Shown here piece after piece: positions 1 through 64,000 of a DNA stretch of 64,000 nt. Location: contig JARFNK010000001.1 in NCBI GenBank assembly GCA_029167225.1, positions 620,001 to 684,000 of the forward strand, read 5' to 3'. Position numbers and translations under genes: made by a program. Position 1 is the stretch's first letter. Each line of letters starts with the position of its first letter. The notes beneath the pieces were generated by a model, which had not been told where the DNA came from, ran no database searches, and saw only the letters and a list, made by a program, of their open reading frames with translations. Origin of the DNA: Sphingobium arseniciresistens (lineage in GTDB: Bacteria > Pseudomonadota > Alphaproteobacteria > Sphingomonadales > Sphingomonadaceae).

Positions 1-549
1 GTCGACGTTCGCGCGCAGGGTGTGCAGCGGAACGCGGCCTTCGCGATACCATTCGACACGCGCGATCTCTGCGCCGCCAAGACGGCCGCCGCAGGTGATC
101 TTGATGCCTTCCGCGCCGAGACGCAGGGCCGACTGCACCGCGCGCTTCATCGCACGGCGGAAAGCCACACGGCGCTCGAGCTGATCGGCAACGCCCTGGG
201 CAACCAGCTTGCTGTCGATTTCCGGCTTGCGGATCTCAACGATGTTCAGGCTCACGTCCGAAGAGGTGAACTCGCCCAGCTTGCGGCGCAGCTTTTCGAT
301 GTCCGCACCCTTCTTGCCGATGATGACACCGGGACGGGCAGCGTAGATCGAAACGCGGCACAGCTTGGCCGGACGCTCGATGACGACCTTGGAGATCGCG
401 GCCTGCGGCAGCGCCTTCATGACGTACTTGCGGATCTTGATGTCTTCCATCAGCAGACGGCCGTAGTCCTGGCCTTCCGCGAACCAGCGGCTGTCCCAGG
501 TACGGTTGATCTGAAGACGCAGACCGATCGGATTGCTCTTGTGACCCAT
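1..549 (-). CDS. rpsC: 30S ribosomal protein S3 (partial, C-terminus off the left edge)
   Basis: Small-subunit protein of the head region at the mRNA entry channel. The visible 183 residues begin [13 protein letters not shown], the invariant S3 start, and include the KH-domain signature [16 protein letters not shown] near residues 72-87. The ATG at 549 lies 4 bp beyond the rplV stop, so it is translated as part of the S10 operon. The gene is truncated only by the window edge; there is no sign of decay. Confidence 0.97.
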
Positions 550-553
550 GTTC

Positions 554-937
554 TTACGCCTCCGCTTCCGCAGCTTCACGAACGACGATGCGCACGCGGC
601 TGAAGGGCTTCAGGATCCGGGTCGACTTGCCGCGGCCGCGGGTGTGGAAACGCTTCATGGTGATGCTCTTGCCCACCGAAGCTTCCGCAACGACCAGTGC
701 GTCGACGTCCAGGTTGTGGTTGTTTTCCGCATTGGCGATGGCCGAAGCCAGCACCTTGCGCACGTCGACCGCCATCGCCTTGGTCGAGAAGGCGAGGATG
801 TTCATCGCATCCTCAACCTTGCGACCACGGATCAGCGTAGCGACGAGGTTCAGCTTCTGGGCCGAACCACGGATCGAGGTGCCGACTGCCAGCGCCTCGT
901 TGTCGGCTACCCGACGGGGAGACTTTTCCTTGCCCAT
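554..937 (-). CDS. rplV: 50S ribosomal protein L22
   Basis: Large-subunit protein that lines the peptide exit tunnel and binds 23S rRNA. The 127-residue product carries the family core [17 protein letters not shown] and the conserved C-terminal part with [12 protein letters not shown]. The start codon overlaps the rpsS stop by one base (TAATG), implying translational coupling. The order rpsS-rplV-rpsC is the standard S10 order. Confidence 0.98.
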
Positions 938-1212
938 TAGCGCTTGCCCTTCTTGTCGGCAGCGTGGCCGGGGAAGTAGCGCGTGGGTGCGAACTCGCCG
1001 AGCTTGTGACCGACCATATCCTCGTTCACCGAAACGGGAACGTGCTTGCGGCCGTTATAGACGTTGAACGTCAGGCCAACGAACTGGGGCAGGATGGTGG
1101 AACGACGCGACCAGGTCTTGATCGGCGCACGGCCACCGGCGTCCTGCGCTGTTTCTGCCTTCTTCAGAAGGCTGAGGTCCACGAAAGGACCTTTCCAGAC
1201 GGAACGAGCCAT
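937..1212 (-). CDS. rpsS: 30S ribosomal protein S19
   Basis: Small-subunit head protein that forms a complex with S13 near the A-site tRNA. It is 91 aa, the usual family length, and starts [12 protein letters not shown]. It holds the conserved segments [17 protein letters not shown] and [11 protein letters not shown]. It lies 6 bp downstream of rplB in the same operon. Confidence 0.98.
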
Positions 1213-1218
1213 CGCGGA

Positions 1219-2055
1219 TTACCTCTTCTTCTTGGCGTGACGCGAACGGATGATCATCTTGTCCGTCGCCTTGTTGTGGCGGGTGCGAGCACCCTTTGTC
1301 GGCTTACCCCAGGGCGTGACCGGATGACGGCCGCCCGAGGTCCGGCCTTCACCACCGCCGTGCGGGTGATCGACCGGGTTCTTCGCAACACCGCGGGTCA
1401 GCGGGCGATTGCCCAGCCAGCGGTTACGGCCGGCCTTGGCAAGGTTGGTGTTGCCGTTGTCGGGGTTCGACACGGCGCCCACGGTGCCCATGCAGTCCGA
1501 GCGGATGTAGCGCTGCTCGCCCGAGTTCAGGCGCACCATCACCATGCCACGGTCGCGACCGACCAGCTGGGCGTAGGTGCCGGCGGAACGCGCCAGCTGG
1601 CCGCCCTTGCCCGGCTTCATCTCCACATTGTGGATGATGGTGCCGACCGGCATCTGGCCCAGTTCCATGGCGTTGCCCGGCTTCACGTCGGTCTTCTTGC
1701 CGGCGATGATCTTGTCACCGGGCGCAAGGCGCTGCGGTGCCAGGATGTATGCCTGCTCGCCATCGGGATAGCTGACCAGCGCGATGAAGGCGGTACGGTT
1801 GGGGTCATATTCCAGACGCTCGACCGTCGCTTCCACGTCCCACTTGCGACGCTTGAAGTCGATGATGCGATACTTCTGCTTGTGACCGCCGGCGATGCCG
1901 CGCGAGGTCACATGACCCTTGTTGTTACGGCCACCGGTCTTGCGCTTGCCTTCGGTCAGCGCCTTGACCGGCTTGCCCTTGTGCAGGGCCGAACGGTCGA
2001 CGAGAATAAGGCCGCGGCGTGCGGGGCTCGTCGGATTATAATGCTTGAGTGCCAT
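1219..2055 (-). CDS. rplB: 50S ribosomal protein L2
   Basis: Primary 23S rRNA-binding protein needed for peptidyl-transferase centre assembly and subunit joining. The 278 residues begin [15 protein letters not shown] and include the conserved HPHGGGEGR motif near residue 230, whose histidine lies close to the peptidyl-transferase centre. Length fits the family (about 273-280). It sits between rplW and rpsS. Confidence 0.98.
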
Positions 2056-2069
2056 TATCCTGTCTCGCC

Positions 2070-2384
2070 TCAGATGCCGGTGGTGACGTCGATCGACTGG
2101 CCTTCGGCCAGCGTCACAATCGCCTTCTTGAAATCCGACCGCGTGTAGGGCTTGCCCTTCCAGCGCTTCACCTTGCCCTTCTGGACGATGGTGTTGACCG
2201 CCTTCACGGTCACGCCGAACAGCGCCTCGACAGCAGCCTTGATTTCCGGCTTGGTCGCGTCATTCGCCACCTTGAAGACCACGGCGTTGTTCTCGGAGAG
2301 CAACGTCGCCTTCTCGGTGATGTGCGGGGCGACAACGACGTCGTAATGACGGTTGTCGATGCTCGTGGCTGGCTTCTTAGCCAT
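2070..2384 (-). CDS. rplW: 50S ribosomal protein L23
   Basis: Protein at the tunnel exit that docks trigger factor and SRP. It is 104 aa, with the typical [19 protein letters not shown] segment and [10 protein letters not shown] loop. Its ATG at 2384 overlaps the end of rplD by 8 bp, so the two are translationally coupled. Confidence 0.97.
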
Positions 2385-3000
2385 TGAACCGTGCCTCCAG
2401 CTTTTCGACCGCAGCGCGGGTCAAGACCAGCGTGTCAGCCTTAAGGATGTCGTAGACGTTCGCGCCGACAGCCGGCAGCAGGTCCACACCGATGAGGTTG
2501 GCCGAAGCCTTGGCGAAGCTGATGTTGACGGCGTCGCCATCAATGAACAGCGCCTTGCCCAGGTTCAGCTTGGCGAGATGCGCGACCAGCTCCTTGGTCT
2601 TGCCGTCCTTGACGTCAAGATTGTCGAGCACGGTCAGCGCGCCGCCCTTGGCCTTCGCCGAGAGCGCCATCTTGAGGCCCAGCGCACGCACCTTCTTGTT
2701 GAGGTCGTGACCGAAGGTGCGGGCGCGCGCGCCGTGCGCCTTACCACCACCGATGAACACAGGTGCCGCACGATCGCCGTGACGGGCAGTACCGCCGCCC
2801 TTCTGGCGACCGAACTTCTTGCCGGTGCGGGCAACATCGCTGCGCTCGCGGGTCGCGCGTGCCGGAGCACGGCGCTTCTCGAGCTGCCAAGTGACAACGC
2901 GGTGGAGAATGTCGGTGCGCGGCTCGATGCCGAACACTGCGTCGTTCAGCTCCACGTCGCCGGACGCCTGCGCGTCGAGGGTCTGTACCTTGACCTTCAT
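2377..3000 (-). CDS. rplD: 50S ribosomal protein L4
   Basis: Binds 23S rRNA domain I and lines the exit tunnel with an extended loop. In gamma-proteobacteria L4 also represses the S10 operon; whether it does so here is not shown. The 207 residues include the conserved loop sequence with [19 protein letters not shown]. It starts 3 bp after rplC ends and overlaps rplW by 8 bp. Confidence 0.97.
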
Positions 3001-3003
3001 GGT

Positions 3004-3762
3004 TTAGCCCTCCTGGCCTTCGGTCGCTTCGACGGCCACCGACTCTTCAGCCGGGGTATCGGCAGCGGCGCTGTCGTTGCTGTTGGCGGCAGCCTTCAGG
3101 CTCGCCGGATAAGGCACGTCGGCCGGGCGAGGCACCTTGACGGCGTCGCTCACGGTCAGCCAGGTGCCCTTGGCACCCGGAACACTGCCCTTGACGAAAA
3201 GCAGGCCACGCTCGACGTCCGTGCGGACGATCTCGAGGTTCTGCTGCGTCCGCTCGCGGTCGCCCATGTGGCCGGCCATCTTCTTGTTCTTGAAGACGCG
3301 GCCCGGATCCTGGCGGTTACCGGTCGAACCATGCGCACGGTGGCTGATGGACACGCCGTGGGTGGCGCGCATACCGCCGAAGCCCCAGCGCTTCATCGCA
3401 CCGGCAAAGCCCTTGCCCTGCGTGTGGCCGGCAACATCGACCAGCTGGCCGGTGATGAAATGATCGGCGGCGATTTCCACGCCGACGTCCAGCAGCGCAT
3501 CTTCGGCAACGCGGAATTCCACCAGACGCGCCTTGGGCTCAACTTCCGCCTTGGCGAAGTGGCCGCGCTGCGGCTTGGCGACATTCTTGGCCTTGGCAAC
3601 GCCGGCGCCGAGCTGGATGGCGACATAGCCATCACGGTCAGCTTCCTTGCGGGCCACGACCTGGTTGCCCTCGAGCGCGAGGACGGTGACGGGGACGTGA
3701 CGTCCATCGTCCTGAAACAGGCGGGTCATCCCGACCTTCTTTGCGATCACGCCAGTGCGCAT
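3004..3762 (-). CDS. rplC: 50S ribosomal protein L3
   Basis: Early 23S rRNA-binding assembly protein. The start is set at ATG 3762 ([16 protein letters not shown]), the family N-terminus, preceded by a purine-rich GGGAGTAAGGA ribosome binding site. The frame remains open upstream to 3867, but that stretch is not L3-like and contains a hairpin. The 252-aa product is longer than the 209 aa of E. coli because of an Ala/Glu-rich tail after residue 220, as in other alphaproteobacteria. Core motifs [13 protein letters not shown] and [14 protein letters not shown] are present. Confidence 0.96.
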
Positions 3763-3834
3763 GATCCTTACTCCCAATAGAGGCCCCTGTCTGCGCCGGG
3801 AAAATTCCCTTTGCCGTCGGGGGCGTATCCAACG

Positions 3835-3896
3835 AAAAAACCCCTCGGGAAACTCCCTCGGGGCCAACCCAATGCTCGATCACCCCGTCCGGGTTG
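3835..3896 (-). terminator. Terminator-like hairpins between rpsJ and rplC
   Basis: Read in the direction of transcription there is first a CCAACCC...GGGTTGG stem (3864-3896) and then a hairpin (3841-3863). In the second hairpin CCCC pairs with GGGG and GGGA with TCCC, separated by tandem G-A/A-G mismatches, and it closes on a three-base loop. Six U residues follow directly (A-run 3835-3840). This is the form of an intrinsic terminator inside an essential operon, so partial readthrough or regulated attenuation is likely. A further CACAGA/TCTGTG hairpin lies at about 3935-3950. Confidence 0.6.
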
Positions 3897-3976
3897 GATG
3901 CTTCCGAAAAACGAAAGCGACGGGGGACCAGGACCACAGACTTCTGTGCGGTATCCCTTGTCTCGTTGCTCAGCCC

Positions 3977-4288
3977 TTAGGCGAGCTTGATCTCGACGTT
4001 TACGCCGGCAGCCAGATCCAGCTTCATCAGCGCGTCGACCGTTTGCGGCGTCGGCTGCACAATGTCAAGCATACGCTTGTAGGTGCGCACTTCGAACTGC
4101 TCGCGCGACTTCTTGTCGACATGCGGGCCGCGGTTCACGGTGAATTTTTCGATGCGCGTCGGAAGCGGGATAGGACCGCGAATGAGCGCGCCGGTGCGGC
4201 GGGCGGTATCTGCAATGTCGCCGGTGGCCTGATCGAGCACGCGGTGATCAAAGGCTTTGAGGCGAATGCGGATGTTCTGCGTTTCCAT
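3977..4288 (-). CDS. rpsJ: 30S ribosomal protein S10
   Basis: Small-subunit head protein that also acts as NusE in antitermination complexes. The start is the ATG at 4288 ([16 protein letters not shown]), giving the standard 103 aa; an in-frame TTG two codons upstream is less likely. The motif [15 protein letters not shown] is intact. It lies between terminator-like elements on both sides, so it may be made in a different ratio from the rest of the S10 operon. Confidence 0.97.
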
Positions 4289-4313
4289 GTCCAACTTACC
4301 GATGCGAAAGAGC

Positions 4314-4380
4314 CAAAAACAAAACCGCCTCTTGTGATCCTCTAGCTTTTACAAGCCGGCGAGGACCGGTCCGAGGCGGT
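4314..4380 (-). terminator. Terminator-like stem-loop upstream of rpsJ
   Basis: On the minus strand an ACCGCCTC arm (4373-4380) pairs with GAGGCGGT (4324-4331) across a loop of about 41 nt. It is followed by TTTTGTTTTTGG (4313-4324). The element ends about 25 bp before the rpsJ start. It could be a second terminator for tuf or an attenuator in an S10 leader. Confidence 0.5.
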
Positions 4381-4381
4381 G

Positions 4382-4418
4382 AAAAACAGGGCCGCGCGAA
4401 TCACCCGATTCGCGCGGC
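4382..4418 (-). terminator. Intrinsic terminator after tuf
   Basis: A perfect 12-bp GC-rich stem (GCCGCGCGAATC with GATTCGCGCGGC, loop GGGT) at 4391-4418 is followed on the minus strand by CCTGTTTTT. It begins 13 bp after the tuf stop codon. Confidence 0.85.
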
Positions 4419-4430
4419 TCGCTGCCTATA

Positions 4431-5621
<1,191 letters not shown>

Positions 5622-5711
5622 TTCTCTCTACCTTCTTGTCTCAAACAGCTGGGTTTGACCGCCAGGCCGCGCCTTGCGAAGGCGCGTCCATAGCAGCAAT
5701 TTTCCATAAAT

Positions 5712-5747
5712 AAAGCCCCAACCGGCGCCTTTCGGCGCCGACGGGCT
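5712..5747 (-). terminator. Intrinsic terminator between fusA and tuf
   Basis: On the minus strand CGGCGCC-GAAA-GGCGCCG forms a 7-bp stem with a GNRA tetraloop, nested in an outer AGCCC/GGGCT pairing. TTTATTTATGG follows. It begins 7 bp after the fusA stop and would partly insulate tuf. Confidence 0.75.
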
Positions 5748-5754
5748 AAAAGCC

Positions 5755-7830
<2,076 letters not shown>

Positions 7831-7887
7831 GATCGTTACTCCGTTGCCGTCGTGCGGCGGTCAAACCTGAGGACTGAAAATCTCAAT

Positions 7888-7968
7888 CCGTTCGGGCTGA
7901 GCTTGTCGAAGCCCTGCTTTTTCTTCCAGAGAAGAAGCACAGCCCTTCGACAAGCTCAGGGCGAACGG
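7888..7968. repeat. Dispersed inverted repeat in the rpsG-fusA spacer
   Basis: Two arms of about 30 bp, CCGTTCGGGCTGAGCTTG... and ...CAAGCTCAGGGCGAACGG, face each other across an imperfectly self-complementary centre (TTTCTTCC AGAGAAGAAG). Related copies occur near 11513, 20263 and 29001. It has no gene and acts like a REP-type element. Confidence 0.85.
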
Positions 7969-8017
7969 TATTCGGGAGGCAAGGACCGTTCCCGGCCCTT
8001 GCCTCCCTATATAGTGC

Positions 8018-8488
8018 TTACCAGCGGTAATGCGAGAAGGCGCGGTTGGCTTCCGCCATCCGGTGCGTGTCTTCACGCTTCTTCACTGCATTGCCGCGGT
8101 TGTTGGCAGCATCCAGCAGCTCACCGGAAAGGCGGGCAGCCATGGTGGTCTCGCTGCGGTTGCGCGCGGCAGTGATCAGCCAGCGGATGGCCAGCGCCTG
8201 GGCGCGCTCGGGGCGCACTTCGACGGGGACCTGATAGGTCGCACCACCAACACGGCGGCTGCGAACCTCGATACCGGGCTTCACATTGTTGAGCGCGTCA
8301 TGGAACATCGCGACCGGATCCTTCTTGGACTTGGTCTCGACGGTTTCGAGCGCACCGTAAACGATGGACTCGGCGACGGCCTTCTTGCCGTCCTCCATGA
8401 TGCTGTTCATGAACTTGGAAAGAACCTGATCACCGAACTTGGGATCGGGCAGGATGACCCGCTTTTCGGGGCGACGACGACGTGACAT
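8018..8488 (-). CDS. rpsG: 30S ribosomal protein S7
   Basis: 16S rRNA 3'-domain assembly initiator at the E site. It is 156 aa, starts [16 protein letters not shown], and contains [19 protein letters not shown] and the conserved C-terminal [15 protein letters not shown]. It begins 15 bp after rpsL and is its operon partner. Confidence 0.98.
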
Positions 8489-8503
8489 GCTATTAGTCTC
8501 CCC

Positions 8504-8875
8504 TTACTTCGGACGCTTGGCGCCGTACTTCGAACGGCTCTGCTTGCGGTCCTTGACGCCCTGGGTATCCAGAACGCCGCGAAGTACGTGGTAACGCACA
8601 CCGGGAAGATCGCGTACGCGGCCGCCACGGATCAGAACAACGGAGTGCTCCTGCAGGTTGTGGCCTTCACCTGGAATATAGGTGATGACTTCGCGCTGGT
8701 TGACCAAGCGAACCTTGGCCACTTTACGGAGCGCCGAGTTCGGCTTCTTCGGGGTCGTCGTATAGACGCGGGTGCAAACGCCGCGCTTCTGCGGGTTCGC
8801 CTCCATTGCAGGGACCTTAGACTTGGCCTTCTGCGGTTCGCGGCCCTTGCGGACCAGCTGGTTGATCGTTGGCAT
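8504..8875 (-). CDS. rpsL: 30S ribosomal protein S12
   Basis: Decoding-centre protein. The start is placed at ATG 8875 ([11 protein letters not shown]), giving 123 aa; a GTG four codons upstream is in frame but would give an atypical N-terminus. The loop [13 protein letters not shown] keeps Lys43. In the second decoding loop, however, residue 88 is Arg ([12 protein letters not shown]), where E. coli has Lys. That site is known for streptomycin-resistance substitutions. It is the first gene of the str operon. Confidence 0.97.
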
Positions 8876-9066
8876 GAAGCCCTTCACCTTTTTCAGTTAC
8901 TTTGTCGCTACCCACCGCGTCATCACCGTCGTTTCCAACGGCAATGGCCCCGGAGGTCGCGAAAGACCCCTGGAGCCGCATGAGCACCGGCAATGTTCAG
9001 CTCTGTTCTGACCGCCAGCGATTCCGGAAGCATGAGTCTCCGGCCCGGTTTGTCGGACAGGCGCGC

Positions 9067-9095
9067 GCTATAGCGATGCCCCGCCACCCGGTCAA
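9067..9095 (-). promoter_or_regulatory. Promoter of the rpsL (str) operon
   Basis: On the minus strand TTGACC (9090-9095) and TATAGC (9067-9072) are separated by exactly 17 bp, a strong sigma-70-type promoter for this group. It lies about 190 bp upstream of the rpsL ATG. The intervening 8876-9066 holds no gene on either strand that I can support. Confidence 0.8.
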
Positions 9096-9234
9096 GCGGC
9101 GCGAGCCCGCCGCGCCTGTGCGTTTCAAACCTGGGAACCGACCGATTAATGAACTGTTGTTCATGTTGGGACAACACTGGCGTGACTTCTGACTACCTAT
9201 ATAAGGGACCACAGAAAAGAGAGAGGATGAGGCT

Positions 9235-9381
9235 ATGGTGAATCGCTATCTGCAGTCAGACGGCCTGGTGCCGACGCAGGCTTCGGATGTCTGTCGCGGG
9301 CTTATGCTGGCCGGCTTGGTCTCGGTCGGCCTCTGGAGCGCCATCGCTCTGGTCGTTGCCTTGTCGACGCGGATCATCTGA
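9235..9381 (+). CDS. Small single-pass membrane protein, unknown function
   Basis: A 48-aa open frame starting MVNRYLQSDGLVP and ending in a hydrophobic segment (residues about 23-43, LMLAGLVSVGLWSAIALVVA) with a positively charged C-terminal tip. An AGAGAGGATGAGG ribosome binding site stands 5-9 bp upstream and a TATATAAG box lies about 35 bp upstream. I do not recognise a family. Confidence 0.6.
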   Translation: MVNRYLQSDGLVPTQASDVCRGLMLAGLVSVGLWSAIALVVALSTRII

Positions 9382-9580
9382 CGAACGGATTCGAAAACAA
9401 CCGGCTATCGAAAATGAGATAGCTGCAGTTTTTTCGGATATCCCGGCGGAACCAAGCGACACGTCAATCGTTTCGTCGCGCCCGCTGTTCGATTCGCCCC
9501 GAGTCCGACCAGTGCGATTCGCGCGCCCTGCAAAGGTTTGATAACGCCTCGACTCGATAGAAACATAAATCGGGTTCGCG

Positions 9581-10780
9581 GTGATCAATAAAATTGGAAC
9601 GGCGATGGCCGGCCTCAGGACCGGTGCCGTCGCCTTGTTTGCGGAACAGGAAATCTTCCTGCGGAGCGAAGGGCGCGTGCGCTTCATTCGCATCGGCAGC
9701 AAGACACAGGTGGCGGCAGCGGCGCTGGTCGTGGCTCTGGTCGCGGGATCGGCCGGCGCCACGGCGTCGATGCTGATGAACCGGGCCGATATCGCCGCGC
9801 AGCAGGCCGCTCTCAGCCGGAAAGGCGCGGAGATCGCCGGCAAGGCGCAGCGCGTGAAGGCCTATGGCGCGTCGGTCGACGACATCGCGCAGGATCTGAA
9901 ATCCCGCCAGGATTTTCTGGAGGAATTGTATAAGAGCAACTTCGGGTCGCAACCGGATGCTCGGGCGGTGGTGGGGCGACCCGCTGCCGCTGCAAATCAG
10001 GACGGCGCGAAGCAGTCCGATGGAGAGGCGAAGAAGATCAGCGCCGCCGGACCGGAAGCGAAGGGATTGCTCACGGTCGAGCAGCGCCAGTTGCGCTTCG
10101 CCCGCCTGCTTGGCGGCGCCGTCGCCAGCCGCACGAAGAAGGCCGAGGATGCCATCCGCAGCTTCGGCCTCAATCCCGATCAGATCGCCCGCCGCTCGCG
10201 CGGCATGGCGCAGGGCGGTCCCTTTGTCCCCTGGGACGGCGACCGCGATGCGCTGACGAAAGAGTTCACCCAGCTCGCCAGCGCCCTCACCCGGCTCAAC
10301 GCGCTGGAAAACGGCCTTGTCGCCATCCCCTCCGGCAAGCCGACCGCGACGCCGATGCTCTCCAGCTCCTATGGCTATCGCCGCGATCCCTTCAACGGCA
10401 GCGCCGCCTTCCACGCCGGGCTTGATTTTCCTGGCGCCTATGGGCAGCCGATCCTGGCCGCCGCCAGCGGGCGCATCAGCTATGTCGGCCAGCGCCAGGG
10501 CTATGGCAATGTCGTCGAGGTCGAGCATGGCAATGGCCTGATGACCCGCTATGGCCATCTTTCCGGCTTCAACAGCCGCGTCGGCCAGAAGGTGGCGCGC
10601 GGCGACCAGATCGCCCGCATGGGCTCCTCCGGCCGCTCGACCGGCACCCATCTGCATTTCGAAGTGCGCATGAACGGCGCCCCCATCAACCCTCGCCGCT
10701 TCCTGGAGGCTGACCGCGATGTTCTCCAAGTCCAGCAGATCGCCAAGCAGCGCTTCGCCGAAATCGGCAACCGGGGCTAG
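9581..10780 (+). CDS. M23-family peptidoglycan DD-endopeptidase, membrane anchored
   Basis: Probable periplasmic cell-wall hydrolase. With the GTG start at 9581 it is 399 aa; an ATG at 9605 with GGAAC upstream is an equally good start. A transmembrane segment lies at residues 42-65, a charged and likely coiled stretch at 66-120, and the LytM domain at about 260-375. Zinc ligands H278 and D282 (FHAGLDF) and catalytic H357/H359 (THLHFE) are present, so the enzyme should be active. It overlaps a bactofilin gene by 62 bp, a pairing known from LmdC/BacA and Csd/CcmA systems, which suggests the bactofilin positions it. Confidence 0.93.
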   Translation: MINKIGTAMAGLRTGAVALFAEQEIFLRSEGRVRFIRIGSKTQVAAAALVVALVAGSAGATASMLMNRADIAAQQAALSRKGAEIAGKAQRVKAYGASVDDIAQDLKSRQDFLEELYKSNFGSQPDARAVVGRPAAAANQDGAKQSDGEAKKISAAGPEAKGLLTVEQRQLRFARLLGGAVASRTKKAEDAIRSFGLNPDQIARRSRGMAQGGPFVPWDGDRDALTKEFTQLASALTRLNALENGLVAIPSGKPTATPMLSSSYGYRRDPFNGSAAFHAGLDFPGAYGQPILAAASGRISYVGQRQGYGNVVEVEHGNGLMTRYGHLSGFNSRVGQKVARGDQIARMGSSGRSTGTHLHFEVRMNGAPINPRRFLEADRDVLQVQQIAKQRFAEIGNRG

Positions 10781-11141
10781 GCATACACCCTTCTCGCTGA
10801 TCGGCGGCGACGTGACGGTCAGCGGCAACATCGCCGCCTCTGTCGACCTGCATATCGATGGCAGGGTGGAGGGCGACATCACCTGTGCCGCGCTGGTGCA
10901 GGGGCCGGACAGCCATATCATCGGCCATGTCACGGCTAGGAGCGCGCGCCTGGCGGGGCTGATAGACGGGTCGATCGACGCGGACGAGCTGGTGGTGGAA
11001 GCCACGGCGAAGATCACCGGGGACGTGCGCTATGAACGCATCACCATTGCAGCCGGCGGTCAGATCCACGGGCGCTTCACCCACAAGAGCAGCCCGCCAG
11101 CAAGCGAACTCAAGCTCATCACCAACGAAATCGCCGCCTGA
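10719..11141 (+). CDS. Bactofilin (polymer-forming cytoskeletal protein)
   Basis: Cytoplasmic beta-helical filament protein that recruits wall enzymes or other partners. It is 140 aa: a low-complexity Ser/Pro-rich tail (1-22), then repeated beta-helix turns (for example GGDVTVSGNI, IDGRVEGDI, IDGSIDADELVVEATAKITGD), then a short disordered C-terminus. The reading frame begins inside the upstream M23 gene, so the two must be translated together. Confidence 0.92.
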   Translation: MFSKSSRSPSSASPKSATGARHTPFSLIGGDVTVSGNIAASVDLHIDGRVEGDITCAALVQGPDSHIIGHVTARSARLAGLIDGSIDADELVVEATAKITGDVRYERITIAAGGQIHGRFTHKSSPPASELKLITNEIAA

Positions 11142-11278
11142 CGCGATAGCGCCAGGCGGCGTCGGATGTCCACGGCCGCCGCAACACAGCCCCCCGCGAT
11201 CCGGGCCGCGCCGAAATTGCTGGCCTGTCCCGCACGACGCGCTAAGCTGCCTGTCCATAAAATATAGGAGAGATCGCC

Positions 11279-11464
11279 ATGATGGTCATGTTCGTTGGTG
11301 CGGATCGTTGTGAAACCTCGGTCAATGCCAGCCAGGTCACATTCGTCTCTTCCGTCTCTGACGGCACGCGCATCCGCTTCGGCGAGGGACGCAGCGTCAC
11401 GGTGACGGAACCGATCGCGGAAGTGACCGAGCGGCTGAACCAGGCGCTCTTCCCGCACGAATAG
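11279..11464 (+). CDS. Small conserved-looking hypothetical protein
   Basis: 61 aa, starting MMVMFVGADRCE and preceded by AGGAG eight bases upstream. The sequence alternates short beta-strand-like segments (SQVTFVSSV, TRIRFGEGRSVTVTE) and ends in a helix (IAEVTERLNQAL). This layout resembles small FlbD-like proteins, but that is only a pattern impression. A second in-frame ATG directly follows the first. Confidence 0.55.
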   Translation: MMVMFVGADRCETSVNASQVTFVSSVSDGTRIRFGEGRSVTVTEPIAEVTERLNQALFPHE

Positions 11465-11512
11465 AGTTTCGGATCCTCGAGGCTATCTCGCTTTTGATCG
11501 AGATCGCTTTTC

Positions 11513-11590
11513 TCCGTTTGGACTGAGCCTGTCGAAGCCCTACCTTCTTCAAAAGGGAGGCGGCCTTTCGACACGCTCAGGGCGAACAGG
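11513..11590. repeat. Dispersed inverted repeat (copy 2)
   Basis: CCGTTTGGACTGAGCCTG...CACGCTCAGGGCGAACAGG forms imperfect inverted arms around a CTTCTTC/AAAAGGG centre. It shares with the 20.2-kb copy an upstream flank of the form CTCGCTTTTGATCGAGATC. It separates the small gene from the LysR gene and could serve as a bidirectional terminator. Confidence 0.75.
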
Positions 11591-11646
11591 TCTGATCAAG
11601 ATTTGAAGCTCCGACGCCCGCGACCTTCGTCGCCGGAGATCGCGCC

Positions 11647-12438
11647 TCAGGCGGTCAGCGCCTCGACCAGTGCCTTGACCTTCTTCTGTCGCCATTGCGG
11701 CAGGGGCGCGATCAGCCAGTAGCCGCGCGCACCGTCGCTGGCTTCACCCACTTGCCGCACGCGCCCTTCCGCCAGGTCGCGCGCCACCAGCAACGCGGGT
11801 ACGCTCGCCTGCCCGAAGCCGTTGGCTGCCGCCTCGATCGCAAGGCCGCCATCGGCGACCCGCATGATGACGGGCAAGTCGCCCGCCGGGCATCCGGGCC
11901 ACTCGATCCGCGCCTGCGGCCCGCCACCGGCCGCCTCCACCGTCACGAACTGCGTGTCGCCCAGCCGCACGCCCTCATGCTCGCCGGGGCCATCGGTCAG
12001 GCGCAGGGCGATGTCGAGATTGGCCTCGGTGAAATCCAGCGCATCGTCGGCGGCGATCAGCGAGAAATGCAGGTCGGACTTGTCCTTCGCATAGTCGGCA
12101 AGCCGCGCCTGCAGCCAGCGCGCGCTGATGTCGCGCGGCGCGGCAATGGTCAGCGACAGGCTGGACTGGCCCGCCTGCATCGCCCGGACCGCTTCCTCGA
12201 ACTGCAGGAAGCCCGAACGCAGCGCGTCCAGCCCCGCCTCGGTCTCCGGCGTCAGCTCCAGCCCCTTGGGCGTGCGGCGGAAGAGGACGACGCCCAGCAT
12301 GTCCTCCAGCGCCCGGATCTGCTGGCCGACGGCAGCGGGCGTCACCGCCAGTTCGTCGGCCGCGCGGGTAAAACTCAGATGGCGCGCAGCCGCATCCAGC
12401 ACGCGCAGGCCGTTGAGCGGCAAATGGGTCCGCTTCAT
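11647..12438 (-). CDS. LysR-family transcriptional regulator (GcvA-like)
   Basis: DNA-binding regulator. The N-terminus MKRTHLPLNGLRVLDAAARH is typical of the GcvA branch. The winged helix-turn-helix occupies residues about 8-65 (SFTRAADELAVTPAAVGQQI), and the rest is a periplasmic-binding-protein-type effector domain. At 263 aa it is shorter than the usual 290-310, so the effector domain may be abbreviated. It overlaps apaG by 4 bp. Confidence 0.88.
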   Translation of the reverse strand: MKRTHLPLNGLRVLDAAARHLSFTRAADELAVTPAAVGQQIRALEDMLGVVLFRRTPKGLELTPETEAGLDALRSGFLQFEEAVRAMQAGQSSLSLTIAAPRDISARWLQARLADYAKDKSDLHFSLIAADDALDFTEANLDIALRLTDGPGEHEGVRLGDTQFVTVEAAGGGPQARIEWPGCPAGDLPVIMRVADGGLAIEAAANGFGQASVPALLVARDLAEGRVRQVGEASDGARGYWLIAPLPQWRQKKVKALVEALTA

Positions 12439-12833
12439 TCAGCCACCGCCGGCGCGATCAGCGCGAAACGGGGAATGGCCACCTCGAAGGTCCGGCCGTC
12501 ATTGCCCAGCATATGATAGCTGCCCTCCATCGCGCCTGTCGGCGTCGCCAGCGGGCAGCCGGACACATAATCATAGGACTTGCCAGGTTGCACCACCGGC
12601 TGCTCGCCGACCACGCCTTCACCCTCGACCTTGTGCTGCGCCCCGCGACCGTCGGTGATCAGCCAGCGGCGCGTGAGCAGCTGCACCGGATGATCGCCAT
12701 GATTCTCGATGCGGATATGATAGGCCCAGAACCAGCGGCCCCGATCCGGCTCCGACTGTTCGGGCAAAAAGCTCACGGCGACCCGCACCGTGATGTCACG
12801 GGTCGTCTGAGCGGAGGGGAAGAATGCGTTCAC
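12435..12833 (-). CDS. apaG: ApaG domain protein
   Basis: Single fibronectin-III-like domain protein linked in enterobacteria to Co2+ resistance and Ap4A levels; its biochemical role is unclear. The 132 residues show the family signatures HIRIENHGDHPVQLLTRRW, GEGVVGEQP and MEGSYHML. It lies 15 bp after metZ and overlaps the LysR gene by 4 bp, so it is part of one transcription unit. Confidence 0.93.
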   Translation of the reverse strand: MNAFFPSAQTTRDITVRVAVSFLPEQSEPDRGRWFWAYHIRIENHGDHPVQLLTRRWLITDGRGAQHKVEGEGVVGEQPVVQPGKSYDYVSGCPLATPTGAMEGSYHMLGNDGRTFEVAIPRFALIAPAVAE

Positions 12834-12848
12834 CCTGTCCGAATGCGC

Positions 12849-14057
12849 CTAGAGACCGATGCCAGTCAATGCCCGATCAAGATCATCGATCAGGTCCTGC
12901 GGATCTTCCAGCCCGACATTCAGGCGCAGCATGTCTTCGGTGATGCCCACTTCCAGCCGTGCATCCTCGGTCATGCCATAATGGGTGGTCGAGGACGGAT
13001 GCGTCATCAGCGAGCGCGAATCGCCGATATTGTTGCTGATGTCGATGAGGTTGAGGCCATTGAGCAGGCCATGCGCCTCCTTGCGGCCACCGCCGGTATG
13101 GATGGCGAAGATCGGCCCGGCGGCCTTCATCTGCGCCATGGCGAGATCGTGCTGGGGATGGCTTTCAAGGCCGGGATATTTCACCTGCGCCACGCGGCCT
13201 TCCAGGAAGCGGGCGACCTTCAGCGCATTCTCGCTCTGCCGCTGGATACGCAGGTCGAGCGTCTCCAGCCCCTTCAGCACCACCCAGGCATTGAAGGCGG
13301 AAAGCGTCGGCCCGGTATTGCGGTGGAAGGGCAGCAGCGTGCCGTTGATCCACTCTTCCGTACCGCAGACGGCGCCGGCGAGCACCCTGCCCTGCCCGTC
13401 CATCATCTTGGTCGCGCTATAGGCGACGACATCCGCGCCGAAATCCATCGGACGCTGCAGCGCCGGCGAGGCAAAGGCGTTGTCGACGACACTGGTGATG
13501 CCATGTTCCCGCGCGATGGCGCACACCGCCGCGAGGTCGACGATGTCCATCGTCGGGTTGGCCGGCGTCTCGAAGAAGAAGACCTTGGTATTGGGGCGGA
13601 TCGCCACCTTCCACGCATCGACGTCGGGCGCGTGGATCGTCGTGGTCTCGATGCCGAACTTGGGCAGCAGCGTGTCGGTCAGCCAGCGGCAAGACCCGAA
13701 GGCTGCCTTGGCGGCGACGACATGGTCGCCCGACTGCAGCTGGCACAAGAGCGCGGCGGTCATCGCCGCCATGCCGGTGGCGGTCGCGCGGCAGGCTTCG
13801 CTGCCTTCCAGCAGGGCGATGCGCTGTTCCAGCATCTCGACCGTCGGGTTCTGCAGGCGCGAATAGGTCATGCCCTGCTGCTCGCCGGCAAAGCGCGCCG
13901 CCGCGTCTTCCGCCCGCTCATAGCTGTAGCCGGACGTCAGGAAGAGCGCTTCCGACGTTTCGCCCCATTCCGACCGCGCGGTGCCGCCGCGCACGGCCAG
14001 CGTTGCCGGGCGCCAGTTGGCGGTGATGCTGCGGTCCTGACCAGAATATCTTTTCAT
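12849..14057 (-). CDS. metZ: O-succinylhomoserine sulfhydrylase
   Basis: PLP enzyme of the Cys/Met-metabolism family, forming homocysteine from O-succinylhomoserine and sulfide in methionine synthesis. The start ATG 14057 gives 402 aa. The PLP lysine is K217 in YSATKMMDGQGR, and the substrate-loop tyrosine lies in TYSRLQNPT (residues 64-72). Its start overlaps the end of the upstream dehydratase by 4 bp. Cystathionine gamma-synthase is the main alternative; the TKMMDGQGR motif favours MetZ. Confidence 0.9.
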   Translation of the reverse strand: MKRYSGQDRSITANWRPATLAVRGGTARSEWGETSEALFLTSGYSYERAEDAAARFAGEQQGMTYSRLQNPTVEMLEQRIALLEGSEACRATATGMAAMTAALLCQLQSGDHVVAAKAAFGSCRWLTDTLLPKFGIETTTIHAPDVDAWKVAIRPNTKVFFFETPANPTMDIVDLAAVCAIAREHGITSVVDNAFASPALQRPMDFGADVVAYSATKMMDGQGRVLAGAVCGTEEWINGTLLPFHRNTGPTLSAFNAWVVLKGLETLDLRIQRQSENALKVARFLEGRVAQVKYPGLESHPQHDLAMAQMKAAGPIFAIHTGGGRKEAHGLLNGLNLIDISNNIGDSRSLMTHPSSTTHYGMTEDARLEVGITEDMLRLNVGLEDPQDLIDDLDRALTGIGL

Positions 14058-15073
14058 GATGCCTTTGCCCGTAATAACTGTGCGTCCAAAGCCTGCGGAC
14101 GAACCTGCGGGGTGCCCCCGGCCAGAATCTCCGCCGCCTGTGCCATGTCGCAATTACCGCCAGACAGAATCACCGCAACCTTCTTCCCCGCCATCACGTC
14201 TTTTTCCTGCAACAGCGCCGCCAGCGCGACCGCGCCGGCGCCTTCGGCAAGATTGTGGGTATCCTGCCAGTAGATGCGGATCGCCTGCGCCACCTCGTCG
14301 TCGGTCACGGCCACGAAGCGGTCGGCCCGCGACCCATAATAGTCAAGCGCCGCCTGGACCGGCGTGCAGACGGCAACGCCATCGGCAAAGGTGTAGGCGG
14401 TAGAGCTGGGGAGCAGCCGGCCCGCCTCGAAAGAGCGCTTCGCCGCGTCGACATGGGCGGAAACGACGCCGACAACCCTGGTCTTCAGGCCCAGCGCGTC
14501 TCGCGCCGCGATCGTGCCGCACAGGCCAGACCCGCATCCCACGGGCACATAGACGGTGTCCAGATCCGGCACCGCGTCGAACAGCTCCAGCCCATAGCTC
14601 GCCACGCCGCGCACCAGCTCGTCATGATAGGCCGGCACCATGAACAGGCCGTCGCGCTCGGCGAGCGCCAGCGCATGCGCCTTCGCGCTGTCGAAATCAT
14701 GGCCATGCTCGATCAGGATCGCCCCGAATGCGCGCATCGCAGCATTCTTTTCCAGCGCGTTGCCATGGGGCACGACGATGGTGGCGGAAAGCCCGGCGGC
14801 CTTCGCTGCGCGCACCTGTGCCTGCCCGTGATTGCCGCGCGTCGCGGTGATGATGCCCTGCACGTCCGGGTGGGTGCGACGCAGCCAGTCGATATAGGTG
14901 ATCGCCCCGCGCACCTTGAAGGCGCCGGTCGGCGTATGGTTCTCATGCTTGACCCAGAGGTCGCAGCCGGCACGCTGCCCGAGCAGCGGCCAGGCATATT
15001 GCGGCGTCGGCGGCACCTGCGCATGCACCATGCCGGCGGCGGCCCGCAGCGAGGAAAGCGTGAAATCGGTCAT
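14054..15073 (-). CDS. Threonine/serine dehydratase-like PLP enzyme
   Basis: Fold-type II PLP enzyme that probably deaminates threonine or serine to a 2-oxoacid. ATG 15073 (MTDFTLSSLRAAAGM) gives 339 aa. The PLP lysine is K53 in TGAFKVRGA, and the phosphate-binding glycine loop is PVGCGSGLCG near residue 185. There is no C-terminal ACT domain, so it resembles the TdcB type rather than the feedback-inhibited IlvA. It is translationally coupled to metZ. Hydroxyaspartate dehydratase activity cannot be excluded. Confidence 0.85.
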   Translation of the reverse strand: MTDFTLSSLRAAAGMVHAQVPPTPQYAWPLLGQRAGCDLWVKHENHTPTGAFKVRGAITYIDWLRRTHPDVQGIITATRGNHGQAQVRAAKAAGLSATIVVPHGNALEKNAAMRAFGAILIEHGHDFDSAKAHALALAERDGLFMVPAYHDELVRGVASYGLELFDAVPDLDTVYVPVGCGSGLCGTIAARDALGLKTRVVGVVSAHVDAAKRSFEAGRLLPSSTAYTFADGVAVCTPVQAALDYYGSRADRFVAVTDDEVAQAIRIYWQDTHNLAEGAGAVALAALLQEKDVMAGKKVAVILSGGNCDMAQAAEILAGGTPQVRPQALDAQLLRAKAS

Positions 15074-15171
15074 TATCTCTGTCACCCAATGCGCGGTGTG
15101 CGCCATCGGGCAATAGGAGCGCATCCGGCCCGTCAACAGAGCCATTGCCGACGGATTGGCTGGCTTGCCCT

Positions 15172-15609
15172 TCAGCTCGCCTTGCGGAATGTTTCCGGCG
15201 TGCTCACCACCGGCACGGCGACAGGGTGAAGCTCTCGCTCCTCCCATGCCATATGGTCGGCCAGCTGCCGCTGCAGCCCAAGCACGGCGCGGCGATAGCC
15301 CGCCCAATCGGCACCGATCCGGTCGGGGGTCCAGTCCTTGATATGCTGGCTGTAGTCCATGAAGATCCGGCGGATGCCTTCGGAGAAGGTCCGGGTGACC
15401 TGCGCGACACGAGCGGAGGCATCCACTTCGCTCCAGGCCGTCACCAGCTCATATTCGGCTGCCATATGGGCACGGAAGCGCTGCGAAAAGGCGATCCGCT
15501 GCCGCGAGAGATCATGCATGCTCTCCGGCTTGCCGGCGTCCAGCATCGCGGCATATTCCCGCATCATCCGCCGTAGGGCATCGTGATCCGCCACCAAGTC
15601 CCTGTTCAC
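15172..15609 (-). CDS. Hemerythrin-like domain protein
   Basis: Probable four-helix-bundle diiron protein. With GTG 15609 (MNRDLVADHDALRR) it is 145 aa. Potential metal ligands follow the hemerythrin spacing: DH near residue 10, H near 46 with E at 50, and H/E in HMAWEERELHP near 121-129. An ATG at 15672 adds 21 residues that look unrelated, so the GTG is preferred although its ribosome binding site is weak. Such proteins bind O2 or NO or handle iron; the role here is unknown. Confidence 0.75.
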   Translation of the reverse strand: MNRDLVADHDALRRMMREYAAMLDAGKPESMHDLSRQRIAFSQRFRAHMAAEYELVTAWSEVDASARVAQVTRTFSEGIRRIFMDYSQHIKDWTPDRIGADWAGYRRAVLGLQRQLADHMAWEERELHPVAVPVVSTPETFRKAS

Positions 15610-15729
15610 TGTCCCACGACCCTGCAAACGCTGTTGTTCCGTCCCGCCAGATAAGCAGGCGAGCATTAACATCAGGTAAGAAGGCCGCCGGCAGTTGCCG
15701 GCCGGCAGTGACGCCGGCCGGACAGCGCC

Positions 15730-16773
15730 TCAGAGCGCTGCGAGAACCGCGTCGCCCATTGCGCTCGTCGTCATCGTGCCGCCCAGATCGGGGCCGCGCG
15801 CGCCGGCCTCAAGCGCCTTGTCCACCGCCGATTCGATCCGGTCGGCCGCTTCGGGCAGGCCCAGCGAGTAGCGCAGCATCATCGCGGCGGAGAGGATCGC
15901 CGCCAGCGGATTGGCCTTGCCTTGCCCGGCGATGTCCGGCGCGCTGCCGTGGATCGGCTCGTACAGGCCCTTGCTGTTCACATCGAGCGCGGCCGACGCC
16001 AGCATGCCGATGGACCCCACGCACATGCTCGCCTGATCGGAAAGGATGTCGCCGAACAGGTTGCCGGTCACGATCACGTCGAACTGGCCGGGGTTGCGCA
16101 CCAGCTGCATCGCGGCATTGTCCACATACATGTGGGTCAGCTCGACATCGGGATAGTCCTTGGACACCTCGATCACCACGTCGCGCCACAGCTGCGATGT
16201 TTCCAGCACGTTCGCCTTGTCCACCGAGCAGAGCTTGCGGCGACGCGCCTGCGCCGCGACGAAGGCGCTATGGGCGATACGGCGGACCTCGTCCTCGTTA
16301 TAGGACATGATGTCATAGCCCTCGCGCAGGCCGGAAGCGGTCTTGCGCATGCCCTTTTCGCCGAAATAGACGTCGCCGTTCAGCTCGCGCACGATCAGCA
16401 GGTCGATGGCGGAGGCAACCTCCGGGCGCAGCGCGGAGGCATCGGCCAGTCCGGGGAAGACCTTCGCCGGGCGGAAGTTGGAGAACAGCGTCAGTTCCTT
16501 GCGCAGGCCCAGGATCGCCTGTTCCGGGCGCAGGTGGCGCTCCAGGGAGTCGCAATCGGGATCACCAACGGCGCCGAAGAGCAGCGCGTCGGCGCGCTTC
16601 GCCAGATCCAGCGACTCGGACGGCAGCGGATGCCCCTTGGCCTTGTATGCAGCCCCGCCGACCAGCCCTTCCTCATAGGTCAGGCCGTCGATGTCGAGCG
16701 CATCGAGCACGCGGCGCGCCTGCGCAATCACTTCGGGACCGATCCCGTCACCGGGGAAAAGGGCGATCAACAT
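15730..16773 (-). CDS. leuB: 3-isopropylmalate dehydrogenase
   Basis: Oxidative decarboxylation of 3-isopropylmalate in leucine synthesis. The 347 residues carry the family N-terminus [12 protein letters not shown], substrate arginines in [11 protein letters not shown] and [11 protein letters not shown], and the Mg2+/NAD region [16 protein letters not shown] and [17 protein letters not shown]. leuC and leuD are not adjacent in this window. Confidence 0.96.
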
Positions 16774-16932
16774 ATCCGGTCTTTCCTCATCATCCGTTCG
16801 GCCATCGGGCCGCGCTCAGGAAGGCCTGTCGTGCCCTGCCCTCCATGGAGAATGAAGGACGGCCCCGGCGCAGGCACGGGGCGGAGGGGAACGGCAGGTT
16901 TACGGGCATCGCCTTTGCAGAAGCCGGCCGGG

Positions 16933-17676
16933 TTAGGCAACCGCTCTTTTGAGCCGATCGGTCAGTCGTTCGCGCGCTGCGAGCACATCGGCCCGCCGGT
17001 CGGTCAGCACCGATCGTTCGAGAAAATGCCCGGTCAGCCGCAGGCCGTCCAGGATAGCCGCCCAATCCTCCGCCTGCCCGCCGACGACCAGGAAGGCCGG
17101 CAGCGGCAGCAGGCGCGCCTCATAGCCCACAGCTGCAGCCCGGCTGACGGCGGCCGCGCTCTTCGGGCTGACAAAGGCCAGATCGTCCTGCGTCCCGGTG
17201 ACGGTGCAGTCCGACAGGTCAAGGCCGAAGCCCAATTCCGCGAGCAGCAGCAGTTCATAGCGAATCAGGGCCGCCGCCCACCCGCGCGCGGCCGGTGCCG
17301 CTTCCACCGCGCCCAGCACGCCGTCGAGCGCCTCGTACAGTGCAGGATAGGCATTGGCTTCCGGCAATGCGGCGGCCGTGAGCGCGCAGGTCCAGTCGAT
17401 CGCGGCTGCCGGCAACGGCTCGGCGAGCAGCGGTGCGCGGCTGTGCGCCAGTTCCACCGTGAGCCCGGCAAGCTGCTCCTCCGTCCGCCAGCGATAGTCC
17501 GCCTGCACCGCATTGCCCGGCAACAGCACCGGCCGCATCGCCCGCGAACGGCCCCCGCGCACATAGCCGGGCAGCAGGCCATCGTCCGGCGTCATCAGCC
17601 GCGCGATCGCGCCATGTTCGCCATGATGGCGCACGGCGCAGACGATCGCGGGGGTGGACAGAACAGACATGGGCAT
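16933..17676 (-). CDS. recO: DNA repair protein RecO
   Basis: Recombination mediator that loads RecA at SSB-coated gaps. It is 247 aa with an N-terminal OB fold ([21 protein letters not shown], then [10 protein letters not shown]). A helical domain follows. The four-cysteine zinc motif of some RecO proteins is absent, as in many alphaproteobacteria. The 159 bp between it and leuB contains no recognisable gene. Confidence 0.92.
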
Positions 17677-17769
17677 GGCGTAGAGCGCTTTGCCCCGACA
17701 CGAAACCGCCGATTATCGCGAAGCAGGTTACGGGACGCCCAGCCCCAACGGCCGGAGCGGGGTTCAGCC

Positions 17770-18408
17770 TCAGGCGGGCTTCTTGCTCCGTCCGGAAAGG
17801 TGGCGCGAAAGTTCCAGCCCGAATTCCTTGGCGAGCTTTTCGCGCACGCCCCAGCCGCGCATCAGCATCTGTGCCCAGCCGCCCTGCACATTGACGACAC
17901 TGACGCGGAAGCTGCCGAGCGGCGCTGCCGTCGCGGTGTCCAGCACCTGCACCGTGCCGTCCAGCACATCGGCGCTCGGCGCGAGCAGGATGGCTATCGC
18001 GGCGTCCGCGGTCTTCAGCCGTTCCAGCGTGATCCGCAGCGTGACGGGGCGGCCATGATCGAGCCCCCAGTCCTTCGTCACGTCGCGCATGACCAGCGGA
18101 AACATCTGCTTGAAGGGCAATGTATCATAGGCTTCCGGGGGTTGCGGCCCGGAGGGATAACTTGCGGGGTCGAGCGCGGGCAGGCCCGCCGCCGCCCGCT
18201 TGCACGCGGCCTTGGCGTCGCTTTCCTCCTGCTCCTTACGGAACGTCTCGCCGAAGGTCACGTCCATGCCGGTGATCTTCAGCCCCTGCGTCGCCGAGAC
18301 CGTAAGCGGCTGGATCACCGTCACCTGCCGCGCCTGTACGGGCACCGTGACGGACATCGCGGCAAGCAACGTCAGCGGCATAAACATCAGGGCAAGGCGA
18401 TGGCGCAT
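17770..18408 (-). CDS. Secreted hypothetical protein
   Basis: 212 aa with a clear signal peptide (residues 1-26, cleavage near VQARQ). The mature part is beta-rich (VTLRITLERLKTADAAIAILLA, DGTVQVLDTATAAPLGSFRV) and ends in a basic helix. I do not recognise a family; the layout suggests a periplasmic protein. It stands alone between recO and the CoA-transferase gene. Confidence 0.75.
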   Translation of the reverse strand: MRHRLALMFMPLTLLAAMSVTVPVQARQVTVIQPLTVSATQGLKITGMDVTFGETFRKEQEESDAKAACKRAAAGLPALDPASYPSGPQPPEAYDTLPFKQMFPLVMRDVTKDWGLDHGRPVTLRITLERLKTADAAIAILLAPSADVLDGTVQVLDTATAAPLGSFRVSVVNVQGGWAQMLMRGWGVREKLAKEFGLELSRHLSGRSKKPA

Positions 18409-18497
18409 GGGGCGTCTCCCGATAAAGATCAGGGATGCCTATGCCGGAGGAAGAATAGAATCCGGTTAGCGCCGATGGTTAACCGGGAAGGGATGGA

Positions 18498-20114
<1,617 letters not shown>

Positions 20115-20231
20115 TTAGTCGAAAGCGGCGATCAGGGTGTAGTTTTTCGTGGAGCGAGAGAGAATGCGGGGGGCGGGCGGCGGCGGGCTTGCTTCAGCAG
20201 CGCCACGGCCGAACATCGCAGATATTCTGAG

Positions 20232-20363
20232 CATCTCGCTTCTCATCGAGATCACTTTTTCCCGTTCGCCCTGTTTGAACAAGGGGCGCGCCTCGTTCAA
20301 ATGTCGAAGGGCTGTTCTTGTTGCGAAGAAGAACAGCCCTTCGACAAGCTCAGCCCGAACGGT
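20232..20363. repeat. Dispersed inverted repeat (copy 3) with conserved flank
   Basis: A perfect inner palindrome (arms GTCGAAGGGCTGTTCTT and its complement at about 20303-20345) ends in ...CAAGCTCAGCCCGAACGG. Upstream it carries the CTCGCTTCTCATCGAGATC flank also found before copy 2. An internal insertion near 20271-20302 (GTTTGAACAAGG...CTCGTTCAAAT) interrupts the left arm. The whole 20010-20467 interval contains no supported gene. Confidence 0.8.
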
Positions 20364-20417
20364 TCTGATGTGTGGCTAAGTGCCCCATCGAAATGCTCCC
20401 CGTCGGCACAAGGGTAA

Positions 20418-20457
20418 CGGGCGGGAACAGCAATGCTCCACCGCCCGTTCCGTTTTT
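20418..20457 (+). terminator. Hairpin with a U-run on the plus strand
   Basis: AACGGGCGG (20417-20425) pairs with CCGCCCGTT (20441-20449) and is followed by CCGTTTTTCGG. The T-run lies on the plus strand, toward the end of the convergent small gene, so it may stop transcription coming from the repeat side. Confidence 0.45.
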
Positions 20458-20467
20458 CGGCAGCGCC

Positions 20468-20677
20468 TTATTTGGTCGCGTACTGCCCGGTTTCGGCACC
20501 GAAATGCTCGCGGGCATGCGCCTTCGCGGCGGAAGCGGTCTTGAACAGTTCGTCCTGCAGCCTTGCGGTCACGATGGGATAGCCCTGCGAATTGAAGCGC
20601 GTGTCGCGCACGGTCAGCCGATAGCTTCCCTCTTCATCCTTCGTGATCAAGAACGGCTTGACGATTTCCCTGCTCAT
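20468..20677 (-). CDS. Small hypothetical protein
   Basis: 69 aa starting MSREIVKPFLITKDEEG at ATG 20677, with GGCAGGAG about ten bases upstream. A frame extension to 20731 is possible but overlaps the terminator of the next gene. It is highly charged with an amphipathic helix (TASAAKAHAREHFG). I do not recognise the family. Confidence 0.6.
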   Translation of the reverse strand: MSREIVKPFLITKDEEGSYRLTVRDTRFNSQGYPIVTARLQDELFKTASAAKAHAREHFGAETGQYATK

Positions 20678-20724
20678 TGTGGCTGTGCTCCTGCCCGGTG
20701 GTAAAAATACGTTGTGCGAAAATG

Positions 20725-20760
20725 AAAACACCAGGCGGGGCGGGTGCCCTGCCTGGTGTG
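20725..20760 (-). terminator. Intrinsic terminator of a small gene
   Basis: On the minus strand ACACCAGGC pairs with GCCTGGTGT across a 12-14 nt loop and is followed by TTTTCATTTT. It starts 5 bp after the stop codon of the 47-aa gene. Confidence 0.8.
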
Positions 20761-20764
20761 TTGG

Positions 20765-20908
20765 TCAGCCGAGAATGTCGGCCACGATCTGTTGCAGCTC
20801 CCTGCTCGACAATGTCGCGACGGGCCGGCTCTTGGCGGCTGCACGAGGCGACGAACGGTCGAAGGGGAGGGTCAGAATGGTACGGGTAGAGTGAGTGATA
20901 TTATGCAT
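20765..20908 (-). CDS. Very small protein (47 aa) with its own terminator
   Basis: Frame MHNITHSTRTILTLPFD... ending LSSRELQQIVADILG. AAGGA stands four bases before the ATG, and an intrinsic terminator follows the stop, so it looks like an independent gene. The C-terminal amphipathic helix resembles a protein-protein contact element. No family is recognised. Confidence 0.6.
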   Translation of the reverse strand: MHNITHSTRTILTLPFDRSSPRAAAKSRPVATLSSRELQQIVADILG

Positions 20909-21226
20909 GAAATCCTTGGCGGGTCATCCGCCACATAAAGTTGCAGAGCCCATCGTCCCATGACGATGAAGCCTCCGGTCAAGCCACTGTTTGAGAGCCA
21001 TGAACTGAAGAAAGCAGATGCTTTGGATTCAGACCTTCCGCAATTCCTGCGCTCTTTATGCGCATATGCCGGAAGGATCACAGATCGTCATAAACGACGT
21101 CAACAACATCCATATAGAGGATGTTCGGCAATTTTGCAATTGCAACGGGAATATTAGCGCGGCGGATCAATATTTGTTGCCCGTCCACGCTTTGGGGAGC
21201 ACCCGCGCCAATCCTCTCCTGCGCCC
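20909..21226. other. Lower-GC interval without a supported gene
   Basis: Short frames occur on both strands (for example plus 20960-21157, starting MTMKPPVKPLFESHELKK, and plus 21018-21242, containing PEGSQIVINDVNNIHIEDV). None has a good ribosome binding site or host-like third-position GC. It may be the remains of a small gene broken by a frameshift; I cannot decide. Confidence 0.4.
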
Positions 21227-23143
21227 TCAGCCGTGGAAATAATCATAGACCTGCTGCGCCACAGCGGTCGACACGCCAGGCGCGCGCCGCAGGTCTTCCA
21301 GCGACGCGCTGCGCACCGCCTTGGCCGTACCGAAATGCATCAGCAGCGCCTTCTTCCGCGCCGGCCCGATGCCCGGCACCTCGTCCAGCGTACTGACGGT
21401 GATCGCCTTGCTGCGCTTGTCGCGATGCGCGCCGATGGCGAAGCGATGCACCTCGTCGCGCAGCCGCTGCAGGTAGAAGAGCACCGGATCGTTGAGCGGG
21501 AAGATGATCTCCCGCCCGTCCATCAGGTGGAACACCTCGCGCCCCTCGCGGCCATGATGCGGCCCCTTGGCGATGCCGATCATGCAGACATCCTCGATGC
21601 CCATCTCCTCGAGGATCGCGCGCGCGGCAGAGAGCTGCCCCTTGCCGCCGTCGATCAGCACGAGGTCCGGCCATTCGCCGCTGTCGCGATCCGGGTCTTC
21701 CCGCTGCGCGCGCCCGAAGCGCCGCTCGAACATCTCCCGCATCATCGCGAAATCGTCGTTCGAGGTTTCCGGGTTCTTCATGTTGAACTTGCGATAGGCG
21801 TTCTTGCGGAAGCCCTCCGGCCCGGCGACGACCATCGCGCCCAGTGCATGGGCGCCCTGGATATGGCTGTTGTCATACACCTCGATACGGTCCGGCACGC
21901 CGTCGAGCCCGAACGCCTCGACCATGCGGTCCAGCACCTTCGCCTGGGTCGTCGTTTCCGCCAGCCGCCGCTCCAGCGCCTCCACCGCATTGCGCTGCGC
22001 CTGCCGGATCAGCTTCATGCGGTCGCCGCGCTGCGGCACCTCTATGCGTACCTTGCTGCCTACCCGCTCGGTCAGCGCCTGCGCCATCAGCTCGCATTCC
22101 GCCGGCGGACGATCGGCCAGCACCAGCCTGGGCGGCGGCACCTCCTCGTAGAATTGCGCCATGAAGCTGGCCAGCACCTCATCCTCCGCCACCTCGGCGG
22201 TGTGGACGGGGAAGAAGCTGCGATGCCCCCAATTCTGCCCGCCGCGAATGAAGAAGGCCTGGATGCACATCGCCCCGCCCTTCGCCGCGAGCGCGAAGAT
22301 ATCCGCGTCACCCAGCCCCTCGGCATTGATCGCCTGCGACCCCTGGATGAAGGTCAGCGCCTTCAACCGGTCGCGCAGCACGGCGGCCTGCTCGAAATCC
22401 AGCGACTCTGCCGCGACCTCCATCGCCGCGCCCAGCTTCTGCTGCACCTTGGTCGACTTGCCGCCCAGGAAATCCTGCGCATCCTGCACCAGCTCGGCAT
22501 AGGCATCGTCGTCGATCCGGCCGACACAGGGCGCCGAACAGCGCTTGATCTGGTAGAGCAGACAGGGCCGCGATCGGTTGGCGAAGAAGCTGTCGGTGCA
22601 GCTGCGCAGCAGGAACAGCTTCTGAAGCGCGTTGATGGTGCGCGTTACCGATCCGGCGCTGGCGAACGGGCCATAATAGCGCCCCTTCGTCTTGCGCGCG
22701 CCGCGATGCTTCTGCACGCGCGGAAAGGCGTGATCCTCGCGCAGCAGGATGAAGGGGAAGCTTTTGTCGTCGCGCAGCAGCACATTATAGGGCGGCCTGA
22801 AGCGCTTGATCAGCTGCGCCTCCAGCAGCAGCGCCTCCGCCTCGTTATTGGTGGTGACGATCGTCATCGATCGCGTCTGCGACACCATGCGGCGGAGGCG
22901 GTTGGAGAGCCGGTCAACCTGCGTATAGTTGGTCACGCGATTGCGCAGCGCCCGCGCCTTGCCGACGTAGAGCACATCGCCGCGCGCATCCTGCATCCGG
23001 TAGACGCCGGGCCGCGTCGGCAGCGTCTTGAGCACGGTGCGGATCGCCTCCACCCCGGCATCCAGATCGGGCGCGCCGGCGCCGCGGACGGTGAAGGTGG
23101 CGTTGTCTTCGTTGAAACGATCGGGGGATTGCGGGCCGGACAT
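21227..23143 (-). CDS. uvrC: UvrABC excinuclease subunit C
   Basis: Dual-incision nuclease of nucleotide excision repair. The 638 residues show the GIY-YIG nuclease near 40-70 (GVYRMQDARGDVLYVGKA), the Cys-rich CLLYQIKRCSAPC, a UVR UvrB-contact motif (SLDFEQAAVLRDRLKAL), the RNase-H-like endonuclease domain (VYDNSHIQGAHALGAMVV, LVLIDGGKGQLSAA) and C-terminal helix-hairpin-helix repeats (VPGIGPARKKALL). It follows a catabolic cluster after a 47-bp gap. Confidence 0.97.
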   Translation of the reverse strand: MSGPQSPDRFNEDNATFTVRGAGAPDLDAGVEAIRTVLKTLPTRPGVYRMQDARGDVLYVGKARALRNRVTNYTQVDRLSNRLRRMVSQTRSMTIVTTNNEAEALLLEAQLIKRFRPPYNVLLRDDKSFPFILLREDHAFPRVQKHRGARKTKGRYYGPFASAGSVTRTINALQKLFLLRSCTDSFFANRSRPCLLYQIKRCSAPCVGRIDDDAYAELVQDAQDFLGGKSTKVQQKLGAAMEVAAESLDFEQAAVLRDRLKALTFIQGSQAINAEGLGDADIFALAAKGGAMCIQAFFIRGGQNWGHRSFFPVHTAEVAEDEVLASFMAQFYEEVPPPRLVLADRPPAECELMAQALTERVGSKVRIEVPQRGDRMKLIRQAQRNAVEALERRLAETTTQAKVLDRMVEAFGLDGVPDRIEVYDNSHIQGAHALGAMVVAGPEGFRKNAYRKFNMKNPETSNDDFAMMREMFERRFGRAQREDPDRDSGEWPDLVLIDGGKGQLSAARAILEEMGIEDVCMIGIAKGPHHGREGREVFHLMDGREIIFPLNDPVLFYLQRLRDEVHRFAIGAHRDKRSKAITVSTLDEVPGIGPARKKALLMHFGTAKAVRSASLEDLRRAPGVSTAVAQQVYDYFHG

Positions 23144-23190
23144 GCCGCCTATCTAGGGCGTGAGGAGCAAGAGGGCTAGGGCGAGAAGGA

Positions 23191-23931
23191 TCAGCCCCGC
23201 TTGCCGACGCGCTTCAACAGGTCGCGGCGGTGCCGCTCGGCCTCGAAGCGCGCAAGTTCGGGGTCTTGCGCCAGGATCGCGTCGGTAATCTGGCGCCGCC
23301 ATCGCATCCAGGCGGCGAATCCCTCCTCGCCATCGAAGATCCGGGGGATGGGCGCGCTGCGATAGTAGCGCATGGCGACATTGGCGAGCAGCTCCATCAG
23401 CGGCTTGTCGACCATCCTGAACAGGATCGCGTGCAAATCATCTTCGAAGGCAAGGCGCCGCTCGCTCGTCTGGCAACCATCGATCCGGTCCTGCAACAGG
23501 CGCAGTTCGGCAAGCAGGGCGGGATCAGCGCAGCGGGCGGCCGCCGGCATCAGCTCGCAATCGAGCAGGGTCATCATGTCGAGCGCTTCATAGTCGTCCG
23601 ACCCGCGCACCCGCAAATAGGTGGCGACCGAGCGCTCCAGCGCCGCCGCATCCGGCCGCGCGCCGAAATAGCCGCCGCCCGGACCGCGCCGCACCTTCAG
23701 CAGCCCCTCATGCTCGAGCACGCGCGCCACCTGCTGCACCGTCGCCGTGCCGACACCCAGCAGCCGCGCCAGATCGGGCAGCGATCCGATCAGGACGTCC
23801 GGCGGCTGCGCCAGGATCAGGTCGCGCAGCTGCGCCGCCGTCGCATTGACGAGCCCGTTCGGTGTCGGCGCCTGGGCGGCGGTAGCACTTGAGTCGGTGG
23901 CCCGATTGTCGATGATCCCTGCCTCCGTCAT
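23191..23931 (-). CDS. GntR-family regulator with FCD ligand domain
   Basis: Probable repressor of the upstream catabolic genes. It is 246 aa: an N-terminal wHTH at residues about 30-95 (LIGSLPDLARLLGVGTATVQQ, VRRGPGGGYF), then an all-helical FCD domain. That domain holds candidate metal/ligand residues in FEDDLHAILFRM. It is the last gene of the 28.7-to-23.2-kb cluster, a position typical of a local autoregulator. An unusually long N-terminal tail precedes the HTH. Confidence 0.85.
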   Translation of the reverse strand: MTEAGIIDNRATDSSATAAQAPTPNGLVNATAAQLRDLILAQPPDVLIGSLPDLARLLGVGTATVQQVARVLEHEGLLKVRRGPGGGYFGARPDAAALERSVATYLRVRGSDDYEALDMMTLLDCELMPAAARCADPALLAELRLLQDRIDGCQTSERRLAFEDDLHAILFRMVDKPLMELLANVAMRYYRSAPIPRIFDGEEGFAAWMRWRRQITDAILAQDPELARFEAERHRRDLLKRVGKRG

Positions 23932-24028
23932 GTACCTGCCCCGAACGTCCCATTGGGGCGCGCAATGCCGGCCTTTTGCGGAACTTCCGGCCGCGTTTCA
24001 ATGGCCGACATTGCGCGCGCCCGGCGGT

Positions 24029-24814
24029 TCAGGGGCGCAGCACCCAGCCGCCATCGACATGCATCACCTGCCCCGTGATCCAGCTGCCGGCCTGCGAGCA
24101 GAGCAGCAGCAGCGTCCCGACCAGTTCGTCGGGCGTACCCCGCACCCGCATCGCGACATTCATCTCGAGGAATTTGATGAAGGGCGAATCGTCCGGGGTC
24201 AGCAGCTTGCCGGCATCGCTGGTGGTGTTGCCCGGCGCGATCGCGTTGACCGCAATACCCTCGCGCCCCAACTGGCGGGCGAGCGTGGTCGTCAGCCCCA
24301 GCAGCGCGAGCTTGCTGATGCCATAGACGGAGATCGCGGGAAAGGCGCCACCCGACACCTGGTTGATAATGCGGCCGCCGCCCCGCGCCCGCATCGCCGG
24401 GATGACGGCCTGCGCGCAGAGCAGCGCGCCCGTCACATTGACGTTCATGATCCGGTTCCATTCCTCCAGCGGGACGTCCGCCGCCTGCAGGGAGCCAAGT
24501 TCCGCCATCAGCGCGGCGTTGTTCACCAATATGTCGACCCCGCCAAAGGCCGCGCCTGCCGTCTCGACCATCGCCACGACCGAATCCGGCCGGGTGATGT
24601 CGACCGTGGCGGCGATCGCGGCGCCGCCACGGTCGATGATCTCGTCGGCGACGGCCTTCGCGCCGTCCCCGTTGATGTCGGCGACCACGACCGAAGCGCC
24701 GGCGGCGGCGAGGCCGAGCGCATAGGCACGGCCGATACTGTTGCCGCGCCCCCCTGCGCCGGTGACGACCGCCACCTTGCAGTCGAGGCGGAACTGATCG
24801 ATCGAAAATGTCAT
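24029..24814 (-). CDS. Short-chain dehydrogenase/reductase (SDR)
   Basis: NAD(P)-dependent oxidoreductase of unknown substrate. ATG 24814 (MTFSIDQFRLDCKVAVV) gives 261 aa with a GGAG site upstream. The cofactor loop is TGAGGRGNSIGRA (residues about 18-30), NNAALM is the NNAG-like motif, and the active site is S...Y316-type YGISK (S in QVSGGAFPAISVYGISK). The acidic residue at the end of beta-2 (VVADING) suggests NAD+. It is the fifth gene of the catabolic cluster. Confidence 0.87.
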   Translation of the reverse strand: MTFSIDQFRLDCKVAVVTGAGGRGNSIGRAYALGLAAAGASVVVADINGDGAKAVADEIIDRGGAAIAATVDITRPDSVVAMVETAGAAFGGVDILVNNAALMAELGSLQAADVPLEEWNRIMNVNVTGALLCAQAVIPAMRARGGGRIINQVSGGAFPAISVYGISKLALLGLTTTLARQLGREGIAVNAIAPGNTTSDAGKLLTPDDSPFIKFLEMNVAMRVRGTPDELVGTLLLLCSQAGSWITGQVMHVDGGWVLRP

Positions 24815-24848
24815 GGCGTGTCTCCGAAAAGGGATGGGCCGGTACCCG

Positions 24849-25646
24849 TCATTGCTGTGCGAGATCGAGAAATGGCGTCGCGACCGCATCGAAGAGGCGG
24901 GCGGCGGGATGAAGGCCGAGCACGTCGCCGAGCAGGCGGACATCCTTCGCCAGCAGCTTTGCGCCATGCGCGAAGGCCGAGGGCTGCGGCAGGCGCGCGG
25001 CGACTTCGAAACCGAAGCTGCGGCCGCTGCTGGAGCGGACCAGATCGGCAAAGGCCTGCCGGTCGATGCCCAGCACCGCGCTCGCATCGAGGGCCTGCTG
25101 CGCCAGCCCCATGTGAGCGGCCATCAGCGCATTGTTGACGAGCTTGGCAAGCTGCCCCGCACCGACACCGCCCAGATGGAAGATCGATCCGGCAAAGCTC
25201 TCGAACACCGGCCGGGCGGCGGCGACGGCGTCCGCATCCCCGCCGACCATCACGGTGAGCGTCCCGGCCGCCGCGCCCGGACCGCCGCCGCTGACCGGCG
25301 CATCGATCAGCGCAATGCCGCGCGCCGCCGCCTGCTCCGCCAGCGCGACGCAGGTCTGCGGGTGGACGGTCGAATGGATGGCGATGCGGCTGCCCGGCGC
25401 CATGGCGGGAATGAGGTTCGCGCAGACCGCCTGCACGCCCGCATCGTCCACCACGCAGATGCCGACATGATCGGCCTGCGCGCCCAGCGTCGCGACCGAA
25501 TCGGCGAAGGTCGCCATGGTATCGCGATAGGGCTCGAACGCCTCGGGCCGACGCGCCCAGAGCGCGAGCGGATAGCCCGCCTCCACCATGCGGCGCGCCA
25601 TCGGGCCGCCCTGGCTGCCGAGGCCGATAAATCCCGTCCTGATCAT
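24849..25646 (-). CDS. 3-hydroxyisobutyrate-dehydrogenase-like NAD(P) oxidoreductase
   Basis: Beta-hydroxyacid dehydrogenase family. ATG 25646 (MIRTGFIGLGSQGGPMARRM) gives 265 aa with AAGG upstream. It has a Rossmann GLGSQGGPM loop (residues 8-16), the substrate motif DAPVSGGGPGAAAGTL near 120, and the catalytic lysine in GQLAKLVNNALMA near 175. It is about 25-30 residues shorter than usual at the C-terminus, though the catalytic core is complete. It is in the same cluster as the two SDR genes. Confidence 0.87.
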   Translation of the reverse strand: MIRTGFIGLGSQGGPMARRMVEAGYPLALWARRPEAFEPYRDTMATFADSVATLGAQADHVGICVVDDAGVQAVCANLIPAMAPGSRIAIHSTVHPQTCVALAEQAAARGIALIDAPVSGGGPGAAAGTLTVMVGGDADAVAAARPVFESFAGSIFHLGGVGAGQLAKLVNNALMAAHMGLAQQALDASAVLGIDRQAFADLVRSSSGRSFGFEVAARLPQPSAFAHGAKLLAKDVRLLGDVLGLHPAARLFDAVATPFLDLAQQ

Positions 25647-25684
25647 CTTCTGCCTTCCATCTTCCCGAATGGGCCGGGCCATTT

Positions 25685-26467
25685 TCAGCCCGCCGTGATG
25701 CCGCGATCCATGGTCACGCAGGCGCCGTGGAACGCGCGCCCGGCATCGGACGCGAGATGCGCGATCATCGCGGCGACGTCGCCGGTCTCGACCAGCCCGC
25801 GCATCCCCGAGAAGCGCTTGATGAGGGCCATGTCGGCGCCCTCCGGCATTTTCAGACTGGCGGCGATGTTCGTCGCCATGCCGCCGGGCGCCACCGCGTT
25901 GATGCGGATGGGCTGGTGCATATATTCCATCGCCATCGCCTTGGTCATGCCGATGAGCCCCGCCTTGCTGGCGCAATAGGCGGCGGCATAGGCCTCCCCG
26001 ATAAACGCCGCCGAAGACGCGACGTTGACGATCGCGCCGTCCCTTTCGAGCAGATGGGGAATGGCGGTCCGGCTGAGGTGGAAGGGCGCGCTCAGGTTGA
26101 CGGCGATCGTCCGGTCCCAGTCGACCACCGGCATCTGCGCGCTATGGGAAAAGCTGATCAGGCCGGCGACATTGCAGAGCGCATCGAGGCGGCCAAAGGC
26201 CTGGACGGCCACCGCCACAGCCGCCTCGCATTGCGCGACCTCCGCGAGATTGGCGGCATGGATCACGGCCTGCCCGCCCAGCGCTCGGACCTGGCCCGCT
26301 ATTTCCTCAAGACCATCCGCATTGATATCGACAAGGCAGAGCACCGCCCCCGCCTGCGCCAGGGCGATCGCCGTCGCCCGGCCAAGGCCAGACGCCGCAC
26401 CGGTGACGAGCGCCGCCTTGCCGGTCATGGCACCGACCATCGCGGCCGCGGATGTTTCACCCGTCAT
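25685..26467 (-). CDS. Short-chain dehydrogenase/reductase (SDR)
   Basis: 260 aa with the classical TGAASGLGRA cofactor loop (residues about 22-31), CNVAGL in place of NNAG, catalytic Ser in VASSAAF and YCASK. The VDINADG segment has an Asp typical of NAD+ preference. Its start overlaps the preceding gene by 11 bp. It is a second SDR in one operon, distinct from the one at 24029, suggesting two oxidation steps. Confidence 0.88.
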   Translation of the reverse strand: MTGETSAAAMVGAMTGKAALVTGAASGLGRATAIALAQAGAVLCLVDINADGLEEIAGQVRALGGQAVIHAANLAEVAQCEAAVAVAVQAFGRLDALCNVAGLISFSHSAQMPVVDWDRTIAVNLSAPFHLSRTAIPHLLERDGAIVNVASSAAFIGEAYAAAYCASKAGLIGMTKAMAMEYMHQPIRINAVAPGGMATNIAASLKMPEGADMALIKRFSGMRGLVETGDVAAMIAHLASDAGRAFHGACVTMDRGITAG

Positions 26468-27239
26468 AGGACAACCCCTGCTCGACCTTCTTCGCCATCT
26501 CGATCACCGCCCCCTGCATTACGGAGGCGCGGGGCCAACCGGCGTGGACCGCATAATGCAGGACGAATTCGAACATCTCCTCGCGCGTCGCATTGCCGCT
26601 CGCCATGGCGGACCAGACGTGCGATCGGATCGGGATGTGCGCCGAGGAATTGCCCACGCCCACCAGCGTCAGCCAGCGCCGCGCCCGCTGATCGAGGCCC
26701 GGCCGGCTCCACATCTCGCCGAAGACGAAATTCAGGATGCCGCCTTCGAAATAGGCCGTCTGCGGCGGCGGTCCATCGAACAGCATGTTGCGCTGGAAGC
26801 TCTCCGCGCCCTCCGCATGGCGGGTGGCGGGATCCCATGGAGCACCCCTGATCGGTGCGATCTCGGCCGGCGGGAGTCCGAGGGCATCGGCGGCGCGGGT
26901 GATCGCCGCATCCATCACGCCGCCATAGCTCCAGCCCGAGTAGACGGCGACATGCAACGCGGCTTCCCGCAATTCTGCGAGCGTCAGCGCGCCGCCATTC
27001 AGAGCGCCGCGCGCATATTGCTCCACCGCCGCGCCATCGGATTCATTGGCCGCGCTGCTCATCGCGATCAGGTAGCGCGATCGCAGGTCCAGTCCCGGCC
27101 GCGTCCAGATCTCGGCAAAGACATAGTCCCGCCATGAGGCCGCCAACAGCGTCTGCGGCGCGGTTGCCGGCGTCGCAAGCAGCTCTGCCTGCGCGCGCAG
27201 GCCGCGGGCGCTCCGCTCCGTCGGATCGAGCAGGCTCAT
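26457..27239 (-). CDS. Tandem carboxymuconolactone-decarboxylase-family protein
   Basis: 260 aa with two alpha-helical CMD/AhpD-like repeats: residues about 35-115 (LRSRYLIAMSSAAN, REAALHVAVYSGWSYG) and 165-250 (RARRWLTLVGVGNSS, FEFVLHYAVHAGWPR). Cysteines of the AhpD redox pair are absent, so a decarboxylase/lactonase or isomerase-type role is more likely than peroxidase. Start and stop overlap both neighbours. The substrate is unknown. Confidence 0.85.
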   Translation of the reverse strand: MSLLDPTERSARGLRAQAELLATPATAPQTLLAASWRDYVFAEIWTRPGLDLRSRYLIAMSSAANESDGAAVEQYARGALNGGALTLAELREAALHVAVYSGWSYGGVMDAAITRAADALGLPPAEIAPIRGAPWDPATRHAEGAESFQRNMLFDGPPPQTAYFEGGILNFVFGEMWSRPGLDQRARRWLTLVGVGNSSAHIPIRSHVWSAMASGNATREEMFEFVLHYAVHAGWPRASVMQGAVIEMAKKVEQGLSYDG

Positions 27240-28720
27240 TGGACCGCTGGCCCCGCGAGGTTCACCCAGACATTCTTGATGCGCAGGAACTCTTTCAGTC
27301 CCGCCTCGCCGCCCAGCCGGCCATAGCCGCTCTGCTTGACGCCGCCAAAGGGCGCGCAGGGCGTCATCCCCTCGCCCGATCCGTTGACCTGCACCATGCC
27401 GGCGTCGAGCGCCGCCGCGACATGATGCGCGCGGCGCAGGTTCTGCGTGTGCAGATAGCCGCCAAGCCCGAAGCTGGTGCCATTGGCGAGCGCGATGGCT
27501 TCCTCCTCCGTGTCGAACGGCGTCACCGTGAGGACCGGCCCGAACACTTCACCCTGCGCGATCGCACTGTCGTTCGCGACATCCGCGACGATGGTGAGCG
27601 GCAGGTAAAATCCCGCCGCGAAATCGCCGCCCAGCCGTTCCCCGCCGGTCACTATCCTTGCGCCGTCCCTGCCGGCCGCCTCCACCACGGACAGGATGCG
27701 CCGGGCGGCATCATCCGAGATGACCGGGCCGAGGACGGTCGTGCGATCGGCCGGATCGCCGACCGGAATATGCGCGGCCATCGCCTGCAGCATCTGAAGA
27801 TATTGATCATAGACGGACCGCTCGACGAGCAGGCGCGTACCGTTGACGCAACCCTGGCCATTGGCGCTGATCCCGCCCGAAAGGCCGCGCTTGGCCGCAT
27901 CCTGCAGGTCGGCGTCGGCAAACACGATCACCGCCGACTTGCCGCCCAGTTCAAGGCCGCAGGGCTTGAGCGTTTCCGCCGCCGAGCGCAGCACCTTCTT
28001 GGCGGTCGCGCCGCTGCCCACGAACTGGATCTTGTCGATGCCTGGATGCGCGACGATCGCTTCGCCCACGCCCGCGCCGCCGGTCACGATATTGACGACG
28101 CCAGCGGGGAAGCCGGCTTCGAGGAACAGCTCACCCAACCGCATCACCGTGTAGGGCGCGATGTCCGGCGCCTTCAGGATGACGCAGTTGCCCGCGGCCA
28201 GCGCCGGCGCCACCACCATCGCAGCGGCGAACAGCGGCCCATTCCAAGGGATGATCGCCCCGACGACGCCATAGGGCTCGTAATTCACATAATCATGCGC
28301 CGGGCCGCCCCAGGTGCTGACCGTCAGCCCCTGGATCTTGTCTGCCCAGCCGCCGAAATAGCGGAACTTCTGGGCCGCCACCATCGGGATATAGGGCGCC
28401 ACCATGGCGGGCTCGCCCTTTTCGATGACCCCGAGCAATGCGAGCGACTGGTCATTTTCCTCGATGAGCGCGGCGAGCCTGAACATCAGGTCGCGGCGCT
28501 TGTCGCCGGTCAGCCCACGCCATGCCGGAAAGGCGGCTCGGGCGGCGCTGACGGCAGCGTCGACATCCGCCGGGCTGGCGAGCGTCAGTTCCGCTGTGAC
28601 CTGGCCATTGGCGGGATAGACATGCGCCTGCCGGACGCCGCTACCGCCTTCCCCCTTTTCCGCCCCGATGATGAGGGGGTGCCTGGGGAGCATGGTCGTG
28701 TCGGGAAGCGCGAATGTCAT
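27236..28720 (-). CDS. Aldehyde dehydrogenase family protein
   Basis: NAD(P)-dependent oxidation of an aldehyde. ATG 28720 (MTFALPDTTMLPRHP) has AGGAGAG nine bases upstream, giving 494 aa. Key residues: the catalytic Asn/Lys region IPWNGPLF and ILKAPD, the cofactor loop VGSGATAKK, the general base Glu in LELGGKSA, and the nucleophilic Cys in GQGCVNGTR. It is the first gene of the minus-strand cluster, directly after a promoter-like AT-rich region. Confidence 0.92.
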   Translation of the reverse strand: MTFALPDTTMLPRHPLIIGAEKGEGGSGVRQAHVYPANGQVTAELTLASPADVDAAVSAARAAFPAWRGLTGDKRRDLMFRLAALIEENDQSLALLGVIEKGEPAMVAPYIPMVAAQKFRYFGGWADKIQGLTVSTWGGPAHDYVNYEPYGVVGAIIPWNGPLFAAAMVVAPALAAGNCVILKAPDIAPYTVMRLGELFLEAGFPAGVVNIVTGGAGVGEAIVAHPGIDKIQFVGSGATAKKVLRSAAETLKPCGLELGGKSAVIVFADADLQDAAKRGLSGGISANGQGCVNGTRLLVERSVYDQYLQMLQAMAAHIPVGDPADRTTVLGPVISDDAARRILSVVEAAGRDGARIVTGGERLGGDFAAGFYLPLTIVADVANDSAIAQGEVFGPVLTVTPFDTEEEAIALANGTSFGLGGYLHTQNLRRAHHVAAALDAGMVQVNGSGEGMTPCAPFGGVKQSGYGRLGGEAGLKEFLRIKNVWVNLAGPAVQ

Positions 28721-28768
28721 GACATCTCTCCTGAGGCGCCGTGCATCCAGCGCTCGATCTCCCGCACT

Positions 28769-28797
28769 TATTAATATGCATGTTATTTGCAGGTCAA
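28769..28797 (-). promoter_or_regulatory. Candidate promoter and operator of the catabolic cluster
   Basis: On the minus strand TTGACC (28792-28797) and TTAATA (28769-28774) are 17 bp apart. The spacer holds a near-palindrome AACATGCATATT, and about 50 bp upstream (28832-28851) lies an AT-rich TATATACGCATATTATAT. These are plausible GntR-FCD binding sites. The rest of 28721-29255 holds one repeat arm and no supported gene. Confidence 0.5.
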
Positions 28798-29000
28798 GGC
28801 GCAATATGTCGACAAAATCTAGCATAATCTCCTATATATACGCATATTATATGGCTACAGAACAGCCCAAGGCGCTGTCCGATACCCATAACGGATATCG
28901 AGGCATGGACGAAGAGGCGTACCCAGAGCGCGAAGACCGCTGCATGATTCAGACAAACGAAGGATCGCACTTGCTTTCGGGCATGGCGCAGACGGGGAGT

Positions 29001-29030
29001 GCAGCCCTTCGACAAGCTCAGCGCGAAGGG
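29001..29030. repeat. Single arm of the dispersed repeat (copy 4)
   Basis: GCAGCCCTTCGACAAGCTCA followed by GCGCGAAGGG matches the right arm of the copies at 7.9 and 20.3 kb, without a partner arm nearby. Confidence 0.7.
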
Positions 29031-29255
29031 GCCTGTTTCAGAGGCTCGGGACTTGTCTCATGACGTCGTCGTCTGCTTGGGACATGCTTTAGGCGCACAC
29101 CGGATCAGAGCCGATCGGCGGCGGGCACCCGGTCGCCCACGGGAGGCGCCTTCACATCATGCCTGATCCCGACGGCGCGGATCGGAGTCGCATGGTCCGG
29201 CCGCTGGATCGATCCTTTGTCGGCCGACAAGGAACTGGCACCCTGCAAAGTCACC

Positions 29256-30221
29256 CTATGCCGCGGCTCTCCGCAGGCGGTCGTTGATCGCGATGCCTAT
29301 GCCTTCATAGGGGATCGGCGCCACCGCGATGCTGGACGCCGCGCTCGCATCGGCAAGATGCAGGGCCGCAAAGAGATTGGCAGCGGCCTCGGCCAGATCG
29401 GCTTCCGGGCTGAGATTCTGGGTGCAGGGCATCAGGCCGAAGCCGATCAGATATTCGTCGCGCTCGGCCTTCAGCGCATTCAGGCGAACGGGCTTGCTGG
29501 GTGCATAATGGCTTGCAAGCTGCCCCGGCGCTTCCACCGTGGCGCCATCGGCCATGACCTCGCTGGTGGATACCGGCAGTCCGGTCGCCGCCTGCAGCAT
29601 CGCCGTCGTCACCGGGCCGGGGCGGAGCAGGCGCAACAGATCCTCGCCCGGCGCGACGATGCTCGATTCCAGCCCCTCGCTGGTCGGACCGGCATCCAGC
29701 ACCAGCGCCACGCGGCCTTCCAGGCTGGCGGCGACATGTTCCGCGCGGGTCGGGCTGATCGCGCCGCTGCGATTGGCCGATGGCGCGGCGAGCGGCCGGC
29801 CGCTTTCCCGAATGAGCCCCTGCATCGCCGGATGGGCCGGCATGCGCAGCGCGATCGTCGGCAGCCCCGCGGTCACCAGCGGCGCGATGCCCGACCCTTC
29901 GCGCAACGGCAGCACCAGGGTCAGCGGCCCCGGCCAGAATGTCGCAGCCAGGGTGCGCGCAACATCGGAAAATTCGGCGATCCCTTCCGCCATGGCCATG
30001 TCGGAGACGTGGACGATCAGCGGATTGAAACTCGGCCGGCCCTTCGCGGCATAGATCGCCGCGACCGCGCGGTTGTCCGTCGCGTCGGCGGCCAGACCAT
30101 AGACGGTTTCGGTGGGCACGGCGACAGGCTCACCGGCACGGATGAGCAGCGCGCCCTCGCGCAAGGCGGCCGTATCGTACCGCCTGATCCGCGTCGACTG
30201 TACCTGATTGGGAATGTTCAC
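29256..30221 (-). CDS. L-threonylcarbamoyladenylate synthase (Sua5/TsaC type)
   Basis: Makes threonylcarbamoyl-AMP for t6A modification of ANN-decoding tRNAs. The 321 residues include the YrdC domain (1-210: VPTETVYGLAADA, AKGRPSFNPLIVHV, APSANRSGAISPT). A Sua5 C-terminal domain follows, joined by the conserved linker PGQLASHYAPSKP. The presence of that second domain marks it as Sua5 rather than the short TsaC. Confidence 0.94.
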   Translation of the reverse strand: MNIPNQVQSTRIRRYDTAALREGALLIRAGEPVAVPTETVYGLAADATDNRAVAAIYAAKGRPSFNPLIVHVSDMAMAEGIAEFSDVARTLAATFWPGPLTLVLPLREGSGIAPLVTAGLPTIALRMPAHPAMQGLIRESGRPLAAPSANRSGAISPTRAEHVAASLEGRVALVLDAGPTSEGLESSIVAPGEDLLRLLRPGPVTTAMLQAATGLPVSTSEVMADGATVEAPGQLASHYAPSKPVRLNALKAERDEYLIGFGLMPCTQNLSPEADLAEAAANLFAALHLADASAASSIAVAPIPYEGIGIAINDRLRRAAA

Positions 30222-30349
30222 GCCCCGCCTATAGCCCCACGCCCATATGCGTAAAAGCGCAAAGCGTCATTCCCGTGACATCCCATGACATGGGCATTGC
30301 GCATTTCAGCGGGTTGCAGCGCGCGGGCGCGGGGGATAGACCGCGCGAC

Positions 30350-31183
30350 ATGACCGATACCGTCCTGCTCCGCATTGCCGAGGCGCTGGAGCGTCTCTCG
30401 CCCCCGCCCGTCCCGCCGGTCGACCTTGCCGCCGCGCCTGCCTATGGCTGGGATGGTCAGGCGATTGCGCCGGTCGAGCGCTTCGCCCCGGTCGATTATG
30501 CCCTACTGGCGGGAATCGACGCGCAAAAGACCGCCCTGCTGGAAAATACCCGCCGCCATGCCGCCGGCCATGCCGCGCATGACGTGCTGTTGTGGGGCGC
30601 GCGCGGCACCGGCAAGTCGGCCAGCGTCGGCGCCGTCGTCGGCCAGTTGCAGGCGGAGGGCATCGATATCGCGCTCGTCCAGTGCGCCGGCGACAGCCTC
30701 GCCTCCCTGCCCCGGCTGTTCGCGCTGCTGGGCGCCTCCTCCCGGCCGTTCATCCTGTTCGTCGACGATCTGGGATTTGACGGCGGCGAAAGCGGCGCGG
30801 GCCATGCTGGCGACGCACGGACGCTGCGGTCCCTGCTGCAAGGCGGCGCCGCGGCGCGGCCGGCCAATGTCCGGCTCTACATTACGTCCAACCGCCGCCA
30901 CATCGTGTCGCGCCACATGTCGGAACAGGACGACCCGATCAATCCGCGCGACGTCATCGACGACAAGATGGCGCTGTCCGACCGCTTCGGGCTCAGCCTC
31001 GGCTTCCACGCGATCGATCAGGACGCCTATGTCGCCATCGTCGCGGGCTATGCCGGCGACCTGGGCCTCAGCTTCGATCCGCTGGAGGCGATCCAGTGGG
31101 CGACCCAGCGCGGCAGCCGCTCGGGCCGCGTCGCCTGGCAATATGTGGTCGAACTGGCCGGCCGCGCCGGGCGCGCGCTTTAG
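30350..31183 (+). CDS. DUF815 ATP-binding protein (AAA-like)
   Basis: P-loop ATPase of unknown role. Start ATG 30350 (MTDTVLLRIAEALERLS) gives 277 aa. Walker A is GARGTGKS near residue 90, Walker B is FILFVDDLGFD near 140, and a sensor-like SNRRHIVSRHM follows. The family is widespread in alphaproteobacteria and often stands alone, as here; it is divergent from the Sua5 gene. Confidence 0.9.
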   Translation: MTDTVLLRIAEALERLSPPPVPPVDLAAAPAYGWDGQAIAPVERFAPVDYALLAGIDAQKTALLENTRRHAAGHAAHDVLLWGARGTGKSASVGAVVGQLQAEGIDIALVQCAGDSLASLPRLFALLGASSRPFILFVDDLGFDGGESGAGHAGDARTLRSLLQGGAAARPANVRLYITSNRRHIVSRHMSEQDDPINPRDVIDDKMALSDRFGLSLGFHAIDQDAYVAIVAGYAGDLGLSFDPLEAIQWATQRGSRSGRVAWQYVVELAGRAGRAL

Positions 31184-31303
31184 CAGGCGGTGCGGATAAA
31201 CTTCCAGCAATCCCGGCATGGCGGAGTTGGGTGGATTGGGGACGGTCAGCTTCCCGGCTCAAAAGTCCGATAACGGCCACTCGGCAGGCAGAGCCATATC
31301 TTG

Positions 31304-31876
31304 TCACTCGGTCACCTGATAACGCGTCTCTATGCATTGTTGAGCCGAATGACTGGCTCGCGCCGATGTTAAACCGCACTGCACAGCTTCAACCAACGGA
31401 TGGTCGTTCGACCCGATCCAGAAATGGATTTGACGCTTTTGCTTCGCTGGCCAGCCGGATGGGCCACCCTCTTTCTCTAACGCTTTGACCTGAATAGTGA
31501 GTCTGGCATGACCTTGTGCTGACCATACAAAGAAATTCTCGATACTGGACCAACTAATGAACCGCCGCCCCACAGGGGAAAAGAGGCCCTGATTGTTGAC
31601 GATGGCGAGAGGAGTTTTCCAATAGCGCATCTGCCATAGAATGAACGGAGTGAATCCCCATCCGGCAGCAGCAGCCAGACCAAATAGGCACAAAAACATG
31701 ATTTTCGTTGCGGATGCGGGACCAGCCAGAACCTCCTTGATGCCAAAGTAAACCATCATAGTTGCGAGAGTTGCCAATACAATGGCGACAGGTATCAAGA
31801 GGCAACAAGTTACCATTATCAATCGCCACGAAAGCGGGCGTTTAAAGGTAATCGGTTCAGGAAACGGCGGGGGCAT
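31304..31876 (-). CDS. Hypothetical membrane protein with PH-like soluble part
   Basis: 190 aa. Two transmembrane helices lie at residues about 18-45 and 58-82, followed by a beta-rich cytosolic part (LAIVNNQGLFSPVGRRFISW, HARLTIQVKAL). This resembles small bacterial PH-domain-like membrane proteins. Base composition is clearly lower in GC than the neighbours. No ribosome binding site is obvious. Function unknown. Confidence 0.6.
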   Translation of the reverse strand: MPPPFPEPITFKRPLSWRLIMVTCCLLIPVAIVLATLATMMVYFGIKEVLAGPASATKIMFLCLFGLAAAAGWGFTPFILWQMRYWKTPLAIVNNQGLFSPVGRRFISWSSIENFFVWSAQGHARLTIQVKALEKEGGPSGWPAKQKRQIHFWIGSNDHPLVEAVQCGLTSARASHSAQQCIETRYQVTE

Positions 31877-32043
31877 TCACGTCGCCTAGCGACAAAGAAT
31901 TGCTAAAGCGTGCACCGTAAAGAGAAATCAGGGCTTGTCCCTATGCCGCACATCACAATGAATGAACTTATCTCCATACAGTGAATGACCGGTTCCGAGA
32001 GATGCAATTCGTCAGTGGATTAGCTGCAAATGGTCGATGATGG

Positions 32044-32235
32044 TTATCGGGCCTCTGCGGGTAAATCGATCTTAACGGCGTGCGTTTGGATCGGCGTCAT
32101 TAGGAATACGGCAGCGCTAGCCAGTCCAACACCTCCCCAAACAAACCTGCGAGCGCGTAGGTCAACAACTGACTTGCTGATGCAATAGACCGCCGCAGCC
32201 AGCGCTGCAAAATTCCATAAGATGAAAGTCCCCAT
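32044..32235 (-). CDS. Small two-helix membrane protein
   Basis: 63 aa with hydrophobic segments at residues 3-20 and 31-48 separated by a basic loop (VVDLRARRFVW). It lies in the same lower-GC interval as the membrane hypothetical at 31304. No family is recognised. Confidence 0.5.
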   Translation of the reverse strand: MGTFILWNFAALAAAVYCISKSVVDLRARRFVWGGVGLASAAVFLMTPIQTHAVKIDLPAEAR

Positions 32236-32345
32236 ATCGGCAGACTATAGCCATCCGGCAAGACGAGCAATGACCGCTTTAAGGATCGTAGCTTTCACAT
32301 CAAAGCGGCAGCAAATGGTCGCTTACAGCCCCCCCTCTCCCCCAG

Positions 32346-32864
32346 TCAGCCGATCTCTGTCGGCGGAAAGGGTGAGAACTGGCCATAGCCGCCGCGCACG
32401 AACAACAGCGGATGGCTGTCCCGCTCGATATCCATGGCGTCCACCCGGCCAAGCACGATGAAATGGTCGCCCGCCTCGTGCACCGCGTGCAGCGTGCATT
32501 CGATCCAGGCGACGACATCGCTGAGCACCGGCAGGCCGCTGTCCGAGATGCGATAATCGAGCCCTTCGAACTTGTTGGCAATGCGCGCGGCGAAACGGCG
32601 GCACAGATGCTCCTGGTCTTCCGCCAACACGTTGACGCAGAACCGCCCGGCCTTCTCGATCCGGGGCCAGCTCGACGATCCGCGATCCGGGAAGAATGCC
32701 ACCAGCGGCGGATCGAGCGATACCGAAGTGAACGATCCCACGGCCATGCCCACGGGCACGCCATGCTCGTCTATGGCGCTGATCACGCAGACACCCGTGG
32801 GATAATGGCCCAGGATGTGACGGAAGGTGGACGGTTCGATGGTGGTCGCGCTGCTCATGCACAT
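32346..32864 (-). CDS. Flavin reductase-like FMN-binding protein
   Basis: 172 aa of the flavin reductase/HpaC split-barrel family, which supplies reduced flavin to a partner monooxygenase. Motifs: TFRHILGHYPTGVCVIS, MAVGSFTSVSLDPPLVAFF near residue 45, and RFCVNVLAEDQ near 80. No monooxygenase is adjacent. It is transcribed divergently from fumarase, and a perfect 19-bp palindrome lies between them. Confidence 0.88.
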   Translation of the reverse strand: MCMSSATTIEPSTFRHILGHYPTGVCVISAIDEHGVPVGMAVGSFTSVSLDPPLVAFFPDRGSSSWPRIEKAGRFCVNVLAEDQEHLCRRFAARIANKFEGLDYRISDSGLPVLSDVVAWIECTLHAVHEAGDHFIVLGRVDAMDIERDSHPLLFVRGGYGQFSPFPPTEIG

Positions 32865-32914
32865 GCAAATGCCAGCACGCCCGGCGGCTGTCGAGTCATG
32901 CGATGCTTGTCACC

Positions 32915-32933
32915 GCTTGAGGATTCCTCAAGC
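32915..32933. promoter_or_regulatory. Perfect 19-bp palindrome between divergent genes
   Basis: GCTTGAGGA-T-TCCTCAAGC has 9-bp arms and a single central base. It is located 51 bp upstream of the flavin reductase start and 134 bp upstream of the fumarase start. There is no U-run, so an operator is more likely than a terminator. Confidence 0.6.
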
Positions 32934-33066
32934 ACCTCTGCGTCCGCGATATTGGCTGCCGACCCTGCCATTCCAGCCGGGCTGACATCTGGACACCCCC
33001 CGGCAAAGGCGTATAGCGCTGCCAAACAACGCACATGCAGCAAGACATGCGAGGGACACAGGCACC

Positions 33067-34587
33067 ATGACGATCATCAAGGAAGCCGATCTTATCGAGA
33101 GCGTCGCCGACGCGCTCCAGTTCATCAGCTACTATCACCCGATGGATTATATCCGCGCGCTGGGCGAAGCCTATGAGGCGGAGCAATCCCCCGCCGCCAA
33201 GGATGCGATCGCGCAGATCCTGACCAACAGCCGCATGTGCGCGGAGGGGCATCGCCCGATCTGCCAGGACACCGGCATCATCAACGTGTTCGTCAAATGG
33301 GGCATGGACTGCCGCCTGGACGACACGTCGCGGTCGCTGCAGGAGGTCGTCGACGAGGGCGTGCGCCGCGCCTATCTCCACCCGGAGAACAAGCTGCGCG
33401 CCTCGGTGCTCGCCGATCCCGCTTTCTCCCGCCGCAACACCAAGGATAACACCCCGTCCGTGCTGCATGTCGAAATGGTGCCGGGCTCCAAGGTCAGCAT
33501 CGATGTCGCGGCCAAGGGCGGCGGCAGCGAGAACAAGTCGAAGTTCAAGATGATGAACCCCAGCGACTCGATCGTCGACTGGGTGCTGGAGATGATCCCG
33601 CAAATGGGCGCCGGCTGGTGCCCGCCGGGCATGCTGGGCATCGGCATCGGCGGCACCGCGGAACATTGCGTGCTGCTGGCCAAGAAGGCTTTGATGGACC
33701 CGATCGACATGGGCCAGCTGAAGCTGCGCGGCCCTCAGAACGATATCGAGGCGCTGCGCATCGAGATTTTCGACAAGGTGAACGCGCTCGGCATCGGCGC
33801 GCAGGGGCTTGGCGGCCTCTCGACCATCCTCGACGTCAAGATCATGGACGCCCCCTGCCACGCCGCCGGCAAGCCGGTCGCGATGATCCCGAACTGCGCC
33901 GCGACGCGCCACGCGCATTTCACGCTGGACGGCTCCGGCCCGGCCTATCTGGAACAGCCCAAGCTCAGCGAATGGCCCGACGTCAACTGGACGCCGGACA
34001 AGGCCGCGATCCGCGTCGATCTTGATGCGCTGACGCCCGAAGTCGTGCAGAGCTGGAAGCATGGCGACCGCCTGCTGCTGAACGGCAAGATGCTGACCGG
34101 CCGCGACGCCGCGCACAAGCGGATCAAGGACATGCTGGACGCCGGCGAGGAGCTGCCGGTCGAGTTCAAGGGCCGCGTCATCTATTATGTCGGCCCGGTC
34201 GATCCGGTCGGCGAGGAAGTGGTCGGCCCCGCCGGCCCCACCACCGCCACCCGCATGGACAAGTTCACCCGCATGATGCTGGAACAGGGCCTGCTCGCGA
34301 TGGTCGGCAAGGCCGAGCGCGGCCCCATGGCGATCGAGGCGATCAAGGACCACAAATCCGCTTATCTGATGGCCGTCGGTGGCGCCGCCTATCTGGTGGC
34401 CAAGGCGATCAAGGGCAGCAAGGTCGTGGGCTTCCACGATCTGGGCATGGAAGCGATCTACGAGTTCGAGGTGCAGGACATGCCCGTGACCGTCGCCGTG
34501 GATGCCGAGGGCCAGAGCGTCCACCACCTCGCCCCGCTGGTGTGGCGCGAGAAGATCGCCAGGGAAAAGCTGCTCGAAAAGGCGTGA
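33067..34587 (+). CDS. Fumarate hydratase, class I (iron-sulfur)
   Basis: TCA-cycle hydration of fumarate to malate using a [4Fe-4S] cluster. The 506 residues start MTIIKEADLIESVADALQF. Cluster cysteines are expected in RPICQDTG (near residue 66), in the GGTAEHCVLLAKK region and in MIPNCAATRH. The C-terminal beta domain has YYVGPVDPVGEEVVGPAGPTTATRMD. Length fits the single-polypeptide FumA/FumB type. Confidence 0.95.
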   Translation: MTIIKEADLIESVADALQFISYYHPMDYIRALGEAYEAEQSPAAKDAIAQILTNSRMCAEGHRPICQDTGIINVFVKWGMDCRLDDTSRSLQEVVDEGVRRAYLHPENKLRASVLADPAFSRRNTKDNTPSVLHVEMVPGSKVSIDVAAKGGGSENKSKFKMMNPSDSIVDWVLEMIPQMGAGWCPPGMLGIGIGGTAEHCVLLAKKALMDPIDMGQLKLRGPQNDIEALRIEIFDKVNALGIGAQGLGGLSTILDVKIMDAPCHAAGKPVAMIPNCAATRHAHFTLDGSGPAYLEQPKLSEWPDVNWTPDKAAIRVDLDALTPEVVQSWKHGDRLLLNGKMLTGRDAAHKRIKDMLDAGEELPVEFKGRVIYYVGPVDPVGEEVVGPAGPTTATRMDKFTRMMLEQGLLAMVGKAERGPMAIEAIKDHKSAYLMAVGGAAYLVAKAIKGSKVVGFHDLGMEAIYEFEVQDMPVTVAVDAEGQSVHHLAPLVWREKIAREKLLEKA

Positions 34588-34745
34588 GCGCAATCGCGCG
34601 ACGAAAATGGCGTGACCGAAATGGCGCGGAGGCATGCGAATGTTTCCGCGCCATGTCTCCATCAGGCAAATCTGGCCGCATTCTAAACCTTCCTTAATCT
34701 TCTTCGCCTACGGCTGTTTTCCGTGCGACAGGCAGGGAGTGTGGG

Positions 34746-36128
34746 GTGGATCTGGCTCAGACAGTGATGAAGGCGGCCAAGCTCTCGGGTGACCTGGGGA
34801 TTCGCACGCTCGATCTGCAGGCGGACATCACCGAACTGGCCGAGCGCGTGACCGATCAGGCCGCCACCATCGAGACGATCGGCAACAGCACCATCCGCCT
34901 TGCCAGCGACGGCGAGAATGTCGCCGCCGCCGCGCATGAGGCACGGGAAAAGACCATCGCGGCCAAGGCCGTGATCGAAGACAGCAGCCGCCAGTTGTCC
35001 GGCGCCACCGGCGACGTCGTCGACCTGATCGACCAGGTCTCTCAGATCCATGCCAGCCTTGGCGCCTTCAACGAGGCGCTGACCACGGTCGGCCATGTCA
35101 CTACCGTCATCAGCGGCATCGCCAGCCAGACCAACCTGCTCGCCCTCAACGCCACCATCGAGGCCGCCCGCGCGGGCGATGCCGGGCGCGGCTTTGCGGT
35201 GGTCGCAAGCGAAGTGAAGAAACTGGCGCAGGAAACCGCCGCCGCGACCCAGACCATCGAACAGTCGATCCGGGCACTGACCGGGGAGGCCTCCGGCATG
35301 CTCGGCCGCATCGGCCATGGCGTGGAAAAGGCGAAATCCGCGCACAAGGGCGCAAAGGACATAGAGGCGCTGGTCGACCGGCTGGAGGCGCTGATGGGCG
35401 GCCTGTCGGACAATAGCGACGCCGTGGCCGACCGCATCGGTTCCATGGTGACGGCGGTGGGCAGCATCCGCTCAGGCCTCAGCGCGCTGGCCAACACCTC
35501 CACCGACAACGCCACCGGCCTGCAGCGCCTTTCGGGCCGCGTGACGACGGCCAGCGACGACACCAATACGCTGCTGCAATATTTCGCCGAGAGCGGCGTG
35601 GAGATCCCTGATTCGGCCTATATCCGCTTCGGCCTCGCCGCCGCGCAGGATGTCGCGGAAAAGCTGGAGCAGGCGCTTGACGACGGCCTGCTCAGCGAAG
35701 CCGAGATGTTCAGCGATCATTATGCCCCCATCCCTGGCACCAACCCGCCGTTGTTCACCCATCCTGCGCAGACGGTGATCACGCCGGCAGCGCGCCCCCA
35801 TCAGGAGGCGGCGCGGGCCTTCACCGGCTTTTTCGGCATGACCTTTTCCGACCGCAACGCCTTTGGCGCGGTGGCGATGCCCGAACGCTCCCATGCGCAG
35901 CGTCCGGGCGAAGACGCCTGGAACGCCGAACATGCCCGCGCCGGGCTGATCTTCGACGATTCGACCACGCGGGAACAATGCCGCACTGCGCAACCCTTCC
36001 GCGTGAAAGCCTATCGCCGGCCCGTCGCCGGCGGCGGCGTCGTTCTGCTCAAGCAGGTGATCGCCTCCATCCATGTGCGCGGCCGACACTGGGGCATCCT
36101 GCAGCTTGCCTATGAGGATCAGGGCTGA
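34746..36128 (+). CDS. Soluble methyl-accepting chemotaxis-like signalling protein
   Basis: 460 aa starting at GTG 34746 behind AGGGAG. There is no transmembrane segment or N-terminal sensor. Residues about 20-290 form the MCP coiled coil, with the kinase-contact tip [20 protein letters not shown] near 123-142. Residues 310-460 form a C-terminal module ([35 protein letters not shown]) that probably senses an intracellular cue. No che genes are nearby, so its partner kinase is encoded elsewhere. Confidence 0.87.
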
Positions 36129-36137
36129 TCCGGGGAA

Positions 36138-36260
36138 CTCCCCCCCCTTTTAGGGAGGGGCCGGGGGTGGGTACGCCGCGTCAGCGGCCTTCCGTCGCCA
36201 AGAAGCCAGAAGCTCGCTGCGCTCGCCACCCACCCCTAGCCCCTCGCTGAAAGGGTGGGG
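36138..36260. repeat. Inverted repeat / terminator-like block after the chemoreceptor gene
   Basis: CCCCCCCTTTTAGGGAGGGG gives a short GC hairpin. The flanking GGGGGTGGG and CCACCCACCCCTAG plus CCCTCGCTGAAAGGGTGGGG make an inverted pair about 80 bp apart. It begins 10 bp after the stop codon. The remaining sequence to 36396 is C-rich and carries no supported gene. Confidence 0.55.
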
Positions 36261-36396
36261 AATGTCTTGTTTCCGCCCCTCTTCCCAGCCCCCCACCCGA
36301 CCCCACCAACAATCCACACCGCCCAAAATCCCACCATCCCCCTTGCCCCTCTCCGACACCGCGCTATTCCGGGCGCTTGGATCGTACGGAGCATGC

Positions 36397-37629
36397 ATGC
36401 ACCTCTTTGGCATTTTCATGAGGCGCATGGGGGTCGGGCTGCTGTGGATCGTCATCCTGCTCTGCATCGCGGCGGTCATCGTCCCGCATTTCCTCGACCG
36501 GCTTTATTATCGCGGGCCGGTGAGCGCGCATTATGACGGCGCGCATTTCCTTAATCCCGAGGGTGACGCGCCCTTCAGCGGACCGGGCGGCGGCGGGCGC
36601 GGTGGCGTCATCGGCTATTTCCTGCGCGGGGTGACGGGAACGGACACGCGCCCGCGCTGGCCCGATGCAGTGGCGGTGAAGCCCACAAAGCCCGCCCCCT
36701 TCGCCGCGCCGCGGGGGATGCGGGCGACATGGGTGGGCCATGCGACGGTGCTGGTGCAGGCAGCCGGGCTCAACATCCTGACCGACCCGGTCTGGTCGGA
36801 CCATGCCAGCCCCTTCCCGCCGCTCGGCCCCCGCCGCGTCGCCGCGCCGGGCATCCGCTTCGACGACCTGCCGAAGATCGACCTCGTCCTTATCAGCCAC
36901 AATCATTACGACCATCTCGACATCCCGACCCTGAAGCGGCTCTGGGCGCGGGACAAGCCGGTGATCGTCACGGCGCTGGGCAATGAAAGCCTGCTCGCCG
37001 CGCATGGCATCCCGGCGCGCGGGCTGGACTGGGGGCAGTCGGCGACCGGGGCGGAGCTGACCGGCAAGGGCGCCGAGTGGGCGGTGGTGCAATGCGGTCA
37101 ATATGAGCATTGCCCCGATTATCGGGTCCGTTCCATCCGCAACCATCACTGGAGCAGCCGCTGGGGCGTGGATCGCAACCGCGCGCTGTGGTCCGCCTTC
37201 CTGGTCGAGACGCGCGCGGGCCGCATCTTCTTTGCCGGCGATACCGGGGCGGGCGACATGCGCTGGGCCGATCAGGCGCGGGCGGAGGGGCCGATCCGCT
37301 TGGCCATCATCCCCATCGGCGCGTTCCGCTTCGCGCCGGGGCAGATGGAGGACGATGTCCATATCGGCCCCCGCACCGCCGTAACGCTGTTCAGGCGGCT
37401 GGGCGCGACCACGGCGATCCCCATCCACTGGGGTACGTTCCGCCTGTCATGGGAAGGGTGGAACACGCCGCCCCGGATGCTGGAACTAGAACTCGCCTGC
37501 GCCGGCGTCGCCCGCAAGCGCTTCGCGCCCGTCCGCTTCGGCCGGACCATCATGATCCCCGGCACCGCCGACATCGCCCCCGACGTCCCCCGGCGTTGCG
37601 ACCGCAAGGCGATCGCCGCGCTGGAATAG
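36397..37629 (+). CDS. Metallo-beta-lactamase-fold hydrolase (NAPE-PLD/UlaG-like)
   Basis: Membrane-anchored, probably lipid-active hydrolase. ATG 36397 (MHLFGIFMRRMGVGLLW) has CGGAG just upstream, giving 410 aa. A transmembrane anchor lies at residues about 11-32, then WVGHATVLVQ, the metal motif HNHYDHLD near 170, FAGDTGAGD near 282 and IPIHWGTF near 348. These match the N-acyl-phosphatidylethanolamine phospholipase D-type family. Substrate unproven. Confidence 0.88.
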   Translation: MHLFGIFMRRMGVGLLWIVILLCIAAVIVPHFLDRLYYRGPVSAHYDGAHFLNPEGDAPFSGPGGGGRGGVIGYFLRGVTGTDTRPRWPDAVAVKPTKPAPFAAPRGMRATWVGHATVLVQAAGLNILTDPVWSDHASPFPPLGPRRVAAPGIRFDDLPKIDLVLISHNHYDHLDIPTLKRLWARDKPVIVTALGNESLLAAHGIPARGLDWGQSATGAELTGKGAEWAVVQCGQYEHCPDYRVRSIRNHHWSSRWGVDRNRALWSAFLVETRAGRIFFAGDTGAGDMRWADQARAEGPIRLAIIPIGAFRFAPGQMEDDVHIGPRTAVTLFRRLGATTAIPIHWGTFRLSWEGWNTPPRMLELELACAGVARKRFAPVRFGRTIMIPGTADIAPDVPRRCDRKAIAALE

Positions 37630-37688
37630 ATCGCACCAGGCATCCGCTGGGCGAGGCATAAGCGCCCACCCCAGCGGGAAGCCGCGCC

Positions 37689-38171
37689 TCAGCAGTCGCC
37701 GGTGCGCTTGCCGCTCAGGTCATGCGTCGTACGCAGCACCGGCTTGCCGTCCACGTTCTTCGTCATGCTGACGCCCAGCGTCAGGCTGTCGGGCATGTAA
37801 TTGCCTTCCAGCAACAGCTCCGACGTGCCCGCCCCCGCCTTGCATTCCAGCGTGGCGATGAAGCGGCCCTTGCGGACGGTCTTGTCCTTGTAGCTGCAGC
37901 CGCTGCCCTCCTCGCCCGCCAGCGCATCGGCATCCGGCACGCCGGCGGCGTCGACGGCGACGCACAGCGCCGCCTCGCTCTTGGTCCCGACCTTGGCCGC
38001 ATATTCCTGCGCCGTGACGGTGGGCGTGTTATAGCCGGTCTGGGTGCGGGACAGCGCCCACTTGCCCGCCTTCAGCAGCACCGGCGGGTCTTCCTTCGGC
38101 GCTTCCTCCGCGGGTTTCGATCCGCAGGCCGCCAGCCCCGCCAATGCCGCCATCATGAACAATCCGCGCAT
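37689..38171 (-). CDS. DUF3617-like lipoprotein
   Basis: 160 aa from ATG 38171 (MRGLFMMAALAGLAACGSKP), with a lipobox LAAC (cleavage before C16) and a strong GGGGGAGAGGA site. The mature part begins acidic and continues KAGKWALSRTQTGY, a DUF3617-type opening, with cysteines that could pair. It precedes no recognised operon partner but resembles the next gene upstream. Confidence 0.8.
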   Translation of the reverse strand: MRGLFMMAALAGLAACGSKPAEEAPKEDPPVLLKAGKWALSRTQTGYNTPTVTAQEYAAKVGTKSEAALCVAVDAAGVPDADALAGEEGSGCSYKDKTVRKGRFIATLECKAGAGTSELLLEGNYMPDSLTLGVSMTKNVDGKPVLRTTHDLSGKRTGDC

Positions 38172-38262
38172 GGTTCCTCTCCCCCTGTCGTTGCGTCGAA
38201 CCGCGCGAGGTTTCACCTTTCAAGGCGCAGATGCAAGCGCCCCTTCATTTTTGCCAGCGCGA

Positions 38263-38853
38263 TCAATCGGTTCCGGGTGCGCATGCCGGCCCGACCCAGC
38301 GACCCGCGCTTTTCGCCTTCATGCTCATGTTCATGCCTTTCGCCCCGCCCGCCATCGTCATGTCCATCACCATGTCATAATTGCCCGGCGCATAATGGCC
38401 GGTCATGGTCATGTTGGTGACGGCGCCGTCGCGATCGCATCGGACATTGCCCTTCACCATTCCGCCGCTCATGTCGAAGCCGCTATAGGTGCAGCTCTTG
38501 TCCTGATTGGCGAAGAAGGAGCCATCGGGATTTTCGGCCTCCTCCTTGGTCACGCAGTGGCGGATGGCACGCTTGCTCATCGCTGCCTTCATCTGGTCCT
38601 TCATCGCGTCCTGCGGCACGCCCTGGGGCATCCCCGTCATCGTCAGGTCGGCGATTTCGAAGGTCGATTCCCACTGACCGGGCTTCAGCGCGATCTTCGC
38701 CGCCTGCTTGGCAAGCTCTCCAGCCGATTGCGGCGTGTCGGCGGCCGGTGCCGCCTCGTTGCCGCTCGCGGTGTCGCCGGCGGTATCGGATTTGCCGCAG
38801 CCTGAAAGGACGATCAGCGGACAGGCGAGCGCGAGAAGGGTGAAAGAGCGCAT
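38263..38853 (-). CDS. DUF3617 lipoprotein
   Basis: 196 aa from ATG 38853 (MRSFTLLALACPLIVLSGCG), with lipobox LSGC. It holds the DUF3617 motif LKPGQWESTFEIADLTMTG, then CVTKEEAENPDG, NQDKSCTYSG and the Met-rich MDMTMAGGAKGMNMSMKAK. The function of this family is unknown. It is the likely paralog and operon partner of the lipoprotein at 37689. Confidence 0.87.
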   Translation of the reverse strand: MRSFTLLALACPLIVLSGCGKSDTAGDTASGNEAAPAADTPQSAGELAKQAAKIALKPGQWESTFEIADLTMTGMPQGVPQDAMKDQMKAAMSKRAIRHCVTKEEAENPDGSFFANQDKSCTYSGFDMSGGMVKGNVRCDRDGAVTNMTMTGHYAPGNYDMVMDMTMAGGAKGMNMSMKAKSAGRWVGPACAPGTD

Positions 38854-38938
38854 CCAATTCTCTCCATAGCCGGGAAGATGCGCCTGCATGGACGTCCCAT
38901 GTTGCGCCCGCCCCCATGGCGAACCATATCAATGCGCG

Positions 38939-41122
<2,184 letters not shown>

Positions 41123-41193
41123 ATAAAATGGGAACGGCCTGACCGGGCTTTCCCCAATTGACCTGATGCTGCAGTTGCGAGATCACCCTTCGC

Positions 41194-42318
41194 ATGATCC
41201 GCGCCATCCTGCTCAGCCTCGCCCTTCTCCTCCCCCTGCCCGCGCTCGCGAAAACGCCGCACGCACCCCCCGCGCCAGCGAAGCGCCTCGTCATCGTCGA
41301 TGACGACCTGATCGGCCTCAACGGCGTGCCGCTGTTGCTGCTTCAGGCGCCCGGTGTGGAGGTGCTGGGCATCACCACCACCAGCGGATCGGTGTGGCGC
41401 GACACGGCGACCGCCTATGCGCTGCGCACGCTGGAGATCCTGAAGCGCACGGACGTTCCGGTCGTGCCCGGCGCGACATTTCCGCTGCTGAACAGCGCGG
41501 AGGCGACGAAGCGGTGGGAGGGGATGTACGGCCGCCTCGTCTTCAAGGGGCCGTGGACCGATTACTGGCCCGAGGGCACCATTCAGGATCATCCCGGCGC
41601 GACGAAGCCCGATGTCGTCCCCACCCTCCCCACCGGCAATCCGGTGACGAAACCCAGCAGCGAGATCGCCGCCGCCTTCCTCGTCCGCATGGTCCGCGCG
41701 CATCCGGGGCAGATCACGCTGTTCGCCACCGGCCCGATGACCAACATCGCCATCGCCCAGAGCCTTGACCCGAGCTTTGCCGCCAATGTGAAGGAGCTGA
41801 TCTACATGGGCGGCAGCCTGATGCCGCATCAGGTGCTGGCGGACGCGTCGGCCGAGCAGTTCGCGCGCGAATTCGTCAATTCCCCGCGCCGCGAATTCAA
41901 CATCCGCTGGGATCCCGAGGCCGCGCGGATCGCCGCCCACGCCCCCTTCCCGAAGATCACGATGATCCCCGTCGACCCCTCCACCGGCACGCAATGGACG
42001 CGCGCCTTCCTCGACAGCCTGAAGGACGCCCACACGCCGCTGACCGACATGATGGGCAAGGCGCTGGCACCAGGCTTTCCGATGTGGGACGAGGTCGCCG
42101 CGATGGTGTGGCTGGCGCCCGACATCGTGACGAAGGAAGACCGCCTCTGGATCGATTTCGAGACCAGCCAGACTGCCGCCTATGGCGACACCCTGTCCTG
42201 GACTGAGCAGTATCGCCCGCATCTGGGCGAACAGGCCCAGCGCATCATCCTGTCCGTCGACCGGGCGAAGATGGAGGCCGCGATGCGGGCGATCTACATG
42301 CGGCGCGCAGAGCGCTGA
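41194..42318 (+). CDS. Secreted nucleoside hydrolase-like protein with altered metal motif
   Basis: 374 aa with a signal peptide (1-19, cleavage at ALAKT). The fold markers are VEVLGITTTSGSVW, FATGPMTNIAIAQS and YMGGSLMP, all typical of inosine-uridine nucleoside hydrolases. The diagnostic DxDxGxDD calcium motif, however, reads VDDDLIGLNG near residues 34-43 and lacks the second Asp pair. It could have another N-glycosidic substrate or be inactive. Confidence 0.78.
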   Translation: MIRAILLSLALLLPLPALAKTPHAPPAPAKRLVIVDDDLIGLNGVPLLLLQAPGVEVLGITTTSGSVWRDTATAYALRTLEILKRTDVPVVPGATFPLLNSAEATKRWEGMYGRLVFKGPWTDYWPEGTIQDHPGATKPDVVPTLPTGNPVTKPSSEIAAAFLVRMVRAHPGQITLFATGPMTNIAIAQSLDPSFAANVKELIYMGGSLMPHQVLADASAEQFAREFVNSPRREFNIRWDPEAARIAAHAPFPKITMIPVDPSTGTQWTRAFLDSLKDAHTPLTDMMGKALAPGFPMWDEVAAMVWLAPDIVTKEDRLWIDFETSQTAAYGDTLSWTEQYRPHLGEQAQRIILSVDRAKMEAAMRAIYMRRAER

Positions 42319-42357
42319 GCCGGATTTGAGCGCAAACGGCGGGAGGCGCAGGGACGC

Positions 42358-43062
42358 ATGGATGCTATGCTGCCCGCCATGAACAGCAGCGATCTCGACC
42401 TTTCCAACCTCGACACCCATGGCGCCGCGCATGTCCCGGCGCTGCTCACGCCCGACCAATGCGCCGCGATGATCGCGCTGTGGGACGATCCCTCCGCCTT
42501 CCGCAAGGAAGTGGTGATGGAACGCCACGGCTATGGCCGGGGCAGCTACCGCTATTTCCGCTATCCGCTGCCAGCGCCCGTCGCGGCGCTGCGGGAGGCG
42601 CTTTACCCTCCGCTGGCGCAGGTCGCCAATCGCTGGGCCAAGGCGCTGGGCAGCGGCGACATCTATCCCGCGACCCACGCCGCCTTTCCCGATCGCTGCG
42701 CGCTGGCCGGGCAGGACAAGCCGACGCCGCTGCTGCTGCGCTATCATGCCGGGGACTGGAACGCGCTGCATCAGGATGTCTATGGGCCGACGATCTTTCC
42801 GCTGCAGGCCGCCATCTTGCTCTCGCGGCCGGAGGAGGATTTCACCGGCGGCACCTTCGTCCTGACCGAACAGCGCCCGCGCATGCAGTCCCGCCCGGAA
42901 ATCGTGCCGCTGCGGCAGGGCGACGCCGCGATCTTTCCCGTGCGCGAGCGGCCGGCGAAGGGCGCCAAGGGCTATCACCACGTGCAGATGCGCCACGGTG
43001 TCAGCCGGGTGGAGAGCGGCGAGCGCTTCGTGCTCGGGTTGATTTTCCACGACGCGCCCTGA
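42358..43062 (+). CDS. 2-oxoglutarate/Fe(II)-dependent oxygenase
   Basis: 234 aa (in-frame ATGs at 42367 and 42379 are alternative starts). The double-stranded beta-helix core carries the iron ligands HQD in NALHQDVYGP (near residue 140) and a distal His in MRHGVSRV. The 2OG-binding Arg lies in SGERFVLGLIFHDA. The pattern resembles bacterial prolyl-hydroxylase-like proteins. Substrate unknown. Confidence 0.85.
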   Translation: MDAMLPAMNSSDLDLSNLDTHGAAHVPALLTPDQCAAMIALWDDPSAFRKEVVMERHGYGRGSYRYFRYPLPAPVAALREALYPPLAQVANRWAKALGSGDIYPATHAAFPDRCALAGQDKPTPLLLRYHAGDWNALHQDVYGPTIFPLQAAILLSRPEEDFTGGTFVLTEQRPRMQSRPEIVPLRQGDAAIFPVRERPAKGAKGYHHVQMRHGVSRVESGERFVLGLIFHDAP

Positions 43063-43134
43063 TCGCCGTCCCGTGGCAGCATCTGGACCGATTAGCGGTT
43101 GAGCGCCGGGGGCGTGCCGGTCATACAGGGCGCC

Positions 43135-43692
43135 ATGCCCCTGACCATGCCATTTCGCGCCCTGCGGCCGATCTCCATCCTGACCCTGGCGCTGCTGTCC
43201 TCCTGCGTCGCGCCGCCGCCAGAGGCTCCGCGCCCCACGCCAGCACCCGCGCCGATGCCAGCCCCACCGCCAGCCCCGGAAGCCCCACCGCCGTCCGCCG
43301 ACTGGACACTCTGGCCACTCACACCGGGCAGTTGGGCCTATCGCCCGCAGGCAAGCGGCGGGGTCGCGGTCTTTTCGCCGCCGCAGGGCGCACCGCTTGC
43401 CACCATCCGCTGTGAACTGTCGACCAGGCGAGTCATGATCTCGCGCGGCGGGGTGCCTTCGCACAGCGCCGCGACGATGATCATCCGCACCAGCTTTGGT
43501 TCGGCGCAATGGCCCGCCACGATGCAGGCCGCCCCCGTGCCGCAGGTGCTGGCGACGCGCGGCGCGAACGACCAGACGCTCGACCAGATCGCCTACAGCC
43601 GCGGACGCTTCAGCATCGACGTGCCGGGCATGGCGACGCTGATCCTGCCGACATGGGCCGAAATTACGCGGGTGATCGAGGATTGCCGGTAA
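43135..43692 (+). CDS. Proline-rich lipoprotein, unknown function
   Basis: 185 aa from ATG 43135 behind CAGGG. Signal with lipobox LLSSC, then a Pro/Ala-rich spacer (residues about 24-52) and a compact domain (WAYRPQASGGVAVFSPPQG, SRGRFSIDVPGMATLILPTW). The spacer suggests tethering across the periplasm. No family is recognised. Confidence 0.75.
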   Translation: MPLTMPFRALRPISILTLALLSSCVAPPPEAPRPTPAPAPMPAPPPAPEAPPPSADWTLWPLTPGSWAYRPQASGGVAVFSPPQGAPLATIRCELSTRRVMISRGGVPSHSAATMIIRTSFGSAQWPATMQAAPVPQVLATRGANDQTLDQIAYSRGRFSIDVPGMATLILPTWAEITRVIEDCR

Positions 43693-43886
43693 TGATGGAA
43701 TGCAGCGCGGGAAAGGTCGTTACGCTTCAGGTTCCAGCGCGGACGCAGAATTATGATTCGAAAAAAGAAAATTACAAGCCTTGATCGGCGAATCAGATTA
43801 GCACACATTCCGGACGTGGCCGGATGAAGGGCACATCCGAAATCCAGGCCACGCCGGTTTTCAACAACGCGAAAGGAGGTGATCCG

Positions 43887-43943
43887 ATGTCTCATGGTTC
43901 AGCAATGGGGTCGGTCAAGTCCATTCGGGGAACGCGCCGCTGA
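43887..43943 (+). CDS. Possible 18-aa leader peptide with an extreme Shine-Dalgarno
   Basis: Frame MSHGSAMGSVKSIRGTRR. The upstream AAAGGAGGTGATCC (43872-43885) matches the complement of the usual 16S rRNA 3' end over 14 bases, far beyond an ordinary ribosome binding site. Three of the last five codons are Arg, and a terminator-like hairpin begins two bases after the stop. This is attenuator-like architecture, but no gene follows closely. Coding status is uncertain. Confidence 0.4.
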   Translation: MSHGSAMGSVKSIRGTRR

Positions 43944-43944
43944 G

Positions 43945-43966
43945 CGACGCCCTGGCGTCGATTTTC
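43945..43966 (+). terminator. Short hairpin after the 18-aa ORF
   Basis: CGACGC-CCTG-GCGTCG is a 6-bp stem with a 4-nt loop, followed by ATTTTCC. It is consistent with a weak intrinsic terminator or attenuator. Confidence 0.5.
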
Positions 43967-44347
43967 CAGGCAGATCAAGGATGCGGGCGCTTTTGCGGCC
44001 TCACCGCGCATCTTTCGGGAAAATAGCGCGATCAACGTTCTCCCTGGGCGGCACTTCCGGCCGCTGACCATGCACATGATGGGCCGTCGGGGTTCAACGC
44101 CCGGCGGCCCCTCTCATTGCATGTTGTTGCCACTCTCCACATTAGCCGGTCGCTTTTTGCCAATCCGGCAAAGCCAACGCCCTTGTTTTGGCACGCCGAC
44201 ACCGTACGCCGCCGTCCGGCCCGACCCGTGCGAACAGGCCCATGAAGCCCTTCCCCAGATCGAGATCGGCTTAGGCGGCGTGACCACATCATGCCGCACT
44301 GATGGCATGCAGATTGGCTTTTGCCGGCATGTGCTCTGGATCAGTCG

Positions 44348-44632
44348 TCACCGGACATCCCTTCGAAGACTGAAGCGCATGTCCCGCGCGGAAGGCGCGT
44401 CCCTCCACATCGCGGGGCAGCGCGTTGCCGCCGCTCTGCGACGCATCGCCGCGCGCTGACGGCTCACCGGCCGGGTGTTGAACAGATTGCGGACGTTGAT
44501 GACAGCGGTGATCGCGGCCAGGCCGCCGAACTTCACATCATTGGAAAAGCGAGCTCGGCATGGGCGCGCCTGCACCTGGCGAACGTCAGGATTCTTCCTG
44601 CATGCGTGGGAAGCGCCATCCCCAGCTCGCAT
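44348..44632 (-). pseudogene. Remnant of a TonB-dependent receptor
   Basis: The minus-strand frame begins at an ATG with AGGAGG eight bases upstream but lacks a signal peptide. It then contains the receptor C-terminal signature INVRNLFNTRPVSRQR (about 44466-44513). After a frame change, the +2 frame gives GNALPRDVEGRAFRAG and the first frame resumes with RFSLRRDV. Only the end of the beta-barrel survives, probably after an internal deletion. The rest of 43693-44963 contains no other supported gene. Confidence 0.6.
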
Positions 44633-44963
44633 GGTGGCGCCCTCCTATCGTTTTCAAATGCGAACTTTCCATTGTTATTGCGAACATATGTATTGCTATG
44701 CTTCAGTCGATTGCCATGATGCTGACGGCATGAATACGGTCATGTCGAAGAACTGCGCGCCCAAAGAATGTCAGAAGCACGATCTTGGGGAGAAGAGGGC
44801 GAGGAAGACGGCGCGTGCAGCGCTCGACATGGGATTGTCATGGCAGCGCCGCGGCTGACGTGACATCGACCATTCTGTCCGGGCGCAAAATTCCGGTTCA
44901 GGCACAGACGTTCTGTCAGTCCAGATGCGTGACCCAATGATATAAGAAATATGGAGAGTGAAG

Positions 44964-46559
44964 ATGCCTCTGTCAGCCAGGTCAAAAAAACGCCGCATCG
45001 CTTCGGCGGCCTTGTATCTTATGTCAGTAACGGCCGGGATCGGCTCAGCCCACGGTGCGGACGACATTGTCGCACCGACGCTGCAAGGCAAGGTCAGGGG
45101 CGGTAGCGCTGATGGCGTGGAATATTTCATGGGCATCCCCTACGCTGCGCCTCCGGTGGGCGACTTGCGCTGGCGTGAGCCCCAGATGCCAGCCAGTTGG
45201 GTGGATGTGCGTGATGCGACCAAGCCAGGCGCAATTTGCCCGCAGGTGGTCCGGCCGGGATCAACCGAACCAGCGCCTTCGGAGGATTGCCTGTTCATCA
45301 ACATATGGCGGCCAGCGGGCGCCAAGGCCGGGGCAAAACTTCCGGTCATGCTGTGGTATCACGGCGGCGGCATGGTGTTCGGATCGGGCAGCAGCACGGA
45401 CGGACGCTACTTCGCGCAGAAGGGCGTCATCCTCGTCACGCTCAATTATCGCCTGGGGCACCTCGGCACCTTCGCGCATCCCGCGCTGACCGCCGAAAGC
45501 CCCAACGGCTTGACCGGCAACTACACCTTGATGGACTCGGTTGCTGCCCTCAAATGGGTGCGGTCCAACATCGCCGGGTTCGGTGGTGATCCGCAAAACG
45601 TCACGATCTTCGGCTTCAGCGCAGGCGCGCAGATCGTCAACACGCTGATGGTCACGCCCAGCGCGCGCGGGCTGTTTGCCAAGGCCATCACGCAGTCGGG
45701 ACTGGGACGGAACTATGGACATCAGGGACAGAACAGGATTTTGCCGATCCGCGGTCCTGCGACCGAGACCGGAGAAAAAGCGGGGCTTGCCGTTGCCGCC
45801 AGTCTTGGTGTGCAGGGTACCGGGCCGGACGCCCTGAAAGCCCTGCGCGCTATTCCGCCAGAGCAGTTCAAGCTCGCGCCGACTTCGCTTCCCGGTTCGA
45901 TGATCGACGGCGTGCTGCTGCCGGAGCCGGTCGCGACGGCCTATCGCAACGGCCATGAGGCGCCGGTGCCACAGATCATCGGCCGGACCATCTGCGAACG
46001 GTGCGGCGTCGAAAGCATCATCAAGAATCCAGAAGCGACCTTTGTGCGCGCGAAGGCACTGCGCGACCGCGTCGTTGCGCTATATGGCAGCGAAAGCCCC
46101 AATACCGCGGTCGAATTTGCCAGCGACCTCGATCATGTCGAACCGGCCCGCTACCTCAGCCGTTTCCACGCGCACAATGGGCGGGCGACCTGGAACTATG
46201 TCTTCAACTATACCACGCCGTCCAAGCGGGGAGAGCAGAGCGGTCCGGCGCATGGGGACGATATCCCTTATATCTTCGGTACGCTGCGCAGTCCCGCCGG
46301 CCGGCGGTTCGATCCTACTGCTGCCGACATCGAGATGTCCGATGCCATGCTCACTTACTGGACGAATTTTGCCAAGACATCCAATCCCGGCACCGCTCAT
46401 GGCCTGCGCTGGACACCATTTGGGGGACCGCAGCAGGAAACCGTCATGGTGTTCACGAACGAAGGCCCGAAGCTCGACAGCAACTTCAAGAAAGAGCGGC
46501 TTGATTTGGCAGAGCAGGTAAACGACGCCATCCAGAGCCAGTCCTATGTTGCGCAATAG
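44964..46559 (+). CDS. Secreted type-B carboxylesterase
   Basis: Alpha/beta-hydrolase of the carboxylesterase type B family (relatives include the fumonisin esterase FumD of sphingomonads). ATG 44964 has GGAGAG eight bases upstream; 531 aa with a signal peptide to about residue 30. Oxyanion loop WYHGGGM, nucleophile S219 in FGFSAGAQ (Phe replaces the usual Glu), and catalytic His H430 in AHGDDIPYIF. It is convergent with the amidohydrolase gene and close to a TonB receptor, so it probably attacks an imported ester. Confidence 0.9.
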   Translation: MPLSARSKKRRIASAALYLMSVTAGIGSAHGADDIVAPTLQGKVRGGSADGVEYFMGIPYAAPPVGDLRWREPQMPASWVDVRDATKPGAICPQVVRPGSTEPAPSEDCLFINIWRPAGAKAGAKLPVMLWYHGGGMVFGSGSSTDGRYFAQKGVILVTLNYRLGHLGTFAHPALTAESPNGLTGNYTLMDSVAALKWVRSNIAGFGGDPQNVTIFGFSAGAQIVNTLMVTPSARGLFAKAITQSGLGRNYGHQGQNRILPIRGPATETGEKAGLAVAASLGVQGTGPDALKALRAIPPEQFKLAPTSLPGSMIDGVLLPEPVATAYRNGHEAPVPQIIGRTICERCGVESIIKNPEATFVRAKALRDRVVALYGSESPNTAVEFASDLDHVEPARYLSRFHAHNGRATWNYVFNYTTPSKRGEQSGPAHGDDIPYIFGTLRSPAGRRFDPTAADIEMSDAMLTYWTNFAKTSNPGTAHGLRWTPFGGPQQETVMVFTNEGPKLDSNFKKERLDLAEQVNDAIQSQSYVAQ

Positions 46560-46629
46560 ATCGTCTGGAACCGGCGGTTGAGTAACAGACAGAGCCCCGG
46601 CCAACGGCTTGGAATCTAACTGGTCCGAC

Positions 46630-46665
46630 CCTCCCGGCGGGGCACGCAGGCTTACCGCCGGGAGG
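46630..46665. terminator. Hairpin between convergent esterase and amidohydrolase genes
   Basis: CCTCCCGGCGG and CCGCCGGGAGG form a perfect 11-bp stem with a 14-nt loop, lying between two stop codons. There is no long U-run on either side, but its position suits a bidirectional terminator. Confidence 0.6.
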
Positions 46666-46679
46666 ATCGCTCTGCAGGG

Positions 46680-48464
46680 TCAGTAGAAGCGCACGTTGTC
46701 GATCTCCATCCAGATGCGGCTTCCGCTGGCCCCCGTCCCATTGATTTCCACCTGGACAAGCCCGTCGGTGTTCCAGGCCGGGCTTTTCATGCGCGCCGTG
46801 ATCACCGGCGCCAGGGACGAGAAAGGAACTTCGACGGCTTGCCACGCGTCGCTGGCCTGTAGCGGAGCCGACCAACTGCCATCCAGCCCGTTCATGACCA
46901 TCGCAAAACGGCCTGCCCCACGGATTTCGAACCGCACGCCCTTGTAGCGGCCCAGGTCCGCTGGCCGGACCGAGCCGCGGGTCAGGGGGATAGCCGCGCT
47001 GACGAATGGATCGGGCTTGTTGGCCAGCCGTGCGGACAGGCGCAACGCATGCCCATTCTCGCGCGGAACGATCTGCGTGATCTCGACCGAACGATCCGGC
47101 CCGCCATCGGGCGTCTCAAGCCGCAATGTATCCAGTGCGGAGCGGCCATCCGGCCGCTCGAAATCATCGATCAGCGGCCCGACCGTCGTCGATGGCAACC
47201 TGTCCGCCCGATTGGCGGCGGGCAAGGCCGGCGCATCGCGGCCACTCACCAGGCGACCGTCGATATAGACCTGCGAGAGCTTGTAGACGTCGGAAATGGT
47301 CTCCCACGGCTTGCCATCGATCAATATGATGTCTGCCCGCTTGCCCACCGCAATCGTGCCGCGATCCTGATCGATCCGCATCAGCTTTGCGCTCACAGAC
47401 GTTCCCGCGACCAGCGCTTCGCTCGGGGTCAGTCCGGCCTGGACCAGTAGCTCCATTTCGCGCAGGGAGGATTTCCCATGCGGCGTGCCCGGCATGCCCG
47501 CGTCCGTGCCCAGTGCGATGGGGATGCCGGCATCATGCAGGGCCTTCACGTTGAAAAGGGCGTTCTGGAATTTCGCCATGGCCTGGGCCGTGCGCAGATC
47601 GGCCGGATCGCGCGGTGGCGTGCCCGGCTTGTTGGGCTCATAGACGGCCAATGTGGGGGCCATGGCCATTCCGCTTTGCTTGATTTCCAAGACTTCCTCC
47701 GGCGTGATCCGGCGGTCCTGCATCCCGTGCGCCAGCGAATCCACGCCCGCGCGCGCCGCCTCCAGCCCACGTTCAACGGTGACGGTATGGGTGAGTACCG
47801 GCCAGTTTTGACCGTGCGCGGCCTCGACGGCCGCCTTTACCGTGTCCTCGTTCATGCTGGTGTTGTTGGGCATCATCCCATAGCGCCAGCCATCGGTGAA
47901 AATCTTGATGAGGTCAGGTTTGTAGGGGACCAGCGATCCGATGGCCGCTCGGGCCGAGTCCGGCGTATTGACCCAGATAGTGGTCATCTGGTCGGCCCAG
48001 TCCGCGCCATGGCCGCCCGGCGTGCTGAGCCGCGCGGCAAACAGCACATGCGGGCTCGCAAGACTGGCAATCCATTCCCGCCTCGGCGCAAAGGATTCGG
48101 GTTGCTGGTTGAAATCGTTAACGGTCGTGATTCCCCACTGGATGTAGGCCGTCGCGATCTGTGGCGTCCTTTCGGGTATGCCGCCGGGGGTCCAGTGGCT
48201 ATGGACATCGAAAAAGCCGGGCAGCAAGGCCTTCCCCCTTGCCTGGACGCGCCGTGCGCCCGCCGGAACCCGGATGTCCGGGCCCACTGCGGCGATGCGC
48301 CCGTTCGTCACCAGCACATCGCCCTGATAGGGCTTTGCACCGGATCCATCGAATATGGTGGCACCGATGATGGCAATGCTCTGGCTGGGCTGTCCGTTGG
48401 CTGGCACAGCCAGGAGCAAGGTCGTGGCGAGCAGCATCCTGATCGTCAAACGCGGCATGATCAT
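46680..48464 (-). CDS. Secreted amidohydrolase with C-terminal CIA30-like domain
   Basis: 594 aa with a signal peptide (1-24). Residues 28-410 are a metal-dependent amidohydrolase: VHSH with H88/H90, a bridging-lysine candidate K187 in LIKIF, H226 in LTHTV, H246 in AHGM and D321 in GTDAGMPG. All metal ligands are in place. Residues about 431-594 form a beta-sandwich starting IDDFERPDGRSALD, like the CIA30/carbohydrate-binding fold. The stop of the TonB receptor gene is 22 bp upstream, so both are probably cotranscribed. The bond cleaved may be an amide, carbamate or lactone. Confidence 0.87.
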   Translation of the reverse strand: MIMPRLTIRMLLATTLLLAVPANGQPSQSIAIIGATIFDGSGAKPYQGDVLVTNGRIAAVGPDIRVPAGARRVQARGKALLPGFFDVHSHWTPGGIPERTPQIATAYIQWGITTVNDFNQQPESFAPRREWIASLASPHVLFAARLSTPGGHGADWADQMTTIWVNTPDSARAAIGSLVPYKPDLIKIFTDGWRYGMMPNNTSMNEDTVKAAVEAAHGQNWPVLTHTVTVERGLEAARAGVDSLAHGMQDRRITPEEVLEIKQSGMAMAPTLAVYEPNKPGTPPRDPADLRTAQAMAKFQNALFNVKALHDAGIPIALGTDAGMPGTPHGKSSLREMELLVQAGLTPSEALVAGTSVSAKLMRIDQDRGTIAVGKRADIILIDGKPWETISDVYKLSQVYIDGRLVSGRDAPALPAANRADRLPSTTVGPLIDDFERPDGRSALDTLRLETPDGGPDRSVEITQIVPRENGHALRLSARLANKPDPFVSAAIPLTRGSVRPADLGRYKGVRFEIRGAGRFAMVMNGLDGSWSAPLQASDAWQAVEVPFSSLAPVITARMKSPAWNTDGLVQVEINGTGASGSRIWMEIDNVRFY

Positions 48465-48486
48465 GTTCCTGTGACTGGGCCGCGCG

Positions 48487-51400
48487 TCAGAAGCTGACAC
48501 GGGCGTTGATGTACCAATAGCGGGCGTAGGGATTGTAGACCGACGCCAGATAGCCGGCCGCCGACAGTGGCGGCTTTTCGTTCGTCAGGTTGCGAGCGCC
48601 GACGCGCAGCCGCATCGCGCCCGCCGTCGCATTCTTTATTTCGACCTGGGCATAAAGGTTGAAGGTCAGCGTATCATCGACGGTCCATGCATTGCCCGCA
48701 CCGTCAAGCAGCGTGTCGTCCAGCACCGATCCGGTATATTGGGTATATCCCCCGATCTGCACTGGCCCGGATGTCCAGGTGAGGGTGCCGCTCGCCTTCC
48801 ATCTGGGTTTTCCGCCCAGCCTGACGAGATCGCCCCCGCCCGTGATCGTCGTGCCGCGATTGATCGTGCCCGCCGCGCGCGCTGCCAGAAGTTCGGCAAT
48901 GCCGGCCGAGGGCGATCGATAGAATTTGTCGAGATAGGCCAAGTTCAGCGCCAGGTTGAAGTCCCCGATCCGCGTCCCCCGCAGGGTGTAGTTCAGGCCG
49001 AAATCCCATCCGGCCACTTTTTGCGGCAAGAGGTTCACATATTGATCCAGCGTGTAGAGGACCTGGCCCACTGGCGCGATGCCGGTATTGTTGAACGCGG
49101 CAATATCGTCGCTGGTCGGCGCAGCGCGGATGACGTTGGGATTGGAGCCCCCTTGCAGGCGCATCATATAATCCAGGATCAGCGCATTGCCTTCGCCGAA
49201 AAGGCCCACAACGCCTTTCTGCTTGATGTTCCAATAGTCCGCGGTCAGCGTCAACCGACCGAAGCGAGCGGGAATGAAGCGCGGCTCCAGCACGATGCCA
49301 CCACCAAAGGCACGCGACGTTTCCGGCTTCAGGTCTGGATTGCCCGAACGCTGCACGCTGACGGTTGTCGCCTGCGAACAGCCTGCAAAGCTGCTGATCC
49401 GTCCGGCGCGCAGGTCCGCCTCGCATCGCACCCAGTCGGTGCGGCTGTTTGCCCGCGTCACGACTGTCGTGTTGATCTGCTCGAGATTGGGTGCCTTGAA
49501 ATTCTCGGCATAGCTGCCGCGCAGTCGGATGCCGTCGACGACGTCCCATGCAGCGGCGAACTTTGGTTTGGCGACCGATCCGACGTCGCTATAATGTTCG
49601 AAGCGTCCTGCGATCTGCATCTCCAGCTTATGTACCAGAGGGATATTCATGTCCTGCGAGATGACCGGCACGGCCAGTTCGGCCCAACTCGAAAAGACCG
49701 TGCGCTTGCCATAGACGTCGGGGGACGGGCTCGTTCCCATCAGGTCGCTGGGATAGAAAGCGCCCGTAACACTGTCGGTAAAGCCAATCGTCCCGTCGAC
49801 ACGCGGATCGCGGTCATCCAACTGGGTCTCGCGCCGGATTTCTGCGCCCAGCGCCATGCCCAGATCGCCACCGGGCAGAGCGATAAGGTCGGCCCGCGAT
49901 CCCTTGATATCGGCCAGCGCCAGGGTCGACTTGCTGGCGCGCGTCGTCTTGATCCTCATCGTTTGAATGGCAACAGGGCTGCTGCCAACCGTATCGAGCC
50001 CACTGGTGTCCGTCAGGGATGAGCCATTGAACGGATTATAGGCGTCTGGCGTGGACAGGGCGAGCGCCTGTTGCAGGCCAGTGACGCTGATGCCGTCAGA
50101 CCTGTCGGTGACCTTCGCCTCGGAATACAGCGCGGCGCTTTCCCAGTCGAAACCGCCCAGCTTGAAGCGGATGCCGCCCAGCAGCCGGAACTGGCTGTTC
50201 TTGTCGACCACCACGTTGCGGCCGGTATCCGCAAAGGCCATCGTACGGATGATCACGGGCAATCCCGATGCAGGCACGTTGGTCAGGCCTGCGAGCCGGT
50301 TGGGATTGGGGGCGCCGTTGAGCAGGGTCGGGCCGAAGGGGTTCCAGTAATTGCTTGCCGGAACGGTGATGGGCACGGATGACAAGGTGCCGCTTGCCGA
50401 TTGCACGCCCACCGTCCTTGCCAGATACAAGCCCGCCTCGCCGAACAGCTCGACGTCGGGCGTCAGTTCATAATGCGCCGTCGCAAAGATATTGCCCCGC
50501 TTGACCCCGGGCATGACCGTGCTGTTCGTGGCGCGGGGCGTATCATAACGCAGTTCCCGGTCCGCCCCGGCAGTGGCGATCGCGCCGTCATCGATGCATA
50601 GCCCGTTGCCGATGCCGGCCTGGCATCCGGCAAAGTTTTGCGGCTGGACATGGAAATATCCCGCAGCGCTGGTCAGCGCCGTGCCGTTCTGCTGGATGGC
50701 TCGACTGACCCCTGCCGCCTGGAAATAGCCCCATGCCGTTGTCGTCGACCGGCCATCGAGCGATCCGGCACTGGCGAAATCGGTGCCGGCAAACAACGGG
50801 CGCCGATCGGCTGAGGCGGTATACGCCTGATCCCCCGCCAAAAGAGAGTTGCGCTCTGTGTAATCGCCAAAGATGGTGATGTTGCCGCGCCCACTTGCGA
50901 AGCCGGTTCCAATCAGGCCGTTGACGTTGAATTCACGCATATGCGTGCCTTCGGCCAAGCCATATTGGGTCTCCAGGCTCGCCCCTTCATAGTCGTCCTG
51001 CAAGACGGTGTTGACCACCCCGGCCACGGCATCCGACCCATAGATCGCACCCGCGCCATCGCGCAGCACTTCAAGCCGCTTCACGCCCGACACGGGGATG
51101 GCATTGGTGTTGTAGGTCAGGACAGGCACCAGATTGTCGTCAGCGGTACTGGCAGGATGGGTGACGACGCGGCGACCGTTCAGAAGCACGAGCGTATTGC
51201 CCACCCCCAGGTTACGCAGGTTGACCGAGCCGACATCGCCGCGCGGGGAGTTGGAACTGTTGGGAATATAGGCGCTGTTGAACGTCACATCGCCCATTTG
51301 CGGGATCGATCGGAACAGTTCGTCGCCCGAAACGGCCGCAGTCGCTGCAATCTCTTCTTCGCCGACGACGGTTACGGGCAGTGCCGCCGTGGTCTTCGCG

Positions 51401-51882
51401 CCCCTGATCTGCGATCCGACGACCACGATCTCGTTGTCCGCCGGCTCCTCCTCCTCCGACGGTGCCGCCTCGCTGGTCAGCGCGGCGCCCGATTGCAGCG
51501 CGGCCAGTTGAATGGGTGCGCCGCCATGGTTGCGAAGGCGCAGTGCCTGCTCTTCGCCGCGACTTGCCAGCGCCACGACCTTTCCCCTGATGGAGGCGAT
51601 CTTGAGAGGAGTTCCGGCCAGCAGGCGTGCCAGCGCATCTTCGGCCGACAGCGCACCGGCCAGCGATCGCGACCGGTATCCCGCGACCATCCGTGACGGA
51701 AAAAGCAGGCGATATCCGGTCTGCTTGGAAAAGCTCTGAAGCGCGTCGCTCATCGGCTGCGTAGGAATGTTGATCGCCAAGGCTTCAGCAGCAACGGCCT
51801 GCGCCTGTCCGCAGACACAGGCCGTCAAGGCCACGATGCTGGCCTGGGCGATATATAAGCGCTGCAAAAGGAAACGTGACAT
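48487..51882 (-). CDS. TonB-dependent receptor with N-terminal STN signalling domain
   Basis: Outer-membrane active transporter that also signals. ATG 51882 gives 1131 aa: signal peptide (1-32), STN domain (about 33-105: AINIPTQPMSDALQSFSKQTG), acidic linker, TonB box DNEIVVVG (149-156), plug (about 165-290: GVGNTLVLLNGRRVV, VLRDGAGAIYGSDAVAGVVN) and beta-barrel ending YWYINARVSF. The STN domain and the divergent sigma/FecR pair mark a FecA-type cell-surface-signalling system. Plug and barrel resemble receptors for oligosaccharides or aromatics more than short siderophore receptors. Confidence 0.94.
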   Translation of the reverse strand: MSRFLLQRLYIAQASIVALTACVCGQAQAVAAEALAINIPTQPMSDALQSFSKQTGYRLLFPSRMVAGYRSRSLAGALSAEDALARLLAGTPLKIASIRGKVVALASRGEEQALRLRNHGGAPIQLAALQSGAALTSEAAPSEEEEPADNEIVVVGSQIRGAKTTAALPVTVVGEEEIAATAAVSGDELFRSIPQMGDVTFNSAYIPNSSNSPRGDVGSVNLRNLGVGNTLVLLNGRRVVTHPASTADDNLVPVLTYNTNAIPVSGVKRLEVLRDGAGAIYGSDAVAGVVNTVLQDDYEGASLETQYGLAEGTHMREFNVNGLIGTGFASGRGNITIFGDYTERNSLLAGDQAYTASADRRPLFAGTDFASAGSLDGRSTTTAWGYFQAAGVSRAIQQNGTALTSAAGYFHVQPQNFAGCQAGIGNGLCIDDGAIATAGADRELRYDTPRATNSTVMPGVKRGNIFATAHYELTPDVELFGEAGLYLARTVGVQSASGTLSSVPITVPASNYWNPFGPTLLNGAPNPNRLAGLTNVPASGLPVIIRTMAFADTGRNVVVDKNSQFRLLGGIRFKLGGFDWESAALYSEAKVTDRSDGISVTGLQQALALSTPDAYNPFNGSSLTDTSGLDTVGSSPVAIQTMRIKTTRASKSTLALADIKGSRADLIALPGGDLGMALGAEIRRETQLDDRDPRVDGTIGFTDSVTGAFYPSDLMGTSPSPDVYGKRTVFSSWAELAVPVISQDMNIPLVHKLEMQIAGRFEHYSDVGSVAKPKFAAAWDVVDGIRLRGSYAENFKAPNLEQINTTVVTRANSRTDWVRCEADLRAGRISSFAGCSQATTVSVQRSGNPDLKPETSRAFGGGIVLEPRFIPARFGRLTLTADYWNIKQKGVVGLFGEGNALILDYMMRLQGGSNPNVIRAAPTSDDIAAFNNTGIAPVGQVLYTLDQYVNLLPQKVAGWDFGLNYTLRGTRIGDFNLALNLAYLDKFYRSPSAGIAELLAARAAGTINRGTTITGGGDLVRLGGKPRWKASGTLTWTSGPVQIGGYTQYTGSVLDDTLLDGAGNAWTVDDTLTFNLYAQVEIKNATAGAMRLRVGARNLTNEKPPLSAAGYLASVYNPYARYWYINARVSF

Positions 51883-52094
51883 CGGCAAATAACCCCCCGC
51901 TATTCGACTGATCCCCACTCCCCGCCTTTTCTGTCCTTCCCAATTCAGACGAATGAATTTCGAGCTGCCCCCACATGCGAGCTGCAAAAAAATGAAATTT
52001 TAGAGACTCGACATTCGGCTGCGCGCGCATTCAACTAGGCATGAAAGAACAACATTGGGGGTGAGGAACAGGCGCCAGAAGGGGGGAGGCCGAT
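51883..52094. promoter_or_regulatory. Divergent promoter region of receptor and sigma-factor genes
   Basis: A 212-bp AT-richer spacer between the two start codons. It holds a direct repeat CGAGCTGC (about 51960 and 51979) beside an A-run and an AAATTTTAG tract near 52000. These could be sigma-factor promoter elements, but I cannot define -35/-10 boxes for an unknown ECF sigma. Confidence 0.4.
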
Positions 52095-52691
52095 TTGGAA
52101 GATCCATCACGGAAACTGGCCTGGTTCAAGGCTGTCATTCTGCCCTGCCGCGCGGGATTGCGGGCGCGCATTCAGCGGATCCTGCCTCAAGGCATGGATG
52201 TGGAGGATGTGATTGCCGAAACATTGGCCCGAGCCTATGCGGTCGACAATTGGCAGGAGGTTCGCGAGGCTCCGGCCTTTCTTGCACGCATAGCGCGTAA
52301 TCTGCTGATCGATCAGGCGCGTCGCTCGGCGATCATATCCTTCGATTACATGGCCGATCTCGACCAGTTGGGCCGCGCGGTCACATATGACGGGATGTTC
52401 ACGGCCCGCGACGAACTGCGACGTCTCGAAAAAATTATAGACAGCCTGCCGGGACAGCAGCGCCGGGCCTTTCTGCTGCGCCGCGTACATGGCTATTCCA
52501 TTTCCGAAGTAGCAGCGGAAATGACTTTGACCGTCTCTACGATAGAGAAGCATCTGACTAGAGCTCTGACAACTATAGCGCGCGAACTGGCGAAAAATGA
52601 GGATCTTGCGAGTGGAGCACCACAGCGTGACCAGCATCAATCGGAAAGCGATAGAAGAGGAAGCTGCGCGTCTGGTCATTCTGCTGGATAG
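52095..52691 (+). CDS. ECF sigma factor, FecI-like
   Basis: 198 aa from a TTG start behind GGGGGGAGG. Region 2 spans about 20-85 (DVEDVIAETLARAYA, FLARIARNLLIDQARR) and region 4 about 110-165 (LPGQQRRAFLLRRVHGYSISEVAAEM, STIEKHLTRAL). The C-terminal 30 residues are low-complexity and overlap the FecR gene. It likely directs RNA polymerase to the receptor operon when FecR is activated. Confidence 0.9.
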   Translation: MEDPSRKLAWFKAVILPCRAGLRARIQRILPQGMDVEDVIAETLARAYAVDNWQEVREAPAFLARIARNLLIDQARRSAIISFDYMADLDQLGRAVTYDGMFTARDELRRLEKIIDSLPGQQRRAFLLRRVHGYSISEVAAEMTLTVSTIEKHLTRALTTIARELAKNEDLASGAPQRDQHQSESDRRGSCASGHSAG

Positions 52692-53625
52692 TGCAGCCAC
52701 TCTCGACGAACGAAATGCCGCCCATGACTGGATCAATGCCGATCCGCGCCACGCCGTGGCTTTTGCCATCGCGCAGGACGCATGGCAGCAAAGCGCCCAC
52801 GCCAGATTGAAGAATGTCGATCTGGATGGCGGCGAGCAGCCCGATGCTTCCGCTGCACTTCACGCCGAAAAGGCGGAACCGGGTGTTTCCCGCAGAAGAC
52901 TGCTCACCGGGCTATCCGCGCTGGCGGCGTCCGTCACCGGCGTAGTGGCAGTCGGCAGCGCATGGCGGTTGTTCAGCCAGCGACACAGCACCGGCCATGC
53001 CGAGCGCGCTCTGGCGCAATTGGCGGATGGATCGGCGATCACCATGAATGGCGAAACGACGCTGGATGTCGATTTGCGGGCCAACAAGCGGCTGATCCGC
53101 ATGGTGCGGGGCGAAGCGCTGTTTGATGTGGCCAAGGATCCCGATCGCCCGTTCATCATCGATCTGGACGGCGCAAAGATCGAAGTGCTGGGCACCAAGT
53201 TCAATGTCCGCAAGCGGCAGAACGGCGTCGAGCTTTCCGTTACCGAAGGGCTGGTCTCGGTATCGTCAGGGCAGGATTTCATCAAGGTTCCGGCAGGCTC
53301 GACAGCCATCATCCGCTTGGGCACCTCAGCAATGGCTGTGGCAGCCCCCAGCGTCGTTCAGCAACGCGTGGCATGGACCGAAGGGTTTCTCGAATTCGAC
53401 AACGAACCGCTGGATGAAGTGTTGGACGAATTCAACCGCTACCGGCGCGCGCCCATCATGATCGGCGATCCACGTATCGCATCCACCATGATTACGGGCA
53501 GGTTCGGGTTGAACGAGAGCAACGAATTCGTTTCTGCCCTCGAAAGCAGTTTCGACATCCGCGCGATCGCAGGCCCCGGTGGCGAGTTGAACCTGATGAA
53601 GGCGGAGGATGTGCCGATCAAATAA
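52627..53625 (+). CDS. FecR-family anti-sigma / sigma regulator
   Basis: Inner-membrane regulator that passes the signal from the receptor STN domain to the ECF sigma. GTG 52627 (MTSINRKAIEEEAARL) has GGAG nine bases upstream and is preferred over ATG 52597; 332 aa. Cytoplasmic DUF4880-like part (residues 1-75), a twin-Arg-preceded membrane segment (SRRRLLTGLSALAASVTG, about 90-108), the FecR domain (LADGSAITMN, VRGEALFDVAKD) and a C-terminal STN-like domain (FLEFDNEPLDEVLDEFNRY). It overlaps the sigma gene by 65 bp. Confidence 0.9.
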   Translation: MTSINRKAIEEEAARLVILLDSAATLDERNAAHDWINADPRHAVAFAIAQDAWQQSAHARLKNVDLDGGEQPDASAALHAEKAEPGVSRRRLLTGLSALAASVTGVVAVGSAWRLFSQRHSTGHAERALAQLADGSAITMNGETTLDVDLRANKRLIRMVRGEALFDVAKDPDRPFIIDLDGAKIEVLGTKFNVRKRQNGVELSVTEGLVSVSSGQDFIKVPAGSTAIIRLGTSAMAVAAPSVVQQRVAWTEGFLEFDNEPLDEVLDEFNRYRRAPIMIGDPRIASTMITGRFGLNESNEFVSALESSFDIRAIAGPGGELNLMKAEDVPIK

Positions 53626-53719
53626 TGCCTGTCACTGGAACCCCATGATTGGTTCACGAATGTCCGCCATTCATCTCATCCGCCAGATAAATCGCGCTCA
53701 TGCTGGCAATGCGCTGCTC

Positions 53720-54442
53720 TCATGGGCGCTCGACCACCCTGAACACCGCGCCGCTCCCGGCATCACGAACGAGATCGACCCGTTTGCCGTCCCAATGATA
53801 ATCGAGATGCCGGCCCTGAACCGGGCTGGACGCACAATCTGGATAGAAGAGCGCGACACATTCGCCGCCAGCCTGCCGGACGCTCGGATAGGCGATGCCA
53901 TCTGAACCTGCGCCGCGCAGGTGCGCGGCGAACTGCTGGGCCATCCCGTAATTGTCAGGATCAAGGCAGGGTCCGAATGCAGCGTCGCCTCCCCGAAGGT
54001 CGTGCAGCCTGGCATCGACCTTCAGGATGATTTCGCGGAACTGCGAGGTCCAGCCGGAGCGCTCCGCCGTCCTGGCCATGAAGCGCGCATGATGATGGAT
54101 CGTCTCGAACAGCGCGGCTTCATAACTGCGCGCGACATAGAGCACTCCATAACGCCCGTCCGAGAAGTGGCTCGGCCGATCGGGACTGACATGGGTGAAC
54201 GACGCCATCAGATAGGATGCGCCGACACCGCCGACCCGTCGCGCGGGCGGAACAAGGTCGATATTGCCCACGGATGGCATGATCCGCGGGTTCGTCTTCT
54301 GCTCGGCCGAAATGAGCAGGGGCCAGTCGGCGGGATCAGCAATATCCTCGAACAGATCGATCGGGGGATAGATGCTGCGGATGATCCTGACCGCACCGTC
54401 CCATTCGATCCTGTGGACGGGCGGTGGCCCTGCTGCCTTCAC
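53720..54442 (-). CDS. RES-domain toxin (NAD+ phosphorylase family)
   Basis: 240 aa. The RES domain (about 75-220) shows SHFSDGRYGVLYVARSYE with AALFET downstream, holding the Arg/Tyr/Glu cluster of the active site. SDGIAYPSVRQAGGECVALF follows. Known members deplete NAD+ by phosphorolysis or hydrolysis. Its start overlaps the stop of the antitoxin gene by 4 bp, the usual antitoxin-first order. Confidence 0.88.
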   Translation of the reverse strand: MKAAGPPPVHRIEWDGAVRIIRSIYPPIDLFEDIADPADWPLLISAEQKTNPRIMPSVGNIDLVPPARRVGGVGASYLMASFTHVSPDRPSHFSDGRYGVLYVARSYEAALFETIHHHARFMARTAERSGWTSQFREIILKVDARLHDLRGGDAAFGPCLDPDNYGMAQQFAAHLRGAGSDGIAYPSVRQAGGECVALFYPDCASSPVQGRHLDYHWDGKRVDLVRDAGSGAVFRVVERP

Positions 54443-54852
54443 CAGCCGCCCCGCTCCGCATCGAGATAGCGGCGCACGCGCATGATATCGGTCAGTTCCC
54501 CGCCCAGCATGACCGCCAGCGCGGTTGAACCATCGAAAGCGATATTCGACGCCTTGATCCAGTCATAGCCCCGCTGCGGTTCTTGAAAGATGAGCCGGAG
54601 CGCCTTGTGGATACCCATCAGGTTGGAGAGCCGGGCAAGTCCATCCCGCGACATGCGCCCGGACCCATCCGCTTTCCACCGACGAAACGTCCGCACCGGC
54701 ATATCGGTCAGAATAGCGGCCTGCTCATCCGTGATGCCCCATTTGGCGAACAGATTGAGGGCCGCGCGAAACATTGCGGCGCCTTCCTCCTGAGTGAGGG
54801 GCTCCGGCCGGAACGGTGCAGGAGCTGTTTCAATGGGTTCCAACATCACCAT
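54439..54852 (-). CDS. Xre/MbcA/ParS-type antitoxin
   Basis: 137 aa from ATG 54852 (MVMLEPIETAP); ATG 54846 is equally possible. An N-terminal helix-turn-helix (FAKWGITDEQAAILTDMPVR, TFRRWK) is followed by the DUF2384 C-terminal toxin-binding part (RLSNLMGIHKALRLIFQ, LMLGGEL-like VMLGGELTDIMRVRRYLD). It should neutralise the RES toxin and repress the pair's promoter. Confidence 0.88.
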   Translation of the reverse strand: MVMLEPIETAPAPFRPEPLTQEEGAAMFRAALNLFAKWGITDEQAAILTDMPVRTFRRWKADGSGRMSRDGLARLSNLMGIHKALRLIFQEPQRGYDWIKASNIAFDGSTALAVMLGGELTDIMRVRRYLDAERGGW

Positions 54853-54901
54853 ATGATATCTCCATATGACATCATATAGTCCAATCATTGCCAAATGGCA
54901 A
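54850..54901 (-). promoter_or_regulatory. Promoter and operator of the toxin-antitoxin pair
   Basis: On the minus strand TTGCCA (54896-54901) and TATATG (54873-54878) are exactly 17 bp apart. ATATGA-TG-TCATAT, an inverted repeat, overlaps the -10 box, and another CATATG/GATATC cluster lies just downstream at the start codon. This placement fits autorepression by the antitoxin. Confidence 0.7.
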
Positions 54902-55290
54902 TTTCACTTATCGCGGTTTTATGTCTGGAGTGGCGAAGCGCGCTAACTCTCCCACGAATCTTATCTTAGGCACTGTCCCGTCGACCCGGCGACGGTGAAA
55001 CGGGGCCGGTGAACGGGCCCGGCCCCAAAAAGGCCCTCATCGCACGCCATCATTGCAATGTCGTCAGCCTCACTGACGGCCATAGCGGCATCGCTGCCTG
55101 CCTTGCGCGGCATGATTCGCGGGCGCCGCATCTGTCAGCATGACGCTCATATTTGCCGGTCCCGATGCCCAGAAAATTACCGCTGGTGCATCCCAAGCTA
55201 CACGTCCGGGCGACGGCGGACGAGATACCACAAGCCGACAAAAACATACCGTCGATCTCGGACGGCCATGGACGGCAAAATCAAGGGTAA
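54902..55290. other. Intergenic region with a GC hairpin, no supported gene
   Basis: A GGGGCCGG/CCGGCCCC stem (55002-55026) is the only clear structure. Short frames on both strands lack ribosome binding sites. The tRNA gene follows. Confidence 0.5.
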
Positions 55291-55366
55291 TGGTGCCCGG
55301 GGACGGATTCGAACCGCCGACACTGCGATTTTCAGTCGCATGCTCTACCAACTGAGCTACCCGGGC
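55291..55366 (-). tRNA. tRNA-Phe (anticodon GAA)
   Basis: 76 nt including an encoded CCA. The acceptor stem GCCCGGG pairs with CCCGGGC, the D-arm reads GCTCAGTTGGTAGAGC, the anticodon loop CTGAAAA holds GAA, and the T-arm contains GGTTCGAATCC. All stems close without mismatches that I can see. Confidence 0.97.
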
Positions 55367-55441
55367 ATCGTCGCAGGCGTGGTGTCGCCTTGCGGTTGGG
55401 AGCGCTGCCTATAGGCGTGGCTATCGCGCTCTGTCTAGTCC

Positions 55442-55618
55442 CTATTCTTCGTCTTTTTGCATGTCCGCGTCAGCGGGCGGGCCGGGCACGGCATAGCCTT
55501 CGCCGAGCCACTTCAAAAGATCGCGGTCGCGGCAGGCGCGGCTGCAGAACGGCCGGTATTCGGCCTGCTGCGGCGACTTGCATACCGGGCATCTGGGCGC
55601 TTTGGGTGCTTGTGCCAT
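55442..55618 (-). CDS. yacG: DNA gyrase inhibitor YacG (zinc protein)
   Basis: 58 aa from ATG 55618 (MAQAPKAPRCPVC). The zinc-binding pattern CPVC...FCSRAC (C-x2-C and C-x3-C) and RDLLKWLGEGYAVPG are diagnostic. E. coli YacG binds GyrB and blocks DNA binding. It is the last gene of the infA-maf-RNase operon, directly after the RNase stop. Confidence 0.93.
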   Translation of the reverse strand: MAQAPKAPRCPVCKSPQQAEYRPFCSRACRDRDLLKWLGEGYAVPGPPADADMQKDEE

Positions 55619-55619
55619 C

Positions 55620-56630
55620 TTATTCCGCATAGCCCGCGGAGATGGCGAGCGAGGCGTCCGCGCGCAAGGCGACGGCGCCGCCCCGGCGACGCTCCAGCCG
55701 CTGGGTCCAGTCCGCCGCGCGGTGGATGATGTCGATGACGGCGGGCGCCGCCACCAGCGTCACGTCGCCGCCCTGGCTGTTGCCCGCGCCGCCGCTATGC
55801 CGCTCGGCTCGGCGCAGCAGCGCCATCGCGGCGCTCATCGCGGGATCCTCGCGCAGCACTTCCATCAGCGACTTGCGTTCGCGCCGCCGCACGATCTGGA
55901 TGAAGCCGAAACCGTTCACCGCCGTCCGCTCGAAGGGCAGCGGCAGGAACTTGTCGATCTGGGCGGCAGCGACCAGCCGCTCGTCCTTGTTGTTGAGCGT
56001 CGGCAGGTCGATGCCGATCGAGCCGCCGATCCCCATGCGCCGGATCGCCTGCGCGGCGAGCTTCGCGCCCTTGGGGCCAAGCTGGGCCGGCGGCAGGCTG
56101 CCGTCGACGTCGATCAGCACCATCGCGGGGGTAAGGAAAATGCGCAGCGCGGCGTCTTCCGCGCCGACCTCGCCGCTCATCGCCTCTTCCAGAAGATCGC
56201 TCCAGCCATGCGCCTCCAGCCGGTCTTCCTCATGCGCGGGGCAGGGAATGACGGGGATGTCGGTGGCGCGGATGCGCTGGAGCAAGCTGGGGCCGGGATG
56301 CGGCTTGTTGCCGGGAAGCGCGGCACGCCCCTTGGCGAGCTTGGGGCGGCCTTCCTCGGCAATCGCCTCGCGCTGGATGTCGAGCAGCAGCATGCCGCCC
56401 TCGGCGGTGCGCGGCGGGATGGGCTCCAGCAGCACTTCCTCGCCGGTGTCCACCAGCCGCACGATACCGCGCCGCTTGGGGATGAGGGTGTGGGTGAGCC
56501 GGCCCTGCACGACCGCGCCGGGCAGCACGCGCCGCCCCTCGCGCTCGATCTGCGCCTCGACGATGCGGCCACGCTCGACCAGTGCGGCACGGCTTTCGCC
56601 AATGCCTTCCTCGTACAGCCACTCAGCCAA
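55620..56630 (-). CDS. Ribonuclease E/G-like protein (short form)
   Basis: 336 aa, starting MAEWLYEEGIGESRAALVE. It corresponds to the RNase G catalytic region but is much shorter than RNase E and lacks a clear zinc-link CPxCxG motif. It has VLIDVDGSLPPAQ, the expected DxD-type metal site, and GGSIGIDLPTLNNKDER. It overlaps maf by 8 bp. The gene order infA-maf-this-yacG recurs in sphingomonads and related groups. Confidence 0.88.
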   Translation of the reverse strand: MAEWLYEEGIGESRAALVERGRIVEAQIEREGRRVLPGAVVQGRLTHTLIPKRRGIVRLVDTGEEVLLEPIPPRTAEGGMLLLDIQREAIAEEGRPKLAKGRAALPGNKPHPGPSLLQRIRATDIPVIPCPAHEEDRLEAHGWSDLLEEAMSGEVGAEDAALRIFLTPAMVLIDVDGSLPPAQLGPKGAKLAAQAIRRMGIGGSIGIDLPTLNNKDERLVAAAQIDKFLPLPFERTAVNGFGFIQIVRRRERKSLMEVLREDPAMSAAMALLRRAERHSGGAGNSQGGDVTLVAAPAVIDIIHRAADWTQRLERRRGGAVALRADASLAISAGYAE

Positions 56631-57222
56631 TGGGATATCCTGCCGCGATCAACAATGTCCGTACCTCGTAAACCGGCAGCCCCATGATGCCCGCATGGCT
56701 GCCCTGGATGCTGCGGATCAGGCCAGCGGCCTGGCCCTGGATGGCATAGCCGCCCGCCTTGCCGTGCCATTCGCCACTGGCGATATAGGCCTCTATCTCG
56801 TCGTCATGCAGCCGCTTGAAGGTGACGATGCTGGTCGACAGGCGATGGCGCGCATGCCCTTCCCCGTCGATCAGGGTCACGGCACTCAGCACGCGGTGGC
56901 GACGGCCCGACAGCAGCGACAGGCACATGCGCCCCTCTGCCTCCGTTTCCGCCTTGGGCAGGATGCGCCGGCCGGCGGAGACCACGGTATCGCCCGAAAG
57001 CACCAGCGATCCGGGATGGCGCGCGGCCACGACCGCGCCCTTCTGTGCCGCCATGCGCTGCGCATAGGGCGCGGCAAGCTCGGCGGCGTGCGGGGTTTCG
57101 TCGATATCGGCCGGGTCGATGGCGTCAGGCGTCACGCCGATCATGCCGAGCAGGTCGACTCGGCGCGGCGAGGACGACGCCAGCACGAGGCGGGGCGCGG
57201 AATGGGGAACCGAGCGCGTCAT
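56623..57222 (-). CDS. maf: Maf-family nucleotide pyrophosphatase
   Basis: Hydrolyses non-canonical or UTP/dTTP-type nucleoside triphosphates. The 199 residues have the N-terminal LVLASSSPRRVDLL loop, ISGDTVV-like VLSGDTVVSAG near residue 75, and the C-terminal YAIQGQAAGLIRSIQGSHAGIMGLP motif. It lies 15 bp after infA. Confidence 0.95.
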   Translation of the reverse strand: MTRSVPHSAPRLVLASSSPRRVDLLGMIGVTPDAIDPADIDETPHAAELAAPYAQRMAAQKGAVVAARHPGSLVLSGDTVVSAGRRILPKAETEAEGRMCLSLLSGRRHRVLSAVTLIDGEGHARHRLSTSIVTFKRLHDDEIEAYIASGEWHGKAGGYAIQGQAAGLIRSIQGSHAGIMGLPVYEVRTLLIAAGYPIG

Positions 57223-57237
57223 GCGCAGTACCCCCGC

Positions 57238-57456
57238 TTATTTGAAGCGATAGGTAATCCGACCCTTGGTCAGATCATAAGGGGTCAGTTCGACCAACAC
57301 TTCGTCACCCACCAGCACGCGGATGCGGTTCTTGCGCATCTTGCCAGCGGTGTGCCCGAGAATTTCGTGATCATTCTCAAGTTTCACACGGAACATCGCG
57401 TTGGGGAGCAACTCCACAACCTGTCCGCGCATTTCCAGAAGTTCTTCTTTCGCCAT
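57238..57456 (-). CDS. infA: Translation initiation factor IF-1
   Basis: 72-aa OB-fold protein of the 30S A site. The sequence [19 protein letters not shown] and the C-terminal [20 protein letters not shown] match the family throughout; length is standard. It is the first gene of the operon that continues with maf, the RNase and yacG. Confidence 0.97.
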
Positions 57457-57527
57457 ATATATCCGACAGACTCAAAAAATTCGCGCCGCCATAGCGCCAA
57501 ATGGTGGGAATGGAAAGCTGTGCCGAG

Positions 57528-58793
57528 TCAAACGGCCCGGCGGCCTGCCTCTGCGATGGCGTCAAAGACGTGGGAAAGCTGTTCCGCGTCGATGCAGTAG
57601 GGCGGCATCACATAGATGGTGTTACCCAGCGGGCGCAACAAGATAGCGCGTTCGAGAAAGAAAGCCCGCAGGCGCGGCGCGATATCGGAGAGATAGCCGG
57701 CATCGCCCACCTTGATGTCGATGGCGGCGACGGCGCCGATGCGGCGCGGATTCTCGAACGCCGGCAGCGCGGCAAGCTCCGTCAGATGCCCGTCCATCAT
57801 CGCGCCCACGGCATGGACCCGGCCCAGCACATCCTCGTCGCGCCAGATGGCGAGGTTCGCGACGGCGGCGGCGCAGGCGATGGGGTTCGCGGTATAGCTG
57901 CTGCTGTGGAAGAAGGCGCGCGAACGATCGGTGCTGCGGTGACTCTCAAAGATCGCCGCGCTCGCCAGCGTCACCGCGAGCGGCAGCGCGCCGCCGGTGA
58001 TCCCCTTCGACACGCACATGATGTCGGGCGAGATCCCGGCCTGCTCGCAGGCGAAGATCGTGCCGGTGCGGCCCCACCCCGTCATCACCTCGTCCGCGAT
58101 CAGCAGCACACCGTGCCGCGCGCAGATGGCCGCCATCTCGCGCAGTACCCACGCCGGATAGACGAGCATTCCGCCCGCCCCCAGCAGCAGCGGCTCGACG
58201 ATGAAGGCAGCGACATCGCCCGCCGCGCAGGCGGCCTCCAGCGCGTCGAGGCTCTGCCGCTCCGCGCCTGCTTGCGGAAAGGGGACGGTGCCGACATCGA
58301 AGAGCAGCGGCGCATAGGCGCGGTTGAACACGCCCCGCTCCCCCACCGACATCGCGCCAATGGTGTCGCCATGATAGCTGTGCTGCAAAACGAGGATGCG
58401 GTGCCGCGCAAGCCCCAGATTTTGGTCAAGATTATGCCAGTGGCCCAGCGCCATCTTCAGCGCCACCTCCACCGCCGTCGATCCGCTGTCGGAGAAGAAG
58501 GCATGGGTCAGGCCTTCGGGCGCCATTGCGATCAGGCCCCGCGCCACCTCTTCGGCGGGATCATGGGTGTAGCCCGCGAAGATCACCTGATCGAGCGTCG
58601 CGGCCTGCGCGGCGATGGCGGCGGCGATGCGCGGCTCGCAATGGCCATGGGTCGTCACCCACCAGCTCGATATGCCGTCGATCAGCGTGCCGCCATCGGC
58701 CAGGTGCAGCAGCGCGCCCTGTGCGCCCACCACCTTGGGGATCGCCTCTTCCAGCCCATGCTGGGTGAAGGGATGCCAGACCGGCGAGGTCAT
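57528..58793 (-). CDS. bioA: Adenosylmethionine-8-amino-7-oxononanoate aminotransferase
   Basis: PLP enzyme that makes 7,8-diaminopelargonate in biotin synthesis. The 421 residues show the BioA opening VWHPFTQHG, the SWWVTTHGH substrate motif near residue 42, YHGDTIGAMSVG near 145, DEVMTGWGRTG near 240 and the PLP lysine in CVSKGITGGALP near 267. The start overlaps bioD by 4 bp. Confidence 0.95.
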   Translation of the reverse strand: MTSPVWHPFTQHGLEEAIPKVVGAQGALLHLADGGTLIDGISSWWVTTHGHCEPRIAAAIAAQAATLDQVIFAGYTHDPAEEVARGLIAMAPEGLTHAFFSDSGSTAVEVALKMALGHWHNLDQNLGLARHRILVLQHSYHGDTIGAMSVGERGVFNRAYAPLLFDVGTVPFPQAGAERQSLDALEAACAAGDVAAFIVEPLLLGAGGMLVYPAWVLREMAAICARHGVLLIADEVMTGWGRTGTIFACEQAGISPDIMCVSKGITGGALPLAVTLASAAIFESHRSTDRSRAFFHSSSYTANPIACAAAVANLAIWRDEDVLGRVHAVGAMMDGHLTELAALPAFENPRRIGAVAAIDIKVGDAGYLSDIAPRLRAFFLERAILLRPLGNTIYVMPPYCIDAEQLSHVFDAIAEAGRRAV

Positions 58794-59425
58794 GCGAGCG
58801 CCGCCCGGATCGCGGCGAGATCGATATGCGCCTCGATCGCCAACGCCAGCGTGGCCGCGTCCAGCGGGTCGAGGCGGGGCAGGCGGCCGAGCGAGGGCAC
58901 GCCGCCCATCAGCGGGATGATCCGCTCATTCTCCTCATGCGCGTCGCCGATGAAGGCGATGCCCAGCACCGCGACGCCGCGCGCGCGCAATGCCTCTATG
59001 CTCATCAGGCTGTGGTTGATCGTGCCGAGCCCGGTGCGCGCGCACAGGATCACCTGTGCCTGCCAGAACGAGAACAGATCGGCCATGGTGCGCGTCTCGC
59101 TGATCGGCACCAGCACGCCGCCCGCGCCTTCCACTACCAGCGGTCCTGCGACCTGCGGCAGGGCGAGCCGCTCCATGTCGATCTCGACGCCGTCGATGCG
59201 CGCGGCGAGATGCGGCGAGGCTGGCGTCGTCAGCCGATAGGCTTCCGCCAGCAGGTGCGTCGACGGCAGGCCGGAAAGGCGCGCGACCGTCTCCCTGTCC
59301 CCCTCCGGCGCGAAGCCCGCCTGCACCGGCTTCCAGTAATGCGCGCCCAGCGCCCCGGCGAGTCCCGCCGCGAACACGGTCTTGCCGATGTCGGTATCGG
59401 TGCCGGTGACGATGACGGCACTCAT
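58790..59425 (-). CDS. bioD: ATP-dependent dethiobiotin synthetase
   Basis: Closes the ureido ring using CO2 and ATP. It is 211 aa, with P-loop TGTDTDIGKTVF (residues about 7-18), KPVQAGF near 37 and VEGAGGVLVPI near 105. It sits between bioF and bioA with 4-bp overlaps on both sides. Confidence 0.95.
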   Translation of the reverse strand: MSAVIVTGTDTDIGKTVFAAGLAGALGAHYWKPVQAGFAPEGDRETVARLSGLPSTHLLAEAYRLTTPASPHLAARIDGVEIDMERLALPQVAGPLVVEGAGGVLVPISETRTMADLFSFWQAQVILCARTGLGTINHSLMSIEALRARGVAVLGIAFIGDAHEENERIIPLMGGVPSLGRLPRLDPLDAATLALAIEAHIDLAAIRAALA

Positions 59426-60570
59426 GCCACCAGCGTCCTCAGCGTGTCGCCCAGCGCCCGCACGTCATCCTCGCCTACGTTAAGCGTCAGCGAGATACGC
59501 AAGCGGGATGTGCCCGGCGCTACCGTGGGCGGGCGGATGCCGCGCACGTCGAAGCCGGCCTGCTGCAGCGCCGCCGCCACTGCCATGGTGCGTTTATCTT
59601 CGCCCAGGATCACCGGCAGGATCTGGCTCTGCGACGGCGGCAGTCCCAGCGGCGCGCAGATCGCCTCGGCCGCGACGGCGCGCAGCTGTGCAAGTCGCGC
59701 GCGCCGGTCATCGCTCGCCGCCACCCGGTCCAGCGCCGCGCCGACCGCCACCGCCATCAGGGGCGAGGGCGCGGTCGAGAAGATGAAGGGCCGCGCCCGG
59801 TTCACCAGATAGTCGATCATCAGGCGCGGGCCGCAGACGAGCGCGCCCTCCACGCCAATCGCCTTGCCGCAGGTGTGGAGCGAGATGACATCGGCCGCCC
59901 CCTCCAGATGCGCCCCTATGCCGCGCCCGCCGGGGCCGAAGACGCCGCTGCCATGCGCCTCGTCCAGCATCAGCACGCCGCCATGGCGCCGCGACACCGC
60001 CAGCAGGTCATCGACCGGCGCGATATCGCCATCCATGCTGTAAAGCGTCTCGCACAGCAGCCATGGCCGCCCCCTACCCCCACCAGCACCGCCCCCCTCG
60101 GCACGCCAGGCAACGATCCGCTCCTCGAACGCCTGCGGATTATTATGCGCGGCGAAGACATGGCCGGCGCGCGACTGACGGATGCCGTCATGCGCGCTCG
60201 CATGGATCAGTTCGTCGGCGACGATCAGGTCGCCCCGCTGCGGCAGCGCGCCGACCAGCGCCATATTCGCGGCAAAGCCGTTCGCCATGAGCAGCGCCGC
60301 CTCAGATCCGAAAAAGGCCGCCGCCTTCGCCTCCAGCGCCTCATGCTCCGGCGCATTGCCGCGCAGCAGCCGCGACCCGCCCGATCCGGCCGGCACGCCG
60401 CGCAGCGCCGCATCGGCAACCGCACGCGCGATCTCCGCGTCGCCCGAAAGTCCGAGATAGTCATTGGAGGCGAAATCCCGCCCCGCGCGCGGGATCAGCC
60501 GCCGCAACCGGCCGCGTGCCTCAAGGGAAGCCAGTTGCCGGGCAAGGGGATCGGTCGCGGTCGCACTCAT
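59422..60570 (-). CDS. bioF: 8-amino-7-oxononanoate synthase
   Basis: PLP enzyme that condenses pimeloyl thioester with alanine. The 382 residues include FASNDYLGLSGD, GSGGSRLLRGN, the LDEAHGSGVFGPGGRG motif near 195 and a PLP lysine in LHTCGKAIGVEG near 227. It is the first gene of the bioF-bioD-bioA operon; bioB and bioC are not in the window. Confidence 0.95.
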   Translation of the reverse strand: MSATATDPLARQLASLEARGRLRRLIPRAGRDFASNDYLGLSGDAEIARAVADAALRGVPAGSGGSRLLRGNAPEHEALEAKAAAFFGSEAALLMANGFAANMALVGALPQRGDLIVADELIHASAHDGIRQSRAGHVFAAHNNPQAFEERIVAWRAEGGGAGGGRGRPWLLCETLYSMDGDIAPVDDLLAVSRRHGGVLMLDEAHGSGVFGPGGRGIGAHLEGAADVISLHTCGKAIGVEGALVCGPRLMIDYLVNRARPFIFSTAPSPLMAVAVGAALDRVAASDDRRARLAQLRAVAAEAICAPLGLPPSQSQILPVILGEDKRTMAVAAALQQAGFDVRGIRPPTVAPGTSRLRISLTLNVGEDDVRALGDTLRTLVA

Positions 60571-60721
60571 GGCCGCACTGATAGTCGCGTTGATGCAGGC
60601 GGCAACAGAAATTCCGTCAGGCCGGCCCTGCGAGCTTCGGCATTCCTATGGTGGGCAGGGGGCGAAGGAGCAGATCGGGCTGCCCCTCCCCTCGTTCCCT
60701 GTCCGCCGTCTTATCGTTTGC

Positions 60722-62845
60722 TCAAACCCCATGCGCCAGCGCCGCGAGCAGCAGCAGCGCGACGATGTTGGTGATCTTGATCATCGGGTTCACCGCAGGC
60801 CCGGCGGTATCCTTGTACGGATCGCCCACCGTATCGCCCGTCACCGCCGCCTTGTGCGCTTCGGAACCCTTGCCGCCATAATGGCCGTCCTCGATGAACT
60901 TCTTGGCATTGTCCCAGGCGCCGCCGCCCGAGGTCATCGAAATGGCGACGAACAGGCCGGAAACGATCACGCCCAGCAGCAAGGCGCCCAGCGCGGCGAA
61001 GCCGTTGGGCACGCCCGCCACCGCCGCGATCGCGAAATAGACGATGATCGGCGCCAGCACCGGCAACAGGCTGGGCACGATCATCTCCTTGATCGCCGCC
61101 TTCGTCACCAGGTCGACGGTGCGGGCATAGTCGGGCTTGGACGTGCCCGCCATGATGCCGGTGTTGGTGGCGAACTGCTCGCGCACGTCCTTCACCACGT
61201 CGCCCGCCGCGCGGCCCACCGCCGTCATGCCCATCGCGCCGAACAGATAGGGCAGCAGCGCGCCCAGCAGCAGGCCGACGATGACATAGGGGTTGGAGAG
61301 GCTGAAATCGACCGCCTCGGTCAGGCCGAGCGCGGAATTGTAGAATTTCAGGTCCTCCGTATAGGCGCCGAAGAGCACCAGCGCGGCAAGGCCGGCAGAG
61401 CCGATGGCATAGCCCTTCGTCACCGCCTTGGTCGTGTTGCCCACGGCGTCGAGCGCGTCGGTCTTCACCCGCACGCTGTCCTCCATGCCCGCCATTTCGG
61501 CGATGCCGCCGGCATTGTCCGTCACCGGGCCATAGGCGTCGAGCGCCACCACCATGCCGGCCAGCGCCAGCATGGCCGTCGCCGCGAAGGCGATGCCCAT
61601 CAGGCCGGCGAACTGGTGCGCCACCACGATGCCGATGCAGATCACAAGGGTCGGCAGCGCCGTCGATTCAAGGCTGATCGCCAGTCCCTGGATGACGTTG
61701 GTGCCATGGCCGGTCTCGCTCGCCTTGGCGATGGAGCGGACGGGGCGATAATTGGTGCCGGTATAATATTCGGTGATGACGACGAGCAGCGCGGTCACGC
61801 CCAGCCCGACCATCATCGACCAGAACAGCTGCATGCCGGTATAGCCGCCGCTGCCATCCAGATCGGTGCCGAAGGGCGTGTGCATGTCGCCCAGCGTGCG
61901 CCAGGTGACATAGTAGATCGCCGGGATCGAGAGCAGCGCTGTCGTCCAGAACCCCTTGTAGAGCGCGCCCATGATCGACTGGCTGGCGCCCAGCCGCACC
62001 ATATAGGTGCCGATGATCGAGGTGATGATGCACACCCCGCCCACGACCAGCGGCAACGACATGAGCTGCATCTTGAACGCATTGTCGACGCCGGTGACGA
62101 GCAGCGCGATCAGCACCATCGTCGCGCCCACCGTCACCACATAGGTTTCGAACAGGTCGGCGGCCATGCCCGCGCAGTCGCCGACATTGTCGCCGACATT
62201 GTCCGCGATCACCGCCGGGTTGCGTGGATCATCCTCCGGGATGCCGGCCTCGACCTTCCCCACCAGATCCGCGCCGACATCGGCCGCCTTGGTGAAGATG
62301 CCGCCGCCGAGCCGCGCGAAGATGGAGATGAGCGAGGCGCCGAATGCCAGCGCGACGAGGCTGTCCACCACCGCGCGGTCATCGGGCGCGAAGCCGGCAG
62401 GTCCGGTGAGATACCAGAAGAACACCGAGATCGCGAGCAGCGCCAGCCCGGCCACCAGCATGCCGGTGATCGCGCCCGCCCGGAAGGCGACGGTCAGGCC
62501 GCTCTGCAGCGTGCCGCGCGCGGCCTGCGCCGTGCGCACATTGGCGCGCACCGAAATGTTCATGCCGATGAACCCCGCCGCGCCCGAAAGCAGCGCGCCG
62601 ATCAGGAACCCGGCGGCAGACAGTCCCCCCAGGAACAGGAACACCAATATGGCGACGGCGATGCCGACAAAGGCGATGGTACGATATTGCCGCGCCAGAT
62701 AGGCCTTCGCCCCCTCCTGGATGGCCGCGGCGATCGCCTGCATCTTCTCGTCGCCGGCGGACATCGCCAGCACCTGACGGCTCGTAAAAATGCCATAGAG
62801 TACGGCAAGCAGGCCGCACCCTATGGCGATATGTACAACTGACAT
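60722..62845 (-). CDS. hppA: K+-independent H+-translocating pyrophosphatase
   Basis: Membrane-bound proton pump driven by pyrophosphate. The 707 residues have about 16 transmembrane segments. The PPi-binding motifs [13 protein letters not shown] and [20 protein letters not shown] are present near residue 190-215. [16 protein letters not shown] near 440 carries Lys and Thr at the two positions that mark the K+-independent class (Ala/Gly in K+-dependent pumps). It is monocistronic. Confidence 0.96.
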
Positions 62846-63187
62846 GGGCTATCCTCTCCCCCTTTGTGGATTATCATAGACGCCGCTCCGCAGGGAATGA
62901 CGGGCAGTGAATGGCATGTGGATCGGCACGGTTTCGCGATCGGCCGGGGATGCAGCATCCGGTCGCGCGGCTCGGCAGGCAGGTCAGCGTCTTCAAGGTC
63001 ACAGGCGTTTCTTCCCGGCCAAAGCTGAATATCCGTTCAGGCCAGAGCCTATATGCCGGGCGGGCCACGTCAAGCCGTTGGTTTCACCTTCACCTTTCAG
63101 GCCCTGCCGTGCATATGTCCGGTGGGATCGTCAGGATGGGGATGGCTGCAAAATGTCCTGGATGTCGGGTGACGGCGCAAAAGCCGC
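62846..63187. other. Divergent spacer upstream of hppA
   Basis: No gene is supported here. On the minus strand TTGACG and CATATAGG (about 63049-63076) form a possible but short-spaced promoter for hppA. Confidence 0.35.
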
Positions 63188-64000
63188 ATGAACCTCCGCC
63201 GCAATCCATCTGCCGTGAAGTCCGCCATCCTGGCGTCCACGCTGCTCGCTCTATCCTCCTGCGGCACACCGCCGCCGCTGCGCATCATGGCGTGCGGCGC
63301 GGCGCCGAGCCCAAACATCGTACTTTCCTCGGACCTCGCAACGGCATCGACGACCTTGTCGGTGCTGACCTATAATATCGAGGGGCTGGGCTGGCCGGCG
63401 CGCGGTGGACGCGAGAAACAGCTCGCGCAGATCGGCGAAAGACTGGCGGCGCTGCGGGCGGCGGGCCATGCGCCCGATGTCGTCATGTTCCAGGAGATGT
63501 TCAGCGGCGCGGCCAAGAAGGCCGTTGCGGCCACCGGCTATCCCGCGATCGTCACCGGCCCGCGCCGCACGACCAGGGCAGCGGGCTCGACCACCCAGGC
63601 GCTGCCGGGCAAGGCCAAGATCAAGCGCGGGGAAATCGGCCTGCACATGACGGGCAGTGGCCTTGCCATCGCCTCGCGCTTCCCGATCGTCCATGTCGAC
63701 ATGCGCGCCTATGGCCGGCGGTCTTGCGCGGGGCTGGATTGCCTCGCCAACAAGGGCATCGTGCAGGCCCGCATCGTCATCCCCGGCGTGCCGACGCCCG
63801 TCGACCTCTATGATACGCATATGAATTCGCGTGGGGCGTCAAAGGCCCCGGCCGCCCGCAATGTCGCCGCGCACGACCGGCAGGCGCTGGAAGCGTCGCA
63901 GTTCATCGACGAGAGCCATGACGATGCCTTTCCGGTCATCTTCGGCGGCGATTTCAACATGCGGCACTCCGAGCCGCGCTGGGAGAATTTCTCCCGCTAC
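63188..64000 (+). CDS. Endonuclease/exonuclease/phosphatase-family lipoprotein (partial, right edge)
   Basis: 271 visible residues from ATG 63188 (MNLRRNPSAVKSAILAS), with lipobox LSSC near residue 25. The EEP fold shows LTYNIEGLG, FQEMF (catalytic Glu), NKGIVQARI, YDTHMNS and GGDFNM, the order seen in sphingomyelinase-like and DNase-I-like phosphodiesterases. Continuation is cut by the window. The ribosome binding site is weak. Confidence 0.85.
   Translation, partial: MNLRRNPSAVKSAILASTLLALSSCGTPPPLRIMACGAAPSPNIVLSSDLATASTTLSVLTYNIEGLGWPARGGREKQLAQIGERLAALRAAGHAPDVVMFQEMFSGAAKKAVAATGYPAIVTGPRRTTRAAGSTTQALPGKAKIKRGEIGLHMTGSGLAIASRFPIVHVDMRAYGRRSCAGLDCLANKGIVQARIVIPGVPTPVDLYDTHMNSRGASKAPAARNVAAHDRQALEASQFIDESHDDAFPVIFGGDFNMRHSEPRWENFSRY

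What the first reader, a model, noticed from the sequence alone, without database searches (positions are those of the whole stretch)
44964..53625. Cell-surface-signalling locus pairing a large TonB receptor with a secreted esterase and amidohydrolase
An STN-containing TonB receptor, a FecI-like sigma, a FecR regulator, an amidohydrolase 22 bp after the receptor and a type-B carboxylesterase converging on it occupy 8.7 kb. Established: FecA/FecI/FecR systems usually serve siderophores or glycans, and in sphingomonads a type-B esterase beside a TonB receptor starts fumonisin breakdown (fum cluster). Inference: this locus senses, imports and hydrolyses a xenobiotic or natural ester/amide, and the substrate is undescribed.
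Basis: partly seen in the sequence, partly recalled or inferred. Interest (0 to 1): 0.75.

Follow-up and report, generated by a model that had tools for sequence, protein, structure and literature searches.

The report
Signal-switched peptide-uptake locus in a sphingomonad
A sphingomonad bacterium carries an outer-membrane import gate with its own on-switch and a secreted amide-cutting enzyme; relatives in other bacteria pair the same kind of gate with peptide-digesting enzymes, so it most likely feeds on peptides, and the esterase next door is probably only a neighbour.

Summary
The five genes are real and placed as described. ECF sigma, FecR, STN-receptor and amidohydrolase are a conserved unit: in named Sphingomonas loci the same divergent FecR-ECF / receptor arrangement continues as receptor, Met-zincin protease, amidohydrolase. 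Of 77 relatives of the amidohydrolase in public genomes, 57 have a receptor of this family and 46 at least one of a set of peptidases (M14, Met-zincin, M20, gamma-glutamyltransferase) in the fetched stretch. Its predicted fold is closest to dipeptidases and carboxypeptidases. Peptides or peptide-like amides are the best-supported substrate class; none was tested.

The esterase does not belong to the unit on comparative evidence: homologs in 2 of 77 loci, weak and about 6.5 kb off; at least 5 of 10 relatives sit near GH3 glycosidases; the receptor's promoter motif is not upstream of it. FumD is its closest solved relative, but a distant one.

Side result: STN domain and adjacent sigma/FecR genes agree in 78 of 80 receptor ORFs, with at least five switches on the tree. 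Substrate and co-regulation remain untested at the bench.

The parts
44964..46559 (+). type-B carboxylesterase, signal-peptide-like N-terminus, triad Ser219-Glu345-His430; probably a neighbour, not a member of the unit
   Evidence: context
46626..46669 (.). inverted repeat (15-nt arms, 93% complementary) between the convergent esterase and amidohydrolase; terminator-like stem; not among the terminator-like sites with a T run found by the scan
46680..48464 (-). secreted amidohydrolase of the cog1228 dipeptidase kind with a C-terminal CIA30-like beta domain
48487..51882 (-). TonB-dependent transducer (STN + plug + barrel), 1131 aa
51948..51974 (-). receptor promoter-like element GTGGGGGCAG-N13-CGTC, aligned at the same place in L093 (one base differs in the first block), L094 and L095; inferred target of the ECF sigma
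52095..52691 (+). ECF sigma factor (FecI-like); TTG start, with GTG or TTG at the matching place in L093, L094 and L110 as read by eye
52627..53625 (+). FecR anti-sigma regulator, overlaps the sigma gene; FecR domain, DUF4880 just under its cut-off

Best explanation
This is a cell-surface-signalling (TonB-dependent transducer) locus for acquiring peptides or peptide-like amides. Inferred mechanism: substrate binds the receptor barrel; the N-terminal STN domain changes its contact with the periplasmic end of FecR; FecR is processed and the ECF sigma is released; the sigma transcribes the receptor-amidohydrolase operon from the GTGGGGGNAG-N13-CGTC promoter. The receptor imports the substrate into the periplasm, where the secreted amidohydrolase cuts it, most likely as an exopeptidase or N-acyl-amino-acid hydrolase. 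In relatives a Met-zincin, M14, M20 or gamma-glutamyltransferase partner does earlier or parallel cuts; in this genome none of these is in the locus (two Met-zincins lie elsewhere). Shown: gene content, domain content, conserved linkage, predicted fold. Inferred: order of signalling, sigma target, substrate class. The esterase is an independent neighbour in a variable region beside tRNA-Phe.
Confidence: 0.68

Rival explanations
1. One reading: receptor, amidohydrolase and esterase form one pathway for a compound with both ester and amide bonds, a xenobiotic or natural product; the esterase acts outside or in the periplasm as FumD does.
For: Closeness and convergence; the three proteins look exported; the closest solved relative of the esterase is FumD (8s6d, E 5.4e-71); esterase, amidohydrolase, receptor, sigma, FecR and the RES/Xre pair share a lowered GC3 (0.58-0.79 against 0.82-0.89 in six flanking genes); an esterase paralog (51%) follows another receptor within about 0.1 kb in the same genome (L048); weak esterase homologs about 6.5 kb from the amidohydrolase in L040, L134 and L175.
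Against: No esterase homolog at E 1e-100 in any of 93 other genus genomes; weak homologs in only 2 of 77 (155 and 169 bits, other strand) and 1 of 19 earlier amidohydrolase loci (152 bits, same strand), and 0 of 13 receptor-centred loci (L093-L105); 0 of 10 esterase loci carry the window receptor family at 300 bits or any of the peptidases; receptor promoter motif absent upstream of the esterase at up to two substitutions.
Confidence: 0.2
2. The locus serves peptidoglycan fragments: the receptor takes up muropeptides and the amidohydrolase cuts their peptide part.
For: About 40%-identical relatives of like length sit in L041-L047; proteins of L041 and L043 match MurQ, PBP4 and DgcA models above cut-off, and NagK, AmpG and DgcN models below cut-off; an S13 protein is in 7 of 7 of these loci.
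Against: In 5 of those 7 loci the receptor found is of another family (TBDRc12 type), in 2 none was found; the S13 reference had no match in the 77 loci of the closer relatives. AmpG and MurQ were not searched for there.
Confidence: 0.12
3. It is a siderophore or other metal-chelate signalling system like FecA/FecI/FecR, and the hydrolase releases the metal from an imported chelate.
For: Same three-part signalling core; STN matches to HasR, FoxA and pseudobactin receptors; FecR matches NF007296, below cut-off.
Against: The receptor reaches the cut-off of none of the 16 NCBIfam models it matches; recurring partners are peptidases.
Confidence: 0.08

Closest known systems
FecA/FecI/FecR and FoxA/FoxI/FoxR cell-surface signalling (PMC11637429, abstract and passages seen)
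   Same: STN receptor, ECF sigma, FecR-type regulator; the paper says the signalling domain is absent from receptors not involved in signalling
   Different: siderophore ligands there; here the partner enzyme is an amidohydrolase and in relatives peptidases; receptor below the siderophore-family cut-offs of NCBIfam
cog1228 dipeptidases/carboxypeptidases (3mtw Cc2672, 2p9b, 2qs8, 3be7, 3n2c)
   Different: 24-27% identity in the aligned part; extra C-terminal domain of about 170 residues with a sub-threshold CIA30 match; part of a receptor operon
Fumonisin esterase FumD (8s6d) and the fum cluster (cluster recalled)
   Same: type-B carboxylesterase family; a TonB receptor near by
   Different: 243 bits to FumD but 588 and 468 to other sphingomonad esterases; Gly-Phe-Ser-Ala-Gly in place of Gly-Glu-Ser-Ala-Gly; no other fum gene recognised by eye in the ORF list of 41-57 kb, not searched by profile
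RagAB peptide importer of Porphyromonas (PMC11817032, search listing and start of abstract)
   Same: TonB-dependent import of peptides or protein by a large barrel
   Different: works with a lid protein RagB; here no lid gene was recognised, and there is an STN/ECF switch
metal-dependent bile salt hydrolases BwBSH (PMC13081902, preprint, passages seen)
   Same: secreted amidohydrolase with extra C-terminal domain that cuts amide conjugates; 3mtw named as a near structural homolog
   Different: PF07969/YtcJ branch; not compared by sequence here
Caenibius tardaugens bile-salt cluster bsd I (PMC12882949, passages seen)
   Same: sphingomonad with an induced amidohydrolase and induced TonB receptors during growth on cholate
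   Different: its amidohydrolase EGO55_16305 has no predicted secretion signal and its cluster has a TetR regulator; not compared by sequence here

Membership tests
TonB-dependent transducer / cell-surface signalling system | receptor with STN domain before the plug | tested here: met
   PF07660 29.6 bits, cut-off 28.4
TonB-dependent transducer / cell-surface signalling system | adjacent ECF sigma and FecR-type anti-sigma | tested here: met
   PF04542/PF08281 and PF04773; in relatives 18 of 18 receptors with STN by my cut-off have sigma or FecR adjacent
TonB-dependent transducer / cell-surface signalling system | sigma drives the receptor gene in response to substrate | not testable with these tools
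   only a conserved promoter-like element
FecI/FecR/FecA of ferric citrate (equivalogs) | NCBIfam cut-offs for FecI, FecR, FecA | tested here: not met
   FecI 59.8 of 260 bits, FecR 103.5 of 385, FecA 33.9 of 1100
cog1228 amidohydrolase exopeptidases | amidohydrolase fold with metal-site residues of the binuclear kind (recalled) | tested here: met
cog1228 amidohydrolase exopeptidases | Xaa-Pro dipeptidase equivalog cut-off (NF051886) | tested here: not met
   118.6 of 500 bits
cog1228 amidohydrolase exopeptidases | dipeptidase or carboxypeptidase activity | not testable with these tools
   no assay
CIA30 domain proteins | C-terminal domain reaches Pfam PF08547 gathering score | tested here: not met
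   20.7 bits, cut-off 24, E 0.00045; the model is nearly all beta there
FumD-type fumonisin esterase / fum cluster | type-B carboxylesterase with intact triad | tested here: met
FumD-type fumonisin esterase / fum cluster | fum cluster companions (aminotransferase fumI and others, recalled) | tested here: inconclusive
   none recognised by eye in the ORF list of 41-57 kb; not searched by profile
Muropeptide recycling cluster | AmpG, MurQ or PBP4 among the neighbours | tested here: inconclusive
   not among the seven window proteins of 44958-54894 scanned with Pfam and NCBIfam; genes further out were only read by eye

The most novel reading that the evidence does not exclude
A peptide-uptake core (transducer, sigma, FecR, amidohydrolase) that lacks its Met-zincin gene and gained an esterase at a tRNA-Phe variable site, and so was retuned to a depsipeptide or other compound with both ester and amide bonds. 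To my knowledge (recalled, not searched as such) no cell-surface-signalling receptor is tied to such a natural product.
Probability: 0.12. Interest if true: 0.7.

Novelty: new variant of a known kind. Interest (0 to 1): 0.4.

Why it matters
Sphingomonads and Caulobacter carry many TonB receptors with unknown ligands. A receptor family that keeps company with peptidases in Sphingomonadales, Caulobacterales and some Xanthomonadales loci, and in which STN domain and sigma/FecR pair come and go together, gives a testable ligand class (peptides or peptide-like amides) and matched regulated and unregulated receptors for studying how signalling is added to transport.

Tried and rejected
Esterase as a conserved member: looked for in 94 genus genomes at E 1e-100 (own only), in 149 family genomes (10 at 1e-80), in 397 family genomes (2 at 1e-105: own and G262; only the 3 best candidates of a genome were scored) and in the stretches of 77 + 19 + 13 loci. 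Rejected as a conserved member; three weak, distant homologs remain (L040, L134, L175). Plasmid origin: no amidohydrolase match at 1e-60; esterase matches on 40 plasmid records, all under 60%, best listed row 41.8%. Island with att repeats: 7 of the 12 same-genus relatives were fetched; all 7 have tRNA-Phe and none has the locus there, but no direct repeat of the tRNA end was found. In nine same-genus relatives uvrB and tRNA-Phe lie on different contigs or over 100 kb apart, so no empty site could be named. Sigma regulon by motif: 3 exact matches in the genome against 1 for the reversed pattern; the other two lie in or at the start of called coding sequence, so the motif is not shown to act beyond this locus. 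Literature on this arrangement: the listings showed no paper that names it (judged from titles and abstract starts); most subscription journals are not held. FumD active-site literature: one paper, on another enzyme. Families not in the VIA table are not taken as excluded.

Counting notes. One search used 77 of the 80 loci; L184-L186 (29-32% identity) were dropped before counting. The AH and esterase locus sets were not drawn in the same way, so their contrast is no formal test. One search holds 80 ORFs, with five genomes present twice (L060/L121, L063/L142, L066/L116, L067/L119, L068/L179, judged from equal contig lengths and scores). Its off-diagonal rows: L156 (STN score 13, under my cut-off of 15, sigma adjacent) and L117 (receptor ORF split, N-terminal part in another ORF). 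The tree used 73 rows, window included: one of each duplicate, L117, L131 and L141 are not in it; L156 was labelled STN by hand; the sigma labels were typed and are the same list. The tree is a quick search with a simple model, and the window row is on a long branch without a starred place.
Full report
What is there. The receptor's listed ORF starts earlier, but the signal-peptide-like start is the ATG at 51882. The 22-bp gap to the amidohydrolase is exact. Sigma and FecR overlap, as in the orthologous loci.

The conserved unit. I searched for the amidohydrolase in 94 genus genomes: 12 hold it at E 1e-80, the window's included. In all 11 others the same receptor family lies in the fetched stretch (949-1211 bits). 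Between receptor and amidohydrolase there is a Met-zincin (DUF5117/DUF4953; 8 of 11) or a gamma-glutamyltransferase (3 of 11), and an M14 carboxypeptidase follows in 10 of 11; L063, on a short contig, shows no M14 (Pfam on representatives). In 10 of these 11 loci a sigma/FecR pair lies further off, but of another subgroup (ECF 55-66 bits) and next to another receptor type.

The nearest matches in arrangement come from named genomes: Sphingomonas sp. PP-CE-3G-477 (L110), UBA978 (L113), HJP_bin13 (L115), 67-36 (L117) and S. lycopersici (L120; near-identical to L115). They run FecR, ECF on one strand and receptor, Met-zincin, amidohydrolase on the other, the last two overlapping by four bases. 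FecR is 42-48%, ECF 48-55%, receptor 53-57% (L117 in part only, its ORF is split) and amidohydrolase 61-64% identical to the window's proteins by BLASTP. The window locus is this unit without the Met-zincin. Two Met-zincins lie elsewhere in the genome, one of them near three M20-type genes and another receptor.

Three same-genus receptor-sigma-FecR trios (L093, L094, L095) have an M20 peptidase gene 17-28 bp after the receptor where the window has the amidohydrolase (family models run on L093's). So two unrelated families of amide hydrolases fill the same slot behind orthologous signalling receptors.

Over the 77 public loci with an amidohydrolase of at least 48% identity, 57 have the receptor family at 300 bits or more, 46 have at least one of the peptidases searched for at 100 bits or more (Met-zincin 24, M14 16, M20b 13, GGT 8), 74 have a receptor or a peptidase, and 3 (L114, L135, L178) have neither. 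Sixteen of the 77 stretches are under 20 kb. As a contrast, 10 esterase-centred loci have none of the peptidases and none of the window's receptor family at that score. The two sets were not drawn in the same way, so this is a contrast and not a formal test.

Signalling. In 80 receptor ORFs of this family, 18 have STN by my cut-off and all 18 have sigma or FecR adjacent; 60 lack STN and have neither adjacent; two rows are off the diagonal, both with a plain reason. On the tree the STN state changes 7 times, at least 5 of them forced by well-supported branches; in 5 of 5 independent pairs the sigma pair follows (five pairs cannot reach p 0.05). That the signalling domain is absent from receptors that do not signal is known (PMC11637429, passages seen); the repeated switch within one receptor family is what these data add. 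Upstream of the receptor, GTGGGGGNAG-N13-CGTC is found at the aligned place in L094 and L095, and in L093 with one base different; it occurs three times in the genome, against one for the reversed pattern. It is a candidate target of the sigma, no more. Sigma control is inferred.

The esterase. But FumD is a distant relative (243 bits) compared with a 55% homolog in another genus (588 bits) and a 51% paralog in the same genome (468 bits). The 55% homolog lies with an MFS transporter, an SMP-30/gluconolactonase-like protein, a PQQ-domain protein, an IclR regulator, a receptor and, about 7 kb off, a GH3 glycosidase. At least five of the ten esterase loci have a GH3 protein near (L049; L050, L051, L053, L057; not all neighbours were scanned). 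No esterase homolog at E 1e-100 was found in 93 other genus genomes. It converges on the amidohydrolase with an inverted repeat between and lacks the receptor's promoter motif. I read it as a neighbour. What speaks for the other reading: esterase included, the genes of the stretch have lower GC3 than six flanking genes, so they may have arrived together; weak esterase homologs lie about 6.5 kb from the amidohydrolase in L040 (same strand), L134 and L175 (other strand); and the own-genome paralog follows another receptor directly (L048).

Setting. The stretch lies on the 3' side of tRNA-Phe (55291-55366). Of 12 same-genus relatives located I fetched 7; all 7 have tRNA-Phe there, none has the locus, and by eye their genes on that side differ from one another. 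Between locus and tRNA is a RES/Xre toxin-antitoxin pair with an 88-90% identical pair at the same tRNA in L192. So the locus is in a variable site; no att repeats were found.

Verdict. The likely function is regulated uptake and cutting of peptides or peptide-like amides. The esterase is probably not part of it. This is a variant of a known kind of system: unassayed, and notable for its peptidase company, but not a new principle.

Noticed in passing
window 53720-54894 (-): RES toxin / Xre antitoxin pair between the FecR gene and tRNA-Phe; 88-90% identical pair beside tRNA-Phe in L192.
   Followed up: partly
window 55291-55366 (-): tRNA-Phe whose 3' side holds other genes in 7 of 7 fetched same-genus genomes; some look like integrases by eye (L191, L195). 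A probable integration hot spot.
   Followed up: partly
L048:5934-10563: In the same genome a receptor is followed within about 0.1 kb by a paralog (51%) of the esterase, with an S15-type hydrolase and a luciferase-like monooxygenase near: a better candidate for a receptor-esterase pathway than the window locus.
   Followed up: partly
L041-L047: Muropeptide-type clusters (MurQ, PBP4, AmpG-like and others scanned in L041 and L043) that include a 40% relative of the amidohydrolase and in 5 of 7 a receptor: candidate peptidoglycan-scavenging loci with their own outer-membrane receptor.
   Followed up: partly
L112:3344-16344: Polymorphobacter locus with a penicillin-amidase protein, receptor, amidohydrolase, gamma-glutamyltransferase and M14 carboxypeptidase in a row.
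   Followed up: no
L107:7612-12182: Novosphingobium locus with two further weakly amidohydrolase-like genes between receptor and amidohydrolase.
   Followed up: no
L202:533-12095: Own genome: three M20-type genes in tandem beside a receptor and a Met-zincin; another likely peptide locus.
   Followed up: no
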